Source: Desulfobacterium sp.
GTDB lineage: Bacteria; Desulfobacterota; Desulfobacteria; Desulfobacterales; Desulfobacteraceae
DNA length: 64,000 nt
Direction of reading: 5' to 3'
Assembly (NCBI GenBank): GCA_030145245.1
Contig: JAQYWC010000076.1
Span: forward strand, 1-64,000
Made by a program: the position numbers and the translations under genes. Numbering within the stretch: position 1 is the first letter of the stretch; every line of letters begins with the position of its first letter. The notes beneath the pieces were generated by a model. It made no database searches, was not told the origin of the DNA, and saw nothing but the letters and a program-made list of their open reading frames with translations. Shown in pieces: positions 1 to 64,000 of this stretch.

Positions 1-14
1 CCCCCCCCCCCCCC
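1..14. repeat. C14 homopolymer at the left edge
   Basis: The window opens with fourteen consecutive C residues, three bases beyond the stop codon of the sensor kinase that ends at position 18. In the direction of that gene it is a G run in its 3' flank. It may be a true phase-variable-type tract, a sequencing artefact, or a contig edge; the window cannot tell which. Confidence 0.9.
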
Positions 15-17
15 GAT

Positions 18-1484
18 TCAGGTGCGTCCACCATTCAGGTAGACCCTGAAGCAGGCACCCTTGTCCTGGTTTTGTTCTGCCACGATCCTGCCGCCGTGGG
101 CTTCGACGATTTTCTTGCAGATGTGAAGTCCCAGCCCTGAGCCCCCCTCTGTCCAGGATCGGGCCTGATCAACCTGGTAAAAGCGGTCAAAGATCTTGCC
201 CAGTCGATCCTTGGGAATCCCAACGCCCGTATCGCACACGGACAATTCGATCCCATCGTCCTTGTTCCGAACCAGGGAGATCTCAATGGCGCCGTTTTCC
301 GGGGTGAATTTGACAGCGTTGTCCAAAAGGTTGTTGAACACCTGGAACAGCTTCACCCGGTCGGCCCGGATGATGATCTCCTCACACCCGGTCATACGGA
401 AGTCGATCTTTTTCTCCTGGGCCATGGGCAGGAAAAATTCATGCATATCCCTGGCAATGTCGCAAAGGTTGATATACTCGAAATCCAGAGCAACCTTGTT
501 TGAGTCAAACCGGGTGATCAGAAACAGGTCGTTGACCATTTTGATCAAAATGTTGATCCGTTCGAGGCAGACCTGCATGGATTCCCGGTATTCGTACTCA
601 TTCCGCTTCTGGGACAGGGAGACCTCAATCTCTCCCTTAAGGGCGAACAGGGGATTTCGAAGCTCGTGGGAGACGTCAGAGGTGAACTGCTTGATCTCGT
701 GAAACGAGGTTTCAAGCCGGTCCATCATGGAGTTGATGGTCACGGTCAGGTCCTGGATCTCGTCCTGTACCACCGGGACATGGAGCCGTTCCGTAAGATT
801 CCGGGAGGTGATCTTTTGGGTGACCCGGGTGATGTTCCGGATGGTCTTTCTCGGTTTTCTTGAGACAAACACCCCTCCGCCAATGCAGAGAAGAAGAAGG
901 ATGGGGATGGCGATAACAATATTTTCCAGAAAATTAGAGGTGATCTTATCGATCCTTCTGGAATTTGTACAAACCTGGACAAGGATTTTCTTTTCCAGGG
1001 CCGGAAGATAGAGGTGCTCTTCACGGATCAGGAGGCTGCCCTGGGCTTTCATCCGGGAGGAATTAAAGTCAAGCGGCTTTCCCCAGGCCGGAAAGGCGAT
1101 GTGAAGGGAGTTTTTCGACCGGTAGATCTTCTCCCCGGAAGGGGTCGCCACCCTGAAATAGATGGGGAAATATTTTCGATTGCTCGTGTCCTGGTCAAAC
1201 AACAGGCAGCCGTTGGCAAGGCGGTTGCCGGCCATATACTCGTCGTGGATCTCATCAATGAACTCATCGGCCTCGTCCAGGAAATACTCGTCGTGGATCT
1301 CATCGATCAGCTCATCAGCCTCGTCCGAGAGCATATCACCCACCTGCTTTAAGAAATTGTGCTCAAGCCTGTAATAGAGAAACGAACTCTGGAGCAGGGC
1401 AAGGATAAAGAAGATCAAAGAGTAGAGGACCGTTATCTTAACATCAAATCGCTGGAAGAGGCTAATCATCTTCTTTAAGGACAT
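18..1484 (-). CDS. Sensor histidine kinase of an OmpR-type pair
   Basis: This is a membrane sensor kinase that should autophosphorylate and pass phosphate to the regulator encoded just upstream. It has an N-terminal membrane helix, a periplasmic region of about 140 residues, a second helix, a HAMP region, a HisKA box with HELRNPL, and an HATPase domain with DNAVKF, DTGVGIP and GGSGLGL motifs. The start at 1484 (MSLKKM) overlaps the regulator's last codons by 23 bases; an extension to 1589 would only read the regulator out of frame. A second in-frame Met five codons in is possible. The periplasmic domain carries a 16-residue acidic tandem duplication (LDEADEFIDEIHDEY type). The overall build resembles CusS/PmrB-like kinases, but the ligand cannot be read from sequence. 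Confidence 0.9.
   Translation of the reverse strand: MSLKKMISLFQRFDVKITVLYSLIFFILALLQSSFLYYRLEHNFLKQVGDMLSDEADELIDEIHDEYFLDEADEFIDEIHDEYMAGNRLANGCLLFDQDTSNRKYFPIYFRVATPSGEKIYRSKNSLHIAFPAWGKPLDFNSSRMKAQGSLLIREEHLYLPALEKKILVQVCTNSRRIDKITSNFLENIVIAIPILLLLCIGGGVFVSRKPRKTIRNITRVTQKITSRNLTERLHVPVVQDEIQDLTVTINSMMDRLETSFHEIKQFTSDVSHELRNPLFALKGEIEVSLSQKRNEYEYRESMQVCLERINILIKMVNDLFLITRFDSNKVALDFEYINLCDIARDMHEFFLPMAQEKKIDFRMTGCEEIIIRADRVKLFQVFNNLLDNAVKFTPENGAIEISLVRNKDDGIELSVCDTGVGIPKDRLGKIFDRFYQVDQARSWTEGGSGLGLHICKKIVEAHGGRIVAEQNQDKGACFRVYLNGGRT
1236..1327 (-). repeat. 48-bp in-frame tandem duplication
   Basis: Two adjacent copies with a 48-base period (1236-1283 and 1284 to about 1327) lie within the sensor kinase. 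They differ at only about four positions. Each adds 16 residues rich in Asp and Glu to the periplasmic sensor region just after the first membrane helix. Confidence 0.9.
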
Positions 1485-2139
1485 AACCAACCCCTTTGAT
1501 GGTATGTATGAGCCTGCTCTTGAACTGCTTGTCAATCTTTCCCCGCAGGCGGTTGATATGAACATCGATAATATTGCTGGAGGTGTCAAAATTATATCCC
1601 CACACCTGTTCCAGGATCATGGTTCGGGTAAGCACATGGCCTGCGTTTCGCATCAGGTATTCCAGCAGCTGAAACTCCTTGCCGGACAATTCAATGCGCT
1701 GGTGGTCCCGCTGGGCCGTCCGTGCCACAAGATCCAGGGACAGGTCTCCCACAGATAGCTGTTCAAACCGGGTTTCATTCCCTCCCCGTCTCAACACCGC
1801 CTTGATCCTGGCAAGGAGTTCGGCAAAGGCAAATGGCTTGACAAGATAGTCATCCGCCCCGAGATTAAGCCCGTGTACAACATCATCCGGGGCGTCCCTG
1901 GCCGTAAGAAAAACAACCGGGGTTTTTTTGCCGCTCTTCCTGAGTTCTGAGATGATCTCAAACCCGTTCAACCCCGGCAACATCACATCCAGGACAATCA
2001 GATCGTAGGTTTGGCTGGTGGCAAGGAACAGGCCATCCTCCCCGTTGAGAACGGCATCAATGGTGTAGCCGGACTCGGTCAGTCCTTTTTTGATAAAGCG
2101 CAAAGCACCCTTGTCATCTTCTACTACTAAAATTTTCAT
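1462..2139 (-). CDS. OmpR/PhoB-type response regulator
   Basis: This cytoplasmic DNA-binding regulator has an N-terminal receiver (MKILVVEDD, phosphoacceptor Asp in LIVLDVMLPG, Lys in LVKPFAF) and a C-terminal winged helix (GKEFQLLEYLMRN, ending IDVHINRLRGKID and TIKGVGYVL). At about 225 residues it has the normal family length. I chose the ATG at 2139 because the receiver begins there; an in-frame ATG at 2193 would add 18 unusual residues, although it has a G-rich stretch upstream. The gene overlaps the kinase behind it by 23 bases, so the pair is translationally linked. It lies downstream of, and on the same strand as, the gtrA/GT2/GT39 genes. The sequence does not tell whether it controls them. 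Confidence 0.92.
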   Translation of the reverse strand: MKILVVEDDKGALRFIKKGLTESGYTIDAVLNGEDGLFLATSQTYDLIVLDVMLPGLNGFEIISELRKSGKKTPVVFLTARDAPDDVVHGLNLGADDYLVKPFAFAELLARIKAVLRRGGNETRFEQLSVGDLSLDLVARTAQRDHQRIELSGKEFQLLEYLMRNAGHVLTRTMILEQVWGYNFDTSSNIIDVHINRLRGKIDKQFKSRLIHTIKGVGYVLKEDD

Positions 2140-2208
2140 GGTTTTAACCCGATCTTGGCTCCCATCGCTTTTATGTGCCGTTTTTTTTTTCATATGAATC
2201 CCACCCCG

Positions 2209-2235
2209 TTTTAAGGCTAAGCCATAAGCTTAACA
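2209..2235 (-). promoter_or_regulatory. Possible operator before the regulator gene
   Basis: On the minus strand, 70-95 bases upstream of the regulator start, CTTA-type words (GTTA, CTTA, CTTA, CTTA) recur every 6-7 bases, and the stretch is also partly palindromic (TTAAG against CTTAA). OmpR-family proteins, including PmrA, bind direct repeats of this type. This is a weak pattern-based call; autoregulation would be the expected role. Confidence 0.3.
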
Positions 2236-2328
2236 CTATTCTTCAGTCCTGACCACCGGCAGGGGAACCTGAAAAACATATCACACCCACCCCCGCCATG
2301 CCATTCCAATAAAAGTCCGGAAATTGGG

Positions 2329-3876
2329 CTACTCCCTTAGGGGATAGGCCTTTTCCCTGAGCAGGAGATAGCCGTTGATCTCTTTCCATTTGACGAACCG
2401 CGCAAGCACCGGCCCCGGGATCTGCTGGAGGTATTTTTTCCGCAGGGCAACCACATCCATGGTGGCATCGTTCAAAAGTGTGCCAAGGCCTGCAGCAGAG
2501 TCGAGGTGCCCTGCTGTCCCCCTGGAATAGAAGTCTGCGGAAAAAGGCTTCTTAAAAAGATAGGTCAGGCGGCCGCCGCCGCCATTGGCATCAAAGAACT
2601 GGTCAACGGTCCGGACCAGCCGTTTCTGACTCCGTTGATCAGGACCGACCCCAGAGGCCACAACAATGGTTGCCAATATGGCGAGCACCAGCATGAAGCT
2701 TGCACCCACCAGAACCGGCCTTGGGGCAACCACCGTCTTCCCCTTCTCCAGCACCCCGGCTCCGAGCAGGGCAAAGGCGGGCAGCCCGGGCAGGACATAG
2801 GCGGGCAGAATGTTGCCTGCCAGGGTAAAAAGAAGCATGGGGGTGACGGACCAGAGAATGAGATAAAGAAACCAGCCATCCCCGGATTTCAATGCCCCGG
2901 AAATCCCGATTGGTTTTTTAGCCAGAACGCCGGGAACAATGATGGACCAGGGAAAGGCAGCCCCCAGCCAGTAGATCCAGATGGTGCCCCGGGGCCGGGC
3001 GTGGGCCGTCCCGTAGAGATCCCCTTGCCAGCCCGAAACCAGGAAACGGTTCCAGTGCTCGCCCACAAGGAAATACTCCAGGAAACCCGGGGTTTTCCAC
3101 TCCGCTGCCACATACCAGGGCAGCGCCAGGAAAAGAGTCAAAAATGTGCCCTTGATCCAGGGCAGCCCCTGGAAAACCTGCCGGATCCGCCCACTGACCA
3201 CGGCCCATACAGCCAGGGGAAAACCGATGAGCACCAAAGCCACCGGCCCCTTGGCAAGAAGCCCCATGGCAAGCCCTGCAAAAAAGAAATACCCCCACAG
3301 CCGCCCGGGGGAGGTTTTATCGCTCCCCGCAGATGAATAAATCCCATCGCTTATAAGAATAGGCGATTTGGTATCAATTCGAGTGCAAACAGCCATAACA
3401 TCCATGGCCCGCCAGAATGATACCATGCAGAGGGTGGTGGCACACCCCAGGCTTGAATCGGTCATCACGGCCCCGCCGGCAATCCAGAAGAGCAGACAGG
3501 AGGCCAGGATCAGGGAAGCGGCCCTGGCAAAGAGCGGACCCTTGTGCCGGGCCGCCAGCTGCCAGACCATAACCACCATGAGGAGGTTCATGAGAAAGGA
3601 GGGAAACCGCCCTGCCCATTCATGGAGGCCCAAGACCCGGAACCCTGCTGCGGTGAGCCAGAAGGAGAGGGGCGGTTTTCCCCAGAACGGAACCCCCAGG
3701 CTGAACTGGGGGGTGATCCAGTCTTTGGTTGCAACCATCAGCCGGGCAATCTCCCCGTACCTGGCCTCGGTGGTGTCGGCCAGGGGGTATAGGCCCAGGG
3801 AAAGCAAACGAACTATTCCCAGGCCAACCAGGAGGAGGAGAAGATACCGGCCCAACTTATCCTTGTTCTCATTCAT
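2329..3876 (-). CDS. ArnT-like GT39 lipid-linked sugar transferase
   Basis: This inner-membrane glycosyltransferase belongs to the PMT/ArnT (GT-C fold) group, which moves a sugar from a polyprenyl-phosphate carrier to a periplasmic acceptor such as lipid A or a protein. The first periplasmic loop carries the diagnostic DTTEARYGEIAR and WGKPPLSFWLTA motifs (residues about 33-76). Some ten or more hydrophobic segments follow, then a soluble C-terminal tail. The 515-residue length fits bacterial ArnT-type proteins. The start codon overlaps the stop of the upstream GT2 gene as ATGA (3873-3876), indicating coupling. The substrate sugar is not evident, and no aminoarabinose synthesis genes are present here. 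Confidence 0.88.
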   Translation of the reverse strand: MNENKDKLGRYLLLLLVGLGIVRLLSLGLYPLADTTEARYGEIARLMVATKDWITPQFSLGVPFWGKPPLSFWLTAAGFRVLGLHEWAGRFPSFLMNLLMVVMVWQLAARHKGPLFARAASLILASCLLFWIAGGAVMTDSSLGCATTLCMVSFWRAMDVMAVCTRIDTKSPILISDGIYSSAGSDKTSPGRLWGYFFFAGLAMGLLAKGPVALVLIGFPLAVWAVVSGRIRQVFQGLPWIKGTFLTLFLALPWYVAAEWKTPGFLEYFLVGEHWNRFLVSGWQGDLYGTAHARPRGTIWIYWLGAAFPWSIIVPGVLAKKPIGISGALKSGDGWFLYLILWSVTPMLLFTLAGNILPAYVLPGLPAFALLGAGVLEKGKTVVAPRPVLVGASFMLVLAILATIVVASGVGPDQRSQKRLVRTVDQFFDANGGGGRLTYLFKKPFSADFYSRGTAGHLDSAAGLGTLLNDATMDVVALRKKYLQQIPGPVLARFVKWKEINGYLLLREKAYPLRE

Positions 3877-4898
3877 GACAGCCCCCGCCTGGTGCTGATC
3901 CGCGGCAGGGCTGCAGTGGCTTTGGCAGCCACATGGTGCTGCTTAACAAGATAGAGGGGGCGGTTCTTGGTTTCCAGGAAGACCCGGCCCAGATACTCCC
4001 CCAGGATACCGATGGACAAAAGCTGAAGCCCGCCGAGGAACAAAACCGCCACCATGAGGCTCGGGTAGCCCGGAACCGGATCTCCCCACACCAGGGTCTT
4101 TGCGATCACAACAGCCCCGTAGATAAAGGCGGCAAGGGAGATCAGAATGCCTGCCACACTTGCCGCCTTCAAGGGGGCAACGGTAAAGGAGGTGATCCCC
4201 TCCATGGCAAGATTCCACAATCGAAGATAGTTCCATTTGGTGGTGCCGGCATCCCGTGCATCCCGGTGAAACCGGACCTCCTTTACGGCAAATCCGATCC
4301 AGGCAAACATACCCTTCATCATGCGGTTTCGCTCGGGCATCCGGCCCAGGGCATCCAGGGCCCTGCGGCTCAGGAGCCGGAAGTCCCCGACGTTTTCCGG
4401 CATCTTCACAGGCCCGATCCGCCCCATGATGGAATAGAAGGCCTGGGCGGTTCGCCGCTTGACCCAGCTCTCCCCCGCCCTTGAGTCCCTTTTCATGTTC
4501 ACCACATCGTAACCGTTCTGCCAGTGGCCGACCATGACCGGAATCAGCTCAGGGGGATCCTGGAGGTCCGCATCGATGAAGATGGCCGCATCCCCCAGGG
4601 CATGGTCGATCCCGGCGGTCACGGCCGCCTCCTTGCCGAAATTCCTGGAGAAATCCACCACCTGAACCCTGGGATCCTCCGCCATGAACCCCAGGATCTG
4701 TTTCAGGGTCCGGTCCGTACTGCCGTCATTGACATAGAGGATCTCCCACTGAACCTCCCGGACCGAGGAAAGAACCCCGCACAGGCGGTGATGAAAGGTG
4801 TGGAGCACCTCCTCTTCGTTGAATACCGGTACGATCACCGACACAAGTCCGGCCCTGGAAAAGGGCCGCACCACAGGCTCTGATAGTTCTTGTTTCAT
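3873..4898 (-). CDS. GtrB/ArnC-type polyprenyl-phosphate glycosyltransferase
   Basis: This family 2 glycosyltransferase makes the polyprenyl-phosphate-linked sugar at the inner face of the inner membrane. The GT-A domain begins SVIVPVFNEEEV, with a FIDADLQDPPE metal/nucleotide-sugar motif; two C-terminal membrane helices (around AASVAGILISLAAF and AVLFLGGLQLL) match the GtrB/DPM architecture. The ATG at 4898 is preceded by a good AAAGGAG site; the longer reading back to 5102 runs through gtrA in another frame and is rejected. It sits 11 bases after gtrA and overlaps the GT39 gene, so the three form the classic donor-synthesis, flipping and transfer set. Confidence 0.93.
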   Translation of the reverse strand: MKQELSEPVVRPFSRAGLVSVIVPVFNEEEVLHTFHHRLCGVLSSVREVQWEILYVNDGSTDRTLKQILGFMAEDPRVQVVDFSRNFGKEAAVTAGIDHALGDAAIFIDADLQDPPELIPVMVGHWQNGYDVVNMKRDSRAGESWVKRRTAQAFYSIMGRIGPVKMPENVGDFRLLSRRALDALGRMPERNRMMKGMFAWIGFAVKEVRFHRDARDAGTTKWNYLRLWNLAMEGITSFTVAPLKAASVAGILISLAAFIYGAVVIAKTLVWGDPVPGYPSLMVAVLFLGGLQLLSIGILGEYLGRVFLETKNRPLYLVKQHHVAAKATAALPRISTRRGLS

Positions 4899-4909
4899 CT
4901 GTTTCTCCT

Positions 4910-5305
4910 TTAATAAATCCACAACCGGCTCACAAAAAATCCAAATAGAAACTGCAGGGCCGTGGCAAGAACCTGGGACGACACCAGGGGCCAGGACCAT
5001 CCGTCCAGGGCAAGGGTCAGGACCAGCCCGTTTATCAGGGCGCCTGCCGTGGCCATGGCTGCAAACCGTACCAGGGCCCTCTGATGGGGGGTTGTGCTGC
5101 AAAAGGTAACGTAAAAATTAAACCAGTATATGATGGCTGCCCCCAGGACGGCCCCACAGAAAGAGGCCCCAACCGGGTTCAGATCAAACCGCTGGACAAG
5201 CAGTGCCATGAGGCTGAAATGGGCGGCCGTGCCAAGGATGCTGACCCACAGGTAGGACCCTGCCTGACAGGAGAGCCTGAGCACATTTCCCTGCCAGCCG
5301 GTCAT
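4910..5305 (-). CDS. gtrA: GtrA-family membrane protein (putative flippase)
   Basis: This 131-residue protein has four hydrophobic helices and the GtrA-family pattern (AGSYLWVSILGTAAHF, IIYWFNFYVTF, and a final helix ending FFVSRLWIY). GtrA proteins are thought to flip undecaprenyl-phosphate-linked sugars across the inner membrane. It is the first gene of the minus-strand glycosylation unit, 11 bases before the GtrB-type gene. The ATG at 5305 is preceded by GGTGGGG. The roughly 200 bases between it and menA should hold the operon promoter, but no clear boxes were found. Confidence 0.88.
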   Translation of the reverse strand: MTGWQGNVLRLSCQAGSYLWVSILGTAAHFSLMALLVQRFDLNPVGASFCGAVLGAAIIYWFNFYVTFCSTTPHQRALVRFAAMATAGALINGLVLTLALDGWSWPLVSSQVLATALQFLFGFFVSRLWIY

Positions 5306-5503
5306 GCCCCACCGCCTGGACGGCCAAGGGGATCAATGGTATTGAAGGGTATCTTTTTCCGTTTCATGGAAGACAGGTATACCCCATGGGAATGACACGA
5401 ACATGACAACAGAATTAAAAGTCTGTCATCTGGGGGCAAAACGGCTTTTTTTATTGAACAGGGCCTGGAAAGACCGGGAAGGGGATCGGTGGATGGCGGG
5501 CGT

Positions 5504-6397
5504 TTAGCCCAAAAACAGTCCCAGGGAAAAAAGAAGGCTGAAGATAAGGCCGAGCTTGGCTGTTCCGGCAAGGGTCTGGTTCAGTCCCTCACCAGCTACA
5601 CGGGCGGTCTCGCGGATAAGATTGACTGCCATGGGAAAAGAGAGCACGGCAACAAGGACGCCCCAGGGCAAAATCCCGGTTCCGGCCATGACCGGCAAGA
5701 GAAAGAAGGAAAAGAGGAGAAGCCCAATATAGAGTGCAACGGTCCTGGCAGGCCCGATTTTCACGGCCAGGGTCTGCTTGCCTGCGGCCCGGTCCGTGGG
5801 GATGTCCCGGAGGTTATTGATCACCATGATGGCCGCAATCAAAAGACCGGGCGGAATGGAGCCGGCAAAGACCGGCAAAGACAGGGTAAGTGCCTGGACA
5901 TAGTAGGTGCCGCAAACAGCCACAGGCCCGAAAAAGAGAAAGGCAAACACCTCGCCCAGGCCGTTGGAGGCGATGGGACAGGGGCCTGCGCTATAGGCCA
6001 GGGCCGACAGGATGGAGAGGATGCCGATCACCACCACCCCAAGCCCTCCCCGGACCATGAGGTAAGACCCGACACCAATCGCTGCCGCAAAACACAGGAG
6101 CATGGCGTTTCTCACCTGATGGGGAGGGATCAGCCCGGCCTGGGTCACCCGTAACGGACCCTTGCGGTCACAGGCATCGATACCGCTCTTGAAATCAAAA
6201 TAATCGTTGGCCAGGTTGACACCGATCTGGAGCAGCAATGCGACCGTAAGGGCTGCAACAGCGACGATCAGATGAAAGCTATCGGCTTTTGCGGCAAGGG
6301 CGATCCCGATGCAGACCGGGGCTGCCGCTGCAGGAAGGGTCTTGGGACGAACGGCCAGAAACCAGGCACCGTTTCTTGGGAGGGAAGACCGGATCAC
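5504..6397 (-). CDS. menA: 1,4-dihydroxy-2-naphthoate prenyltransferase-like (MenA)
   Basis: This is a UbiA-superfamily integral membrane prenyltransferase. The first Asp-rich motif NDYFDFKSGID is typical of MenA, and a second appears around NNLRDIPTDRAAGK. The 297 residues and roughly eight or nine helices fit the family. MenA joins the polyprenyl tail to dihydroxynaphthoate to give demethylmenaquinone, the quinone of anaerobic respiration. The start is GTG at 6397, with GGAG about 12 bases upstream inside the end of the preceding zinc-ribbon gene, so the two are probably co-transcribed. The classical men genes are not in the window, and a second UbiA-family enzyme plus UbiX sit at 47-49 kb, so the exact acceptor needs care. 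Confidence 0.85.
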   Translation of the reverse strand: MIRSSLPRNGAWFLAVRPKTLPAAAAPVCIGIALAAKADSFHLIVAVAALTVALLLQIGVNLANDYFDFKSGIDACDRKGPLRVTQAGLIPPHQVRNAMLLCFAAAIGVGSYLMVRGGLGVVVIGILSILSALAYSAGPCPIASNGLGEVFAFLFFGPVAVCGTYYVQALTLSLPVFAGSIPPGLLIAAIMVINNLRDIPTDRAAGKQTLAVKIGPARTVALYIGLLLFSFFLLPVMAGTGILPWGVLVAVLSFPMAVNLIRETARVAGEGLNQTLAGTAKLGLIFSLLFSLGLFLG

Positions 6398-6402
6398 CTT
6401 GA

Positions 6403-6624
6403 TTACTCCACTGTTTTTTCAAGTTCCCCAGAGCCCTCAGGTTCCTGGTTCCCGAAACTTCTGACCAGGGTGTTGCAATGGGGACAAACCATCTTGATCT
6501 CATCCACCTTGCCCCTGAAGAGCTTTCCCCCGCAATGGGGACAGAAATAGTCGATCAAATCGTGGGTCGCCTTGACGTTGACCACCGGTTGGCTGGCACC
6601 GTTATTCTCGTGATCCAAAACCAT
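6403..6624 (-). CDS. Small zinc-ribbon protein
   Basis: This is a 73-residue protein with one CPHCGGKLFRG ... CPHCNT pair, the four-Cys pattern of a zinc ribbon, followed by an acidic tail. The ATG at 6624 has an AAGGAAG site seven bases upstream; a longer reading to 6675 adds 17 basic residues without support. It lies five bases before menA. No specific function can be assigned; such proteins often act as small nucleic-acid or protein-binding accessories. Confidence 0.65.
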   Translation of the reverse strand: MVLDHENNGASQPVVNVKATHDLIDYFCPHCGGKLFRGKVDEIKMVCPHCNTLVRSFGNQEPEGSGELEKTVE

Positions 6625-6664
6625 AGTTTTCTTCCTTTTTCTTGTGCTGCTATCCTGCCGGACA

Positions 6665-6689
6665 GGGGAGGACAAAGGCTGCCCTCCCC
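6665..6689 (-). terminator. GC-rich hairpin after ackA
   Basis: A seven-base stem GGGGAGG / CCTCCCC with an 11-base loop lies between the ackA stop and the zinc-ribbon gene start. No T run follows, so it may only slow polymerase or shape the mRNA end. Confidence 0.4.
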
Positions 6690-6698
6690 CTGATCTGG

Positions 6699-7907
6699 CT
6701 AGTTATTTAATACAGCAACGGTCTCTCTTGCGATCTGGAGCTCTTCGTTGGTGGGAATCACCCAGGCCTTAACACGGCTTGCATCCGTGGAGATCACTTT
6801 GGCCTCCTGGATTCTTCCCTCGTTTTTCCCACGGTCGAGCTCGATGCCAAGGCAGTCCAGGTCCGCAAGGATCATGGAACGCGCAATGTCGTCGTTCTCT
6901 CCGATGCCTGCGGTAAAGACAACCGCATCCAGGCTGCCGAGAACCACGGCATAGGCCCCGAGATATTTTCGAATACGGTAGCTGAACATCTCAAGGGCAA
7001 GCTTGGCTGACGCATCACCCTCTTCCGCCTTTGCATGGATGTCCCGCATGTCGTTCAATCCGCAGATACCCTTGAGACCGCTCTCTTTGTTGAGCATGGT
7101 GTCGATCTCTTTGATCGTCATTTTCTTGTGCTCTGCAAGGTAGGCGAGAACGGCCGGATCGATATCACCGGACCGGGTGCCCATCATGAGTCCGGCAAGG
7201 GGAGTCATTCCCATGGAGGTGTCCACGCATTTACCGTTCTTGACAGCGGCCATGGAGCAGCCGTTGCCCAGGTGAACCGTGATGACGTTGATATCCTCAG
7301 GCTTTTTATCCATGAGGATGGCCACCTGTTGTGCCACATATTTGTGGGAGGTGCCGTGGGCACCGTAGCGCCTGATCTTGAGGTCCTCATACAGGGAACG
7401 GGGAATGGCATAAAGAAAAGCCTGCTCCGGCATGGTCTGGTGAAACACCGTGTCAAACACGGCCACATTGGGCACACCGGGGAGGAGTTCCTCAGCCATC
7501 TCCACGCCGGTGATGTGGGCGGGGTTATGGAGGGGAGCAAGGGGGCTGATCTCCTTGATGATATCCTTGACCGGCTCGTCCACACGGACAGAGCTCTTAA
7601 AATGATCGCCGCCCTGGACCACACGGTGACCGATGGCGCCCACCTCATTCGTATCCTTGATGACGCCGTACTCGGCATCCTTGATCATTTCAACCACAAA
7701 GTGCATGGCAGCCCGGTGATCCGGGACATGATCGTCCCGCTCAACCTTGGCCTCAGCATCGGTGTCCGGGAACTTCTTGTAGATCATCTTTCCCGTTGCT
7801 TCTCCGATTCTTTCAACAAGGCCTGTGGCCATTACAGATTCATCTTCCATATTCAGCAGCTGGTACTTCATGGAAGAGCTGCCTGCATTTATTACAAGTA
7901 CTTTCAT
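6699..7907 (-). CDS. ackA: Acetate kinase
   Basis: This cytosolic enzyme interconverts acetyl phosphate and ADP with acetate and ATP. The 402-residue length is normal. Family signatures are clear: MKVLVINAGSSSMKYQL at the N-terminus, VFDTVFHQTMP, RRYGAHGTSHKYV, HLGNGCSM and VFTAGIGEND. The ATG at 7907 has AGGA eight bases upstream. It lies 16 bases after pta, so the pair forms the acetyl-CoA/acetate substrate-level phosphorylation pathway. In sulfate reducers it may run toward acetate during incomplete oxidation or toward acetyl-CoA during acetate uptake. Confidence 0.98.
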   Translation of the reverse strand: MKVLVINAGSSSMKYQLLNMEDESVMATGLVERIGEATGKMIYKKFPDTDAEAKVERDDHVPDHRAAMHFVVEMIKDAEYGVIKDTNEVGAIGHRVVQGGDHFKSSVRVDEPVKDIIKEISPLAPLHNPAHITGVEMAEELLPGVPNVAVFDTVFHQTMPEQAFLYAIPRSLYEDLKIRRYGAHGTSHKYVAQQVAILMDKKPEDINVITVHLGNGCSMAAVKNGKCVDTSMGMTPLAGLMMGTRSGDIDPAVLAYLAEHKKMTIKEIDTMLNKESGLKGICGLNDMRDIHAKAEEGDASAKLALEMFSYRIRKYLGAYAVVLGSLDAVVFTAGIGENDDIARSMILADLDCLGIELDRGKNEGRIQEAKVISTDASRVKAWVIPTNEELQIARETVAVLNN

Positions 7908-7923
7908 TATAAATCCTTTTAAA

Positions 7924-10041
7924 CTATCCTTCTGATACTAATCCTTTGGCCGCCTGGGCCTGGATTGCTGTGATTGCTACAGTGTTTACAATATCCGGGA
8001 TGGTACATCCCCGGCTTAAGTCATTGACCGGTTTATTCAACCCCTGGAGTATGGGGCCGATGGCCACGGACTTTTCCGAAGCCCGCTGAACCGCCTTGTA
8101 GGTGTTGTTTCCGGTATTGAGATCCGGGAAGATGAACACCGTGGCCTGTCCTGCGACCTTGGAGTCGGGCAGTTTTGTCTTTGCCACATTGGGATCGATG
8201 GCGGCATCGTACTGGATGGGGCCTTCAAGAAGAAGCCCTGACTCCCGTTCCTTGGCAATATTGGTGGCCTGGATCACCTTTTCCACATCCACGCCGGTGC
8301 CGGAAGAACCGGTGGAGTAGGAGAGCATGGCAACCCTGGGATCGACCCCGAAAACCTTGGCGGTTCTGGCTGAGCCGATGGCGATCTCGGCCAGTTGCTC
8401 GGCAGTGGGATTGGGGTTGATGGCGCAGTCGCCAAACACGAGCACCCGATCCTTGAGGCACATGAGAAAAACCGAGGAGACAATGGAGGAGTCCGGCCGG
8501 GTCTTGATGATCTGGAAGCCCGGTCTGATGGTGTGGGCAGTGGTGTTGATGGAGCCTGAGACCATGCCGTCCGCATCCCCCTTCTGGACCATCATGGTCG
8601 CAAAATAGGTGGGATCCACCATGGTGTCCCTTGCCCTGTCAAAGGTGAGCCCCTTTGCTCTTCTCATCTCGTAAAAGGTCTCGACATACTCCTCCAGAAG
8701 CGAGCTCTTGTCCGGCTGGACAATATTAGCCCGGGAGAGGTTCAGCCCCAGCTTCTGGATCTTCTGTCTGACTTTATCCTCTTCGCCAAGGAGGGTGAGG
8801 TCGCAGACCCCCCGGCGCAGCAGGATATCAGAAGCGCGCAGTATCCGCTCCCCAACGCCCTCGGGCAGCACAATGTGCTGTCGCTTGCGCTTTGCCATTT
8901 CAATAAGGCCGTACTCGAACATCTGGGGCGTAACCCGCACGGATTTCCGGGTCACCAGCTTCTGCCTCAGCTCATCGGTGCCCACATGGGCTTCAAAGGT
9001 ACCCAATGCAAGGGAGATCTTCTTAGCGTTACCCGGAGAGATTCTGCCGTCAAGACGGTCCAGCGCCCTTATGGTCGGATAGGTGGCCTCTGCCACATGG
9101 AGGATGGGCACGGGAACGCCCTTCCAGCCCTCGATGAGCCGCATGATGGTATCCGGCAGCCGGATCCCTCCGGTCACAAGGATGCCCGAGATATCGGGGT
9201 AGGCCGAGGAGTACCGGGACGCCAGGCTGCTGAGCACGATGCTGGAACGATCCCCGGGGGTCACCACGAGACTGTCCATTTTTATATGGTTCAGAAAGTT
9301 CGGGGCCAGCATGGCAGCAATGATGTAATCTGCGATCTGGTTGTCCACGGCCTCCTTACCGTACAGTACCTCCGCGCCAAAATATTTTTGAACGTCCCGG
9401 ATGGTGGGCCGGCTCAGGGAGTCGATCTCCGGGATCGCGTAAAGGAGGCAGTCCGGCACATGGATCGCCTCTTTAAGGGAAATTTTCAACCCGTCCAGAT
9501 AGATGGGATCAACCCGGTTGACCACCACGCCCAGAATATCAACCCCTTTGTCTTCGAGGCTCTCAATAGAGAGCTGGGTTGAGCTGACCACCTCGTCAAT
9601 GCTCTTATTACAACCGTTGGAGACCACCATGGCAGGACAACCAAGGTCGGCCGCGATATCGGCGTTGATGTCAAATTCAAACGCTTCGCTGCCTGCGGCA
9701 AAATCGGTTCCCTCGCACAGGACAAATCCGCACTTTGCCTCCAGCTGCTTATACTTGCTGAGGATGGTCTCCATCATTTCCGACTGCTTGCCGGCATTGA
9801 CCATGTGTTTTGCCTCTTCCAGGGTATAGGCATAGGTCTCCTCATACCTGAGGCCCAGATAGAAGTGGGACAAAACAAGATCGATATCGTAATCCTTATC
9901 CGCTGTTTCCGGCACGTTGATGATGGGCCTGAAAAACCCAACCTTTCGGATATCCCTCAACAGGAGCTGCATCAGCCCGAGGACTATCAACGATTTTCCA
10001 CTCCGGGTCTCCGTAGGAGTGATGTATAGACTCTTTGCCAT
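7924..10041 (-). CDS. pta: Phosphate acetyltransferase, long form
   Basis: This enzyme interconverts acetyl-CoA and acetyl phosphate. The 705-residue protein has the three-part long form: an N-terminal BioD-like P-loop domain (MAKSLYITPTETRSGKS), a central DRTGG domain (about 215-330), and the catalytic PTA_PTB domain (about 370-700, with VDPTYFATMMV, PNPTAEQLA and SYSTGSSGTG). In enterobacteria the N-terminal domains mediate allosteric control. It is first in the pta-ackA operon. A hairpin followed by a T run lies just before its ribosome binding site, so transcription or translation may be attenuated. Confidence 0.97.
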   Translation of the reverse strand: MAKSLYITPTETRSGKSLIVLGLMQLLLRDIRKVGFFRPIINVPETADKDYDIDLVLSHFYLGLRYEETYAYTLEEAKHMVNAGKQSEMMETILSKYKQLEAKCGFVLCEGTDFAAGSEAFEFDINADIAADLGCPAMVVSNGCNKSIDEVVSSTQLSIESLEDKGVDILGVVVNRVDPIYLDGLKISLKEAIHVPDCLLYAIPEIDSLSRPTIRDVQKYFGAEVLYGKEAVDNQIADYIIAAMLAPNFLNHIKMDSLVVTPGDRSSIVLSSLASRYSSAYPDISGILVTGGIRLPDTIMRLIEGWKGVPVPILHVAEATYPTIRALDRLDGRISPGNAKKISLALGTFEAHVGTDELRQKLVTRKSVRVTPQMFEYGLIEMAKRKRQHIVLPEGVGERILRASDILLRRGVCDLTLLGEEDKVRQKIQKLGLNLSRANIVQPDKSSLLEEYVETFYEMRRAKGLTFDRARDTMVDPTYFATMMVQKGDADGMVSGSINTTAHTIRPGFQIIKTRPDSSIVSSVFLMCLKDRVLVFGDCAINPNPTAEQLAEIAIGSARTAKVFGVDPRVAMLSYSTGSSGTGVDVEKVIQATNIAKERESGLLLEGPIQYDAAIDPNVAKTKLPDSKVAGQATVFIFPDLNTGNNTYKAVQRASEKSVAIGPILQGLNKPVNDLSRGCTIPDIVNTVAITAIQAQAAKGLVSEG

Positions 10042-10064
10042 ATGTAAAAACCCTCTTGGCCTTT

Positions 10065-10092
10065 AAAAAAAAACGACCGGACATGCCGGTCG
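10065..10092 (-). terminator. Hairpin plus T tract in the pta leader
   Basis: A perfect seven-base stem, CGACCGG / CCGGTCG, with a five-base loop is followed on the minus strand by nine T residues. It ends only about 24 bases before the pta ATG. It is either a second terminator for readthrough from glnA or an attenuator of pta. Confidence 0.7.
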
Positions 10093-10140
10093 GTACACGG
10101 GCCATAGCATAGCAGATTAATCAAAAAAAAGCCAAACAAG

Positions 10141-10184
10141 AAAAAAGGGGCACCCATTAACGTCATACGTTAACAGATGCCCCT
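10141..10184 (-). terminator. Rho-independent terminator of glnA
   Basis: The outer stem AGGGGCA / TGCCCCT and the inner stem TTAACGT / ACGTTAA form an interrupted hairpin, followed on the minus strand by six T residues. It begins about 30 bases after the glnA stop. Confidence 0.85.
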
Positions 10185-10215
10185 GATACTCAAATCTATA
10201 TAAGAGCCAACTCCC

Positions 10216-11544
10216 TTAATAAATGTTGAGGTACTCCTTCACTTCCCAGTCGGTGACGGCGATCCTGTAGTGGTCCCACTCCGCCTCCTTGTTAAACACA
10301 TATTTTTCATAGATGTGGTCACCCAGGGTGGCCTTTGCAAGGGGGCTGGCCTTGAGTTCATCCAGGGCCTCGCTCAATGATGCCGGCATGGACGCGATCC
10401 CGGCCTCGACCTTTTCCTGGGCGGTCATGTCAAAGATGTTGATATCCGTGGATGCGGGCGGGGTAAGCTGGTTCTTGACGCCGTCCAGACCTGCGCTGAG
10501 CATCATGGCAAAGGCGAGATAGGGGTTGCAGCAGGGATCCGGACACCGGACCTCCACCCGTGTGCCAATGCCCCGGGAGGCGGGAATCCGGACAAGGGCG
10601 CTCCGGTTGGAGGTGGACCATGCCACATAGACCGGCGCCTCATACCCCGGTACCATCCGCTTGTAGGAGTTCACCAGGGGATTGGTAACTGCGGAAAATC
10701 CCTTGGCGTTCTTCATGATACCGGCGATGTACTGGTAGGCCACCTGGCTGAGCTTGAGGGGATCGGACTCGTCGGCAAAGGCATTGGTGCCGTCCAGGTT
10801 GAAAAGGGACTGGTTGCAGTGCATGCCGGACCCGTTGATCCCGAAGATCGGTTTGGGCATGAACGTGGCGTGGAGCCCATGCTTCTTTGCAATGGACTTA
10901 ACAACCCACTTGAAGGTCACCGTGTTGTCGGCGCACTGGAGGGCATCCGCATACTTGAAGTTGATCTCGTGCTGGCCCTCTGCCACCTCATGGTGGGACG
11001 CCTCGATCTCATACCCCATCAACTCCAGGGTCTCAATGATATCCCTGCGGCAGTCAAGGCCGGTATCTTCGGGATCAAGGCTGAAATACCCGGCATTATC
11101 GTCGGTGGTGGTGGTGGAGTTGCCGTCCTTGTCCAGCTTGAAGAAAAAGAACTCGGCCTCGGTGCCCACGTTCATGGAAAAACCCATTTTTTTGGCCTCT
11201 TCCAGAACCCGCTTGAGGTTCACCCGGGGACATCCCTCAAACGGGGTGCCGTCGGCCTTATACACGTCGCAGATCACCCGGGCGGCAGCCACCCCCTCCT
11301 TGCTTCTCCATGGCAGGACGCAGAAGGTATCGTAATCGGGCACCAGATACATGTCCGACTCCTGGATCCGGGCAAAGCCGTCAATGGAGGAGCCGTCAAA
11401 CATGATCTTTCCGTCCAAAGCCTTTTCAATCTGGCTCTTGGGAATGGCAACGTTTTTCATGAACCCGTTGATGTCGCAAAACTGAATCCTGAAAAAATTA
11501 ACGTTCTCTTTTTCAATGATCGATAGAATCTCTTCTTTTGTCAC
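10216..11544 (-). CDS. glnA: Glutamine synthetase, type I
   Basis: This enzyme makes glutamine from glutamate, ammonia and ATP. The roughly 442-residue length matches the shorter GSI-alpha group, and the metal and ATP/substrate motifs are present ([34 protein letters not shown]). The usual adenylylation loop of the longer GSI-beta enzymes is not apparent, so control by GlnE is doubtful. I prefer the GTG at 11544 because AAGGAG lies eight bases before it; the GTG at 11553 overlaps that site. A sigma-54 promoter and a strong upstream palindrome precede it, which suggests nitrogen control. It may act with amtB at 25.3-26.6 kb, which has the same promoter type. Confidence 0.97.
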
Positions 11545-11606
11545 GGCAAACACTCCTTTGTATTATTGTAAACCCTTAATAAACACGTTTTGTATGCTTT
11601 CCTAAA

Positions 11607-11622
11607 AGCACCAACCGTGCCA
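11607..11622 (-). promoter_or_regulatory. Sigma-54 promoter of glnA
   Basis: Read on the minus strand, TGGCACGGTTGGTGCT has GG and GC dinucleotides separated by exactly ten bases and matches all but one of the fixed positions of the RpoN consensus. The predicted transcript would start near 11596, giving a leader of about 50 bases before the GTG. Confidence 0.85.
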
Positions 11623-11707
11623 CAACCATCACAAAAACGACAACACCCTGTTTTTAGAACAGTTTCAACCTTTGGAAGAGTTAAAAAACCCGCCCATCAT
11701 TATTACA

Positions 11708-11730
11708 TTTTTGTAACACTGTCACAAAAA
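11708..11730. promoter_or_regulatory. 23-bp palindrome, candidate enhancer site
   Basis: The arms TTTTTGTAACA and TGTCACAAAAA are inverted repeats with one mismatch around a single central base. The centre lies roughly 120 bases upstream of the predicted sigma-54 start of glnA, the usual distance for an activator dimer. A second perfect palindrome, TGTAATTACA, lies at 11741-11750. The binding protein is unknown. The site also lies upstream of the divergent CYTH gene. Confidence 0.6.
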
Positions 11731-11933
11731 TCCACAATTATGTAATTACAGGTCAAATTCACAAAAAAAACACCCCCATCCTCCCCTGGATCTGATATGA
11801 CATGGATGGTCTTTGCAAAAGGCTTTCCATGGAAAAGGGCCTGCAGTTGCAGGGTTGCGGTGTTACCCAAAAGACAGAAAGACGATATTACAAATATGTA
11901 AGAATGGATTTCGAGGAGGAGATAAAAACGAGC

Positions 11934-12401
11934 ATGGGCATGGAGATAGAGCGAAAATTCCTGTTAAAGGACGACTCCTGGAAAAACTCAGGCGTCAAGC
12001 CCCTTGTGTTGAAGCAGGGGTATATCAAGAACTCAGAAACAGGCGTTGTGAGGATACGGATCAGCGATTCAACAGGGTTTATCACAGTCAAGGGCAAAAC
12101 CCGTAACGCAAGCCGCCTGGAGTATGAGTACGAGATCCCGGTCAAAGATGCGGAAGAGATGCTCCACACGCTCTGTGACAAGCCGTTGGTGGAGAAAAAG
12201 AGGTATAACATCACCCATGGGGGTTTTCAATGGTCGGTGGATCAGTTCACAGGTGCCAACCTGGGACTTGTGGTGGCGGAAATCGAGCTTGAGACCGAGG
12301 AGCAGGCGTTTGACCGCCCGCCCTGGCTCGGTAAAGAGGTGACCAATGATCCCCGCTATTTTAACTCGAATCTCATTGCCACCCCCTATTCAGACTGGTA
12401 A
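11934..12401 (+). CDS. CYTH-domain triphosphate tunnel protein
   Basis: This is a small cytosolic protein of about 155 residues with the CYTH signature MEIERKFLL at the N-terminus and alternating charged strands (VVRIRIS, GFITVKGKT, LEYEYEIP, VVAEIELE), which form the anion-binding tunnel. Bacterial relatives hydrolyse inorganic triphosphate; class IV adenylate cyclases share the fold. The ATG at 11934 is preceded by a GAGGAGG stretch 13 bases upstream; an ATG two codons later is also possible. Longer readings to 11802 are not supported by the family. It is transcribed divergently from glnA. Confidence 0.85.
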   Translation: MGMEIERKFLLKDDSWKNSGVKPLVLKQGYIKNSETGVVRIRISDSTGFITVKGKTRNASRLEYEYEIPVKDAEEMLHTLCDKPLVEKKRYNITHGGFQWSVDQFTGANLGLVVAEIELETEEQAFDRPPWLGKEVTNDPRYFNSNLIATPYSDW

Positions 12402-12436
12402 AAGCGTTTCTGCCCCCACCCGGCCATGGTTTGCTG

Positions 12437-13135
12437 TTATTCGATACCCAGGAGCTCGAGTTCAAAAACAAGGGTTGCCCCGGGCGCAATGGAGCCACCG
12501 GCTCCCTGGTCACCATAGGCAAGGTCGGAAGGAATATAAAGCATCCACTTGGAACCCACATTCATGAGCTGGAGGGCTTCTGTCCACCCCTTGATAACGC
12601 CGCCCACGGGAAAGGATGCGGGTTCTCCCCGCTTGTAGGAGGAATCAAACTCCTTGCCATCGATGGTGGTGCCCCTGTAATTACAGACCACCGTCTCCGT
12701 GGCGGTGGGTTTTTTCCCCTGGCCGTTCTCGATCACCTTATACTGAAGACCGCTCGCAAGGGTGACGATCCCCTCCTTGGCCTTGTTCTCGGCAAGGAAT
12801 GCTGCGCCATCGGCCTTGTTTTTGTCGGCAACTTTTTTCATCATCTCCATCTGCCGGGCCTGCATCTGCTGCTGGAAGACCATCATGGTCTGCTGCATCT
12901 CTTCATCGGTCATGAGCAGCTCGGCCCCGGTGGTGCTGGCCTCAAACCCCTTGAAAAAGGCATTCTGGTCAACAGCGAAATCCCGTTTAATTTGCTTGCC
13001 AATGGTAGCGCCCAGGACATAGCTGATCTTCTCCTGTTCGGTCTTCAGGCCCTCGTCGGCGCAAAAACCGGAAACTCCGGAAACAAGTATGGCTGTTGTC
13101 ACAGCCAGCCCAAGGGCGATGGTTCTCTTTACCAT
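12437..13135 (-). CDS. Secreted FKBP-type peptidyl-prolyl isomerase
   Basis: This periplasmic or outer-membrane-associated folding catalyst has a signal peptide (MVKRTIALGLAVTTAILVSG, cleavage near GFCA-DE), an N-terminal helical dimerisation domain (about 30-125) and a C-terminal FKBP domain (about 130-230, with EFDSSYKRGEPASF, VIKGWTEAL and IPSDLAYGDQG). This is the Mip/FkpA architecture. The ATG at 13135 has AGGAG eight bases upstream. It stands alone, convergent with the CYTH gene and divergent from the cobalamin riboswitch unit. Confidence 0.93.
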   Translation of the reverse strand: MVKRTIALGLAVTTAILVSGVSGFCADEGLKTEQEKISYVLGATIGKQIKRDFAVDQNAFFKGFEASTTGAELLMTDEEMQQTMMVFQQQMQARQMEMMKKVADKNKADGAAFLAENKAKEGIVTLASGLQYKVIENGQGKKPTATETVVCNYRGTTIDGKEFDSSYKRGEPASFPVGGVIKGWTEALQLMNVGSKWMLYIPSDLAYGDQGAGGSIAPGATLVFELELLGIE

Positions 13136-13269
13136 GAAAATTCTCCTATAGATTGCTGAAGGTTGGTTAAAAATTATTTGGTACCAGATACGGGTCACAA
13201 TAGCAATCAAAGGTTTTTTTTCTTGACACCACGTTTTTTGTCTGGTTTTGTCTCCTTAAAATTTAGGTA

Positions 13270-13435
13270 TTGCATGGTGCTTACAAGCTTAATAGGGAAC
13301 CCTGTGAAATTCAGGGACGGGCCCGCCGCTGTGATCGCAGACGAAAGCCGCACAGAACGTCACTGCCCCATAGGGGGTGGGAAGACGCGGCCAGTAGAAC
13401 GACGCGAAAGTCAGAAGACCTGCCTTGCAAAGGGA
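13270..13435 (+). promoter_or_regulatory. Cobalamin riboswitch
   Basis: Conserved B12-aptamer blocks occur in order: AATAGGGAACCCTGTGAAAT, then GGACGGGCCCGCCGCTGTGA, then CACTG, and finally the 3' block GTCAGAAGACCTGCC. Length and order match the AdoCbl/MeCbl riboswitch class. A terminator hairpin follows before the TonB receptor gene, so B12 should cause premature termination. A TTGACA at 13223-13228 might be a -35 element, but no good -10 box is visible. Confidence 0.95.
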
Positions 13436-13483
13436 TACGCTCCAAAGGACATGGAGCCCCAGGATCTTGCGGACCAAAAAGGG

Positions 13484-13521
13484 AAGCCCCGGATCGATAT
13501 TCATCGGTTCGGGGCTTTTTT
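13484..13521 (+). terminator. Expression-platform terminator of the B12 riboswitch
   Basis: The stem AAGCCCCG / CGGGGCTT, with a partly paired loop, runs into six T residues about 60 bases before the receptor ATG. It lies 50 bases after the aptamer's last conserved block. Confidence 0.9.
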
Positions 13522-13578
13522 AGTTGGTGGTTGTATAAGGATATTAATTAAAGATTGTTTTTCAAAAGGGGACAAACG

Positions 13579-15537
13579 ATGAAAAAGACCTTCATAGGGT
13601 TGACAGGGTTGCTCTTGATGATCGCCGGCCAGGCATGGGCGGCCCAGGAGCCTTCCACCATCATGGATGATATGGTGATAACGGGAAGCCGGCTTGCCCA
13701 GAAGACAGAAAAGATCCCAGCCCAGGTCACGGTGATCACGGCAGCAGATATCAAGGCAAGCGGCGCCCAGTCCGTACCCGATGCCCTCCGCAACCTGGGG
13801 GGGGTGACCGTCACCGATCTGAACGGCAATGGATTCAACCAGAAGGTGGACATGGGGGGATTCGGAGAAACATCTGACCGCCATGTGGCCATTGTGGTGA
13901 ACGGCCGCAAGATCAACCCCATCGATATGTCAGGCATTAATTTTATCTCCATCCCCATCGAAAACATTGAAAAGATAGAGGTGCTCCACGGCGGCAACTC
14001 CGTGCTCTACGGAGGGGATGCCATGGGCGGGGTGATCAACATCATCACCAAGGATGCCAAAGAGGGAATCCACGGCCATATGGAAGCAGGGATCGGCTCC
14101 CATGATACCGGAAAGGCCACCGCAGGGATGAGCTTTGCCAAAGGGCGGTTCGATGGCAATTTCGGCGCAGCCCTGTATGACACCGACGGCTACCGGGACC
14201 GCTCCGAGGCAGACCGCACAAGTGTCTACGGCAAGTTCACCTTCCACCCAAGTGATACCCTTGCCCTCTCCCTTGAGGCAAACTCCACCGACTCAAACTA
14301 CGAGCTGCCCGGCCCCCTGACCAAGGCCCAGATGAAAGAGGACCGGAAACAAGCGGTCAACAAATTCGATGAAGGCGAGAGCCAGGATGACTATTATGTG
14401 TTCTCCGTTGAGTCGGACTGGGGCTCCCTTGGCAAACTGGACCTGAACCTGAGCTACCGGGACTACAGCCGGGAAGATGATATGGCCTCCTGGTTTACCT
14501 ATTATAATTATGACTATGAAACCATTGGCGCCAACCCCCAATATGTCCTGAACCATTCCCTGTTTGGCAATGAAAACCGCCTGACCCTTGGCCTGGAATT
14601 CTATGACACCGATTACGACAGCTGGTCAGGGCCATCAAAAGCCCTGGTTAAGACCAACCATTTCAATCATGATCAAACCACCCTGGGACTCTACCTCCAG
14701 GATGAGTTCAACCTGACCCAAAACCTGGTGCTGAACCTGGGTGCACGCTACGAAGATTTTGAAACCACCCTTCGTTCCGGTATGGCCGACAACAGTGAGC
14801 TCGATGAAAATGAATGGGCCTGGAACATAGGCGTTGCCTATGTGTTCAAGCCGGGATCAAAGCTCTATGCAAGGGCCTACCAGGCCTACCGGTTTCCCAA
14901 AGCCGACGAATTCATGAACCTGTTCTCAGGCGCCGTAAACAAGGATCTCAAGCATGAGACCTCCCTGGGGTATGAGATCGGGGCTCGTTTTGTGGGAATG
15001 GACAACCGGCTTGCCATGAATGCCAGGCTCTTTACCTTTGCTGTGGATGATGAGATCTTCTGGAACGGAATCACCTACCAGAACGAAAACATAGGGGAAA
15101 CCCGCCACCAGGGCGGAGAGATCGATGCAAGATACCGGGCAACGGACCTTGTCACCCTGTTCGGCGGCCTGGGCTACACCGATGCCGAAATTACGGCCGG
15201 CGACAATGACGGCAAGGAGATCCCCATGGTGCCCGAGTTCAAGGCAAACACGGGATTTGAACTCAACTTCGGCTGTGGCTTCACCTACCGGATCCAGTAC
15301 AACTATCTTGGTTCACGCCATGCCGGCAGCGACACCAGCAACGAGTTTGACAAGCTTGACAGTGCCAGCACCGTGGACATGTACGCCACCTACACCTACA
15401 AGGAAATAGAACTCTTTCTCAACGCCACCAACATATTTAACGAAGAGTACCACGACGGCTACAAGACCAGCTGGGGGGAAAATTTCTATCCCATGCCGGA
15501 AGCGGTCTACTACGGCGGAATACGGGTCCGGTTCTAA
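13579..15537 (+). CDS. btuB: BtuB-like TonB-dependent corrinoid receptor
   Basis: This outer-membrane receptor should import cobalamin or its precursors using TonB energy. It has a signal peptide (MKKTFIGLTGLLLMIAG, cleavage near AWAA), a TonB-box-like DDMVITGSR just after it, a plug domain (about 45-150, with IEKIEVLHGGNSVLYG and MGGVINIITK) and a 22-strand barrel region ending in a C-terminal Phe (IRVRF). The roughly 652-residue length fits. The ATG at 13579 follows an AGGGGA site. The upstream cobalamin riboswitch and downstream BtuF-CbiZ and CbiK genes make a corrinoid substrate likely. Confidence 0.93.
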   Translation: MKKTFIGLTGLLLMIAGQAWAAQEPSTIMDDMVITGSRLAQKTEKIPAQVTVITAADIKASGAQSVPDALRNLGGVTVTDLNGNGFNQKVDMGGFGETSDRHVAIVVNGRKINPIDMSGINFISIPIENIEKIEVLHGGNSVLYGGDAMGGVINIITKDAKEGIHGHMEAGIGSHDTGKATAGMSFAKGRFDGNFGAALYDTDGYRDRSEADRTSVYGKFTFHPSDTLALSLEANSTDSNYELPGPLTKAQMKEDRKQAVNKFDEGESQDDYYVFSVESDWGSLGKLDLNLSYRDYSREDDMASWFTYYNYDYETIGANPQYVLNHSLFGNENRLTLGLEFYDTDYDSWSGPSKALVKTNHFNHDQTTLGLYLQDEFNLTQNLVLNLGARYEDFETTLRSGMADNSELDENEWAWNIGVAYVFKPGSKLYARAYQAYRFPKADEFMNLFSGAVNKDLKHETSLGYEIGARFVGMDNRLAMNARLFTFAVDDEIFWNGITYQNENIGETRHQGGEIDARYRATDLVTLFGGLGYTDAEITAGDNDGKEIPMVPEFKANTGFELNFGCGFTYRIQYNYLGSRHAGSDTSNEFDKLDSASTVDMYATYTYKEIELFLNATNIFNEEYHDGYKTSWGENFYPMPEAVYYGGIRVRF

Positions 15538-15547
15538 TTCGTTCCCC

Positions 15548-15565
15548 GGGGCCTGAAAAGGCCCC
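15548..15565 (+). terminator. Intercistronic hairpin after the receptor gene
   Basis: A perfect stem GGGGCCT / AGGCCCC with a GAAA tetraloop lies between the receptor and the BtuF-CbiZ gene. Only a weak T stretch follows, so partial termination or mRNA protection is more likely than a full stop. Confidence 0.6.
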
Positions 15566-15600
15566 TTATATCAACCCATTACCGGAAAGTAGGATCCAAC

Positions 15601-17589
15601 ATGAGAAAAACCGCCTGCCCGCCCCTGCCATTGATGCTGATGCTCTTTCTTCTCCTGTTTTCCACGAAAGTGGCAGCCAGCGACATCACGGACACCCGGG
15701 GCCGCACCATCCATTTTGATGCCCCGCCCACACGGGTGGTCTCCATTGTCCCGTCCGCCACGGAAATCATCTGCACCCTGGAGGCGGCCGATGCCCTGAC
15801 CGGGGTCACCTTTCATTCGACCCTGCCGGTTGAGAAGAACGGTAAAACCGTGGTGGGAGGCTTCCTGTCCCCCGACATTGCAACCATCCTGGGGCTTGAT
15901 CCCGACCTTGTGTTTGTCTCTAAAATCCAGGAGGAGACTGCCCGGGCCCTTAGGGCCCACGGGATAAAGACCCTCTTCATCGACACCCTCTCCTTTGAGC
16001 AGAGCCTGGATAACATCCGGATGATCGGAGCCATATTCAACCGGAACACCCAGGCCGAGGAGACCATCGCAACCATCCGGGGACAGCTTGAAACGGTCCG
16101 GCAAAAGGTGGCAAAGATCCCCATGGACAAGCGCAAGCGGGTGTTCCGCCTCATGGGAAGGGAGTCGGTCATGACCCCGGCCAAGGGCGCTTTTCTCAAC
16201 GATCTGGTCAGACTTGCCGGGGGCATCCCCATGGCACCCGATGCCGGGGGCATGGTGGCCGACGTCACCCTGGACCAGTGGCAGGCGTTCAACCCCCAGG
16301 TGATCTTCGGATGCGGGGGGGACAAAAAGGCGGCAGACCATTTTTTTAAGCGTCCCGGCTGGAACAGTGTGGATGCGGTAAAGAACCGGAAAATCTACTA
16401 CTTTCCCTGCGAACTCACCTGCAGGGCGGCCTGCCACACCGGCTATTTTGTCCAGTGGCTGGCCTCGTTCATCTACAGCGATCAGTTTTTCACCCCGGAC
16501 AACCAGGTCTCCAGGGATGCTTTGCTTGCCACCGAACCCGTTGGGATCGACCTTGGGATCATTAAAAAGAGCCAGCGGGTCAAGGTCTCCATTGCCGACT
16601 TCACCCACAAAACCCTGGTGATCGACTTTAACCGGCCCCAGACCGTTCTCTCCACCCTGGAGGGGCTCAAGCATAACATCTCCACCATTGCCAACCACTA
16701 CCTTCCGCCCCCCTCCTGGAGCATGCCCCACACCGACGGTATGGCAGGCACAAAGAACCGCATCCTCTCTGCCGTGGAAAGGGATCCCGCATCCACCTCA
16801 CTTTTGATGACCGGGGCCGACATGGACCAGGTTACGGTCACGGAGAAAAGCTTCAAAAAGATGCGGGCCATCGCCGTTATCACGGCCGGGGTCTGTTCCA
16901 ATGCCCAGCGCATGTCCAGGGCAGTGGGCGGCTATTACGAGCCCGGCACCATCAACATCATGGTGATGACCAACATGCAGCTTTCCGGGCGGGCAATGGC
17001 AAGGGCCATGATCACCGTCACAGAGGCAAAAACCGCGGCCCTGTCCGATCTTGACATCCGGAGCAGCTACCAGAGTCTCAAATTCCAGGCAACGGGCACG
17101 GGCACGGACAACATCATCATGGTCCAGGGAGAAGGCTGCCCCATCGACAACACCGGCGGCCACTCAAAGATGGGAGAACTGATTGCAAAGGCCGTGTTTC
17201 TCCAGAACGGCCTTAAAAGCGACCGGAGCATCTTCCAGCGGCTCAAGGAGAGGGGGATCACCGTCAACAGCCTTGTCCACGACACCGGGTGCCAGTGCTC
17301 CCCTGCTGCCATGGACCAGATGGCAACAGGCCTTGAAGCCCTTCTCATGGATCCGGAGTATGCCGGTCTTGTGGAGACCGCCCTTGCCGTGAGCGACGCC
17401 GATAACAAGGGCCTGATCCACGACCTCTCCCTGTTTTCGGCCCTGGGCCGGACCGCCGCTCAAACCATTGCAGGCAAACCCGTTCCCGCAGCCCAGGGTT
17501 TTGACACCACCAAGCCCCTTCCAAAGCCCCTGGAAATCACCTTTAACTGGCTGATGACAGGCCTGAAGATACAGACCCACAAGGAGTAA
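15601..17589 (+). CDS. Secreted BtuF-CbiZ fusion protein
   Basis: The 662-residue protein joins two corrinoid functions. After a signal peptide (MRKTACPPLPLMLMLFLLLF, ending near VAAS), residues about 28-300 form a BtuF-type binding protein (VVSIVPSATEIICTL, GGFLSPDIATILGLDPDLVF). Residues about 320-640 match CbiZ adenosylcobinamide amidohydrolase, with VITAGVCSNAQRMS, ATGTGTDNIIMV and TGGHSKMGELIAKAV. CbiZ is normally cytosolic and cuts the amide of adenosylpseudocobalamin or adenosylcobinamide to adenosylcobyric acid for salvage. Here it would be exported, so salvage may begin in the periplasm. No BtuCD permease is adjacent; the FecCD-type importer at 28 kb or genes elsewhere would have to complete uptake. 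It lies three bases before cbiK. Confidence 0.9.
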   Translation: MRKTACPPLPLMLMLFLLLFSTKVAASDITDTRGRTIHFDAPPTRVVSIVPSATEIICTLEAADALTGVTFHSTLPVEKNGKTVVGGFLSPDIATILGLDPDLVFVSKIQEETARALRAHGIKTLFIDTLSFEQSLDNIRMIGAIFNRNTQAEETIATIRGQLETVRQKVAKIPMDKRKRVFRLMGRESVMTPAKGAFLNDLVRLAGGIPMAPDAGGMVADVTLDQWQAFNPQVIFGCGGDKKAADHFFKRPGWNSVDAVKNRKIYYFPCELTCRAACHTGYFVQWLASFIYSDQFFTPDNQVSRDALLATEPVGIDLGIIKKSQRVKVSIADFTHKTLVIDFNRPQTVLSTLEGLKHNISTIANHYLPPPSWSMPHTDGMAGTKNRILSAVERDPASTSLLMTGADMDQVTVTEKSFKKMRAIAVITAGVCSNAQRMSRAVGGYYEPGTINIMVMTNMQLSGRAMARAMITVTEAKTAALSDLDIRSSYQSLKFQATGTGTDNIIMVQGEGCPIDNTGGHSKMGELIAKAVFLQNGLKSDRSIFQRLKERGITVNSLVHDTGCQCSPAAMDQMATGLEALLMDPEYAGLVETALAVSDADNKGLIHDLSLFSALGRTAAQTIAGKPVPAAQGFDTTKPLPKPLEITFNWLMTGLKIQTHKE

Positions 17590-17592
17590 ACA

Positions 17593-18363
17593 ATGACAAC
17601 CACACCCGTCGTACTAACCGCTTTCGGAACCACGGCCAAGGCCTTTGAGACCTACAGCAGAATGGACGCCATCTTTAAAGAGAGACTCCCGGACACCCCG
17701 CTCTTCTGGGCCTATTCCTCAAGGATGGTGAAGCGCAGCCTGAAAAAGAACAAGAACATCGACCTCAAGGATCCCGGCCAGGTGCTGGCAGAACTGAAAG
17801 AGCAGGGCCATGACTGGGCCGTGGTCCAGTCCCTGCATCTCATCTGCGGCCATGAGTTCGACCGCCTCAAGGAGATCGCCGGGACTGCCGGGATCCGTAC
17901 CGCCATGGGGCTGCCCCTCCTCACCTCCCATAACGACTACACGGCCGTGGCCGATGCCATCTCCCCCCTGATCTCCGATGCAGACGACGAGGCCACCGTT
18001 ATTGTGGGCCACGGCACCGACCACCCGGCCTGGGCCAGCTACCCGGCCCTGGAGTCGGTCCTGCGAAAGGTCCACGGCGACCGGGTATTTGCCGGTGTCG
18101 TGGAAGGGTTGCCCAAAATGGAGGAGACCATTGCCAAGGTAAAAAAATACGGGTTCACCAAGGTGCGACTGGTGCCCTTTCTGCTGGTGGCAGGAATTCA
18201 CTTTAAGGAGGATCTCACCCGGGAGGAGGACTCCTGGGAAAAAAGTTTTCAAAGGGAAGGGATCGAAGTAAATGTGGTGGACCAGGGCGTCGGCGAAATC
18301 GCAGCCGTCACCGAGCTGTTCGCAAGCCATGTCAAGGCGGCCCTGGACATCATCCCAAGATAA
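17593..18363 (+). CDS. cbiK: Sirohydrochlorin cobaltochelatase
   Basis: This anaerobic-pathway chelatase inserts Co2+ into sirohydrochlorin. The 256-residue length and class II chelatase fold match CbiK: VLTAFGTTAKAFETY at the N-terminus, VGHGTDHPAWASYPAL with the metal-binding His near residue 140, and LVPFLLVAGIHFKEDL with the second His. There is no signal peptide, so it is the cytosolic form. It follows the BtuF-CbiZ stop by three bases, so the riboswitch probably controls it too. The cluster therefore couples corrinoid salvage with de novo cobalt insertion. Confidence 0.95.
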   Translation: MTTTPVVLTAFGTTAKAFETYSRMDAIFKERLPDTPLFWAYSSRMVKRSLKKNKNIDLKDPGQVLAELKEQGHDWAVVQSLHLICGHEFDRLKEIAGTAGIRTAMGLPLLTSHNDYTAVADAISPLISDADDEATVIVGHGTDHPAWASYPALESVLRKVHGDRVFAGVVEGLPKMEETIAKVKKYGFTKVRLVPFLLVAGIHFKEDLTREEDSWEKSFQREGIEVNVVDQGVGEIAAVTELFASHVKAALDIIPR

Positions 18364-18370
18364 GATGTTC

Positions 18371-18392
18371 GCCCCTCCCCCCAGGGAGGGGC
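18371..18392 (+). terminator. Hairpin after cbiK
   Basis: A nine-base stem GCCCCTCCC / GGGAGGGGC with a four-base loop begins seven bases after the cbiK stop. It is followed by A residues rather than T, so termination strength is uncertain on the plus strand. Confidence 0.55.
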
Positions 18393-18533
18393 AAAAATCG
18401 CCGGGAAAGAAACGACCCGGTTAGTTTTTCCTTGCGTTTTTCGCCCCGTTCTCCTTACATTGTCAGTAGCCCTTGAATTGAAATCATCCATCGGCCCTCC
18501 CTTACAGGCGGGCTGTTTTCAACAGGGAACGAT

Positions 18534-19826
18534 ATGGCACACACCTTGCTCGACTCTGGCTATTCACGTCTGACGAACCGGTTGAACCGGTGCCCCCAAG
18601 GCGCCCCGCCCTCGGACCTGCTGCGCAAAATCCTGGCCATGCTGTTCACGGAACAGGAAGCGGATCTTGTGGCGCGCCTGCCCATCAAGCCCTTTACCGT
18701 TGAAAAGGCCGCAACCGCCTGGAAGCTGGCCCAGGCCAAGACCCGGAAAATCCTGGACACCCTTGCAGCTAGGGCCATCCTCCTGGACATGGAGATCAAC
18801 GGGAAAACCCTTTATGCCCTGCCCCCTCCCATGGCCGGCTTCTTTGAGTTCTCCATGATGCGGGTCAGAAAGGACATCGACCAGAAGGCCCTGAGCGAAC
18901 TCTTCTACACCTACCTGAATCAGGAGGAGACCTTCATCCGGGAGCTCTTCACAAGGGGCGAAACCCAGCTGGGACGCACCTTTGTCGACGAGCAGGCCCT
19001 GTCATCACAGAACGCCCTCCATGTCCTGGACTATGAGCGGGCCACCCACGTGATCAAAACCGCTGCTCCCATGGGTGTCGGACTCTGCTACTGCCGCCAC
19101 AAGATGAGCCACCTCAACAGGGCCTGTGACGCCCCCCTTGATATCTGCATGACCTTTAACACGGCGGCACAATCATTGATCAGGCACGGCCATGCAAGAA
19201 AGGTGGACCCCATGGAAGGGTTGGACCTGCTGGAAAAAGCCAAGGCCCACCACCTGGTTCAGTTCGGTGAAAACGTGAGGGAACGGGTCAACTTCATCTG
19301 CAACTGCTGCGGCTGCTGCTGCGAAGCCCTGCTGGCGGTCCAGCGCTTTGCCATCTTCAACCCGGTGCACACCACCAACTTTCTGCCCCTTGTGGATACG
19401 GATCTGTGCAACGGTTGCGGCCGATGCAGCAAGGTGTGCCCGGTTGAGGCCATGGCCCTTGTGACAGCCAACGATCCTGAAAACCCCAAAAAAAGAACCG
19501 CCCTCCTGGACGAAGACCGCTGCCTGGGATGCGGTGTCTGCGTCAGTGTCTGCCCTGTCACCGCCATCGCCCTGGAACCCAGGAAGGCCCGGGTGATAAC
19601 GCCCTTGAACCATGCCCACCGGGCCGTGGTGATGGCCATTGAACGGGGAGGACTCCAGGATCTTGTGTTTGACAACCAAGTGCTCTTCAGCCACAGGGCC
19701 CTTGCCACACTCCTGGGGGTGATACTGAAGCTGCCCCCAATCAAGCAGGCCCTGGCCAATACCCAGGTGAAATCAAGGTATCTTGAAACATTGATCACCC
19801 GGGTTCACGGGATATCCCTCATTTAA
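18534..19826 (+). CDS. Winged-helix protein with Cys-rich and 2[4Fe-4S] ferredoxin domains
   Basis: The 430-residue protein begins with a winged-helix-like region (about 30-95). An unusual middle part follows with CYCRHKMSH and CNCCGCCC. A standard bacterial 2[4Fe-4S] ferredoxin domain (about 290-345) carries CNGCGRCSKVCP and CLGCGVCVSVCP, and the protein ends in a hydrophobic tail. Similar proteins occur in sulfate reducers without a firm role; the layout suggests a redox-responsive regulator or an electron carrier that docks to a partner. The ATG at 18534 follows AGGGA. It stands between the corrinoid unit and a convergent lipoprotein gene. Function is unknown. Confidence 0.75.
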   Translation: MAHTLLDSGYSRLTNRLNRCPQGAPPSDLLRKILAMLFTEQEADLVARLPIKPFTVEKAATAWKLAQAKTRKILDTLAARAILLDMEINGKTLYALPPPMAGFFEFSMMRVRKDIDQKALSELFYTYLNQEETFIRELFTRGETQLGRTFVDEQALSSQNALHVLDYERATHVIKTAAPMGVGLCYCRHKMSHLNRACDAPLDICMTFNTAAQSLIRHGHARKVDPMEGLDLLEKAKAHHLVQFGENVRERVNFICNCCGCCCEALLAVQRFAIFNPVHTTNFLPLVDTDLCNGCGRCSKVCPVEAMALVTANDPENPKKRTALLDEDRCLGCGVCVSVCPVTAIALEPRKARVITPLNHAHRAVVMAIERGGLQDLVFDNQVLFSHRALATLLGVILKLPPIKQALANTQVKSRYLETLITRVHGISLI

Positions 19827-19884
19827 GTTTACCGTCTTGACATGGAGGCCACGGTACGCTTCCTTGGGTTCACCCGGATTTCAA

Positions 19885-21462
19885 TCATGAACCACCGGTC
19901 AGCTCACTGCGCCATCTTGCTTCAAAACCTGCGAAATCTTTATCCAGCTTTTTCAACAGCCTTGCTTTGACAGACTCATCGGCAAAGGAGGTCTCAATGG
20001 AGTTGTATGACATCTGCTTTAACTCTTCATGGGTGATGTCAGTATGGCTGATGGCGATCCTGTATTCATTGGCGATATCGGTGACAAATATTCCCTCATC
20101 GTCCGTGGAGAGGCTCACGGGCAACCCCAGGCGCAGAAAGTCTAAAAAGGGATGACTGCTGAAATCTTCGTTCACCTGCAACCTGTAGTTACTGTAAAGG
20201 TTTATCTCGATGGGTAGGTTTTTCTCCTGAACCGCGTACTCCAGGGCTAAAGGGTCCCGGGCCAGAAGAACACCGTGGCCCACCCGTTCGGCCCCCATGA
20301 TCATGGCATCCCGGACGTTATGGACAAGACCCAGTTCTCCTGCATGCATGGTGCGGTGAATGCTGATGTCGCCCTGCTGATCGGCTGCCAGGATGGGAAC
20401 ATAGATGTTCTGCCCGGTTTCCAGGGCCGGGGTATGGGTTTCATTGGCCAGAAGATCAATACCCACAAGCTCTGTGTATTGATTGTCCCCAAGCACGGAG
20501 ATAAATTCCCGGGTCCACACGTCATTGCTACCAGCGTCCAGGGTGCGGATAAAGGCGGAGTTCCAGCGCACCGTTATACCGGTTTCCCCATACCACTTTT
20601 CAGCCCATGTGTGGAGCTGTTCAAAGGTTGAGGGGTCCGGCCACATCACCCGTGTAAATTCCACGTAGCTGACGTTCTGGGCCGCACAGCGGTTGAGAAA
20701 ATCAAGATAGGTCTTTTCCTCCACCCATTCCTGCAGGGACGGCTCCTGCTTCAGCAGGTCATTAATGGTGAAAACAGCCTCAAACCGCTCGAATTCATGG
20801 GTGGGAGGCGTGTCCGGCAGAAAGAAAAAGCCAAGGATCCTGTTTTGATCTTCCCGATCATAATCCAGGTAATTTCTGACCGGCAGAGCGGAGAGAAATT
20901 CATTTTCACCGGGGTAGAGCATGGATAGTTCCCCGTCATTGGCCTCGGCAACGATCTCCCGGCCGTTTATCACCGGATTGACCGCCGCTAAAATTTCCTC
21001 CACGGTTTGCCTGTTCCGGGTTCCCGTGGGATGGATATGCAGCAGAGCGCCCTTGGGAAATTCAGTGCAGTACTGCTCCACTTTTGCGTCATCATTCCGG
21101 ATCTGATCCAGATCCAGGGTTGCGCCGGCCATTGCGGCAAGGCGACTGTCCTCGATGGTCTGCTGTTGACGCTCGGAAATTTGCGCAAGTTCCCGTTCAT
21201 CAAGGGCATCCCCGGGTGCCGGTGTCAGCCAGGTGTCCCACTCTTCCCGCTCAACCACACCATTTTCTTCAACCACACGCCGGATGATCTTCTCCCGGGC
21301 CTGGTCATAAAGGGCAAACTGGTTTTCAAGCTTTTTATCAATGGAGGCAAAAAGACTGTTATCATTATGGTGTGAATCAGAACCCCAGTCGCAACCGGCA
21401 AGGGAGGTAAAACAGATGAATAAAATTGCTATCAGGATCTCTTTGACTTTGGGTCTCAACAT
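19885..21462 (-). CDS. Adenosine-deaminase-like lipoprotein
   Basis: This exported metal-dependent deaminase-family protein has a lipoprotein signal with lipobox SLAGC at about residue 24. Adenosine/AMP deaminase motifs are present: ALLHIHPTGT for the first metal ligands, HAGELG for the catalytic Glu, GHGVLL, and STDDEGIF for the metal Asp. At 525 residues it is longer than cytosolic Add (about 330) and closer to secreted ADGF-like forms, with an extra N-terminal helical region. It may deaminate nucleosides outside the cytoplasm for nitrogen or purine scavenging. It is a single gene convergent with the ferredoxin gene. The ATG at 21462 has a G-rich site upstream. Confidence 0.85.
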   Translation of the reverse strand: MLRPKVKEILIAILFICFTSLAGCDWGSDSHHNDNSLFASIDKKLENQFALYDQAREKIIRRVVEENGVVEREEWDTWLTPAPGDALDERELAQISERQQQTIEDSRLAAMAGATLDLDQIRNDDAKVEQYCTEFPKGALLHIHPTGTRNRQTVEEILAAVNPVINGREIVAEANDGELSMLYPGENEFLSALPVRNYLDYDREDQNRILGFFFLPDTPPTHEFERFEAVFTINDLLKQEPSLQEWVEEKTYLDFLNRCAAQNVSYVEFTRVMWPDPSTFEQLHTWAEKWYGETGITVRWNSAFIRTLDAGSNDVWTREFISVLGDNQYTELVGIDLLANETHTPALETGQNIYVPILAADQQGDISIHRTMHAGELGLVHNVRDAMIMGAERVGHGVLLARDPLALEYAVQEKNLPIEINLYSNYRLQVNEDFSSHPFLDFLRLGLPVSLSTDDEGIFVTDIANEYRIAISHTDITHEELKQMSYNSIETSFADESVKARLLKKLDKDFAGFEARWRSELTGGS

Positions 21463-21498
21463 TCTTTTTCCCCCTGTGGGTTATAAATATTCTGTAAG

Positions 21499-21580
21499 CC
21501 TGACCTGGACAAGCCAGAAACAAAAAAGCTTTCTGATTCTCTTGCCAAAATAACACAAGAATCAGAGCTAAGAAGCTAAA
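21499..21580 (+). repeat. Dispersed hairpin repeat, copy 1
   Basis: This is the best-formed copy of an about 80-bp element found five times in this window. It has a small hairpin CTGG-acaag-CCAG, an A run, a larger stem CTGATTCT / AGAATCAG, and a 3' AGCTAAGAAGCT. It lies upstream of the minus-strand deaminase gene. Confidence 0.85.
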
Positions 21581-21673
21581 AGTTAATCCATGGTTCCATG
21601 CACTTTCTCCCGGCGATTCCCGGGCCCTGCCCGATCTGGTATATACTGCCGGGCAGGGTTGACACAACAAAAA

Positions 21674-22156
21674 TCAACCACCTGCTCTTTCAACTGCTCC
21701 GGATCCATGGACCAGGACCGGCACCGGACTCTGCCGGATCATGGGTCCTTTGACCCCGCCGTCCAGGAGACGTTCAAGAGCCCCCCTGGCCCCGGCTCCC
21801 AGGATCAAAAGATCCATGGGATGGGTTGAGAGAATCCCAAGCAGCTCAGCCACGGGATCGCCGGCCCGGATGAGGGGCCTGACCCTGGACGGATCAGCCC
21901 CCTTTGCCTCGCAAAAACGGTTCACCCGGGAAAACACGGCCGCTCCAACCCCCTCCAGGTACGCCCGGGTGCTGATGCCATAGCCCATGGCCGCCACCGT
22001 TCCGATCCTGAAAAGGTTTTTCCGGTGAATAACGCTCCCGACCCAGAGGGTGCCACCGCTTGCCGCTGCCATGTTCCAGGCGGCCTCCACCGCTCTCCAT
22101 TCCTGCTGATCAGGAGAAATGGCCACCAGGATGTTTGTAAGGTTCTCCGGTTTCAT
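21674..22156 (-). CDS. UspA-family universal stress protein
   Basis: This 160-residue single Usp domain begins NILVAISPDQQ and ends with the ATP-binding pattern GAGARGALERLLDGGV followed by SPVPVLV. The glycine-rich loop suggests a nucleotide-binding subtype. Such proteins bind ATP or partners and help survival under starvation or stress. The ATG at 22156 is preceded by AGGAG. It is transcribed divergently from the MocR regulator gene, with 118 bases between them. Confidence 0.9.
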   Translation of the reverse strand: MKPENLTNILVAISPDQQEWRAVEAAWNMAAASGGTLWVGSVIHRKNLFRIGTVAAMGYGISTRAYLEGVGAAVFSRVNRFCEAKGADPSRVRPLIRAGDPVAELLGILSTHPMDLLILGAGARGALERLLDGGVKGPMIRQSPVPVLVHGSGAVERAGG

Positions 22157-22274
22157 CTGCTCACTCCTGTGAAAAGGTTATTTTCCATCGACGCCATGGA
22201 TGGTTTGTTGTATAGCTAACCAGAGTCCCTGGTAGAAGTTAAGGACCAGATCGAACATTTGAGGTCGACCAGCC

Positions 22275-23744
22275 ATGAAAGAACTGAACCTGAACCTTGT
22301 GGAGGAGAAAGCCCCCCTCTACCTGAGGATCGCCCGGGCCATGAGAACAGCCATCCAACGGGGCCAGGTCCTCCCGGGGGAGCCCCTGCCCTCCACACGA
22401 AAACTTGCCTCCCTCCTTAACTGCCACCGTCACACGGTGATGACAGCCCTGGACGAACTGGTGGCAGAGGGGTGGATCAATGCAAGGCCACGCCAGGGCT
22501 ATCTGGTTTCAACCACCCTGCCCGATACCTTTTTTGTGCCCGGTGATTCAAGTGCCGTGGATAGTCCTGCCACCACATCACCCAGGATCATCACCACCTG
22601 GGACCAGGACGAACCGGGCTATCCCCCGGCCATGGATGGCAACCATCTCAACCTGCGAAGCGGGGTTGCAGACCTTCGCCTCTTTCCAGTCAAGGAGTTC
22701 AACGCCTGCCTCTCCGACGTGCTGCGGCGGGATCCTTCAAGCGCCCTTGGGCTGGGCCCGGTTTTGGGATCAGAAAAGCTCATCCGGGAGATGAGCACCT
22801 ACCTCCGGCGGGTCAGGGCCATTGCCGACAAAAAGATCATCATCACCCACGGTTCCCAGGAGGGGATTTACATGACAGGGCAGCTGCTGCTGAAACCAGG
22901 TGACCGGGTGGCCATGGAGGATCCCGGATATCCCCTTGCCCGGCAGGCGTTCAAAGCAGCCGGCGCGGAAATCGTCCCTGTCAGGTCGGACAAGGGCGGC
23001 ATGGATACCGACCATCTCCTGAAACTTGTCCAGCGCCAAAAAATCCGCCTCATCTATGTGACGCCCCTGCACCAGTTTCCCACCACCGCAACCCTTCCGG
23101 CAAACCGGCGTCTCCACCTCTACCAGATTGCAGCAAAATACCAGATCCCCATCCTGGAGGATGACTATGACCACGAATACCACTACCGGTCATACCCACC
23201 CTCCCCCCTTGCGGCCAACGATCCCATGGGTCTTGTGATCTATGTGTCAACCCTATCCAAGACCCTGTTTCCCTCGGTCAGGATAGCCTTCATGGCAGTG
23301 CCCCCGTCCTTTGTCCCCGGCATCCGGCGCTATCGGAACATCACCACACGCCCCCCCGGCCTGATCAACCAGAACGCCATTGCCGGCTGGATTGCCCAGG
23401 GCGGTTTCGAACGCCACTTGAGAAAGATGAGAAAATGCTATGAAGAGAGGAGGAACACCATGGTAGAAAGCCTTGAAAAGGCCCGGGACAAGGGGATTCC
23501 CCTTTCCTGGTCTGTTCCGGACGGGGGCATGGCTCTCTGGCTGGACACGAACAAGGATTCCGGAAAGGTGGCCCGGCAGGCTGAGCAACAGGGAATCTCC
23601 CTCCTCCATGAGAGCCTGTTCCGCCTTAAACCGGAAAAGGGCACCCACCTGCGCCTGGGGTTTGCCCACCTCCCCTGTGATGAGATCAAACAGGGGATAC
23701 AACGTCTGGCCGAAATCATAGATGCCTGCAAGGATCAGGCATAG
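22275..23744 (+). CDS. MocR/PdxR-type GntR regulator with aminotransferase domain
   Basis: The 489-residue protein has an N-terminal GntR winged helix (about 12-80, PLYLRIARAMRTAI and LPSTRKLASLL) and a C-terminal fold-type I aminotransferase domain. The PLP-binding lysine lies in YVSTLSKTLFPSVR. MocR regulators sense PLP or an amino-acid adduct; examples control pyridoxal, GABA or taurine metabolism. A short palindrome, ACCAG-agtcc-CTGGT, lies about 40 bases upstream and may be an operator. Its 3' end overlaps the convergent hydrolase gene by ten bases. The effector is unknown. Confidence 0.92.
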   Translation: MKELNLNLVEEKAPLYLRIARAMRTAIQRGQVLPGEPLPSTRKLASLLNCHRHTVMTALDELVAEGWINARPRQGYLVSTTLPDTFFVPGDSSAVDSPATTSPRIITTWDQDEPGYPPAMDGNHLNLRSGVADLRLFPVKEFNACLSDVLRRDPSSALGLGPVLGSEKLIREMSTYLRRVRAIADKKIIITHGSQEGIYMTGQLLLKPGDRVAMEDPGYPLARQAFKAAGAEIVPVRSDKGGMDTDHLLKLVQRQKIRLIYVTPLHQFPTTATLPANRRLHLYQIAAKYQIPILEDDYDHEYHYRSYPPSPLAANDPMGLVIYVSTLSKTLFPSVRIAFMAVPPSFVPGIRRYRNITTRPPGLINQNAIAGWIAQGGFERHLRKMRKCYEERRNTMVESLEKARDKGIPLSWSVPDGGMALWLDTNKDSGKVARQAEQQGISLLHESLFRLKPEKGTHLRLGFAHLPCDEIKQGIQRLAEIIDACKDQA

Positions 23745-24658
23745 GGGAAAAAGCTCTCTCCATGGTCGAGCATCACCAGGGCATCCGGGAGCCCCTGGCG
23801 GCCAAGCTCCTTTTTCAGATCCAGGGGGGGAAAGTGGACCGGTTCGTTGCCCAGGCGAAAGGTTCCCCAGTGGCAGATCATCATCTTTTCCGCCCCAAGC
23901 TCCTGAAAGGCCCTGACCGTCTCTTTGGGGTCCATGTGGCTTGCCTTCATGAACCACCGGGGTTCGTAGGCCCCCAGATTGAAGACGGCAAGGTCAATGT
24001 CCCAGGTGTTGCCGATCTCCCTGAATCCGTCAAAGTAGGCGGTGTCCCCGGCCATGAAGATGGTATAACCGGAGGATGTCTCAATGATAAAAGATCCCCA
24101 CAGGGAGCGGTTGGGCCCCCGCAAAGGATTTCGCATGGTCCAGTGGCAGCAGGGGACCAGGGTGACGGTGGTGCCGTTGAACTTCAGGGTTTCAAACCAG
24201 TCAAGCTGGCTGCGGTTTCTCATCCTGACTTTCCGGAACTCCCGGTCATACCCCCGGGGGGTGATCACGTGGGTGTTTCTGGGAAGACGTCCCAGGGAGG
24301 GCAGGTCAAGATGGTCATAGTGGCCGTGGGTGATAAGAACATGATCGGGTGGGGGCATCCCTTTTATGCCCTGGCAAAGGGGGGAATAGTCCCGGATCAA
24401 AGGCGAAATCCCGGAAAACACGGGGTCCACCAGAAGATAACGCCCATGGTCGTTGACCATGACAGAGGCATGCCGCATAAAGGTGACGGAGAGGGACCCA
24501 TTTTTTTTGATACGCTCCCAGTCGATCACCACCCGTTTCCGGGGCTCCTCCCTGAAATGGGGCCGGAACCGGTTAGGGGAGAGCTTCCACAAAAGAAGAT
24601 CCAGGAAAGAGGTGGAACGGGGGGCGCAAAAATCGGCGGAAAAGCGGCGGCCCCCCAT
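23735..24658 (-). CDS. Metallo-beta-lactamase-fold hydrolase, NAPE-PLD/UlaG-like
   Basis: This 307-residue protein has the dimetal signature THGHYDHLDLPSL, DTAYFDGF and a late CHWGTFRL His. The N-terminal region and FMRHASVMVNDHGRYLLVDPVF resemble the NAPE-PLD/RomA-like hydrolase branch. The substrate is probably a phosphodiester or lactone, but it is not identifiable. The ATG at 24658 has GGGGAGGA upstream. It is two bases behind the methyltransferase gene and follows amtB in the same direction, suggesting an operon. Confidence 0.85.
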   Translation of the reverse strand: MGGRRFSADFCAPRSTSFLDLLLWKLSPNRFRPHFREEPRKRVVIDWERIKKNGSLSVTFMRHASVMVNDHGRYLLVDPVFSGISPLIRDYSPLCQGIKGMPPPDHVLITHGHYDHLDLPSLGRLPRNTHVITPRGYDREFRKVRMRNRSQLDWFETLKFNGTTVTLVPCCHWTMRNPLRGPNRSLWGSFIIETSSGYTIFMAGDTAYFDGFREIGNTWDIDLAVFNLGAYEPRWFMKASHMDPKETVRAFQELGAEKMMICHWGTFRLGNEPVHFPPLDLKKELGRQGLPDALVMLDHGESFFPYA

Positions 24659-24660
24659 GG

Positions 24661-25251
24661 TTAATCCTCCCCGGGAACAGCAGGTTTAAGGAGGAAATTG
24701 ATCCAGGCCTCACCGGTTTCAAGGAGGGAATCTGCCCCCCGAACCGCTATCACCTCAAGGCCTGCATCCTCAAACACCCGTCTCAACGCCTCCTCCTGCC
24801 ACAGGACAAACCGCCTGCCCTCATGGTCAATCCGGGTTCCCCTGCCCTGTTTCATGGAGATGGAGATAAGGCCCCCGGGGTTGAGCCCCTTGACCAGGTT
24901 ATCAAGCAACGGCCTGAGGTTCGGCCTATCAAGATGAACCAGGGACCCGGTGAGAAGCATGGCGTCAACCGAAAGGGTTGAAAAGTCAAACCCCTGGAGA
25001 TCCGCAACAATAACCCGGCAACCTGAATGCTTTTCAGCCAGGCGGGCAAGGTCGGGGGCGCGTTCCATGCCAAAGGGAAGAAAGCCCCTGTTTTTCAGCC
25101 AGAGAAGATCCCGGCCGGATCCGCACCCGATATCCACCACCTTAGCCCCCCTGGCAAGCCTTGCGGCAAAGGGTTCAAGAATCGGCGACGGGTCAATCCC
25201 AACAGTCCTCTCAAAATAGCGCTCACACGCCTCCTGGTAATAATCGGTCAC
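24661..25251 (-). CDS. Class I SAM-dependent methyltransferase
   Basis: This cytosolic protein of about 196 residues has motif I VVDIGCGSGRDLLWLKNRG, an acidic position in FGMERAPDLA and motif IV near DAMLLTGSLVHLD. The substrate is unknown. The likely start is the GTG at 25251, with GGGGA five bases upstream; a TTG at 25266, three bases after the amtB stop, would add five residues. It sits between amtB and the hydrolase on the same strand. Confidence 0.85.
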   Translation of the reverse strand: MTDYYQEACERYFERTVGIDPSPILEPFAARLARGAKVVDIGCGSGRDLLWLKNRGFLPFGMERAPDLARLAEKHSGCRVIVADLQGFDFSTLSVDAMLLTGSLVHLDRPNLRPLLDNLVKGLNPGGLISISMKQGRGTRIDHEGRRFVLWQEEALRRVFEDAGLEVIAVRGADSLLETGEAWINFLLKPAVPGED

Positions 25252-25269
25252 ACTGTCCCCTTTCAAACG

Positions 25270-26565
25270 TTAGAAGAGCTCAAAGGCGCGCTCCCCGTGG
25301 ATGGAGCTGTCGAGCCCCGTAATCTCATCATCTTTATCAACCCTGAGTCCTGAGGTAACATATCCGATGGGTACAATTACCGCAAGGGTGACAACGGCGC
25401 TGTAGGCCACCGTGGCCACCACCGATACAAACTGGATCCAGAGCTGGCCCGGATTGCCGAAAAAGAGCCCGGCCGCACCCGGGGTGATGGAAGGATCGGC
25501 AAACAGCCCGGTTGCCAGGGCCCCCCAGATGCCGCACACCCCGTGGACCCCAAAGGCGTCAAGGGAATCGTCATAGCCCAACTTCTTCTTCAGGAACCCC
25601 ACACTGAAATAGCCGATGCACCCGGAGACAAGCCCCATGATCAGGGAACAGGGGAGGTTGACAAACCCGGCCCCCGGGGTGATGGCAACAAGGCCCGCGA
25701 TAACCCCCGAGGCAATGCCAAGCAAGGTGGGCCTGTCGCTGTGATACCACTCGAAGGCCATCCAGCCAAGACCGCCGGCTGCGGCCGATGTGTTGGTCAC
25801 AAGAAAGGCTGACCCTGCAATGCCGTCGGCGGCAAGCTGGCTGCCCGCGTTGAACCCGAACCAGCCGAACCAGAGCAGGGCCGCCCCCAGGGAGGTGAGG
25901 GCAATGCTCGACGGAATCATCGCCTCGGTGCCATACCCCAACCGCTTACCCACCACCATTGAGAGCACAAGCCCCGCCACACCGGCATTGATGTGAACCA
26001 CATTGCCCCCGGCAAAATCAAGGGCGCCCATGGCGTGCATCCATCCGCCGCCCCAGACCCAGTGGGCCACGGGAGCGTAGACAACGGTGATCCATACAAG
26101 GGTGAACAATATCCAGGCAGAGAACTTCATCCGGTCCACCACAGCCCCCAGCACAAGGGCTGCGGTGATGCAGGCAAAGGTCATCTGGAAGATCACAAAC
26201 ACCAGGGTGGGAATGGTTCCGGTCACGCTGTTCTGGTCGATTCCCCGGAGAAAAAGGTGATCCAGGGTGCCCACAAGCCCGTAAAGATCGGGACCAAAGG
26301 CGATGGCATATCCCCACACCACCCAGACGACGCTGGTAAGGCAGTAGGCCACAACGGTCATGGCAATGGTGTTGAGAAGATTCTTGGACCGGGACATGCC
26401 CCCGTAAAAAAGGGCAAGGCCGGCCGGGGTCATCATCATCACCAGGGCCGTTGCCACCAGGACCCAGGCCGTATCCCCGGAATCCAGGACACCCTCACCG
26501 GCAAAGGCCACGTTGGAAAATAAAGGCACCATGGCCGTTGCTGTCAAAATATCCCTTGGTTTCAT
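25270..26565 (-). CDS. amtB: Ammonium transporter
   Basis: This is a trimeric inner-membrane ammonium channel. The 431-residue protein has a cleavable N-terminal signal (ending near NVAFAGEG) and eleven predicted helices. Typical motifs are AWVLVATALVMMMTPAGLALFYGGM, the pore His in GNVVHINAG, and DAFGVHGVCGIWG. It is preceded by a sigma-54 promoter, matching nitrogen-limited expression as for glnA. A partner PII gene (glnK) normally lies next to amtB but is absent here; instead a methyltransferase and a metal hydrolase follow. Confidence 0.97.
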   Translation of the reverse strand: MKPRDILTATAMVPLFSNVAFAGEGVLDSGDTAWVLVATALVMMMTPAGLALFYGGMSRSKNLLNTIAMTVVAYCLTSVVWVVWGYAIAFGPDLYGLVGTLDHLFLRGIDQNSVTGTIPTLVFVIFQMTFACITAALVLGAVVDRMKFSAWILFTLVWITVVYAPVAHWVWGGGWMHAMGALDFAGGNVVHINAGVAGLVLSMVVGKRLGYGTEAMIPSSIALTSLGAALLWFGWFGFNAGSQLAADGIAGSAFLVTNTSAAAGGLGWMAFEWYHSDRPTLLGIASGVIAGLVAITPGAGFVNLPCSLIMGLVSGCIGYFSVGFLKKKLGYDDSLDAFGVHGVCGIWGALATGLFADPSITPGAAGLFFGNPGQLWIQFVSVVATVAYSAVVTLAVIVPIGYVTSGLRVDKDDEITGLDSSIHGERAFELF

Positions 26566-26616
26566 CGTTCCTCCAGATTAAATATTAACAAAAAACACAC
26601 TATCCTCTGCCAATAG

Positions 26617-26632
26617 AGCAAAGAGGATGCCA
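26617..26632 (-). promoter_or_regulatory. Sigma-54 promoter of amtB
   Basis: On the minus strand TGGCATCCTCTTTGCT gives GG and GC ten bases apart and an intact TTGC -12 element. The predicted start near 26605 leaves a 40-base leader. Upstream, at 26682-26697, a perfect GGCCGG-aaaa-CCGGCC inverted repeat could bind a regulator or end a transcript. Confidence 0.8.
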
Positions 26633-26764
26633 CAGGGCGTAAAAAAACAGCGACCCCATAAACAGGGCCTTTCCCTCCCCAGGCCGGAAAACCGGCCATG
26701 CTAAAATTACAAATTCGCAATATACGGCCCACCAAATTACATTATCGTGTTTTTCGGCCGGAAC

Positions 26765-26852
26765 TTGCCCCACGGTAAAAGATGTTTGACAACAAGGGTC
26801 AAGTTCTGTACAAGAAATTTGGAATTACAATCCTGTCCGAAGGCAGGGGCAA
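26765..26852 (+). ncRNA. Unassigned structured leader, riboswitch-like
   Basis: The leader of the importer operon can fold into a closed multibranch shape: TTGCC (26765-26769) pairs with GGCAA (26848-26852). It encloses hairpins TTGAC/GTCAA (26786-26802), TTCT/AGAA (26804-26816) and CCTG/CAGG (26832-26847). A strong terminator follows 25 bases later. The aptamer-plus-terminator layout suggests ligand or metal sensing. It does not match the cobalamin, Moco, FMN, TPP or GEMM consensus as I know them. Confidence 0.5.
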
Positions 26853-26877
26853 AACGAGCAGTACACTATAACCAATC

Positions 26878-26932
26878 AAGCCACGAAGGCAGCACTCCCC
26901 ATAAGGGAGAGGCATGTCCCGTGGCTTTTTTT
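26878..26932 (+). terminator. Leader terminator before the FecBCD-type operon
   Basis: The outer stem AAGCCACG / CGTGGCTT and the inner stem CTCCC / GGGAG run into seven T residues, ending about 25 bases before the binding-protein ATG. Its position in the untranslated leader indicates attenuation control. Confidence 0.9.
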
Positions 26933-26957
26933 ATTGTTCCAAACCTCTGGAGGCGTT

Positions 26958-28091
26958 ATGGAGAAAAGACTCGTTGTAACCACATGGATGGCGGCGGCGC
27001 TGCTGCTGCTGATGATAATACCCTTTCCCGGATTTTGCGACCCCCTGCGAACCCTGACCGACTCCCTGGGCACCCGGGTGACCCTACCCCAACGGATCGA
27101 CCACACCATCGGGTCCGGGTCCGGCTGCCTGCGGATCATCACCTACCTTGGGGCCCAGGACAAAATTGTGGCCGTGGACGACATTGAAACACGGACAAAC
27201 CGGTTTGACTCAAGGCCCTATGCCCTGGCCAACCCCCAGTTTAAGGAATTTCCCATCTTCGGAGAGTTCAGGGGCCATGACCATCCCGAACGGATCGTAA
27301 GCCTTGATCCCCTTCCCCAGGTGATTCTCAAGACCTTCAGCACCATGGGGGTTGATCCCACCGAACTCCATCAAAAGACCGGCATTCCCGTGGTGACCAT
27401 TGAGTACGGCGACCTTGGGCACCAACGGCAGACCTTTTTCAAGAGCCTGGAAACCGCGGGCCAGACCCTTAACAAAGAAGAGAGGGCCCAGGCCATCATC
27501 GGTTTTTTCAAATCCCAGATCGCAGAACTCGAAAAGCGGACAGCCGGGGTGGCCAACCCGCCCACCTGCTTTGTGGGGGGGATCGCCTACAAGGGGCCCC
27601 ACGGTTTCCAGTCCACGGAACCGGGTTACCCGCCGTTTCAGTTCGTCAATGCCGTCAATGTGGCAGCCACGCCGGAAAGCATGGGCGGAAAGATGACCCG
27701 GAGCACCATCTCCAAGGAGAAGCTCATGGTGTGGGATCCGGACGTACTCTTCCTGGATCTTTCCACCCTGCAGATGGGGGACGCTGGAGGCGGACTTTCC
27801 GAACTTGCCACCGATCCCGCCTTTCAGGCCCTGACAGCCGTGCAACAGGGCCGCATCTTCGGGGTGCTGCCCTACAACTGGTACTCCCAGAACTTCGGCT
27901 CCATCCTTGCCAATGCCTGGTTCATCGGCAAGGTGCTCTACCCGGAACAGTTCACGGATGTAGATCCTGCCCAAAAGGCGGACGAGATCTACACCTTTCT
28001 GGTGGGGAGCCCCGTGTTCAGGGCCATGGACGCACGCTTCAACAACCTTGCTTTCAAGCGAATCGATCTCAACCAGAAACAAGAGGGGTAA
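26958..28091 (+). CDS. FecB/BtuF-type periplasmic binding protein
   Basis: This 377-residue exported binding protein has a signal peptide (KRLVVTTWMAAALLLLMII, cleavage near GFC) and a two-lobed Peripla_BP_2 fold: TDSLGTRVTLPQRIDHTIG, YLGAQDKIVAVDD and WDPDVLFLDLSTL. It captures a metal chelate, corrinoid or similar ligand for the ABC importer encoded next. The ATG at 26958 has CTGGAGG five bases upstream. Control probably acts through the leader RNA and terminator. The fmdE gene downstream hints at a metal or metallocofactor precursor. Confidence 0.92.
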   Translation: MEKRLVVTTWMAAALLLLMIIPFPGFCDPLRTLTDSLGTRVTLPQRIDHTIGSGSGCLRIITYLGAQDKIVAVDDIETRTNRFDSRPYALANPQFKEFPIFGEFRGHDHPERIVSLDPLPQVILKTFSTMGVDPTELHQKTGIPVVTIEYGDLGHQRQTFFKSLETAGQTLNKEERAQAIIGFFKSQIAELEKRTAGVANPPTCFVGGIAYKGPHGFQSTEPGYPPFQFVNAVNVAATPESMGGKMTRSTISKEKLMVWDPDVLFLDLSTLQMGDAGGGLSELATDPAFQALTAVQQGRIFGVLPYNWYSQNFGSILANAWFIGKVLYPEQFTDVDPAQKADEIYTFLVGSPVFRAMDARFNNLAFKRIDLNQKQEG

Positions 28092-28092
28092 C

Positions 28093-29163
28093 ATGCACTT
28101 TAACGACGGTGAAATCTCCACAGCCTACACAGCCTACATTGTCAGGAAAACCGGCTTTACCCTGGCCATGTCAGGGGGGCTTGCCATGATGCTCATCCTG
28201 GCCATCAGCCTCGGGGCCGTGCACATCCCGTTTACCGACGTGGTCAAGACCCTGGCCGGCGCAAGTGTCACCCGGCAGTTCGACATCATCGTGTGGAACA
28301 TCCGGCTGCCCCAGACCCTGACGGCCATTGTTGCCGGCGCAGGCCTTGCCGTGGCAGGTGCAGTGATGCAGTCGGTCCTGAAAAACCCCCTGGGCTCACC
28401 CTTAACCCTGGGCATCTCCCATGCGGCCGCATTTGGCGCGGCCCTTTCCGTCATGGTGATGGGATCCGGGAGCATGGCAAGCTCCCTGTCCGATGCCGTG
28501 ACCATCACCAACCCCTATATAACCACCTCGGCCGCCTTTCTCTTTTCCATGCTGGCCGCAGGCATCATCACCCTGGTGGCACGGATCAGGAACGCCTCCC
28601 CCGAGGTGATGGTGCTCACCGGGGTGGCCCTGGGGTCACTGTTCACGGCCGCCACCATGCTTCTCCAGTTCTTTGCCGACGATGTCCAACTGTCGGCCAT
28701 GGTGTTCTGGACCTTTGGGGACGTGGCACGGACCAGCTGGAAGGAGCTTAGTTTTCTCGCCATTGTGACCCTTGTGTCCCTGGTCTATTTCATGGCCAAT
28801 GCCTGGAACTACAATGCCACGGATACCGGGGACGAGACCGCCCGGGGAATCGGGGTCCGGGTGGAGCGGGTACGGCTTATGGGAATGATGATGGCCTCCC
28901 TGGTATCATCGGTGATCATCTCCTTTGTGGGCATCATCGGATTCGTGGGGCTTGTGGCCCCCCACATGGTCAGACGGCTCATTGGCGACGACCACCGCTT
29001 TCTTCTGCCCGCCACCGCAGCCACCGGCGGGTTGCTGCTGCTGGCATCGGACACCGTGGCACGGCTTGTCCTCTCCCCCCACATCCTTCCGGTATCGGTG
29101 CTCACCTCGTTTCTGGGCGCCCCGATGTTCATCTACCTCATCATAAAAGGATACAGACGATGA
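28093..29163 (+). CDS. FecCD-family ABC permease
   Basis: This is an inner-membrane permease of about 356 residues with ten or so helices. FecCD motifs are present: VWNIRLPQTLTAIVAGAGLAVAG, NPLGSPLTLGISHAAAFGA, and GFVGLVAPHMVRRLIGDDHR for the coupling helix. It starts two bases after the binding-protein stop, with AGAGGGG upstream, and its end overlaps the ATPase start. Its type is shared by siderophore, haem and B12 importers, so the substrate cannot be fixed from this gene alone. Confidence 0.95.
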   Translation: MHFNDGEISTAYTAYIVRKTGFTLAMSGGLAMMLILAISLGAVHIPFTDVVKTLAGASVTRQFDIIVWNIRLPQTLTAIVAGAGLAVAGAVMQSVLKNPLGSPLTLGISHAAAFGAALSVMVMGSGSMASSLSDAVTITNPYITTSAAFLFSMLAAGIITLVARIRNASPEVMVLTGVALGSLFTAATMLLQFFADDVQLSAMVFWTFGDVARTSWKELSFLAIVTLVSLVYFMANAWNYNATDTGDETARGIGVRVERVRLMGMMMASLVSSVIISFVGIIGFVGLVAPHMVRRLIGDDHRFLLPATAATGGLLLLASDTVARLVLSPHILPVSVLTSFLGAPMFIYLIIKGYRR

Positions 29164-29936
29164 TACTCAAGATCGACGACCTGGCCTTTGGCTACAGCAG
29201 CCGACCGACCCTTGACAAGATCAGCTTCACGGTAAAAAGGGGAGAGATCACCGTCATCCTCGGCCCCAACGGCGTGGGCAAGACCACCCTCTTAAAGTGC
29301 ATCAACGCCATCCTCAAGCCCTCCAAAGGCGATGTCCTGGTGGACGGCGACGCCATCGCCTCCCTTGACACCCTGGCCATTGCAAAACGGATCGGGTATG
29401 TGGCCCAGTACAGCGAGCCCTCCCGGGTCACGGCCTTTGACGCCATCCTCATGGGACGGCGGCCCCACATCCGGTGGCGGGTCTCGGACAAGGACCTGAA
29501 GATCGTAGATTCGGCCATCAAACGGCTGGGACTGGACCACCTGGCATTAAAATATGTGGACCAGATGAGCGGCGGAGAGCTCCAGAAGATCTCCCTGGCA
29601 CGGGCCCTGGTCCAGGAGACGGACCTGCTGCTCCTGGACGAGCCCACCAGCAGCCTGGACCTGAAAAACCAGACCGAGATCCTGGCGCTGATCAAACGGG
29701 TGGTCAAGGAACACAGGGTCGCAGGGGTCATGACCATGCACGATCTCAACAGTGCATTGCGCTATGGCGACAACTATCTGTTTCTTAAGAACGGCACCAT
29801 CTACGGCGCCGGAAAAGTGGATGAGATCTCCCCTGCCATGGTGGAGTCGGTCTATGGCATCGGTGTTGAGATCCTTCGCCACAACGGCTATCCAGTGATA
29901 ATACCCAAGGACTGGCCCATTGAACGGGCCGCCTGA
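29160..29936 (+). CDS. FecE/BtuD-type ABC ATPase
   Basis: This 258-residue ATPase carries Walker A GPNGVGKTTLL, signature SGGELQKISLARAL, Walker B LLLDEPTSSLD and a switch His in TMHDLNSAL. It powers the adjacent permease and overlaps it by ATGA. All three importer genes are tightly packed, consistent with one transcript. A dispersed repeat and then fmdE follow. Confidence 0.96.
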   Translation: MILKIDDLAFGYSSRPTLDKISFTVKRGEITVILGPNGVGKTTLLKCINAILKPSKGDVLVDGDAIASLDTLAIAKRIGYVAQYSEPSRVTAFDAILMGRRPHIRWRVSDKDLKIVDSAIKRLGLDHLALKYVDQMSGGELQKISLARALVQETDLLLLDEPTSSLDLKNQTEILALIKRVVKEHRVAGVMTMHDLNSALRYGDNYLFLKNGTIYGAGKVDEISPAMVESVYGIGVEILRHNGYPVIIPKDWPIERAA

Positions 29937-29955
29937 ACCAATGAACCTGAACCCG

Positions 29956-30033
29956 AACCTGGACAAGCCAGAAACAAAAAAAATTTCTGATCTCTTGCCC
30001 AAAAAACACAAAAACCAGAAATAGGAAGCTAAA
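29956..30033 (+). repeat. Dispersed hairpin repeat, copy 2
   Basis: This copy sits between the ABC ATPase stop and fmdE. The first hairpin CTGG-acaag-CCAG is intact. The second stem is reduced to TTTCTG / CAGAAA. Its 3' edge GAAGCTAAA runs directly into the fmdE ribosome binding site AGAGGAG. Confidence 0.85.
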
Positions 30034-30045
30034 GAGGAGATCCCC

Positions 30046-30663
30046 ATGGAATGTACCATTGATCAGAACCTCATCGACAAAACCATTGAGTTCCACGGCC
30101 ATTCTTGCCCGGGACTTGCCATTGGCATCCGCCTTTCCGAACTGGCCATGGAGCGGCTGGACATCACCAACTGCGCCTCACCCCTGTGCGTGGCTGAGAC
30201 CGACATGTGCGGGCTGGATGCCGTGCAGTTCATCACGGACTGCACCTATGGCAAGGGCAACCTGGTGCACAAGGATTACGGCAAATCCGCCTTCACATTT
30301 TTTGACAGAACCAGGGACAAGGGATTCCGGGCCGTGTTCATCAAGAAGCTCCAGAAGAGCGACCAGGAGAGGGAACAGATGCTCACCCTCATGGAAAAGG
30401 TGATGAAGGGGGAGGCGAGCCAGGAGGAGAACCAGAGATTCCAGGATCAGCGGGCCCAATCGATCCAGAGCATCATGGATGCCGATCTTGACGAGCTCTT
30501 CACGGTGGAGGAGATCGCCAAGGCCCCTGTCAGGCCGGCCAAGATACTTGCCAGCATCGAGTGCCAGGCCTGCAACGAGATGGTCATGGAGTCACGGATA
30601 CGAAGGTTTGCAGGCAAAAACCTCTGCATTCCCTGCTTCATGGAACATGAACAGAAAATCTAA
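30046..30663 (+). CDS. FmdE-family protein with C-terminal zinc ribbon
   Basis: The 205-residue protein has the FmdE core, with FHGHSCPGLAIGIRL and AETDMCGLDAVQ (about 16-110) holding conserved His and Cys ligands. The tail has a CQAC ... CIPC zinc ribbon (about 170-200). FmdE was named from a formylmethanofuran dehydrogenase operon, but many relatives sit beside metal or cofactor transporters. The adjacent FecBCD importer suggests a role in handling its ligand. The start at 30046 has AGAGGAG upstream. The 3' end lies in a 78-base duplication that also copies the end of the convergent hydrolase. Confidence 0.88.
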   Translation: MECTIDQNLIDKTIEFHGHSCPGLAIGIRLSELAMERLDITNCASPLCVAETDMCGLDAVQFITDCTYGKGNLVHKDYGKSAFTFFDRTRDKGFRAVFIKKLQKSDQEREQMLTLMEKVMKGEASQEENQRFQDQRAQSIQSIMDADLDELFTVEEIAKAPVRPAKILASIECQACNEMVMESRIRRFAGKNLCIPCFMEHEQKI

Positions 30664-30788
30664 TCAGAGTTCAACCACCATCAGGCCTTGGGCAACGGTC
30701 TCGGCATCCTCTGCTCCATGGAACAAGAGCAAAAGACCGGATCAAAGCTCAACGGTCATCAGATCCCGGGCCACGGCCAGGGGACCGT
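30633..30788. repeat. Imperfect 78-bp tandem duplication of a gene junction
   Basis: Positions 30633-30710 and 30711-30788 align at about 70% identity over most of their length. Each unit carries the fmdE C-terminal coding pattern (C-MEHEQK or CSMEQEQK) on the plus strand and the hydrolase C-terminal pattern (LM-VEL stop) on the minus strand. Confidence 0.75.
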
Positions 30789-31515
30789 CATAGGTCCGCC
30801 GGCACTGGGCAACCATATCGACCCGGTCGCATTCGGGATAGAGGTGGGTCAGGATCAGCTGTTTGACCCCGGCCTTTTGGGCAATGGTTCCGGCAAGGGA
30901 GGGGGTGAGATGCCCCTCCCGCTTGAGCTCATCCGGAAAGGCCGACTCGCAGATCAGCAGATCGGCATTCCGGGCCAGCCTGATCAGGGCCTCGGAATAG
31001 TCGGTATCCCCTGTGTACACGATCCGCTTTTTATCCTTTGTGATGAAGCAATAGGCCCGGCTCTCGGGCTTGTGAACCATGGGTGCCGACCGGATGGTGC
31101 AGTCGTCAAGCACAAGGGAAGCGTCGTCAACCAGTTCATGGAGCCTTAAGTCATCAAGGATGAGCTTGCTCCCAAAGGCGTAGTTCAGATTGTCGTAAAA
31201 ATCATTGAGCCCGGGACCGCCTGCCAGATGCAGGGTTTTTCCGGGCCGGGAATCGTCTGCGTATTTGGTTGAAAACAGAAAACCTGACAGCTCGGAAGCG
31301 TGATCCGGATGAAAATGGCTCAAGAACAGGGCATCGATATCAAAGATGGTCTTGCCCGCCTTAAGAAGCTGGCCCATGGTTCCCGGTCCCACATCCAAAA
31401 GGAAATGGGTGTCCCAATGCTGGATCAGAACCGAGCAGGAGCTGCGTGTAAGGGATGGAACACAGGTGCCGGATCCCAGGATAGTCACTCGTATACCGCT
31501 ATAATGGGTATCCAT
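30742..31515 (-). CDS. RNase Z-like metallo-beta-lactamase hydrolase
   Basis: This 257-residue hydrolase has TILGSGTCVPS, HFHPDHASELSGF, YTGDTDY and a late LTHLYPE, the dimetal core of the RNase Z/arylsulfatase-like branch. It lacks the long exosite arm of true tRNase Z, so a small-molecule phosphodiester or ester is also possible. The ATG at 31515 has GGGAGG upstream; 17 further residues up to 31566 are unsupported. It follows sixA on the same strand and is convergent with fmdE. Confidence 0.85.
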   Translation of the reverse strand: MDTHYSGIRVTILGSGTCVPSLTRSSCSVLIQHWDTHFLLDVGPGTMGQLLKAGKTIFDIDALFLSHFHPDHASELSGFLFSTKYADDSRPGKTLHLAGGPGLNDFYDNLNYAFGSKLILDDLRLHELVDDASLVLDDCTIRSAPMVHKPESRAYCFITKDKKRIVYTGDTDYSEALIRLARNADLLICESAFPDELKREGHLTPSLAGTIAQKAGVKQLILTHLYPECDRVDMVAQCRRTYDGPLAVARDLMTVEL

Positions 31516-31584
31516 GATGCCTCCCGTATATCCCATCTGTCCGCCATGGCAATACGCTTCTGTCATGCTCGTCCATGCTGCCTC

Positions 31585-32040
31585 CTATCCGATATTGGGC
31601 ATGAGGGTCCAACGGATGTACCAGCCCGTCTCGTCCCGGTCCAGGCAGACGATGCCGGAGTTCTGGAACCTGATGACCCGGTTGTCAGGGGAGCCTGTCA
31701 CAAGGGACCCGACAAGCTTCTCCATGAAGGGCAGATGGCCGACCACCATGGCATTTTCAGTCCCGTCCACAGAGCCTGCAAATTGTTGCACATCATCCAT
31801 GGGTTTGATCCCGTCCACCTGAACCACCCCCTGTTCCGGTGCCAGAAACCCGGCAAATATCTCCGCTGTTTCACGGGCCCGCTCTTTTCCGCTGTGCTGT
31901 ATCATGGCCACGGGCACTTTGTAACCCTTTGCCACCTGGGCGATCCTCTCTGTGTCCGCCCGTCCCTGATCGGAAAGTCCCTGGTTGGGATCCTCCTGCT
32001 TTGGCCTGCTTTTTCCGTGCTGCACCAGATAGAGTGCCAT
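31585..32040 (-). CDS. sixA: SixA-type phosphohistidine phosphatase
   Basis: This 151-residue histidine phosphatase has the catalytic RHG-like motif at the N-terminus as LVQHGKS (Gln replaces the usual Arg), HSGKERARETAE, and the second His in VVGHLPFME. SixA-type enzymes remove phosphate from phosphohistidine in phosphorelays or the PTS-Ntr system. The Arg-to-Gln change in the first motif is unusual and could lower activity. The start is well supported by GGGAGG. It heads a two-gene unit with the RNase Z-like gene. Confidence 0.88.
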   Translation of the reverse strand: MALYLVQHGKSRPKQEDPNQGLSDQGRADTERIAQVAKGYKVPVAMIQHSGKERARETAEIFAGFLAPEQGVVQVDGIKPMDDVQQFAGSVDGTENAMVVGHLPFMEKLVGSLVTGSPDNRVIRFQNSGIVCLDRDETGWYIRWTLMPNIG

Positions 32041-32201
32041 GATTTGCCTCCCGTTATAATTAGTGTTGGTTAACCACCATTGTTACCATCTGATTCCCGG
32101 CTTTTCAACGGAGAAGTTCCCAAGGAAAAAGGCCATTGAAAAAAGACCTTTTTCAGGGTATGGGATAGATCTCACCCCATTTAAGAAAGGAAGAGACAAA
32201 G

Positions 32202-33122
32202 ATGACCCAGTCCCCCTATGCAGACCTGCACAACCACACCACGGCATCGGACGGTGATTTTTCACCCGGACAACTCGTACTGGCAGCCAAAGACGCCGGG
32301 GTCTCTGTCCTGGGCGTCACCGACCACGACACCCTGGACGGGCTGGAACAGGCCCTTGAAGCCGGCCGGCGCCACAACATCGAAGTGGTGCCCGGGGTGG
32401 AGGTCTCGGTGAGGTTCAAGCGCCCCTTTTTCACCGGGACCCTGCATCTTCTCTGCTACTTCCCCCAGGGGCTTCTGAAGGATACCGAATTCCGGGAATC
32501 CTTTTCCAGGACCCTTGAAAAGGGACGGGGCCCTGCCCTCGTGATCCAGAGGGTCCATGAAATCAACCGCTGCTTCGGACCGGAAGGCGACACACCCCTC
32601 CTTGAAAAAGAGCTCACCATGGAGGAGATCAACCGGCTCTCCGCCAGGGCATCCAGGCGCCATTTTGCCATGGCCCTCAACCAGAACCATGGCATGGTCG
32701 ACCCTTCCCGGGTCAACCGCATCATCGGCAACCAAAGTCCTGCCTACCTGCCCTCGGGCATCGGTCTTGGGATGGTAAAACCCTTTATCGCCAAATTTCC
32801 AATGCTGGCCGTGCTGGCCCACCCGGCCGCAGGCTCCTTTCCCGGAAAGGGCCACTACAAGGAGGTGCTTCCTCCCCTGGAGATCGTGGAACAGCTTTTG
32901 CCCGGATTCCTGGATGCAGGGGTTCAAGGCCTTGAGATCAACTACCCGGGCCATGTGCCCCGCCACCGTAAGATCCTTAACGCCTGGGCACAGGAACACG
33001 GCCTGGTCGCCACGGGCGGTTCCGACTGCCACGATGCCAAGGACCGCCCCCTGGGGGTCGAGGGGATCTCAAAGCAAGCGTTTCAGCGGTTCCAGGCAAT
33101 GATCCCCCCCTTCAACGCCTGA
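32202..33122 (+). CDS. PHP-domain phosphoesterase (TrpH/RNase AM-like)
   Basis: This 306-residue metal phosphoesterase has the PHP motifs ADLHNHTTASDGDFSP, VTDHDTLDGL, PGVEVSVRF, AHPAAG and GGSDCHDAKD. Relatives hydrolyse 3',5'-nucleoside bisphosphates or trim RNA 5' ends. The ATG at 32202 follows AAAGGAAG. It is divergent from sixA. Its stop codon falls inside the first bases of dispersed repeat copy 3. Confidence 0.9.
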   Translation: MTQSPYADLHNHTTASDGDFSPGQLVLAAKDAGVSVLGVTDHDTLDGLEQALEAGRRHNIEVVPGVEVSVRFKRPFFTGTLHLLCYFPQGLLKDTEFRESFSRTLEKGRGPALVIQRVHEINRCFGPEGDTPLLEKELTMEEINRLSARASRRHFAMALNQNHGMVDPSRVNRIIGNQSPAYLPSGIGLGMVKPFIAKFPMLAVLAHPAAGSFPGKGHYKEVLPPLEIVEQLLPGFLDAGVQGLEINYPGHVPRHRKILNAWAQEHGLVATGGSDCHDAKDRPLGVEGISKQAFQRFQAMIPPFNA

Positions 33123-33198
33123 CCGGATAAGTCAGAACCCAAAAAGGTTTCTGATTATTTTGACAAAATAACACGAGAATCAGAGCTACGAAGCTAAA
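33118..33198 (+). repeat. Dispersed hairpin repeat, copy 3
   Basis: The copy starts at the PHP gene stop codon and ends just before the acyl-CoA dehydrogenase ribosome binding site. The first hairpin has changed to CTGAC / GTCAG, and the second is CTGATT / AATCAG. Pairing is kept although the sequence differs from the other copies. Confidence 0.85.
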
Positions 33199-33213
33199 GA
33201 AAAGGAGTGAGCC

Positions 33214-34458
33214 ATGTTTGACTTTTTGTTGAACCAGGAGCAGCTGAAGCTGAGGGACGAGGTAAGAGAGTTTGTCAAATCGATCCCGCGATCCATGATC
33301 CTTGCCATGGACAAGGACGAGATCCAGTTTCCCAAGGAGTTTCTCAGGGAGGCCGGGGCAAGGAACCTCATGGGGTGCCGCTATCCCAGGGAGTGGGGCG
33401 GACGGGGCATGGACTGGCAGACCACCTGCATGGTCATGGAGGAGGTGGGGGTTTTGGGTTATATCTTTGCCTGCACCTTTGGGGTGGGGGCCGAGCTTGT
33501 GTGCGACGCCATCATTCTCCACGGCACCGACCAGCAGAAGGAGCGCTATGTGAAACCCCTTCTGGCCGGTGAGATCTTTGCCGCCGAGTGCCTCACCGAG
33601 CCCAGGGGGGGATCGGACTTCTTCGGCACCACCACCACGGCGGAAGAGAGGGACGACCACTTTCTGATCAACGGCCAGAAGCGGTTCATCGTGGGGGGGG
33701 AAGGAGCCGACTATTTCCTTGTCTATGCCGTGACAGATCCGGATGCGCCTGCCCACAAGGGCATATCCTGCTTTATCGTGGACCGGTCCGAAGGGGTGAA
33801 AAGCGACTATCTGTACGGGCTCATGGGGTGCAGGGGCGGCGGAGCCAGCCGGCTTGTGTTCAAGGATGTCAAAGTTCCCAAGGAGAACCTGCTGGGAACC
33901 CTCAACCAGGGGGTTGCGATATTCAACACCATGATGATCCCGGAGCGGCTGGGCACGGCCGCCATGACCATTGGTGCCGCCCGTCCCGCCCTGGAGGTGG
34001 CCACCACCTACACGGCCAAACGAAAGGCCTTTGGCCGGCCCGTGGCTGATTTCCAGGGAGTCAGCTTCCAGGTGGCAGAGGCGGCCACCCTTTTGGACGG
34101 ATCAAGGGCAATGATCCAGGTCACGGCCCAGGCCGTAGATGCGGGCATCCATCCCAACCGAATCCGGCGGATGGTGTCCCAATCCAAAAAGTTTGTCACC
34201 GAGTCCTGCCAAAAAGCGGTCCACAACGCCATGCAGGTGATGGGGGGGATCGGCTACACCAACATCTATCCGGTGGAGAGAATCTTCAGGGACCTGCGGC
34301 TGGCCTCCATCTGGACCGGCACCAACGAGGTGATGTCCATGATCATCGCCAACGAATGGTACAAGGAGTGCCTGTCCATGAAAGAGAGTCGGCTGACACG
34401 GGACATGGAAGAGGATGCGGCCGAGGCCCATGCCATGGATGAAAAAATCTTTGAATGA
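33214..34458 (+). CDS. Acyl-CoA dehydrogenase
   Basis: This 414-residue FAD enzyme oxidises acyl-CoA to enoyl-CoA, passing electrons to ETF. The family blocks are present: AAECLTEPRGGSDF, FIVGGEGADYFLVYA, KAFGRPVADFQG and VMGGIGYTNIYPVERIFRD with RLASIWTGTNEV at the C-terminus. A C-terminal extension of about 30 residues (MKESRLTRDMEEDA) follows. It stands alone, between the repeat and a strong terminator. The chain-length preference cannot be read. Confidence 0.95.
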   Translation: MFDFLLNQEQLKLRDEVREFVKSIPRSMILAMDKDEIQFPKEFLREAGARNLMGCRYPREWGGRGMDWQTTCMVMEEVGVLGYIFACTFGVGAELVCDAIILHGTDQQKERYVKPLLAGEIFAAECLTEPRGGSDFFGTTTTAEERDDHFLINGQKRFIVGGEGADYFLVYAVTDPDAPAHKGISCFIVDRSEGVKSDYLYGLMGCRGGGASRLVFKDVKVPKENLLGTLNQGVAIFNTMMIPERLGTAAMTIGAARPALEVATTYTAKRKAFGRPVADFQGVSFQVAEAATLLDGSRAMIQVTAQAVDAGIHPNRIRRMVSQSKKFVTESCQKAVHNAMQVMGGIGYTNIYPVERIFRDLRLASIWTGTNEVMSMIIANEWYKECLSMKESRLTRDMEEDAAEAHAMDEKIFE

Positions 34459-34463
34459 AAATG

Positions 34464-34499
34464 CCACCCCAACCGGCACCCGCGTGCCGGTTGGGGTGG
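34464..34499. terminator. Bidirectional hairpin between the dehydrogenase and ribB
   Basis: A perfect 16-base stem (CCACCCCAACCGGCAC and its complement) with a four-base loop lies between two convergent genes. No long T run follows, but the stem is strong and well placed for both directions. Confidence 0.8.
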
Positions 34500-34533
34500 T
34501 CAGGGTCATATCGCCCGGTTCATCAGTCCCGGT

Positions 34534-35187
34534 CTAGGCGCTCTTGTCCATGGACTGGGAGCGGAACGCCGCAATATCCTCGATGGTGAGCACGGGAAAT
34601 TCGTGTTCATCGGCAAAGGCGATGATCTGGGGCAGCCGTGCCATGGTGCCGTCGGGGTTGGTCAACTCGCAGAGCACCCCGGCGGATGAGAACCCGGCAA
34701 GTGTCATCAGGTCCACGGTCCCCTCTGTGTGGCCCCTGCGCTCAAGCACCCCGTCCCGGGCGGCCCGCAAGGGAAACACATGGCCCGGGGAGTGGATCAT
34801 TTCCGGCCCTGCATCCTTGGCTGCGGCGCACCTGATGGTGGTGACCCGGTCCTGGGCTGAAACCCCGGTGGTCACCCCCTGGGCCGCCTCAATGGAGACG
34901 GTGAATGCGGTCTGGTAGGCCGAGGTGTTGTCGCTTACCATCTGGGGCAGTCCCAGCTGTTCGATCCTGTCATGGGTCAGGCAGAGGCAGACGATGCCGC
35001 TGCACTCCCGGATCAGCATGGCCATCTGCGCCTGGGTGATGGTCTCGGCAGGGAAGATAAGATCCCCCTCGTTTTCACGGTCCTCGTCATCCACGAGAAG
35101 CACGCCTTTGCCAGCGGTAAGGGCGGCAAGTGCACGCTCCACCCGTTCAATTGAATTGCCAAACTTGGAAATGGAAACTTGATGCAT
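34534..35187 (-). CDS. ribB: 3,4-dihydroxy-2-butanone-4-phosphate synthase
   Basis: This enzyme converts ribulose 5-phosphate to the four-carbon riboflavin precursor. It is a stand-alone 217-residue RibB without a fused RibA domain. Motifs include [51 protein letters not shown] and [16 protein letters not shown]. It is controlled by an FMN riboswitch in a leader of about 310 bases. The ATG at 35187 has AGGGAG upstream. Confidence 0.97.
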
Positions 35188-35356
35188 GGAAAACTCCCTT
35201 TTTATTATAAAACATTACCATAATATCAGGGGAGATGATGGGGGTGGGACTGCACGCCAGCACCCGGAGAATACAGGAACGGGAATGACCCGCAAAACAT
35301 CCTGTACCGGCACAAGGTCGCAGCAGCTCCCAACAAGGAAATGCAAACAGCCTGTT

Positions 35357-35494
<138 letters not shown>

Positions 35495-35508
35495 AATTCA
35501 CGAAGATG

Positions 35509-35536
35509 ACTATAGTCAATTTAAAAATTATGTCAA
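35509..35536 (-). promoter_or_regulatory. Sigma-70 promoter of the ribB leader
   Basis: On the minus strand TTGACA (35536-35531) is separated by 16 bases from TATAGT (35514-35509). The predicted start is near 35502, immediately before the FMN aptamer. Confidence 0.8.
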
Positions 35537-35747
35537 TATGAAAATATAGACATACCGCCAAGGTCCCATGGTATTACCCTATTATCCCGGCCGTTTCGCA
35601 GTTTAACCTTCCGTTTAAAAAAGAAAACAACCATTGGATTCTAAGGGAAGAATATGCTACCGTCTTCCGCGATTGTACTTGAAAAAACAAATTGGTTTTG
35701 CATCGTGAAATTTTAGACTTGTTAATGACCTTGGCATGGGGGCAGTT

Positions 35748-37235
35748 ATGAAAGAGAGCGAGAAAGAATCCATTGTTGAATACTCACGTGACGACCTGAA
35801 CTCATTCATAGAAGGAGCCACCCTGCTTGCCACCGGCGGCGGCGGACCCATCGAAGTGGCAAAGACCCTGCTTGACCAGAGTGGCGTCACCTCCGTCAAA
35901 ACCCTCCCATCCCGGTCCGTACCCGATGGGATGAAGATCGCCATGACCGGCCAGGTGTTTGCCCCCTCCGACATATGGAGCAACCTGGATTTCACATCCG
36001 CCCTGAACTCCTACACCTCCCTTGTCCCCGAAGGCGGCGTCCGGGGGGTGCTTCCCATCGAAGTCGGGGCGGTCAACGGCATTGTGCCGGCCATCATCGC
36101 CGGGATGACAGGCGCATATCTCATCGCAGACGCCCAGATAGACCGGTCCATGTCCCAGATGGACATGGGCCTGTTTCAGATGAACGTCGGCTTTAACAAC
36201 CTCCATATGGTCACCAAGGATGGAGAGGTGGCCGCAGAGATCAGCTACCCCGGGCAGGAAACCGATGCCATGGTGCTTGAAAAGGATATCCTCGACACAA
36301 TGGACGCCCATGCGGGATTCCAGGGTGTGGGTGGGTTTGCCAGCTATTCCATGAGCGGAACAGATCTGAGGGATCACTTTGACAGGGGCTTGTTGATCGG
36401 TGACACCTTTGAGTATGCAAAGAGGCTGGGCACCAGCATGGATGCCCCTGATTTTGAACCCCGGATCCTCGATACCATCCAAAGGCACATCGGCCCGGAC
36501 TACAGCCCCTATCGCCTCTTCAGGGGATACCTGGTCCAGGCGCAGCAGCAGGCCCATGCCCAGGATTACGGCTGCGTCGACTTTATCACCTCAGATCCCA
36601 CAAGCTGCACCGGTGCAAGGATCTACTACTCCAACGAAAACATGATCGCCTACCGCCTCCTGTGGGTGCTTGTCCGGGGCGTACCGACCCCCATGGAGCT
36701 CAACCCCATGGCCATCGGGCCCGATGCCGTTTGCTATCTGCTCATGGAGGGAGAGACCCAGAACTTCAGAAAAGGCCACTCCTTTTCCAATGAAGCCTAT
36801 GACCAGGCCCATGGTGCCCCCGATTTTTTCAGGACCCATGAGATCGAACTGATCGGAATTCCCGAACCCAGGCTGAGAACGCGGCCCATCATCGATACCT
36901 TTGCACGGGAGATCGCAACAACCAAGCAGGCTTTTGGGCGCCCCTATACCGGCAATTACATCCCCATGGAACAGCTCAACACCCTCACGCCCATAATCGA
37001 TATGCCACGGGCTGAGGGCGACATGGGCGGGCACTCCCACATCACCATGACGGCGGGCGTTGCCAATGCTGAGATCCGCTATACATTGGATGGCTCAGAG
37101 CCGGACCAGGACTCCAGGCGCTATGCTGAACCCATCCCCTGCTCAGCCCTCTCAGGCCGTGGAATCAGGGCGAACCTCTTCCACAACGACGGAAGGCCCG
37201 GCCTGCCACTGACCGTCAGGTTTCCCGAGCTTTAA
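35748..37235 (+). CDS. DUF917-family protein with chitobiase-like C-terminal domain
   Basis: The protein has about 495 residues; residues 1-370 match the DUF917/S-methyl-thiohydantoin desulfurase group, seen in [30 protein letters not shown] and [15 protein letters not shown]. Family members often accompany hydantoinase or oxoprolinase genes, which are absent here. The last 80 residues ([19 protein letters not shown]) match the CHB_HEX_C type beta-sandwich found in glycoside hydrolases. No signal peptide is apparent. The ATG at 35748 (with GGGGGC upstream) is preferred over 35736. Only 11 bases separate it from the propeller sensor kinase, suggesting an operon. The substrate is unknown. Confidence 0.75.
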
Positions 37236-37246
37236 CCGGTACCACA

Positions 37247-40200
37247 GTGGCATACCGGGTCAAACATATCCTCTCCTGTGGGCTTCTGCTGGCCATCCTC
37301 TGTGCAGAGGTCCATGGCAGGGAGAAGGCGCTCAAGTTTCAGCACCCATTTACCACAGGTGCGTACAACAACAGCATCATCCAGGACAGGGACGGTTTCC
37401 TCTGGGTGGGCTGTACCAACGGCATCCTGCGGTATGACGGCTATGGGACAAAGGCTTACAAGGCAGGACAGGGCTCCATTTCATCGGCCTATGCCCCGGG
37501 TATATTTGAGGACGATGAAGGCCTTTTCTGGATCGGCACCATGGGAGGCGGCCTCAACCTGTTTGACAAGAACACCGGCTCATTTACCTGTTACAGAAAT
37601 GACCCGGACAATCCCAACAGCCTCAACAGCGATCAATTCAACTGGGCGCCCAGAACCATCACCCAGGACCGGGAGGGGTTGATCTGGATGGGAACCCTGG
37701 CCGGGATCAACAGCTTTGACAAGGGGACCTCTCTCTTTTCCGGGTACCGCCACGATCCTGACGATCCGGCCTCCCTGGGCCATGACTCCGTTTGGACCCT
37801 CATGGTGGACCGCCAGGGCCTTATCTGGATCGGCACCGATGCAGGTCTTGACTGTTTTGACAAGCAGACAGGGGAATTCACCCACTTTGTCCACGATCCC
37901 GGCAATCCCGACAGCCTGGGCCAAGGCATTGTCTACGCCATTATTGAGGACAGGGAGGGCACCCTGTGGATCGGAACCGGCAAGGGGGGACTCAACCGGC
38001 TGGACAGGACCACGGGCCGGTTTACCCATTACCGCCACGACCCGGGAGACCCCGAGAGCCTTGCCCATGACGAGGTCTACTCCATCACCGAGGACCGTGA
38101 AGGCAACCTGTGGCTCGGCCGCTCCTATTCCGTGGGTGTGGGCCTTGAGAAATTCGACAAAACCAGCGGAAGGTTTACCCGCTACACCCACGATCCCAAT
38201 GATCCGGACTCCATCAGCGGCAACATCATCATGGGCTGCTGCGTTGACCGGGCAGGCATCCTGTGGATCGTTGAGAACACAGGCGCCATCAACAAGTATG
38301 ACCCGAACATGAAACCGTTTGAGCTCTATCAGCACCATCCGGATGTTGCGGGCAGCCTCAGCTCCAATGTTGTTCCCTTTATCACAGAGGACAACCAGGG
38401 CACCATCTGGCTCGGCACCCAGCTGGGCGGACTCAACCGGTTTGACCGGAAGACCGGCCGGTTCACGGTGTTTCAACAGGATCCGGCCAATCCCATGGGC
38501 ATCTCAGACAACTATGTTTTCTCCATCATGGAGGACAGCGCCAACAACCTGTGGGTCTCCATGAACAACGGCATCCACGGTATCTTTGACCCGGACACGG
38601 GCCGCTTCACCGAGCAGTACAAAAATCCGGTGGCCCCGGTGGCGGCAAGGGACATGATGGAGGACCGCCTGGATCCCAATCTTTTCTGGTTTGGCACCGA
38701 GACCCACGGTTTGTTCCAGTTCAACAAAAAAAACAGGCAATTTAAACAGTACAAAAACGATCCCGGGGATCCCGACTCCATCAGCATCAACAACATCATC
38801 AGTCTCTTCCAGGATGACGACGGGGTGCTCTGGGTCCCGACCCAGGGCGGCGGCCTTGACCGGTTGATCCGGGAAACAGACCGTTTCAGCCACCACCGGA
38901 TGGATCCCAACGATCCTGCCACCATCAACGGCAACACGGTCAATGACTGCCATGTTGACCGTGCCGGCAACTTCTGGGTCACCACCGGGGACGGGGGGCT
39001 GAACCGGTTTGACAAAAAGCAAGGAACCTTTAAGCGCTATTCCGAAGTCCACGGCTTCACCACCAGGACCCTACGGGCCATACTCGAAGACGAAAAGGGC
39101 AATCTCTGGTTGGGTTCCGATGTCGGCATCATTGAATTCAACATCGCAAAGGAGCAGGTGACACGGGTCTACACCCAGGCCGACGGGCTCCAGGGCGATG
39201 AGTTCAGCATCTATGCAACCAGTGCGTTTAAGACCCGGGGCGGAGAGATGTGGTTTGCCGGGTTGAACGGGGTCAACAGTTTTTTCCCCGAAAAGATCCA
39301 CACCAACGACTACATCCCCCCCATTGCATTGAGCGCCATCCGCCAGGGAGAAAAGGATCTCAACCCGGGCACCTCCCCCGAGCGGATCAACTCCATCCAT
39401 CTTCCCTGGCGAAAAAATTTCTTTGAATTTGAATTTGTCGCCCTCAGCTATACCCAGCCGGAAAACAACCGTTACGCCTATTTCCTCGACGGGTTTGAAA
39501 CCGAATGGAACTACACGGGAACGAGACGGTACGGCAATTACACCAACCTTCCCGGTGGCAAATACCTCCTGATACTGTCCGGGTCCAACAACGATGGAGT
39601 GTGGAACCCCGAGGGCCATGCCATCACCGTCCGGGTGGACGCCCCCCCCTGGAAGCGCTGGTGGGCCTGGCTTCTATACATGATCTCTACTGCAGCCCTC
39701 CTGACCTTTGTTGGCCTGTACAGCACCGCTGCCTTCAAAAAGAAGCTCATGGAGGAGAGACGACTTTCCCAACAGCTTCGCCAGATCGACTCAATGAGAA
39801 AAAAGCTCATGGAAAAACAGGTAACAGTGGAGCTTAAGCTGAGGCAAAGCCGGGCCACCCTTGAAAAAACAGTCAACGAGCGCACAAGGGAGTTGAAGAT
39901 CGCCAAGGAGAAAGCCGAGGCAGCCAACCGGGCAAAGAGCGAGTTCCTGGCAAACATGAGCCATGAGATACGCACCCCCCTGAACCTGATCATGGGATTT
40001 TCCGAAACCCTGGAAAAAGAGATCTCCAACAGCCGGCACAGGGATTACCTGGGCACCATCCGCGCAAGCGGCAGCTCACTTCTGACCCTGCTCAACGATA
40101 TTCTGGACATCTCCAGGGTGGAGGCGGGCAAACTGCCCATGGAGTACAAACCCTTTGACCTGGAAACCCTTTTGAACGAGATCCAACAGATCTTTGCAAA

Positions 40201-41044
40201 AAAGATAGAGCAAAAAGGATTGACGTTTATCCTTGAACTGGCCCCGGGGCTTCCCAAATACATCATCCTGGATGAAACACGGTTAAGGCAGGTGTTGCTC
40301 AACATTGTCGGCAATGCCATCAAGTTCACCGACCATGGCCATGTCCGGCTCTCCACCCGGTTCCTGGGCTCGCCCCAGGCGGGGGAAGCCGCTGAACTCG
40401 TGGTCACGGTGGAAGATACGGGCATGGGCATTGCCCAAAACCAGACCAAGGCCATATTCGGCGTATTCAACCAGCAGAAAGGCCAGGACCAGAGCCGATA
40501 CGGCGGCACCGGCCTGGGGCTCGCCATCACCAAACGGCTGGTGGAGATGATGAACGGTTCCATCTGCGTGGCATCCTCCCCTGGAAAGGGAGCCCTGTTT
40601 ACCGTCATCATCCGGGGGGTCAAGAGCGCCTCGGCCGCCAATTTCTTCAATGACCACGGCCTCCCCCCTGCCATGGCCAGCCCGGCCATCCCCCGGGTTC
40701 AGGCCGGCACCACGAACCCCCTGTCAGCGGAAGCGGTCCAACAGCTTTCCTGCCTTATCGCCATCCTGGAAGGGATCCGGAAAGGTACCTGGAAGGATCT
40801 GTGCGATGCCATGATCATCGACGACATCAAACACTTTGCCCTTACCATTGAGAAACTTGGCAAAGAGCATGACAATGAGATCCTCGGTCACTGGGGAGAG
40901 ATGCTCATGGAACAGGCCCAATCCTTTAACATTGAAGCCCTCTCTTCAACACTGAAAAGCTTTCCGGAGATCATCCAGGCCCTGTCAGGCCTGCTGCCGG
41001 AAGAAAAAACAAGGTGCATTAAACCCAATGGAGATCTGTCATGA
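37247..41044 (+). CDS. Double-propeller sensor histidine kinase
   Basis: This 1265-residue kinase resembles the sensor half of Bacteroides-type hybrid systems. A signal peptide is followed by about 14 propeller repeats (patterns such as [15 protein letters not shown] with [10 protein letters not shown]; residues about 35-690), which would form two seven-bladed propellers. A Y_Y_Y domain (about 715-790), a membrane helix (about 801-830), a coiled coil, HisKA with [11 protein letters not shown] (His about 906), HATPase with GTGLGLA, and a helical tail complete it. Such sensors bind oligosaccharides in known cases. No receiver or AraC domain is fused; the next gene supplies the receiver, overlapping as ATGA. 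The start is GTG at 37247. Confidence 0.92.
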
Positions 41045-41610
41045 ACAACGGAAAACCCCTTGTTCTGGCGGTTGACGACAACCCCCAGAACCTTCAGTTC
41101 CTCGGCAAACTGCTCTCTGAAAACGGCTATGAGGTGGGCGTTGCCCAGGATGGCATCCAGGCATTGACCTTTTTAAAAAAAAACCAGCCCGATCTGGTAC
41201 TTTTGGATATCATGATGCCCGGCATGGACGGGTATGGCGTGTGTGAAGAGATCAAAGCCAACCTGGGCACCCGGCACATTCCCGTGATTTTCCTCACGGC
41301 CAAAACCGAAACAGAGGATATTGTCAAAGGCTTTGAAGCCGGGGGGGTGGATTATGTACTCAAACCGTTCAATTCCGCGGAACTCCTGGCACGGGTACGC
41401 ACCCATGTGGAGATGAAGGTGTTGAGGGGAATGCTCCCCATCTGCTCACACTGCAAGCGAATCCGGAACGACAAAGGATTCTGGGAGCAGATCGAGGCCT
41501 ATATCGAGGCCCATTCACAAATTCTGTTCAGCCACAGCCTGTGCAAGGAATGCATGGGTGAACTCTACGGCGACAAGGAGTGGTACAGGAAGCGCCTCTC
41601 CAAAGAGTAA
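41041..41610 (+). CDS. Response regulator with CxxC/CxxC output domain
   Basis: The 189-residue protein has a receiver (residues 1-125, phosphoacceptor Asp56, Lys108 in LKPF) and a short C-terminal domain. The latter has [17 protein letters not shown] and HSLCKECM, giving Cys135, Cys138, Cys168 and Cys171, a likely metal site. No DNA-binding fold is apparent. It overlaps the kinase gene by four bases and so should be its partner. A second regulator at 55.9-56.6 kb has the same output domain. Confidence 0.88.
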
Positions 41611-41650
41611 AAATTCGGTTCACAAGGATGATGCAGGCCCCCATACGGGC

Positions 41651-41688
41651 AAGGCCCGGGAGATCCAGTGGGAGATCCCCCGGGGCTT
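41651..41688. terminator. Imperfect hairpin between convergent genes
   Basis: The arms AAGGCCCGGGAGATC and GATCCCCCGGGGCTT pair with few mismatches between the regulator and the convergent DUF4241 gene. There is no T run. Confidence 0.5.
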
Positions 41689-41717
41689 GATCCACAGAGG
41701 GTTGTTACGGCCTGGTT

Positions 41718-42695
41718 TTAGTCATCAATGATATCGAAATCCATGACCACGCTCACAAGTTTCCCTTCAGCATTATGTCCGCAATAGCAGGAATAGATTC
41801 CGTCGCCGAATCCGGTGGTAAACAGAACCATGTTTGCCGCCTTGTCCGGATAGGGTTGTATGACGCACCCTTCATCGGCAGGGTTATCACGCCCATGGAA
41901 CTGTTCGCCAAGATAGTCAACAGCGTAATCAAACCCTTCGTAGGCCTCTTCCATCTCTTGTTCATGGGCGTAAAAGACCGACCGGCTCTCCTGGTCCATG
42001 AAACAGGCCATGCCCGTATCCACCGGGAATGCAGACACGTTGGATGACGAACGCCTGGTGCCCGCAAGGTCAGCCGGGTGCCAGGAGACAACAGGGTCAT
42101 TTGAAATTTTCATCTCCCCATAGGCCACCAATTCGGACTCTTCCTCCAGATAGAGCAGGACCTGGTGGCTGCCGCAGGGAACGGACCGGCTCAGGACTGG
42201 TGCGTCATCCAGGTACATGGGGTCGCAAACAACCAGTTTCCCGGAGGAGACATGCACCTTTCCAATGGGCTGCACATGGCTGATCTCCGGCGATGAGGTT
42301 CCCTCTTTCATGATCCGGCCCATGGGCCCGGGAACAGATGCCCCCTCCCCCACCACAGAGCCGGTTTTCGTGACACGACAGGTGGTTTCCGGCAGACCGG
42401 GACCATTGGCGGTAACGGAAGCATCTTCCGACGTCGCCTCTCCCGTGGGGCCATCCATGGTAAAGGTTCCGGAATCAGGGTTTCGGGACGTTGTTTTTTC
42501 CTTTTTAAAAGAAGCCGTTACCCTGTTGACAAAGTCTCTGACTTTTCTGGCGTTGTCTTTGACAAACCTGCGCACCAGGGAATTTTCAGACGGATCTTCC
42601 TTAAGCATTTTCACAGCATTCAACCTTTCTTCAGTATGCAATTTGTTGATAAAGGGATAAAAATCGTGTTCTTTGGGCAGTTTGCCCTGCGCCAA
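41718..42695 (-). CDS. DUF4241-domain protein
   Basis: The last 180 residues (about 145-325) fit DUF4241: GKVHVSSGKLVVCDP, FPVDTGMACFMD and FTTGFGDGIYSCYCG ending in VVMDFDIID. The first 140 residues are low-complexity and rich in Thr, Gly and Pro, with no recognised fold. The start is uncertain: a TTG at 42695 has no ribosome site, and an ATG at 42608 or GTG at 42614 would trim about 28 residues. It is a lone gene between convergent and same-strand neighbours. Function is unknown; relatives occur near secreted polymorphic toxins in other genomes, but no toxin gene is seen here. Confidence 0.65.
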   Translation of the reverse strand: MAQGKLPKEHDFYPFINKLHTEERLNAVKMLKEDPSENSLVRRFVKDNARKVRDFVNRVTASFKKEKTTSRNPDSGTFTMDGPTGEATSEDASVTANGPGLPETTCRVTKTGSVVGEGASVPGPMGRIMKEGTSSPEISHVQPIGKVHVSSGKLVVCDPMYLDDAPVLSRSVPCGSHQVLLYLEEESELVAYGEMKISNDPVVSWHPADLAGTRRSSSNVSAFPVDTGMACFMDQESRSVFYAHEQEMEEAYEGFDYAVDYLGEQFHGRDNPADEGCVIQPYPDKAANMVLFTTGFGDGIYSCYCGHNAEGKLVSVVMDFDIIDD

Positions 42696-42751
42696 CTAAA
42701 AAATGGCCGACAGTATATCAAAAAAGGAACAAGGGCAAACAAAAAAAAGGG

Positions 42752-44017
42752 TTATGGACGATTGCGGCCGGTGAGTTCCCCTTTTTCAACCACAATCCGG
42801 CCGTCCACGATCACATGGGAAACATCGCTTCCCTTGGCCCCATGGACAAGGGTCACAAAGGGGTTGTACACAGGCACCAGGTGGGGTTTTTTAAGGTTCA
42901 CAAGGATGATGTCGGCCCGCTTGCCCCTGGCAAGGGAACCGATCTTTTGGTCAAGGCCCAGGGCCCTTGCGCCGCCCAGGGTGGCCAGGGTCACCACCTT
43001 TTTGGCCGCCATCACCCAGGGATCTGAACAGGCCACCGTATGAAGCTTGGAGACCATGTCCATCTCCTGGAAAAGATCCAGGTTGTTGTTGCTGGCGCTG
43101 CCGTCGGTGCCAAGACCCAGGCGGATCCCGGCTTCCAACATCCCGGGCACGGGCGCGATGCCCGAGGCAAGCTTCATGTTGCTCTCGGCACAATGGGCCA
43201 CCCCTGCCCCCCGCTTTTTAATAATGGCGATATCCGACCCATCCAACCAGACACAGTGGACAAGCAGGGTGGCGTCATCGATGATGCCAAGATCGTCCAG
43301 GTATCTGACCACCGAGCGGTCACCACAATCAGTGATATTGCCTGTTTCAGCTTTAGTCTCAGCCACATGGATCTGGAACAACACCCCAAGTTCCCTGGCC
43401 GCCTGCTTGGCCGCAACAAGGGTTGTGGCCGAGCAGGTGTAGGGGGAGTGGCAGAAGATCGACGGCATGATCCGTGGGGAGCGGCCGGCCCAGCGCCGGA
43501 CAAATGCAACGGCCGTGGCAACGTTCTTTTCCGGGTCCGGCACCCCAGGGGCCGGAAAATCGATGATGCCCTGGCCGGCCACGATGCGGATGCCCGTCTC
43601 AAGGGCAGCCCCGGCCACCTCGTCCCCATGGAAATAGCCGTCGCAGCAGCAGGTGGTGCCGGACAAAAGCAGCTCCTCACAGGAGTGGCGGGCCCATTTC
43701 CGAACCGATCCTGGGTTGATCTGTTCCGCCTCGGCAGGAAAGATATGCTCAAAGAGCCACACATCCAGGGGGAGATCGTCGGCAAGACCGCGGAACAGGG
43801 ACATGGGAAGGTGGGTGTGGCAGTTGACAAGGCCCGGCATCACCAGGCAATCAGCGGCATCAATGACCCTTGCCCGGGACGGAAGGGCAAGGGATCCGTT
43901 TGGGCCCAGGGTCTGGATTTCGCCGTTTTCAACCAAAAGCGACCCGTTTTCAATGACAGGCGAATCCGCCTCCATGGTAAGAATGGTGCCGTTCCGGATG
44001 AAAAGCTGATCTGTCAT
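42752..44017 (-). CDS. mtaD: MtaD-like amidohydrolase (adenosyl-compound deaminase)
   Basis: This 421-residue metal-dependent amidohydrolase of the TrzN/MtaD group has PGLVNCHTHLPMSLFRGLADD, HVAETKAE, HCVWLDG and LGTDGSASNN. Family members deaminate 5'-methylthioadenosine, S-adenosylhomocysteine or, in futalosine-type menaquinone synthesis, aminodeoxyfutalosine. UbiX and UbiA-family genes lie 3-5 kb away, which leaves the last role open. The ATG at 44017 has AGAGGATC upstream. A block of REP-like repeats lies just behind it. Confidence 0.88.
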   Translation of the reverse strand: MTDQLFIRNGTILTMEADSPVIENGSLLVENGEIQTLGPNGSLALPSRARVIDAADCLVMPGLVNCHTHLPMSLFRGLADDLPLDVWLFEHIFPAEAEQINPGSVRKWARHSCEELLLSGTTCCCDGYFHGDEVAGAALETGIRIVAGQGIIDFPAPGVPDPEKNVATAVAFVRRWAGRSPRIMPSIFCHSPYTCSATTLVAAKQAARELGVLFQIHVAETKAETGNITDCGDRSVVRYLDDLGIIDDATLLVHCVWLDGSDIAIIKKRGAGVAHCAESNMKLASGIAPVPGMLEAGIRLGLGTDGSASNNNLDLFQEMDMVSKLHTVACSDPWVMAAKKVVTLATLGGARALGLDQKIGSLARGKRADIILVNLKKPHLVPVYNPFVTLVHGAKGSDVSHVIVDGRIVVEKGELTGRNRP

Positions 44018-44131
44018 GATCCTCTCTCAATTGTTTTTTGGTATTGCCAAGGAAAGACAGAACCCGTATAACTCCTAGAAAACAGGGCTCGGATACTAGT
44101 CATATGGATATTTGCACCCGAATTGACACCA

Positions 44132-44213
44132 ACAATTGTGGACAGATCTCAAACCCCACAATGGGGACTGATTTCAAACCCAACAATTGGGGACAGATTT
44201 CAAATCTGTCCCC
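44132..44213 (+). repeat. REP-like tandem palindromic repeats
   Basis: Three degenerate units begin CAATTGTGGACAG, CAATGGGGACTG and CAATTGGGGACAG. The last forms a perfect 25-base palindrome (44189-44213), GGGGACAGATTT around a central C. The same palindrome is found at 53009-53039. Confidence 0.9.
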
Positions 44214-44263
44214 TAAGTTCAATTCAGATGCGAAAAGCGACAAACCTTCACGGGACGTTTGTT

Positions 44264-44986
44264 ATGATACTGGAAATAGATGGGCTTGTAAAACGGTATA
44301 AGGGCATCACCGCGGTTGACGGCATCTCCTTCTCCATCCGGGAGGGGATCTGCTTCGGGCTTCTGGGCCAGAACGGTGCCGGCAAAACCACCACCGTGGA
44401 GATGCTGGAGGATATCATCACCCCGACCTCGGGCACCATTTTGTTCAAAGGCAGGAAAAGGGACCGGGCGTTCCGGGAAAAGATAGGAATCCAGTTTCAG
44501 CATACGGAGCTGTTGGCATTTCTCACCGTGGACGAAACCCTCAAGACCTTCAGCAGGTTCTACAAACACCCCCTGCCCCTGGCGGAAATCAAGCAACTGT
44601 GCATGCTCGACACCATCGGCAAACAGATGAACAACAAGATCTCCGGCGGTCAGAAGCAGCGCCTCCTTCTGGGACTTGCCCTTTTAAACGCCCCGGACCT
44701 CCTGTTCCTTGACGAACCCTCCACCGGGCTCGATCCCCAGGCCCGCCAGCACATGTGGAAGATCATAAAAGGGGTCAAGCAACAGGGCAAGACCATTGTG
44801 CTGACCACCCACTACATGGAGGAGGCCCAGACCCTCTGCGACGAGATCATCATCATGGACCACGGTAAAATCATTGCCCAGGGCTCCCCAACCGAGCTCA
44901 TCGACCAATACTGCGGGGAGGGCCAGGAGCCCCAAAACCTTGAGACCGTTTTCCTCAACCTCACCGGACGAAACCTGCGGGAGTAG
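44264..44986 (+). CDS. ABC-2 exporter ATPase
   Basis: This ATPase of about 240 residues has Walker A GQNGAGKTTT, signature SGGQKQRLLLGLAL, Walker B LLFLDEPSTGLD and switch TTHYMEEA, as in the CcmA/NatA-type exporters. The ATG at 44264 begins the domain at its normal place (MILEIDGLVKRY); the longer reading runs through the REP repeat. A clear ribosome site is lacking. It is followed two bases later by its permease. Cargo is unknown. Confidence 0.92.
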   Translation: MILEIDGLVKRYKGITAVDGISFSIREGICFGLLGQNGAGKTTTVEMLEDIITPTSGTILFKGRKRDRAFREKIGIQFQHTELLAFLTVDETLKTFSRFYKHPLPLAEIKQLCMLDTIGKQMNNKISGGQKQRLLLGLALLNAPDLLFLDEPSTGLDPQARQHMWKIIKGVKQQGKTIVLTTHYMEEAQTLCDEIIIMDHGKIIAQGSPTELIDQYCGEGQEPQNLETVFLNLTGRNLRE

Positions 44987-44988
44987 AA

Positions 44989-46041
44989 ATGAACCTGAAA
45001 CGAATGTGGGCCGTGTTTGTCTCCAGAAACCATGAATTTTTCAGGGACAGGGCCGCCTTTGGCTGGAATTTCCTTTTCCCGTTTCTCATTGTTGCAGGCT
45101 TTGCCGTCGTCTTTGGCAACGAGAACCAGGCCCAGTTCAAGGTGGGCGTCTTCCCCCTCGCCTCCCAGGAGACCGCCATACAGGATCTTGACCTGCCCCA
45201 GGGATTCAAGGAGACAAAATATCTTGATTTCGTGTTTTTCAGCGACCTTGACCAGGGCTTGGACCGACTCAAACACCACAAGATAGACATGCTGGTGGAA
45301 AACGCTTCCCAGCCCTGGCGCTACTGGATCAGCGACTCCTCCCCCAAGGGGTATGTGGCGGAGAAGATTTTCCGGGAAAGTGCCATGCCCGGTGCCCCCC
45401 TTGCCAAGATCATGAAAAAAGAGAAGATTCACGGCACCCAGATAAGATACATCGACTGGCTGTTTCCCGGGATCCTGGGGATGAACATGATGTTCTCCGC
45501 CCTCTACGGGGTGGGATTCGTGATCGTGCGCTACCGGAAGAACGGGGTGCTGAAACGGCTCAAGGCCACCCCCCTCACGGCATTTGAATACCTCACAGCC
45601 CAGATGCTCTCCAGGGTGTTCCTGCTCCTCTTTACCGTGGGCATGGTCTGGATCGGGTGCGATCTGACCTTCTCTTTCCACACCGAAGGGTCCCTTTTGG
45701 ATGTGGCCGTGGTCTTTGCCATGGGAAGCATCTCCCTTGTCTCCCTGGGCCTTCTGGTGGCATCACGGGGCACCAGCGAAGAGTTTGCCAACGGCGTGAT
45801 CAACTTCATCTCCTGGCCCATGATGTTTCTTTCCGAGGTGTGGTTCTCCCTGGAGGGGGCCCCGGAATGGGTACAAACCATTGCAGGCGTCCTGCCCCTG
45901 ACCCGGATGCTCTCAGGGGTGAGGCGCATCGTCAATGACGGGGCGGTCTTGGCCGATGTTATGCCGGACCTGCTATTTCTCGGCGCAGTGAGCCTGGTCT
46001 GCCTCTCCCTGGCCTCCTGGTTCTTCTCCTGGACCGAGTGA
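44989..46041 (+). CDS. ABC-2 type membrane permease
   Basis: This 350-residue permease has one N-terminal helix, a periplasmic region of about 150 residues and five C-terminal helices, the ABC2_membrane_3 layout. VLKRLKATPLTAFEYLTAQ is the conserved cytoplasmic loop. It works with the ATPase encoded immediately upstream, perhaps exporting a lipid, drug or peptide. Its last 69 bases overlap the convergent cca gene. Confidence 0.9.
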   Translation: MNLKRMWAVFVSRNHEFFRDRAAFGWNFLFPFLIVAGFAVVFGNENQAQFKVGVFPLASQETAIQDLDLPQGFKETKYLDFVFFSDLDQGLDRLKHHKIDMLVENASQPWRYWISDSSPKGYVAEKIFRESAMPGAPLAKIMKKEKIHGTQIRYIDWLFPGILGMNMMFSALYGVGFVIVRYRKNGVLKRLKATPLTAFEYLTAQMLSRVFLLLFTVGMVWIGCDLTFSFHTEGSLLDVAVVFAMGSISLVSLGLLVASRGTSEEFANGVINFISWPMMFLSEVWFSLEGAPEWVQTIAGVLPLTRMLSGVRRIVNDGAVLADVMPDLLFLGAVSLVCLSLASWFFSWTE

Positions 46042-47334
46042 CAGCACCAGCTCTTCCAGCGTTTCCCGGGTGTTGAGGCCCGGGTCGTCCAGCACCCGTT
46101 CAAAGAGGAGGTTCATCACCTGGCCCACCTCCGGTCCCTGGGACAGGTTAAGCAGGTCCATCACCTCTTTTCCAGTGATTTCAAGGTCCTTGATGCTGAA
46201 CCCGGCATCACCGTTGCGACGCATCTCCGTCAACAGCTTATTGAGCCGGAGCCGGATATCTCCCAGGGTGTAGGGGCGTTTTGCAAGGTTGCCCCCCATG
46301 TCTGCGATCCGTATTCGCATGAACTCCCGGTAGGTCACCCCGTGCTGTTCCAGAAGCGCCAGGATCCTGCGGACCGCTTTCGGGGTGGTCTCCTGGGTCA
46401 GGGGCCGCATGTGAACCCGGATGATAGAGTCAATGTAGCCGATCTCCTGGTTGGAAAATTTCAGCCGCGAAAGATCCGCTATAATTTTCTCCCGGTGCTC
46501 TTCGTGGCCGTGGAAGGTGAGTCTGCCCTGGATCACCTCGGCAGCCTCAAATTTTCCCGCATCATGGAGAAAGCCTGCCAGTCTCAAAAGCGGCCGCCGC
46601 AGGGAGAGGGAATCCCCCACGATCATGCAGTGTTCAAACACGGTCTCGCCGTGAAAGGGACCGCCGTCCAGGTCAGCCAGGCGGTCCAGGCAGGGAAAGA
46701 TGGTTTTTAAAAGCCCTGTTTCCCGGAGGGCATTGAAAAACAGCGACGGCCTGTCATGGGCCATGGCCTTGAGGATCTCGCTCCGGATCCGTTCTGTTGC
46801 CACCCGGGTGTTGACAAGGTCCCCATGGCGCCGGATGGCGTCAAAGGTTTCAGCGGCCAGCCGCCCCTTGATCTGGGAAACGAACCGGCAGGCCCTCACC
46901 ATTCGCAGGGGATCCTCCAGAATTCGCCCGTCCCCGTCCCGGGTGAAACGGATGATTCTCTGTTCCAGGTCTTTTTGGCCGGAAAAGGGATCGATCACGG
47001 ACCGGGTCACAGGATCCCAGGCCATACTGTTGATGGTGAGATCCCGCATGCCAAGGTCGGATTCGGGAAACTCTGAGGCGCGGCCCCGGAGGGAGGCGAC
47101 CTCAATGCCGTTGACCAGGCAGATGTGAAAGCTTTTCCCCACCAACCTGACATGCTCGCCCCTGAAGATCTGCCGGATCTTGTCAAGGGAGGCGTTGGTG
47201 ACGATATCCACGTCCGAAGGCGTTTTTTTGCCGACCATATCCCTGACCGCACCGCCGGCGATATAGGCCTTGCAGCGGTTCTCGGCAAGCCGTTCAAGGA
47301 TAAACTCAACCCCGGGAGTCAGTACAGGTGCCAT
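45973..47334 (-). CDS. cca: CCA-adding tRNA nucleotidyltransferase / poly(A) polymerase family
   Basis: This 453-residue class II nucleotidyltransferase has CKAYIAGGAVRDMVGKKTPS with DVDIV, then GMRDLTINSMA, DPFSGQKDLEQRIIRF and an HD domain (LAGFLHDAGKFE, FHGHEEH). It adds or repairs CCA ends of tRNA, although the poly(A) polymerase branch cannot be excluded from motifs alone. The ATG at 47334 overlaps the ubiX stop as ATGA; longer readings only cross ubiX. The 3' end overlaps the convergent permease by 69 bases, unusual for a housekeeping gene. Confidence 0.9.
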   Translation of the reverse strand: MAPVLTPGVEFILERLAENRCKAYIAGGAVRDMVGKKTPSDVDIVTNASLDKIRQIFRGEHVRLVGKSFHICLVNGIEVASLRGRASEFPESDLGMRDLTINSMAWDPVTRSVIDPFSGQKDLEQRIIRFTRDGDGRILEDPLRMVRACRFVSQIKGRLAAETFDAIRRHGDLVNTRVATERIRSEILKAMAHDRPSLFFNALRETGLLKTIFPCLDRLADLDGGPFHGETVFEHCMIVGDSLSLRRPLLRLAGFLHDAGKFEAAEVIQGRLTFHGHEEHREKIIADLSRLKFSNQEIGYIDSIIRVHMRPLTQETTPKAVRRILALLEQHGVTYREFMRIRIADMGGNLAKRPYTLGDIRLRLNKLLTEMRRNGDAGFSIKDLEITGKEVMDLLNLSQGPEVGQVMNLLFERVLDDPGLNTRETLEELVLSLGPGEEPGGQGEADQAHCAEK

Positions 47335-47948
47335 CAGCTGGTTCCGTTGCTCCACCTGGGAACCAGGTCGTGGTCCACGTTCAGGTGGTCGAGTATCCGT
47401 GCCACCACCGTGTCCACCAGGGCCTCCAATGTGGACGCAAAGGTATAAAACGACGGGGACGGGGGCAGGATGGTGGCGCCGGCCCGGCAGGCACGGGTCA
47501 TGTTCTCCAGATGAATCAGGCTGAAGGGGGTCTCCCTTGGCACCAGGATCAGCGGCCGCCGCTCCTTGAGGCAAACATCGGCGGACCGGGTGATGAGATT
47601 GTCGGCAAAGCCCGCCGCGATGGTTGCAAGGCTCTTCATGGAGCAGGGCACAACGGCCATGCCCGAATGCACAAAGGATCCGCTGGCAGGGGAGGCGGCA
47701 TAATCGGTCTGTTCAAACACCTTGATGCTGCTATCCTTGTGGCAGACCACCCCCTGGGCTTCCAGAAACGCCTCAAACGACCCGCCCGGCTTAAACCCTA
47801 ATTCATGGGCAAGCACCCGGAACCCGCCCTCGGACACCATGAGAATCACCCGGCAGGGAGCCGCAACAAGGGCCTTTACCAGCCGGATTCCGTATATAAC
47901 ACCCGAGGCGCCGCAGATGGCCACCACATAGGTTGGTTTTGTTTTCAT
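47334..47948 (-). CDS. ubiX: Flavin prenyltransferase UbiX
   Basis: This 204-residue flavoprotein attaches a prenyl group to FMN to make prenyl-FMN for UbiD-type decarboxylases. ICGASGVIYGIRLVKAL, VPCSMKSLATIAAGFADNL and RPLILVPRETPFSLIHLENM are hallmark motifs. The gene overlaps both ubiA and cca, so the three are translationally coupled. The UbiD partner is not in the window. Confidence 0.96.
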   Translation of the reverse strand: MKTKPTYVVAICGASGVIYGIRLVKALVAAPCRVILMVSEGGFRVLAHELGFKPGGSFEAFLEAQGVVCHKDSSIKVFEQTDYAASPASGSFVHSGMAVVPCSMKSLATIAAGFADNLITRSADVCLKERRPLILVPRETPFSLIHLENMTRACRAGATILPPSPSFYTFASTLEALVDTVVARILDHLNVDHDLVPRWSNGTS

Positions 47949-48814
47949 CCCACCATCACCTCGGTCAAAACCCCTGCAAAAAGGGTGACGGAAACCACGC
48001 TGTTGATATGAAAAAAGGCGATGTTGATGTGGGAGAGGTTGTCCGGTTTAACAAGCCTGTGCTCGGCCAGGAGCAGCAAGGTGATCACCCCCAGGAAACC
48101 GAGGAACACCGGATGCATGCCAAAGGCAAGGTACATGGCAAAGAAAAAAGCAAGGGTGCCCAGATGGAGCAGGGAGGAGAGGGCCATGGCATTTTTGGGC
48201 CCGATGGCAGAGGGAATGGAGTAGAGCCCCTCGCCTGAGTCGAACTCCGTGTCCTGGCAGGCATAGAGGATATCAAACCCTGCGATATAGGTCATGAGCG
48301 CCAGGGTGAGAAAGATCACCCCAAGGGAAAGGGTGCCGGTCACAGCGATCCAGGCGCCCATGGGCGCAAGGGATATGGCAGCCCCCAGGTAAAGATGGCA
48401 GTAGGGGGTGAACCGCTTGGTATAGGAGTAGAACAAAAGGAAAAAGAGCACGGGAAACGAGAGCCAGAAGCAGAGGGTACCAAGCATGGCCGCAGCAAAT
48501 ACGAACAGGGCGGAGGATGCCCCCACAAACAGGGCCGCATCTTTTTTTGACAGAAGACCCGCGGGAATCTCCCGGTTGGCGGTCCTGGGATTATCCCGGT
48601 CAATATCTGCGTCCAGGATCCGGTTGAATCCCATGGCGGCAGACCTTGCCCCCACCATGGCTACGAGTATCCATAACAATACCGACATACTGGGTTCAAC
48701 CCCCTTCCAGGCCATGATCACGGCGGAAAGTGCGAATGGAAGGGCAAACACGGTGTGGGAGAATTTAATCATTCTCCCGAATAGGAGGATCTTCTCCTTA
48801 ACAATCGACTTCAT
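47945..48814 (-). CDS. ubiA: UbiA/MqnP-type polyprenyltransferase
   Basis: This 289-residue membrane prenyltransferase has GFNRILDADIDRDNPRT and DILYACQDTEFDSGEGLYS as its two Asp-rich motifs. The pairing with UbiX fits the futalosine menaquinone route (MqnP), as a sulfate reducer would make menaquinone, not ubiquinone. I prefer the ATG at 48814 (MKSIVKEK); the ATG at 48826 touches the AGGAG site with no spacing. Repeat copy 4 abuts that site. Confidence 0.9.
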   Translation of the reverse strand: MKSIVKEKILLFGRMIKFSHTVFALPFALSAVIMAWKGVEPSMSVLLWILVAMVGARSAAMGFNRILDADIDRDNPRTANREIPAGLLSKKDAALFVGASSALFVFAAAMLGTLCFWLSFPVLFFLLFYSYTKRFTPYCHLYLGAAISLAPMGAWIAVTGTLSLGVIFLTLALMTYIAGFDILYACQDTEFDSGEGLYSIPSAIGPKNAMALSSLLHLGTLAFFFAMYLAFGMHPVFLGFLGVITLLLLAEHRLVKPDNLSHINIAFFHINSVVSVTLFAGVLTEVMVG

Positions 48815-48830
48815 TATTGAACACATCTCC

Positions 48831-48910
48831 TAACCTGGACAAGCCAGACCCAAAAAATTTTCTGATTCTCTTGCCAAAATAACACGAAAACCGGAACTAA
48901 AAAGCTAAAA
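48831..48910 (+). repeat. Dispersed hairpin repeat, copy 4
   Basis: The first hairpin CTGG-acaag-CCAG is intact. The second stem is TTCTGATT against AACCGGAA, pairing with one mismatch and one wobble. It lies between the AmrS-like gene and ubiA, touching the ubiA ribosome site, opposite to their transcription. Confidence 0.85.
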
Positions 48911-48956
48911 CGTTTCTACTTATCTCCTCTTCCCATGACGGCCAGTCGAAAACGCC

Positions 48957-49967
48957 CTAATATAGTCCATAAACCAGAGAATTACAATCAGGACATCGGC
49001 TCTCCCGGGTGATAAAGCTTTTAATCCGGTAGGCCACCCGCTCTACCAACAGGGCGCCGCAATCGTGGCACAAGGTGTTTTCGCTCTCAAGCCCGGGCAC
49101 GTTCCCGGTGTAGACATACCTCAAGCCTGCGGCCTTGCCCGCGTCATAGGCCCGCTCAAGGGACGGAAGGGGAGTCGCGCCCCGGTCTGTCATGCGGTAG
49201 CAGGGATGGAACCGTGAGACGTGCCAGGGGGTCTCAACCCCCAGTTCCTGTGCAATGAACTTGGCAATGCCCTCAACCTGGTCCTTGTCGTCGTTGAGTC
49301 CGGGGATGAGCAGGGTGGTCACCTCCACAAGGATGCCAAGGGATTTCATGAGCTTGAGATTCTCCTTGACCGGTTCAATCTTTGCCTTGCAGTACTTCCT
49401 GTAAAAACCGTCGTCAAAGGCCTTCAGGTCCACATTGGCCGCATCAATATAGGGGGCAATGACCCGGACCAGCTCTTCACTCATGTAGCCGTTGGTGACG
49501 ATGATGTTGTAAAGCCCCTCTTGGGCGGCAAGCCTGGCCGTCTCAAGGACAAGTTCCACAAAGACCGCAGGTTCCGTATAGGTGTAGGCGATGCTTGCGC
49601 AGTTTGCCCTGACCGCCTGGGCCACGATCTCCCCGGGCGTCATGTACGTGCCCTGGATGAGACCCTTGTTATCCGTGGGCATCTGGGCGATGTCCGCATT
49701 CTGGCAAAAGCTGCACCTGAAATTACAGCCCACCGTGGCCACGGAATAGGAGAGGGAACCGGGCGCAAGATGAAAGATGGGCTTCTTCTCCACAGGATCG
49801 ATACCCCGTGCAATGACCTTTGAATAGACCAGGGAGACAAGCTCGCCGTCCTGGTTCTCCCGGACATTGCAAAGCCCCCGCCTGCCCTTGTCGATGACGC
49901 AAAAATGGTTGCAGATCCCGCAACGGACCTTGTCATTATCCAGTTTTTCGTACAGAAGCGTCTGCAT
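48957..49967 (-). CDS. amrS: AmrS-like radical SAM enzyme
   Basis: This 336-residue radical SAM protein has the cluster motif CNFRCSFC, an N-terminal CGICNHFCVIDKGRRGLCNVR and a C-terminal CHDCGALLVER ... CPDC zinc-like site. This is the AmmeMemoRadiSam-system radical SAM type, once annotated as pyruvate formate-lyase activating enzyme. Its partners AmmeMemo and AmrZ-like genes are not seen here. The ATG at 49967 lies inside the upstream methyltransferase gene with GGAGGAGGGAG before it. Confidence 0.9.
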   Translation of the reverse strand: MQTLLYEKLDNDKVRCGICNHFCVIDKGRRGLCNVRENQDGELVSLVYSKVIARGIDPVEKKPIFHLAPGSLSYSVATVGCNFRCSFCQNADIAQMPTDNKGLIQGTYMTPGEIVAQAVRANCASIAYTYTEPAVFVELVLETARLAAQEGLYNIIVTNGYMSEELVRVIAPYIDAANVDLKAFDDGFYRKYCKAKIEPVKENLKLMKSLGILVEVTTLLIPGLNDDKDQVEGIAKFIAQELGVETPWHVSRFHPCYRMTDRGATPLPSLERAYDAGKAAGLRYVYTGNVPGLESENTLCHDCGALLVERVAYRIKSFITRESRCPDCNSLVYGLY

Positions 49968-50739
49968 CTCCCTCCTCCATTAGGATTCTTGCGAATCCTG
50001 AAACCGGGTTGTAGGGCCTTGAGTTCTGTATCCTCACCCACAGGGGACGGGTTCTGAACTTGGGCACCGGCTTGATCTTCATGATGATCATGGTGCCCAG
50101 GGGGGAGCGCTGCACCAGGGGCTGGCGTTCCATAAAACCCGCGATCCGGCCCGAACTCCATGGACACTGCAGGGTGGTTCTCCAGCAGAGGGGTACATCC
50201 CCCAGAATGGCATGGATCATTCGTTTCAGCTCCCAGATGCTGAAATAGTGGGCGCGGGACAGGGTGGTGGAAACAAAAAACCGCTTGATCCGGCGCATGA
50301 GGTTGAGGGGGGCATGGCGGTTCAGCACCCCCAGCACCACGGAGTGCCGGGCCACCCTGCAAGCCTCTTCAATGGCCTTGGCCGGCCGGTCCGTAAACTC
50401 AAGGGTAGTGAAGAGCATGGCGTGATCAAAGGCGTTGTCGTCAAAGGGGAGGGCTTCGGCAGATCCCCGGTGAAGGTCCACCGTGTCCGGAAGCCGCTCC
50501 CGTGCGATGTCCAGCATATAGGGCGAGGGATCCACCCCGGTGAGATGAAGACCCGTGGGAAGAAGGGGTTCAAGGCTCCTTCCCGTTCCGCACCCGATAT
50601 CAAGCAGCCGCTCCCCCGGGTGGGGGGCCAGCATCTTCACGAGCAGGTCCATCTCCAGATCAAAGGCATAGCCCTGCTTTGCCTTTTCAAACCAGGCATC
50701 ATATCCCCTTGCGTCGTTGTAATCAAATATATGGCCCAT
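49936..50739 (-). CDS. Class I SAM-dependent methyltransferase
   Basis: This 267-residue methyltransferase has motif I LLDIGCGTGRSLEPLLP, TGVDPSPYML and a ubiE-like AEALPFDDNAFDHAMLFTTLEF. A C-terminal region of about 90 residues (PVPKFRTRPLWVRIQ) is atypical. It overlaps the AmrS-like gene by 32 bases, so the two are coupled. The substrate is unknown. Confidence 0.85.
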   Translation of the reverse strand: MGHIFDYNDARGYDAWFEKAKQGYAFDLEMDLLVKMLAPHPGERLLDIGCGTGRSLEPLLPTGLHLTGVDPSPYMLDIARERLPDTVDLHRGSAEALPFDDNAFDHAMLFTTLEFTDRPAKAIEEACRVARHSVVLGVLNRHAPLNLMRRIKRFFVSTTLSRAHYFSIWELKRMIHAILGDVPLCWRTTLQCPWSSGRIAGFMERQPLVQRSPLGTMIIMKIKPVPKFRTRPLWVRIQNSRPYNPVSGFARILMEEGDADASVRKTG

Positions 50740-50966
50740 AATGGTACATTATTATTCCAAACCATGGTAATCTATCAAGGTCAATTTTTCATTATTGTAT
50801 ATTTCTATGACCATCCCCTGTTCCATCAGGGTTTTCAATTTGACAAACCATGACAACCCCAATAAATTTTATGATTTTAACTTTAACTTTCGGGGATGGC
50901 TGTTTTTACATGGTTCCATCAGAACTATAATCCGGAAGTCAGGTTTTTAACCCAAGGCAGGTAAAG

Positions 50967-51572
50967 ATGAAAATAGAGATAAACGGGATCGGGCTTGCAT
51001 GCCCAGCCCCGGTGCTGAAGACAAAAGAGGCCATCGAAAACCAGAACCCGGAACAGATCCGCGTGACAGTGGACAACGATGCGGCCGCAGAAAATGTGAG
51101 CCGTTTTCTCACCTACAACGGATTCGAGGTCTCGGTGGATTCCGACGGCAGGACCTCGGTGATCGAGGGCATCAGGGATATTGCGGCCGGGGATGCACCC
51201 CTACCCCAAAAAAAAGAAAAGAGCGACCAGGATCACCAGAAGATCATGGTGATGATCGCCTCCCAGACCATTGGCAAGGGCGATGACCTGCTCGGCGAAA
51301 AGCTCATGGCCAGCTTTTTAAAAACCCTGAAGGAGATGGGGGAAGACCTGTGGCGGGTGGTATTTGTCAACGCAGGGGTCAAGTTCACCATCGAGGGATC
51401 GGCACAGCTTGAGGATATCCGCGCCCTTGAGGAGCAAGGGGTTCACATCCTGGTGTGCGGCACATGCCTCACCCATTTTGATCTCCTTGACCAAAAAAGG
51501 GTGGGTGAGACCACCAACATGCTGGACATCGTCACCTCCATGGAGCTTGCGGACAAGGTTATCAACTTATAG
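50967..51572 (+). CDS. yedF: YedF-type TusA-DsrE fusion (selenium metabolism)
   Basis: The 201-residue protein has an N-terminal TusA domain (GLACPAPVLKTKEAIEN, CPxP site) and a C-terminal DsrE-like domain (about 90-200, VHILVCGTCLTHFDLLDQK). This fusion is the YedF family, usually found in genomes that use selenium; a persulfide or selenide carrier role is inferred. It is monocistronic, in a 227-base divergent region that holds its promoter but no clear boxes. Repeat copy 5 follows its stop. Confidence 0.92.
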   Translation: MKIEINGIGLACPAPVLKTKEAIENQNPEQIRVTVDNDAAAENVSRFLTYNGFEVSVDSDGRTSVIEGIRDIAAGDAPLPQKKEKSDQDHQKIMVMIASQTIGKGDDLLGEKLMASFLKTLKEMGEDLWRVVFVNAGVKFTIEGSAQLEDIRALEEQGVHILVCGTCLTHFDLLDQKRVGETTNMLDIVTSMELADKVINL

Positions 51573-51600
51573 GCTATAAGAGTAAACCGCTCCTGCATTC

Positions 51601-51670
51601 CTAACCTGGACAAGCCAGAAGCCAAAAAGGTTTCTTATTCTCTTGCGGAAATAAGAGCTAAGAAGCTAAC
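51601..51670 (+). repeat. Dispersed hairpin repeat, copy 5
   Basis: This is a shorter copy lying between the convergent yedF and SPOR genes. The first hairpin is intact. The 3' arm of the usual second stem is missing, but CTTATT / AATAAG replaces it, keeping a hairpin. Its end coincides with the stop of the SPOR gene. Confidence 0.8.
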
Positions 51671-52937
51671 TATTATCAACAAAGAAATCGTCAATCAGGT
51701 GCTGCCGCTTCAGCCCGTTTCCATAGTCGGCAGCACTTTTTTTATCAGCAAACCGCGAAATCCGGACAATGAACCAGGTGCGACCGCCGCCGTCGGCCTT
51801 GTAGACATAGGCATCAAGCCCTTTGCCCTTGAGCTTTGCCACATAGGCGTCGGCATGCTTTTTCTTGAGATAGGCAGCCACCTGGATGGTAAACCGCTTG
51901 GGGATCTCCACCACCACCTTCTTGACCGCCGCCGTCGGCGGGGCAGCTTGGAAAAGATGGACTGCAGTGTTGACCAGGAAGCCTAAGAACACGGCGGCAA
52001 CCACCAGCCCCAGACCCCATTTCAGGGCTGTTTGAACTGTTTTATGCCCATGGAAGAAAGTGTACCCCTGCTTCAAGAGAGCCACGGTTCCATGGAAAAC
52101 CATGGGAAGCCGGCGTACGGCCTTTTTGACCGTCCCCCCAACCGCCCCGCCAACCTTGCCCATTCCCCTGGCCATTCCCTTGGCCGCGGCAGACAGGTCC
52201 ACCCCTGGAGCCGGCTTGAATCCGGTTGCCGGAAACTCCGGATGGGCCAGGGTCTCAGGGCCGAGCAGTTCGTTGATGTTTGAAAGGGTCTCCGGGTTCA
52301 CGCCGGTATCCTCTTTCACCGTCTTGTAGACCTTCCGGGCCGTAAAGTCAGTCCGCCCCGACGCCACAAAGAGTTCGGCCACAAGCGCCCGGATGACGGG
52401 GTGGTCAAGGTGAACCTCGGCCACCAGGGTAAGGATCTCATGGTCCTCCCTTCCCGGGGTTGTGCCATTGCAGAGCCGCTTCAGCCAGAGCAGGACAATC
52501 TCCTCCTCCTGTGGGGCCATGCGTAAAAACGCTTTGACCGCCCGGTCAAAGGACGGGCTTTCCATGGACGAAGTGAGGCTGAACTTTGCCAGGGCACCGG
52601 CAAGGATCAGGGCGACCCGACCGGCCCTGAACGGGGAGATAAGGGCAGTATCATATAGCCGCAAGGCCTTTAAGAACCGCTGTTCGCTCCGGCCTGTAAT
52701 GCCCGCCCGCTCCCAGGTTTCGGCCTCTTTCACCCTGGCGACGACCAGGCGCTCCCCGGCAAGGTTCATGGCGTACCCGACCACCATATACAGGGCCGCA
52801 AAGATCACCAGGGCCGCCAGGAGATCATGGCCCGGAAAAATACCGTTCACCAAAGGCATAACCCAAAAGACCAGGGGAATGCCCAGGATCGCTACCATCC
52901 ACAGGCAAAGGGTTGTATGGCGCAGCATCCGTATCAT
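51666..52937 (-). CDS. SPOR-domain membrane protein
   Basis: The 423-residue protein has two N-terminal membrane helices (LCLWMVAILGIPLVFWVM and ALVIFAALYMVVGYAM), a cytosolic helical region, a third helix (about 320-345) and a C-terminal SPOR domain (about 355-420, RFTIQVAAYLKKKHADAYV). SPOR binds denuded glycan at division sites. Its ATG overlaps the penicillin-binding protein stop as ATGA, which ties it to septal or side-wall synthesis. The reading upstream of 52937 crosses a REP palindrome and is rejected. Confidence 0.88.
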   Translation of the reverse strand: MIRMLRHTTLCLWMVAILGIPLVFWVMPLVNGIFPGHDLLAALVIFAALYMVVGYAMNLAGERLVVARVKEAETWERAGITGRSEQRFLKALRLYDTALISPFRAGRVALILAGALAKFSLTSSMESPSFDRAVKAFLRMAPQEEEIVLLWLKRLCNGTTPGREDHEILTLVAEVHLDHPVIRALVAELFVASGRTDFTARKVYKTVKEDTGVNPETLSNINELLGPETLAHPEFPATGFKPAPGVDLSAAAKGMARGMGKVGGAVGGTVKKAVRRLPMVFHGTVALLKQGYTFFHGHKTVQTALKWGLGLVVAAVFLGFLVNTAVHLFQAAPPTAAVKKVVVEIPKRFTIQVAAYLKKKHADAYVAKLKGKGLDAYVYKADGGGRTWFIVRISRFADKKSAADYGNGLKRQHLIDDFFVDNS

Positions 52938-54970
52938 GGTTTCTCCCCCTGGCAAAGGATCTGGTCCTCTTTCAAGGGCACCTGGAACACGGGGGCAGAT
53001 TTCTGGGACATGGGGACAGATTTCAAATCTGTCCCCATGGGTGCGCCCTCGGGTTCGCACCCTGTGACCGCGTCCACGGCCTCGAACCGGATTCCGCCCG
53101 GAATGGAAAAATCCCGCTCAGGCTCGTTTTTCAATGCCTCTTTCATGAACTCCGCCCAGATGGGAACAGCCACCCGGCCGCCGGTGATACCGATCCGGCC
53201 CTTGATGGCAAGCTTTTTCTCCCGGTCAAACCCCGTCCACACCGACACAGACAACGAGGGGGTAAACCCGGTGAACCAGGCATCGTTATAGGAATCCGTG
53301 GTGCCGGTCTTGCCTGCGGCCGGCCGGGTAAAGCCCAGGCGTCGGACGCCCCTGCCGCTTCCGTTGTCCACCACCGACCGCATCATGTCCACCAGCTGGA
53401 ACGTGGTGGTAGGCTCCAGCACCCTTTTTCCCTGGGCAATGTGTTCGTCGATCACCCGGCCGAAGGGATCCTCCACCCGCCATATGAGAAAGGGTTCATG
53501 ACGGACCCCGTTGGTTGCAAATGTGGAAAAGGCCGATGCCATCTCCAGGGGGGTGACCAGGCAGGTACCCAGGGCAATGGAATAGATCTCATCAAGGGGG
53601 CTCTTGATGCCGCAAAGCTTTGCCGTCCTGATGACGGAAGCGGGTCCTGTTTTTTCAACAAGCTGGGCGGCAATGGTGTTTACCGAATGGGTCAGGGCCT
53701 GCTTCAGCACCATCTCCCCCTTGAAACGCCGCCCGAAATTCTGGGGTCGCCAGGTCGGCGCTCCGTTGATCTCTATGGTCACGGGCTTGTCCTCCACGAC
53801 ACTTGCCGGATTAAGGCCCAGGTCATTTAAGGCAGAATAGTATAAAAAGGGCTTGAACCCGGAGCCCGGCTGGCGACGGCTCTGGACGGCCCGGTTGAAT
53901 TCGGTCTGAAAATAGTCCCGGCCGCCCACCATGGCCTTCACGGCACCGGAACCGGTATCTATGGCCACCAGGGCTCCCTGGGGCAGGGGCGCATCCCCCT
54001 GCTTGAGCCCCATCAGGGTGTCCAGACGCACCAGGCCCTTGGCAACGGCCTGGTCCGCAGCCGCCTGAAGCCGGGTATCCAGAGTGGAAAACACCTTGAT
54101 CCCCCCGTGAAAAACAACCTCTTCCCCGTACTTGTCCACCAGACGGTTGATCAGGGCATCCACAAAATATGAACCGGTCCTTGAATCCCCCTGCCGGGCA
54201 CTCAGCTTTGGCCGTGTTTCCATGGCCTCCCGGGCCTCAATCTCCCCGATCGCCCCCACCTCCACCATCCGTTTCAAGACGGTGTTTCTCCGCTTCAATG
54301 CCCTGTCATAGTGACGAAAGGGGTTGTAGCGGGTGGGGGATTTGGGAAGACCTGCCAGAAGCGATGCCTGGCCCAGGTTGAGCTCCGAAGCCGGGATGCC
54401 GAAAAATAGCTGGGACGCCTTTTCAATGCCCTGGGCCCCTGCCCCGAAATGGATCTGGTTGATGTAGGCGTGGAGGACCTCCTGCTTGGTGCTTGTGGCC
54501 TCGATCTGGAACGCCACCAAAAGCTCCCTGAACTTCCGGAGATAGGTCTTTTCAAAGCTGAAAAAAAGGTTTTTGGCAAGCTGCTGGGTGATGGTGGATG
54601 CCCCCTGGATCTTGCCCGGCTTAAACAGGGTGATATAGAGGGCCTTGATGGTACGCAGCTTGTTCAGGCCGTGGTGCTCCCAAAATCTGTGATCCTCGGT
54701 GGCAACGACGGCATCCAGGAAATAGGGAGATACGGAAGTGAGCGCCACCGGCACCCGGCCCCCCAGGGTCATGAGCCTCTCCCCGGTAACGGCAAAGATC
54801 TCGGTCTGGGGCACATCAATGATCCTGCCAAGGGGCTCCGGCACCCGGGGCAGGTCCTTTGCCGCAATAAAGATCAGGCAGGTGACCACCAGAAAGGCAA
54901 CACCTGCAAAAGCGAGCATGGCATAGAAAGCAAGCCGTGCAATATAATAGATGGAATTTAAGGTCTTCAT
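52934..54970 (-). CDS. Class A penicillin-binding protein
   Basis: This 678-residue bifunctional peptidoglycan synthase has a membrane anchor (about 10-35), a GT51 domain with ATEDHRFWEHHG, ASTITQQLAKNLFF and INQIHFGAGAQG, and a transpeptidase with SGFKPF (active Ser about 366), SVN and KTGTT. The ATG at 54970 overlaps the upstream gene as ATGA. The last 40 residues include MGTDLKSVPM, which is the translated REP palindrome, so the natural C-terminus has been replaced or extended. Confidence 0.95.
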   Translation of the reverse strand: MKTLNSIYYIARLAFYAMLAFAGVAFLVVTCLIFIAAKDLPRVPEPLGRIIDVPQTEIFAVTGERLMTLGGRVPVALTSVSPYFLDAVVATEDHRFWEHHGLNKLRTIKALYITLFKPGKIQGASTITQQLAKNLFFSFEKTYLRKFRELLVAFQIEATSTKQEVLHAYINQIHFGAGAQGIEKASQLFFGIPASELNLGQASLLAGLPKSPTRYNPFRHYDRALKRRNTVLKRMVEVGAIGEIEAREAMETRPKLSARQGDSRTGSYFVDALINRLVDKYGEEVVFHGGIKVFSTLDTRLQAAADQAVAKGLVRLDTLMGLKQGDAPLPQGALVAIDTGSGAVKAMVGGRDYFQTEFNRAVQSRRQPGSGFKPFLYYSALNDLGLNPASVVEDKPVTIEINGAPTWRPQNFGRRFKGEMVLKQALTHSVNTIAAQLVEKTGPASVIRTAKLCGIKSPLDEIYSIALGTCLVTPLEMASAFSTFATNGVRHEPFLIWRVEDPFGRVIDEHIAQGKRVLEPTTTFQLVDMMRSVVDNGSGRGVRRLGFTRPAAGKTGTTDSYNDAWFTGFTPSLSVSVWTGFDREKKLAIKGRIGITGGRVAVPIWAEFMKEALKNEPERDFSIPGGIRFEAVDAVTGCEPEGAPMGTDLKSVPMSQKSAPVFQVPLKEDQILCQGEKP
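52992..53039 (-). repeat. REP-like palindrome inside the PBP C-terminus
   Basis: A perfect 31-base palindrome (53009-53039), CATGGGGACAGATTT around a central C, is preceded by a degenerate half-unit GGGGGCAGATTTC. It matches the element at 44189-44213. Confidence 0.9.
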
Positions 54971-55839
54971 TGATCTCCCTTGGCAAGGCCCATGCTCAAC
55001 CGCCACACGGCCCATTCCCTGGCCCTGACAAAGACGATCTTTGTGTGTCCGTTCTCCCGGAACTCAAACCCGAGCCGTATATATCCTGATTTTGCCTCGT
55101 TCCAGATGCCGGCCCGGACAATGTTTCCCTTTTCCCTCAACAGGGTTTCCGGGGTGGTGATCAGATCCGGCAACACCTCCTTTGGAAGGGAGAGCAGCAC
55201 ATTGAAAAACCGGTCGGCCGGAAAGATCCGCCCGGCAAACCCGGGGATATCCTCAAGCTTGCCGATGAAAAATGTCTCCTGCTTTTCAAGGCGTGCCAGA
55301 AAGGCGTGGTCCAGGTCCAGCTGCCGGATCACCCGGTTCCCGGAACCGAGGAAATAGATCTCAAGGCCCTGGGAGGTGCCCTGGCAGAAGATCCGGGTAA
55401 GGCCCGGGCTGCCAAAGAGCCAGACAAGTTCGGAAGGCGTGATCAGTTCAGATGCGACATCCGGCGCAAGCCCAAGGTAGAGTTCCTTGAACCGGTCGCT
55501 GTCAAGGCTTGTCCACTGGCCTGGCATCACGATCTTTGCAAGCTCGGCAAATGTGGCCGTACCCTGGACAGCCCGTGCCGTGTCCTGGCGCTCGGTCACC
55601 ATGGAGTCCAGGGCGGTGTGGGCCCGGGACGCCTGCTTGCCGGTCTTCCATACGATACCGATTTCAGGGCGCAGGGCATTGGTGGAGGCAAGGTAGTTGC
55701 CCACAAGGCGCTCGCCCCAGTCAAACCGGAATTCCGAAAACAGGAGGGTAGCCAGAGCGATCAGGAGAAACAAGTTGAAAAGGGACAGGGTTCTCTTAAG
55801 CCACTCGGAAACTGTGATTGATTCATACCATTGTGTCAT
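54967..55839 (-). CDS. Membrane-anchored protein of unknown function
   Basis: The 290-residue protein has one N-terminal membrane helix (LFNLFLLIALATLLF) and a large, probably periplasmic, mixed domain without a motif I recognise. It overlaps the penicillin-binding protein gene by four bases and is the first of the three-gene unit. An accessory role in activating or placing the synthase is inferred from position only. Confidence 0.6.
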   Translation of the reverse strand: MTQWYESITVSEWLKRTLSLFNLFLLIALATLLFSEFRFDWGERLVGNYLASTNALRPEIGIVWKTGKQASRAHTALDSMVTERQDTARAVQGTATFAELAKIVMPGQWTSLDSDRFKELYLGLAPDVASELITPSELVWLFGSPGLTRIFCQGTSQGLEIYFLGSGNRVIRQLDLDHAFLARLEKQETFFIGKLEDIPGFAGRIFPADRFFNVLLSLPKEVLPDLITTPETLLREKGNIVRAGIWNEAKSGYIRLGFEFRENGHTKIVFVRAREWAVWRLSMGLAKGDQ

Positions 55840-55894
55840 GGGGGAGATTTATGCCTAAAATCTCCACTTTTTGCAAGAAAATTCACGACACCCG

Positions 55895-56554
55895 TCAGGG
55901 TTCTTTCTGCTCTTTCTTAAATCTGGACCGCTTCTTGAACCACTCCTGATCCCCATACAACTTTTCCAGGCATTCCGGGCAAAGACCGTGACTGAAGAGT
56001 GCGTCCGAACGGCTCTCAATATATGACTCTATCTGGTTCCAATAGCCTTCATCGTCGCGTATATTCTTGCAGGACCCGCATATGGGAATCAATCCGCTCA
56101 GGGTTTTGATTTCGGAAAGCGCCTTTTCCAGTTTCCTGTTTTTATCTTCCACCTCACGGGTATACTGAAGAAGCGTATCTTCCGTTTTTAACAGCCTGCC
56201 CCCCACGGCAATGCGACTGTGCAGTTCTCCGCTGTGAACCGGTTTTGAAAGAAAATCACAGGCACCGCTGTCAAGGGCCCTCATAAGATCCTTTTTTTCG
56301 TTTTTAATGGTAAGCAGTATGGTGTAGATCAACGGCCCATCGTCCCGGTCATTCAGTTGCCGGCAAATTTCAATTCCCTCCATCCCCGGCATGATCCAGT
56401 CGAGGATGGCAACCCTGGGGGGATCCTTGCCGGAGAGTGCATCAAATGCGCCTTTCCCCTCTTCAAACGACACAACCCCATACCCTGACTTTTCCAGGTT
56501 TTTAGTGAGGGCCAGCCGTGTCATGGCATCATCATCCGCTACCAGAATCTTCAT
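55895..56554 (-). CDS. Response regulator with CxxC/CxxC output domain
   Basis: The 219-residue protein has a receiver (Asp52, Lys104), a coiled-coil linker (about 125-150) and the same C-terminal module as the regulator at 41 kb: ICGSCKNIRDDEGYWNQIESYI and HGLCPECLEKLYG, with Cys159, Cys162, Cys192 and Cys195. No DNA-binding domain is seen. The ATG at 56554 has AGGAGG upstream. It is 101 bases after the giant hybrid kinase and on the same strand, so the two probably interact. Confidence 0.88.
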   Translation of the reverse strand: MKILVADDDAMTRLALTKNLEKSGYGVVSFEEGKGAFDALSGKDPPRVAILDWIMPGMEGIEICRQLNDRDDGPLIYTILLTIKNEKKDLMRALDSGACDFLSKPVHSGELHSRIAVGGRLLKTEDTLLQYTREVEDKNRKLEKALSEIKTLSGLIPICGSCKNIRDDEGYWNQIESYIESRSDALFSHGLCPECLEKLYGDQEWFKKRSRFKKEQKEP

Positions 56555-56655
56555 TTCCCCGCCTCCTGATTATACAATATAATTGTTTATTCACCGGCAT
56601 TCCCATGGGGATACGCCCCTGATCGGGACCAACCCGTTGGTAACTACCAAGTAAT

Positions 56656-59600
56656 CTATTCCTCTGCCGACCTGCAAAGGGTATCCCAGTCGGTTTCAAT
56701 CAAGGCATCCTGCAGACGTTTTATTTCCATTTCAAGAAGCGCCATATCAATGGTGGCGGGCATGGGTTTCTCCTGCCTGGCCAGATTTTCTATCGCAACA
56801 ATCGTCTCCCTTGCTTTTCCCCCCCCGGCATTTGCCACCAATCCCTGAAGCCGGTGGGCTTTTCTGTAAATAAGATCCGGCACCTCTTTATCTACCGCCT
56901 CTTTCAATTCATCAAGATAACCTGGGACATCCTGCTGGAACGCCTGGATCAAAGCCTGAATTATCCCAGGATCGAAACCGCTGATATCAAGCAGGATTTC
57001 CGGGTTCAGCACCATTGATTCCAGGTTCTTTTCCTCTACCTCTTCCGGCCCCCCAAGGTCAGGCTTTGATGCAAAATACTTCTCCAGAACCGCGAATACC
57101 GCTTTTGAGCTGATGGGCTTTGGAATGTAATCGTACATCCCCGCCTCAAAACACTTTTCCCTGTCACCCTCCATTGCCATGGCTGTCATTGCTACGATGG
57201 GAATGGTTTTACCCTTTTCCCCGAGTTTGCGGATGAAACCGGTTGCTTCAAATCCATCCATCACCGGCATGTTGATATCCATGAAAATCATGTCATATTC
57301 TTTTTCCTCAAACAGGGTTACACCTTCCCTGCCATTGGAAGCGATATCAACAATGCAGCCATACTGTTTCAGAACTTCCACACCAACCATCTGGTTCATG
57401 GGATTGTCTTCAACCAGAAGCACCCGGATATCCAGCAACAATGACGGCTTTTCTTCCGGCCACCCGGGTTTGGATTCAACTTTTGATGACACCTGTTCAT
57501 GGGGCATCCACGCATCCCAAAGCACCCTGAAAAAATCGGAAACAAACACAGGTTTATTCAGCCATGCTGCAAAATATGTTTGCAGATCCAAAGGCAACTG
57601 ATCCTGGGGCATATGGGAGGACAGAAGAATCAGCACAGTCTCCTTGAGTTCAGGATCTTTCTTTATAATGCAGGCCAGCTCCCCCCCGTCCATTTCCGGC
57701 ATACAAAAATCCAACACAGCAATTTTAAAGGGACGGCCCCCGGCGGAAGCACTTCGCAATCTCGCCAGGGCCTCTTCAGCCGAGGAGACAGCTTCACAGG
57801 GAACACCCCTCAGCCTCAGATATTCTGTTACGATCTGACGGTTGTTCCCATTGTCATCCACCACCAGCACCGGCACTTCAGACAAGTCCAGTTCCGGCAC
57901 AATTTCCGGCTCTTCCCCGTCAAAGCATGGCAGGGATAAATTAAACGAAAACACGGACCCTGCGCCCAGTTCGCTTTCAACCCGGAGCTCTCCCCCCATC
58001 ATTTCCACCAGCTGCCGGCTGATGGGCAGGCCCAGACCTGTCCCGCCATATTGTCGTGTTGTGGATTTGTGAACCTGGGAGAATTGATCGAAAATGGTTT
58101 CAAGCTGCCCGGCAGGTATGCCAACGCCAGTATCTGTTACTGAAAATTCGAGGCCGCAGACATTCTTGTTTTCCCTGTCCTCTGTCACCTGAATAAGGAT
58201 ATGGCCTTTTTCCGTAAACTTGAGGGCATTTCCCGCCAGGTTCAGCAGTACTTGTCGAATCCGCGTGGGATCACCTGAAAAACGGTCGGGAATGTCAGTA
58301 GGATACCTCACAAGGACCTCCACCCCCTTGGTCTGGGCGGAAAAAGCCGTCACCAGGCCGATATGTTCTATTATCTCCCGGAGATTGAAAGAAACGTTTT
58401 CAAGTGTGAGTTTACCTGCCTGAATCTTGGAAAAGTCAAGTATATCATTCAACACAGAGAGCAGCATGCTTGCCGAGCCGGAAATTGCTTTGGTGTACTC
58501 CCTCTGTTTTGCCGTCAGTTCCGTTGTCAGCAGGAGTTCAGACATACCCACAACGGCATTCATGGGCGTTCTTATTTCATGACTCATATTTGCAAGGAAT
58601 TCGCTTTTGGCAATATCCGCTTTCCTTATTCTCCGGTTTAAGATGGCAAGATGACGGTTCCTGACGAACACAATAGTAAACAGCAAAATACCTGCAAGCG
58701 CTATTTTCCATATTGCTGAATAGTCAAACCCTCTTTCATAGCGAACTGCAATCCATTTATTGTATATATCCTGGCGTTCCTCTTCTGTCAGTGACAGAAC
58801 CGCTTTCTGCAGAATATCATACAACACCTTATCATCGTTCCTGACAGCGATGGAAAGCTCCTGCTCATGATCAAGTTTTCCACTGATTTTCATATCCGAG
58901 AGCCCTTGTTTACGGATACTGTAGCTTATGGCAGCTACAGAATCGATAAATCCGAAAATCTTTTTTGACCTGACTTTTTTCAAACCGTCTTCGACATTTT
59001 TAACTTCGACCAAGTCAATCCCCGGATAACTTTCCCTGAGTGTTTCATAAAGAGCATAGCCTTTTACTACCGCCAGTTTCCTGTCCAGGATCTGCTCTAT
59101 CTTCTCTATAAAAGGCTCATCCATCCCAGTGGCAACAACAATAGGAAAACTCAACACAGGGCAAGTAAAGTTAAGATATTTTTTCCGGTCTTCGGTCTCC
59201 ATGGCAAGGGAGATGATATCGCATTTTCTTTGTCGGGCAAACGCAAGAGATTCACTCCAGGTTGACGTTTTCACCACATTGATTTCCTTTTCAATACGCC
59301 TGCTGATAATTTCCATGAAGTCGGCAGCCATGCCTTCATGTCTCCCCTGGTCGTTCAGTTTCTCGAAGGGCATCCAGGCCGGATCAACACACATTGTGAC
59401 CGCCCCCCGTTGCTGCAGATAGGCGTGCTCTTCACGGGAAAAAAGCATTCCATATTTGTCTTGAATTTCACCCAGCCACTTTTCTTTCAGTTTTTGTATC
59501 TCAGCGGGAGTTATGGAGCCATATGCTTTTTCAAACATCCTGTTAAGGACAGGCCAGTCTTTCCGGACAGAGATATAAAGGGACATTGCGACACTATCCA

Positions 59601-61824
59601 TTTCAGGGTTTATAAAAGTTCCGGAGATTTTCAGGTTGTCCATCAGATGCTTACGGATACGATATCTTGCCACGGGAGCAATATCGATGGTTGCGTCAGC
59701 ATTCCCGGAGCAGACGGCTTCAAAAGCTTCATGCATGCTTCGTACAGCCAGAACAGTCACTTTTGGATGATGTTTTTTGAAATACGTTTCATAGAACCAG
59801 CCCTTTGGAACTGCAAGGATTTTTCCATTGAGCTGTTCGCGTTCATCTATATCGGGGGAATCTTTATGGACAACGAAGTTATTCTTACTGGTGTAATAGG
59901 GCAATGAAAAAAATCCGTACGCCTCTCTTTCCCTTGTCTTACATAAAGAATGAATGACATCGATTTCCCGTTCCCGGAACAACTGCATGAGTTCACCCCA
60001 TGTGTAGCCGTTAACAAATTCAACCCCTATGCCGATACGATCCGCGATCATTTTCACCAGGTCAATACTTAGTCCCCGGGGCTGGTCTCCGATGGCGAAA
60101 TCAAAGGGCGGCCAGTCTGTTGTGTTGGAAACCCGGATAACCGGATATTTTTCCAGGAAGGCTTTTTCTTCATCGGTCAGCTTAATTCTTTCCTGTTTTG
60201 TTTTTACTTCCTCAGCAAACCATTTTTTTTTGAGTTCCGATATCTCCCCGAGTGTAACCCGTTCCATGGTTTTTTCAAGTATGCTGTGGAGTTCAGGCCA
60301 GTCATTTCTGACAACGAAATAAAGGGGGACGCTTTGACGGTTGTCAAACTCTTTCAGACGGCCGCAAGTTTTTAATCCGCTGAACATATTTTTTTTAATG
60401 ACATATTTTGCTACCGAGTCAAACTCTATTGCAGCATAGGCCTTTCCTATATAAACCGCTTCCAGTGTTTCACGGGTGGTTTCATATTCAATGTATTTTA
60501 TATCTTGATAGTTCTCTTTTAAAAAACTTGTAAACAAGGTATCTTTCAGGACTGCAACAGGTTTGTATTTCAGCTCATTGAGTTCCCGGATATCTGGGTT
60601 TTCCCTACTTGTAACATACACAATGCGATTTCGGTAAAACGGTTTTGTATAAAGCCCATTTTTTTTTCTCTCTTCCGACATGCCTACCGAATGAAGCAGA
60701 TCGATCTTTTTATCATAAAACATCCTCAAAAGTTTGCTCCATGAGATGTCTCTTACATACTCAAGGGTAAAACCAGATTTTTGGGCCAAAAGATTAAGAT
60801 AATCAATACCAAAGCCCGTCGCGACACCACCATCATTAAGATCAAAAGGAGGCCAGTAAAAATTGTTAATACGAACAACCGGATGTTCCACAAGAAATCT
60901 TTCTTCATCCTCTGTCAGAAAGAGTGCTTCCTTTTTCGCAGTTTCATGATGCACAAGCCATTTTTGCCTGATCCTGTTCATCTCTTCGACAGTTACACAG
61001 TCCATGGCCTTGGCCAATATGGCTTGAAGAGAACCCCAGTCATTCCGGACACCCATGCGCAGATTAGCATATTCCGGGTCTCCGATATCCAATTCTCCCG
61101 AGACATGAAGACCAGTAAGCATATGTCTGCTCATAAGGTCATTAAATATGGCGATCTGCCCCAACGCTGCATCCGCTTTGCCATACAATACGGATTTAAG
61201 GCAGCAAAGGGTATTTTTTACGGTCAATTGCCTGATCCGGGGATATTTTTCAGCCAGAACCTCTTGATAGAAAAATCCCTCAGGAAATGAAACGGTTTTA
61301 CCGAAAAGTTGCTCAATGGTTTCATAACTATCTTCTTTTCTGCTCACGATAACATTGGGATTTGAGGCATACGGCTCTGAATAAAAGAGATACTTCTGCC
61401 GGTCATCGGTTTTAACAATGTTGAGAATAACATCGAGCTCTTTCTGTTTTATCATTTTAAGCAATTCATTCCAGGTGGGGCCTGTGAGATATTCGATACC
61501 AAGTCCCGCCTTCCGGCCCAGCAGATCCATATAATCGATTGACAGCCCTTTAGGACTTCCCTTCTCCCGGAAGTTAAAGGGCGCCCAGCTTTTTTCGTTG
61601 CTGACACGGATAACAGGATGGGTTTTAATAAACGCTTTTTCTTCTTCTGTGAATTCAGGCATTGCGCCTTCCGGCAGGGCTGCAACCGATATCAACGGCA
61701 TCAGCAGGATAAAAAAGGCCAGAATACATAATGTAAACGCGAATGTTCCCGGGATGACCTGTTCATGGAATCTGACAGATCCGGGTATGCTTTGCGGAAA
61801 ACTATATTTCTTAAAGTTTGCCAT
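56656..61824 (-). CDS. Giant hybrid kinase with four periplasmic binding domains
   Basis: The roughly 1722-residue BvgS-like protein has a signal/anchor helix and four tandem SBP_bac_3 (Venus flytrap) domains at about 60-300, 305-550, 553-795 and 797-1035; each begins with a pattern such as [13 protein letters not shown] membrane helix (about 1040-1058), HisKA with [11 protein letters not shown] (His about 1082), HATPase (GTGLGLPIS), two receivers (starting about 1315 and 1465) and a C-terminal HPT domain (KAHRLQG) complete a phosphorelay. BvgS itself has two such domains. Base composition is visibly more A/T-rich than flanking genes, hinting at transfer. The ATG at 61824 is preferred over 61839. 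Confidence 0.93.
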
Positions 61825-62035
61825 ACTTTTCTCGCACATTTTTTTTACGAGAAATTATATCATGAAATAATCATAAAATCAGCAACATAAAGCCCCTCTA
61901 AAAGAGATAGAACCAATACGCAAATAACGGTATTGAAAATCAAGTTGAATTGACCGGCGAATTTAAAAATAATCTATTCCATGGCAGCACCGTCCAACAG
62001 CGTGGTCGGATCAAACAGGTCGGAGCGTCTTTGAG

Positions 62036-62065
62036 AATCCTTGGCCGTGCGCACGGTCAAGGATT
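62036..62065. repeat. 30-bp near-perfect palindrome
   Basis: The arms AATCCTTGGCCGTGC and GCACGGTCAAGGATT are inverted with one mismatch and no loop. It lies in the 358-base gap between the giant kinase and the RND gene. No T run follows, and no gene was seen in this gap. Confidence 0.7.
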
Positions 62066-62182
62066 ACATGTGGTAGTCTGTCTGTCATGGATAAATCTCC
62101 CACCTGAGCCTAACCTATGAGGATAACAAATCGCAAAACCTATATCAAAATAAGTTTTTTCTATTCAGATCATGGTGAAGAG

Positions 62183-64000
62183 TCATGCCAACGGTTCCGA
62201 AATGCGGGCGTCTGCCTCGTTGCGGGCCTCGTCGGTGAAGAGCCCCAGGAAATCCTCCACCACCATGTAAAAGGTGGGCACCAGGGCCAGGGTGATGAGG
62301 GTGGCAAAAAGGATCCCGAACCCCAGGGAGATGGCCATGGGCACCATGAACCTTGCCTGGCGGGAGGTCTCAAAGATCATGGGGGCCAGTCCCCCAAAGG
62401 TGGTCAGCGTGGTCAAAAGGATGGGGCGGAAGCGCTGCTTGCCTGCCTGGAGGATCGCCTCGTGGGACGGGACGCCGCTGTGCCTGCGGCGGTTGGCAAA
62501 GTCGATCATCACCAGGGAGTCGTTCACCACCACCCCTGAGAGGGCCACAAGCCCGAACAGGCTCATGAGGGAGAGGGAATAACCCAGCAGGATGTGGCCG
62601 ATCACGGCCCCGACAATGCCAAAGGGGATGGCCGCCATGATGATCAGGGGCTGGACATAGCTCCTGAAGGGCACGGCCAGCAGGGCATAAATGACGAAAA
62701 GGGCCATCATCAGGCCGGAGATGAGACTTGAAGTGCTCTCCCGCATGTCGGCCTGGCGGCCCTGGAACTTGCAGGTCAGCCCGGGATAGTCGTGCTGGAT
62801 ACGGGGAAGGATCTCCTCCTTGAGCACGTCGATGAGCCGGTTGGTCTCGTTCCTTGGCACCACATTGGCCGACACCGTGGAGATCCGGCGTCCGTCCCGG
62901 CGATCAACCGAGGTGTACGCCCTGCCCCGCGCCATGGCAACCACCTCCCGCAACAGCGCCTCCTGGCCCTCCTGGTTTTGAACCATGAGGGTCTCGAGAT
63001 TGTGCTCAAAGGTCCTCTCCTGCTCTGGCAGGCGCACCTTCACCGTTACCTCGTTCCGCCCCCGCTGGAGCTTCAATGCCTGGGCCCCGTAGAAGGCGTG
63101 GCGCACCTGGAGGGCGACATCCCGGGCCTTGAGCCCCATCATCTCGCCCAAAGGCAGCATGGTAAAGTCAAACTGCTGTTTCCCCCTGGCCGATCCGTCA
63201 TCGATGTCCCGGGTGGTGGGGAAGTTGGCAAGCTCCCGGGCCAATGCTTTACTTGCTGCCTTGAGGGTGCCGATCTCCCGGTGGCTCAGCTCCATGGTCA
63301 GGGAGGTGCCGGATCCGGGACCGCCCCGGTCCGCCTGGAAGGTGATGGATTCAAGGCCGGGAACGGGGCCAAGCTCAGTGCGCCACAGATCCGTAACTTC
63401 CGAGGTGTGGATGGGCCGGACATCCCCCGGGGTAAGCATGATCCGTGAGGTGATCACATTATCGTCCACATGGGAGAAGAATCCCCGGGCCAGGGTCTGG
63501 CCGCCGTTTTCTTTGATCACTGTCCGGGCCGCATCGCAGATGCGCTCAAATACCGCTGACACCCGCTCCTCCGAGCTGCCGCTGGGAAGGGAGGCCGTAA
63601 CATAGGCATAATCGGATTCCACCCGGGGCATGAGGGTGGTGGTGATCCGGCCGCTCTTGATATAGCCCCCCACGATGAAAAGGATGGCAACGGCAATGGC
63701 AAGACAGGTGTAGCGGTTCCCCAACACCCGGCCCAGGAAGGGGACGTAGACCCTGTCCACAAAAGAGACAAGAGCGTTGCTGACCCGCTGCTGCCGGGCA
63801 ATGATCCACCCCATGACCTTACCCTTGGAACCTGTTTTCCCATGGGCCAGATGGGCCGGCAGGATAAAGAGGCTCTCCACAAGTGAAACGAGAAATACCG
63901 TGATCACCACCACGGGAATGATCTTGAAAAATTTACCCATGGTGCCGGGAACGAACATGATGGGCAGAAACGCCACGATATTGGTGAGGATACTGAACAC
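62183..64000 (-). CDS. RND efflux pump inner-membrane subunit, 5' part outside the window
   Basis: The 605 residues visible are the C-terminal part of a HAE1/AcrB-type proton-driven exporter: the end of the first membrane bundle (IMFVPGTMGKFFKIIPVV), the second porter region (TGT-like SDYAYVTASLPSG) and the final helices (VALSGVVVNDSLVMIDFANRR, LRPILLTTLTT-like RFRPILLTTLTTFGG). About 400 N-terminal residues lie to the right. The visible start is only the window edge. Substrate and membrane-fusion partner are not in view. Confidence 0.93.
   Translation of the reverse strand: MFSILTNIVAFLPIMFVPGTMGKFFKIIPVVVITVFLVSLVESLFILPAHLAHGKTGSKGKVMGWIIARQQRVSNALVSFVDRVYVPFLGRVLGNRYTCLAIAVAILFIVGGYIKSGRITTTLMPRVESDYAYVTASLPSGSSEERVSAVFERICDAARTVIKENGGQTLARGFFSHVDDNVITSRIMLTPGDVRPIHTSEVTDLWRTELGPVPGLESITFQADRGGPGSGTSLTMELSHREIGTLKAASKALARELANFPTTRDIDDGSARGKQQFDFTMLPLGEMMGLKARDVALQVRHAFYGAQALKLQRGRNEVTVKVRLPEQERTFEHNLETLMVQNQEGQEALLREVVAMARGRAYTSVDRRDGRRISTVSANVVPRNETNRLIDVLKEEILPRIQHDYPGLTCKFQGRQADMRESTSSLISGLMMALFVIYALLAVPFRSYVQPLIIMAAIPFGIVGAVIGHILLGYSLSLMSLFGLVALSGVVVNDSLVMIDFANRRRHSGVPSHEAILQAGKQRFRPILLTTLTTFGGLAPMIFETSRQARFMVPMAISLGFGILFATLITLALVPTFYMVVEDFLGLFTDEARNEADARISEPLA

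Follow-up and report, generated by a model that had tools for sequence, protein, structure and literature searches.

A conserved tandem-hairpin leader upstream of a FecBCD/FmdE operon of Desulfobacterium, a probable attenuation switch for nickel uptake

How is an operon controlled that encodes a FecBCD-type importer together with an FmdE protein and is preceded by a leader of unfamiliar sequence? Such an operon lies in the window analyzed here, i.e., the whole stretch of 64,000 nucleotides from the 6.4-Mb genome of a Desulfobacterium species (G000, contig C21). A sequence-only reading of this DNA had proposed an orphan riboswitch-like leader, composed of an 88-base aptamer closed by TTGCC/GGCAA and a strong terminator, with a metal or metallocofactor as plausible ligand. 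The terminator is present as described, ending at position 26932, 25 bases before the ATG of the binding-protein gene at 26958. The features of the locus are as follows:

26786..26791, + strand: predicted -35 box TTGACA (from the sequence; relatives have TTGACA before P1)
26809..26814, + strand: predicted -10 box TACAAG, 17-base spacer (from the sequence only)
26831..26848, + strand: hairpin P1, 7 bp, loop CGAA (folds in the cut and the full leader; covariation)
26849..26877, + strand: linker between P1 and P2, varying in length among relatives (comparison in alignment A4)
26880..26890, + strand: hairpin P2, GCC-ACGAA-GGC, competing with the terminator (fold of RNA cut after P2; covariation of the outer pair)
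26878..26932, + strand: intrinsic terminator with P2 within its 5' arm and a U-tract at 26926-26932 (folding, covariation)
26958..28091, + strand: periplasmic binding protein, Peripla_BP_2, FecB-like (Pfam)
28093..29163, + strand: FecCD permease (Pfam)
29160..29936, + strand: ABC ATPase (Pfam)
30046..30663, + strand: FmdE with a C-terminal C4 zinc finger, the candidate factor (Pfam FmdE and zf-dskA_traR)

A search of Rfam, as proposed earlier, bore out that the leader matches none of its families: there was no match at gathering scores, and the two hits that appeared up to an E-value of 10, TEG147 on the terminator (E 0.49) and HLE in the upstream part (E 1.4), remained far below theirs. Likewise, 14 loci carrying copies in other taxa yielded no Rfam matches at gathering scores. 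The window also holds leaders of known class, as indicated by a Cobalamin riboswitch at 13258-13441 (+) and an FMN riboswitch at 35353-35501 (-), both above the Rfam gathering score.

The proposed aptamer had to be given up. Its closing sequences do exist (TTGCC at 26765-26769, GGCAA at 26848-26852), but the 88-base unit folds with -22.6 kcal/mol at an unremarkable z-score of -1.09, which was equaled or surpassed by 21 of 200 shuffles, and both its boundary and its closing stem run across the predicted promoter. Transcription is predicted from the sequence to start near 26822, so that the bulk of the 88-base region would remain untranscribed from that promoter. A TTGACA box (up to 2 mismatches) is located 5' of P1 in all 27 related loci matching a strict P1 pattern, at a distance of 39-41 nt in 22 of them and of 47 nt in the window. 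The segment 26750-26935, which comprises P1 and the terminator, reaches a z-score of -3.12, with none of 200 shuffles as stable. The claim of an orphan leader therefore holds for a non-Rfam leader with a terminator as expression platform and a connection to metal uptake, while the extent and closing stem of its aptamer do not.

A comparison of related operons had also been suggested, and in these the leader is retained throughout. Homologues of the binding protein (E <= 1e-30) occur in 35 of the 86 family genomes, and each of the 30 loci read, out of 36 matches listed, has the terminator 5' arm AAGCCACGAAGGC upstream of the gene with no more than 3 mismatches; the strict P1 pattern was present in 27 of the 30, the remaining three being one base off. 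A pattern for the terminator only matched 40 places in 28 of the 86 family genomes, while the reversed control pattern gave no matches; because these places extend beyond the binding-protein operon, a regulon could be recognized. Alignment A2 combines 34 leaders, 22 from the 30 binding-protein loci and 12 from the 20 copies of a further set. Left out were L029, L031, L034, L036, L037, L043, L047, and L048 (redundant or with long linkers), L088 (a near-copy of L086), L093 (long linker), and L089, L090, L091, L097, L100, and L101, in which P1 is unclear at the usual distance. A2 served as seed of a covariance model (R1), and because its 12 rows from the further set had been picked for showing the hairpin, R1 was applied to collect more copies, giving alignment A4 with 89 rows, which are fitted to the model and hence biased to its structure, a few of them being probably false or antisense.

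All five core pairs of P1 show two-sided changes in A2, and in A4 the double changes per core pair amount to 44, 55, 33, 47, and 7, with 97.5% of the cells paired. The covariation value for P1 plus terminator in A4 is 0.496, compared to 0.213 in shuffles (none of 500 reaching it), with slid controls not exceeding 0.116. The two hairpins share the motif C-(A)NGAA-G: the loop matches (A)NGAA in 79 of the 89 A4 rows for P1 (10 misfits) and in 89 of 89 for P2, although these counts are partly selected for rows from the collection scan, whose search pattern demanded GAAG and CCACGAAGG. An (A)NGAA hairpin with a stem of 5 bp or more is located upstream in 42 of 62 copies from fetched loci, the other 20 having no 5-bp hairpin, and in none of 10 other hairpin-plus-T sites of the same loci, which represent a small control. 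In the further set, such a hairpin occurs at 25-75 nt in 13 of 20 copies, compared to 0.7% of mononucleotide shuffles. The outer pair of P2, whose 3' base lies outside of the terminator stem, was GC in 57, AU in 20, GU in 9, and otherwise composed in 1 of 87 A4 rows. In alignment A3 (112 rows), the search form of P2 was found in 95 rows, with GC in 73, AT in 15, GT in 6, GA in 1, and A facing C in none of them (Fisher 6e-13, uncorrected for phylogeny); the other 17 rows missed it, some for a long linker and some for being antisense. With compensatory changes in the P1 and P2 helices across homologues, and covariation of P1 plus terminator above shuffle and slide controls, the leader is, at the level of sequence comparison, a structured cis-regulatory RNA.

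The element is widespread in the family. A broader model (R2) detects it in 68 of the 86 family genomes, among them 39 of the 42 of good quality, with 11 copies in the window's genome. R1 matches 40 of 297 genomes sampled across the phylum, and R2 matches 32 of 299 genomes of the phylum to which the Sporomusa genome belongs; both numbers are unvetted, the latter including real and doubtful cases among those inspected, and several inspected matches were on the wrong strand or without P2. A scan of the collection returned at least 117 stretches, and among the 80 listed, of which 50 loci were taken further, many show P1 and related genes. About nine of the 80 were rejected by eye as chance matches (L219, L224, L229, L231, L242, L248, L273, L278, and L281). 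The listed matches beyond Desulfobacterota include Sporomusa acidovorans, Sedimentibacter saalensis, a Clostridium sp., Desulfotruncus alcoholivorax, Nitrospirae, and Thermodesulfovibrionales, and as far as these predicted copies tell, the element also occurs in Bacillota and Nitrospirota. The Anaerovorax genome (locus L244) gave no R2 match up to an E-value of 0.1.

These data bear on the reading that the element is just a conserved terminator hairpin or a DNA operator, i.e., a dispersed repeat or protein-DNA site that involves no RNA switch. The nearly invariant 5' arm of the terminator would agree with this, as would some model matches that are antisense to the same hairpin. However, the P1 stems diverge widely yet keep pairing, the pair specific for P2 covaries beyond the terminator stem, and copies precede related uptake genes in different phyla, which makes such a site a very improbable explanation.

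Folding predictions with ViennaRNA indicate how the parts may work together. When the window RNA is cut after P2, both hairpins fold, with closing-pair probabilities of 0.90 for P1 and 0.98 for P2, whereas the full leader forms P1 and the terminator. The same is seen in the relatives: among 88 cut A4 leaders the closing pair exceeds 0.5 for P1 in 73 and for P2 in 79, and the terminator exceeds 0.5 in all 89 full leaders. P2 and the terminator are mutually exclusive as predicted structures, and because full leaders fold the terminator and cut leaders P2, the terminator should represent the default state and P2 would need to be held. The direction of the switch is deduced from this, the operon being presumably off unless a factor turns it on. 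A third (A)NGAA hairpin was observed at the terminator apex in 25 of 89 A4 copies (e.g., L222, L232, and L265), compared to 3 with a reversed-motif and none with a complement control; it is absent from the window copy and was left out of the model.

The leader is therefore proposed to be a factor-dependent transcription-attenuation/antitermination switch for nickel (possibly nickel/cobalt) uptake, which we consider probable. The leader RNA would open with P1, followed by the variable linker and P2, both hairpins exposing the C-(A)NGAA-G loop. By default, the terminator would displace P2 and keep the operon off. A trans-acting factor would contact both GAA loops, the most likely candidate being a dimeric protein that binds RNA and is active at nickel scarcity, and P2 held by this factor would block the terminator and allow read-through by the polymerase. 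While sequence data provide the parts of the leader and their covariation, show P2 and terminator to exclude each other, and outline the regulon as well as the occurrence of the element, we infer that the switch is in use, that it is on at low nickel, that a protein serves as factor, and that nickel is the signal.

As a variant without any protein, the leader may be a true riboswitch, in which the two GAA loops dock onto each other and themselves form the binding site for a small ligand or metal ion, thereby stabilizing P2 much as in guanidine-II. The guanidine-II layout likewise has two similar hairpins joined by a linker of variable length, and the nascent RNA is predicted to fold both hairpins unaided, but there are very few fixed bases per hairpin, and if stabilization of P2 turned the genes on, binding of nickel would promote the import of nickel. 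We regard this variant as possible, if doubtful. Considering that both hairpins are very small and have few fixed bases, that the linker varies, and that the second hairpin lies inside the terminator arm, a protein-bound antiterminator accounts for the leader no less well than an aptamer for a ligand.

A view on known systems shows several relatives in design. Guanidine-II (mini-ykkC) RNAs have the loop consensus ACGR and control exporters, whereas the leader described here carries (A)NGAA loops in front of importer genes and gave no match to their Rfam covariance model (up to E 10 for the leader, at gathering scores for the 14 loci). The NiCo (czcD) riboswitch shares the theme of nickel and cobalt, but has a multi-stem shape and sits at efflux genes; neither the leader nor the 14 loci matched it in Rfam. 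A similar layout is offered by the ANTAR leaders (EutV, NasR, AmiR), which, according to the part of the source considered, also contain two small stem-loops whose loops are read, the second being replaceable by an intrinsic terminator, with antitermination as the on state (PMC3369931). Tandem hairpins of which the second excludes a terminator are found in the leader as well. ANTAR loops are described in the same part of that source as hexanucleotides that begin with A and have G as their fourth base, with eut linkers of 5-12 nt (PMC3369931); the (A)NGAA loops do not follow this rule, and the A4 spacing from the P1 core to the terminator arm is 16 to 56 nt (median 36), so the leader was rejected as an ANTAR target on its loop sequence. 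We rate the element as a tandem-hairpin attenuation leader of a new class, presumably acting like ANTAR targets and guanidine-II but outside of both, because its loops depart from the ANTAR definition and the guanidine-II model remained unmatched. By title and start of abstract, no description of such an element came up in the literature searched, a library with few subscription journals and no bioRxiv preprints. The motif is small and amenable to in vitro work.

The signal is suggested by the genes behind the element. Of 89 A4 rows, 9 lacked a usable frame and 4 were removed because they looked like second-strand or surplus matches on inspection by eye; one of the four (L202, 10386-10489) has FmdE behind it and may be a real copy. 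Pfam searches on the remaining 76 first genes gave DUF4198 (18), TonB-receptor plug (16), Peripla_BP_2 (7), FecCD (4), CbiM (4), methyltransferases (4), SBP_bac_5 (3), ExbB (3), ECF components (3), DUF3450 (2), and others, while genes at other copies were named by eye from their first residues. Methyltransferases and DUF3450 (4 and 2 of 76) are neither nickel- nor cobalt-type, but most of what lies downstream is annotated from sequence as uptake genes of the nickel/cobalt type. The element thereby unites orphan TonB receptors, FecBCD importers, and methyltransferase, DUF3842, DUF4198, and FmdE genes in one putative regulon.

NikK of nikKMLQO is taken here to be a DUF4198 protein. Under the element, DUF4198 genes lead CbiM/CbiQ-like operons, an arrangement resembling the nikKMLQO layout as given in the portion of the source considered (PMC545781). 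Nickel is deduced from this operon layout, because matches to NikA- and NikB-like proteins all stayed below the NCBIfam cut-offs and the downstream CbiM genes carry cobalt-transporter names. The same antitermination switch could respond to cobalt, another metal, or a metallophore instead, as the CbiM names and the combination of TonB receptors, FecBCD, and methyltransferases would suggest. However, DUF4198 tops the tally in the nikKMLQO-like layout (PMC545781, same portion), and the window contains a separate cobalamin riboswitch, so that a signal other than nickel appears unlikely to us. Overall, the predicted regulon speaks for nickel, and possibly cobalt as well, over molybdenum, tungsten, or corrinoids. 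The connection to a metal expected by the sequence-only reading is consistent with the metal uptake genes downstream.

NikR, which governs nikKMLQO-type operons of other delta-proteobacteria according to the part of the source considered (PMC545781), is unlike the leader a DNA-binding repressor. A search for its domain PF08753, positive in 5 of 14 known genomes as control, detected it in 6 of the 86 family genomes and gave no match in that of the window. In the section of the source considered, NikR is reported from less than half of the organisms with NikABCDE, and other regulation is inferred there (PMC2667541). The element represents a concrete candidate for the missing control of nickel uptake where NikR is absent.

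To our knowledge, FmdE is widespread but has no known role in these bacteria. Being a dimeric metal-binding zinc-finger protein that is often encoded just behind the leader, it is a candidate for the factor. It follows within about 110 nt behind model-matched copies at L351, L385, L399, and L205, and also behind a weak match (E 0.064) at L343; at L351 (genome G415) FmdE is the first and a FecCD-like protein the second gene, mirroring the contents of the window operon. All 14 FmdE proteins inspected contain HGHxC, and 13 have the zinc-finger cysteines by eye, the remaining one being truncated at the locus end. Structures of relatives have been solved (2gvi, 2glz, and 3d00). Based on element matches that are partly unvetted, FmdE is found in 26 of 32 element genomes compared to 82 of 267 others in the phylum of the Sporomusa genome (Fisher 4e-8), and in 35 (counted by eye) of 40 compared to 187 of 257 in the window's phylum (borderline, p 0.05). 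Six of the 32 element genomes are without an FmdE match, and the copies in two of these (G454 and G499) look real, which argues against FmdE as the sole factor. The co-occurrence thus supports an association, albeit an imperfect one. FmdE as nickel sensor and RNA-binding antiterminator in one, with the metal-free dimer holding both GAA-loop hairpins so that P2 does not give way to the terminator and nickel uptake is turned on, and with nickel at FHGHxC freeing the RNA, is put forward tentatively; it may also be merely a member of the regulon. If true, the model would constitute a new protein-RNA system of metal homeostasis across Desulfobacterota, Bacillota, and Nitrospirota.

Some further features recur at the copies. 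DUF3842 is encoded as first gene in L189, L241, L256, L268, and L359 and as second in L094 and L098, confirmed by Pfam at L256 only and assigned by the DGxGGGIG motif elsewhere. A model built from 5 sequences (mean pLDDT 70.4) is Rossmann-like at moderate confidence, and an RNA-binding role of DUF3842 is unsupported, the best PDB matches being of dehydrogenase type with TM of about 0.4-0.5. At L172, L184, L188, L193, L094, L098, and L222, the genes following the element include methyltransferase-like ones that adjoin FecBCD importers or TonB receptors and are perhaps involved in metallophore synthesis. In L043 and L047, the linker has grown by insertions to 104 and 78 nt, respectively, in L043 with a long inverted repeat, while P1, P2, and the terminator are retained. 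Finally, words of the types GCAG, CAGT, and AGTA are enriched in the A4 linkers compared to mononucleotide shuffles, with GCAG present in 13 linkers against 3.0 expected.
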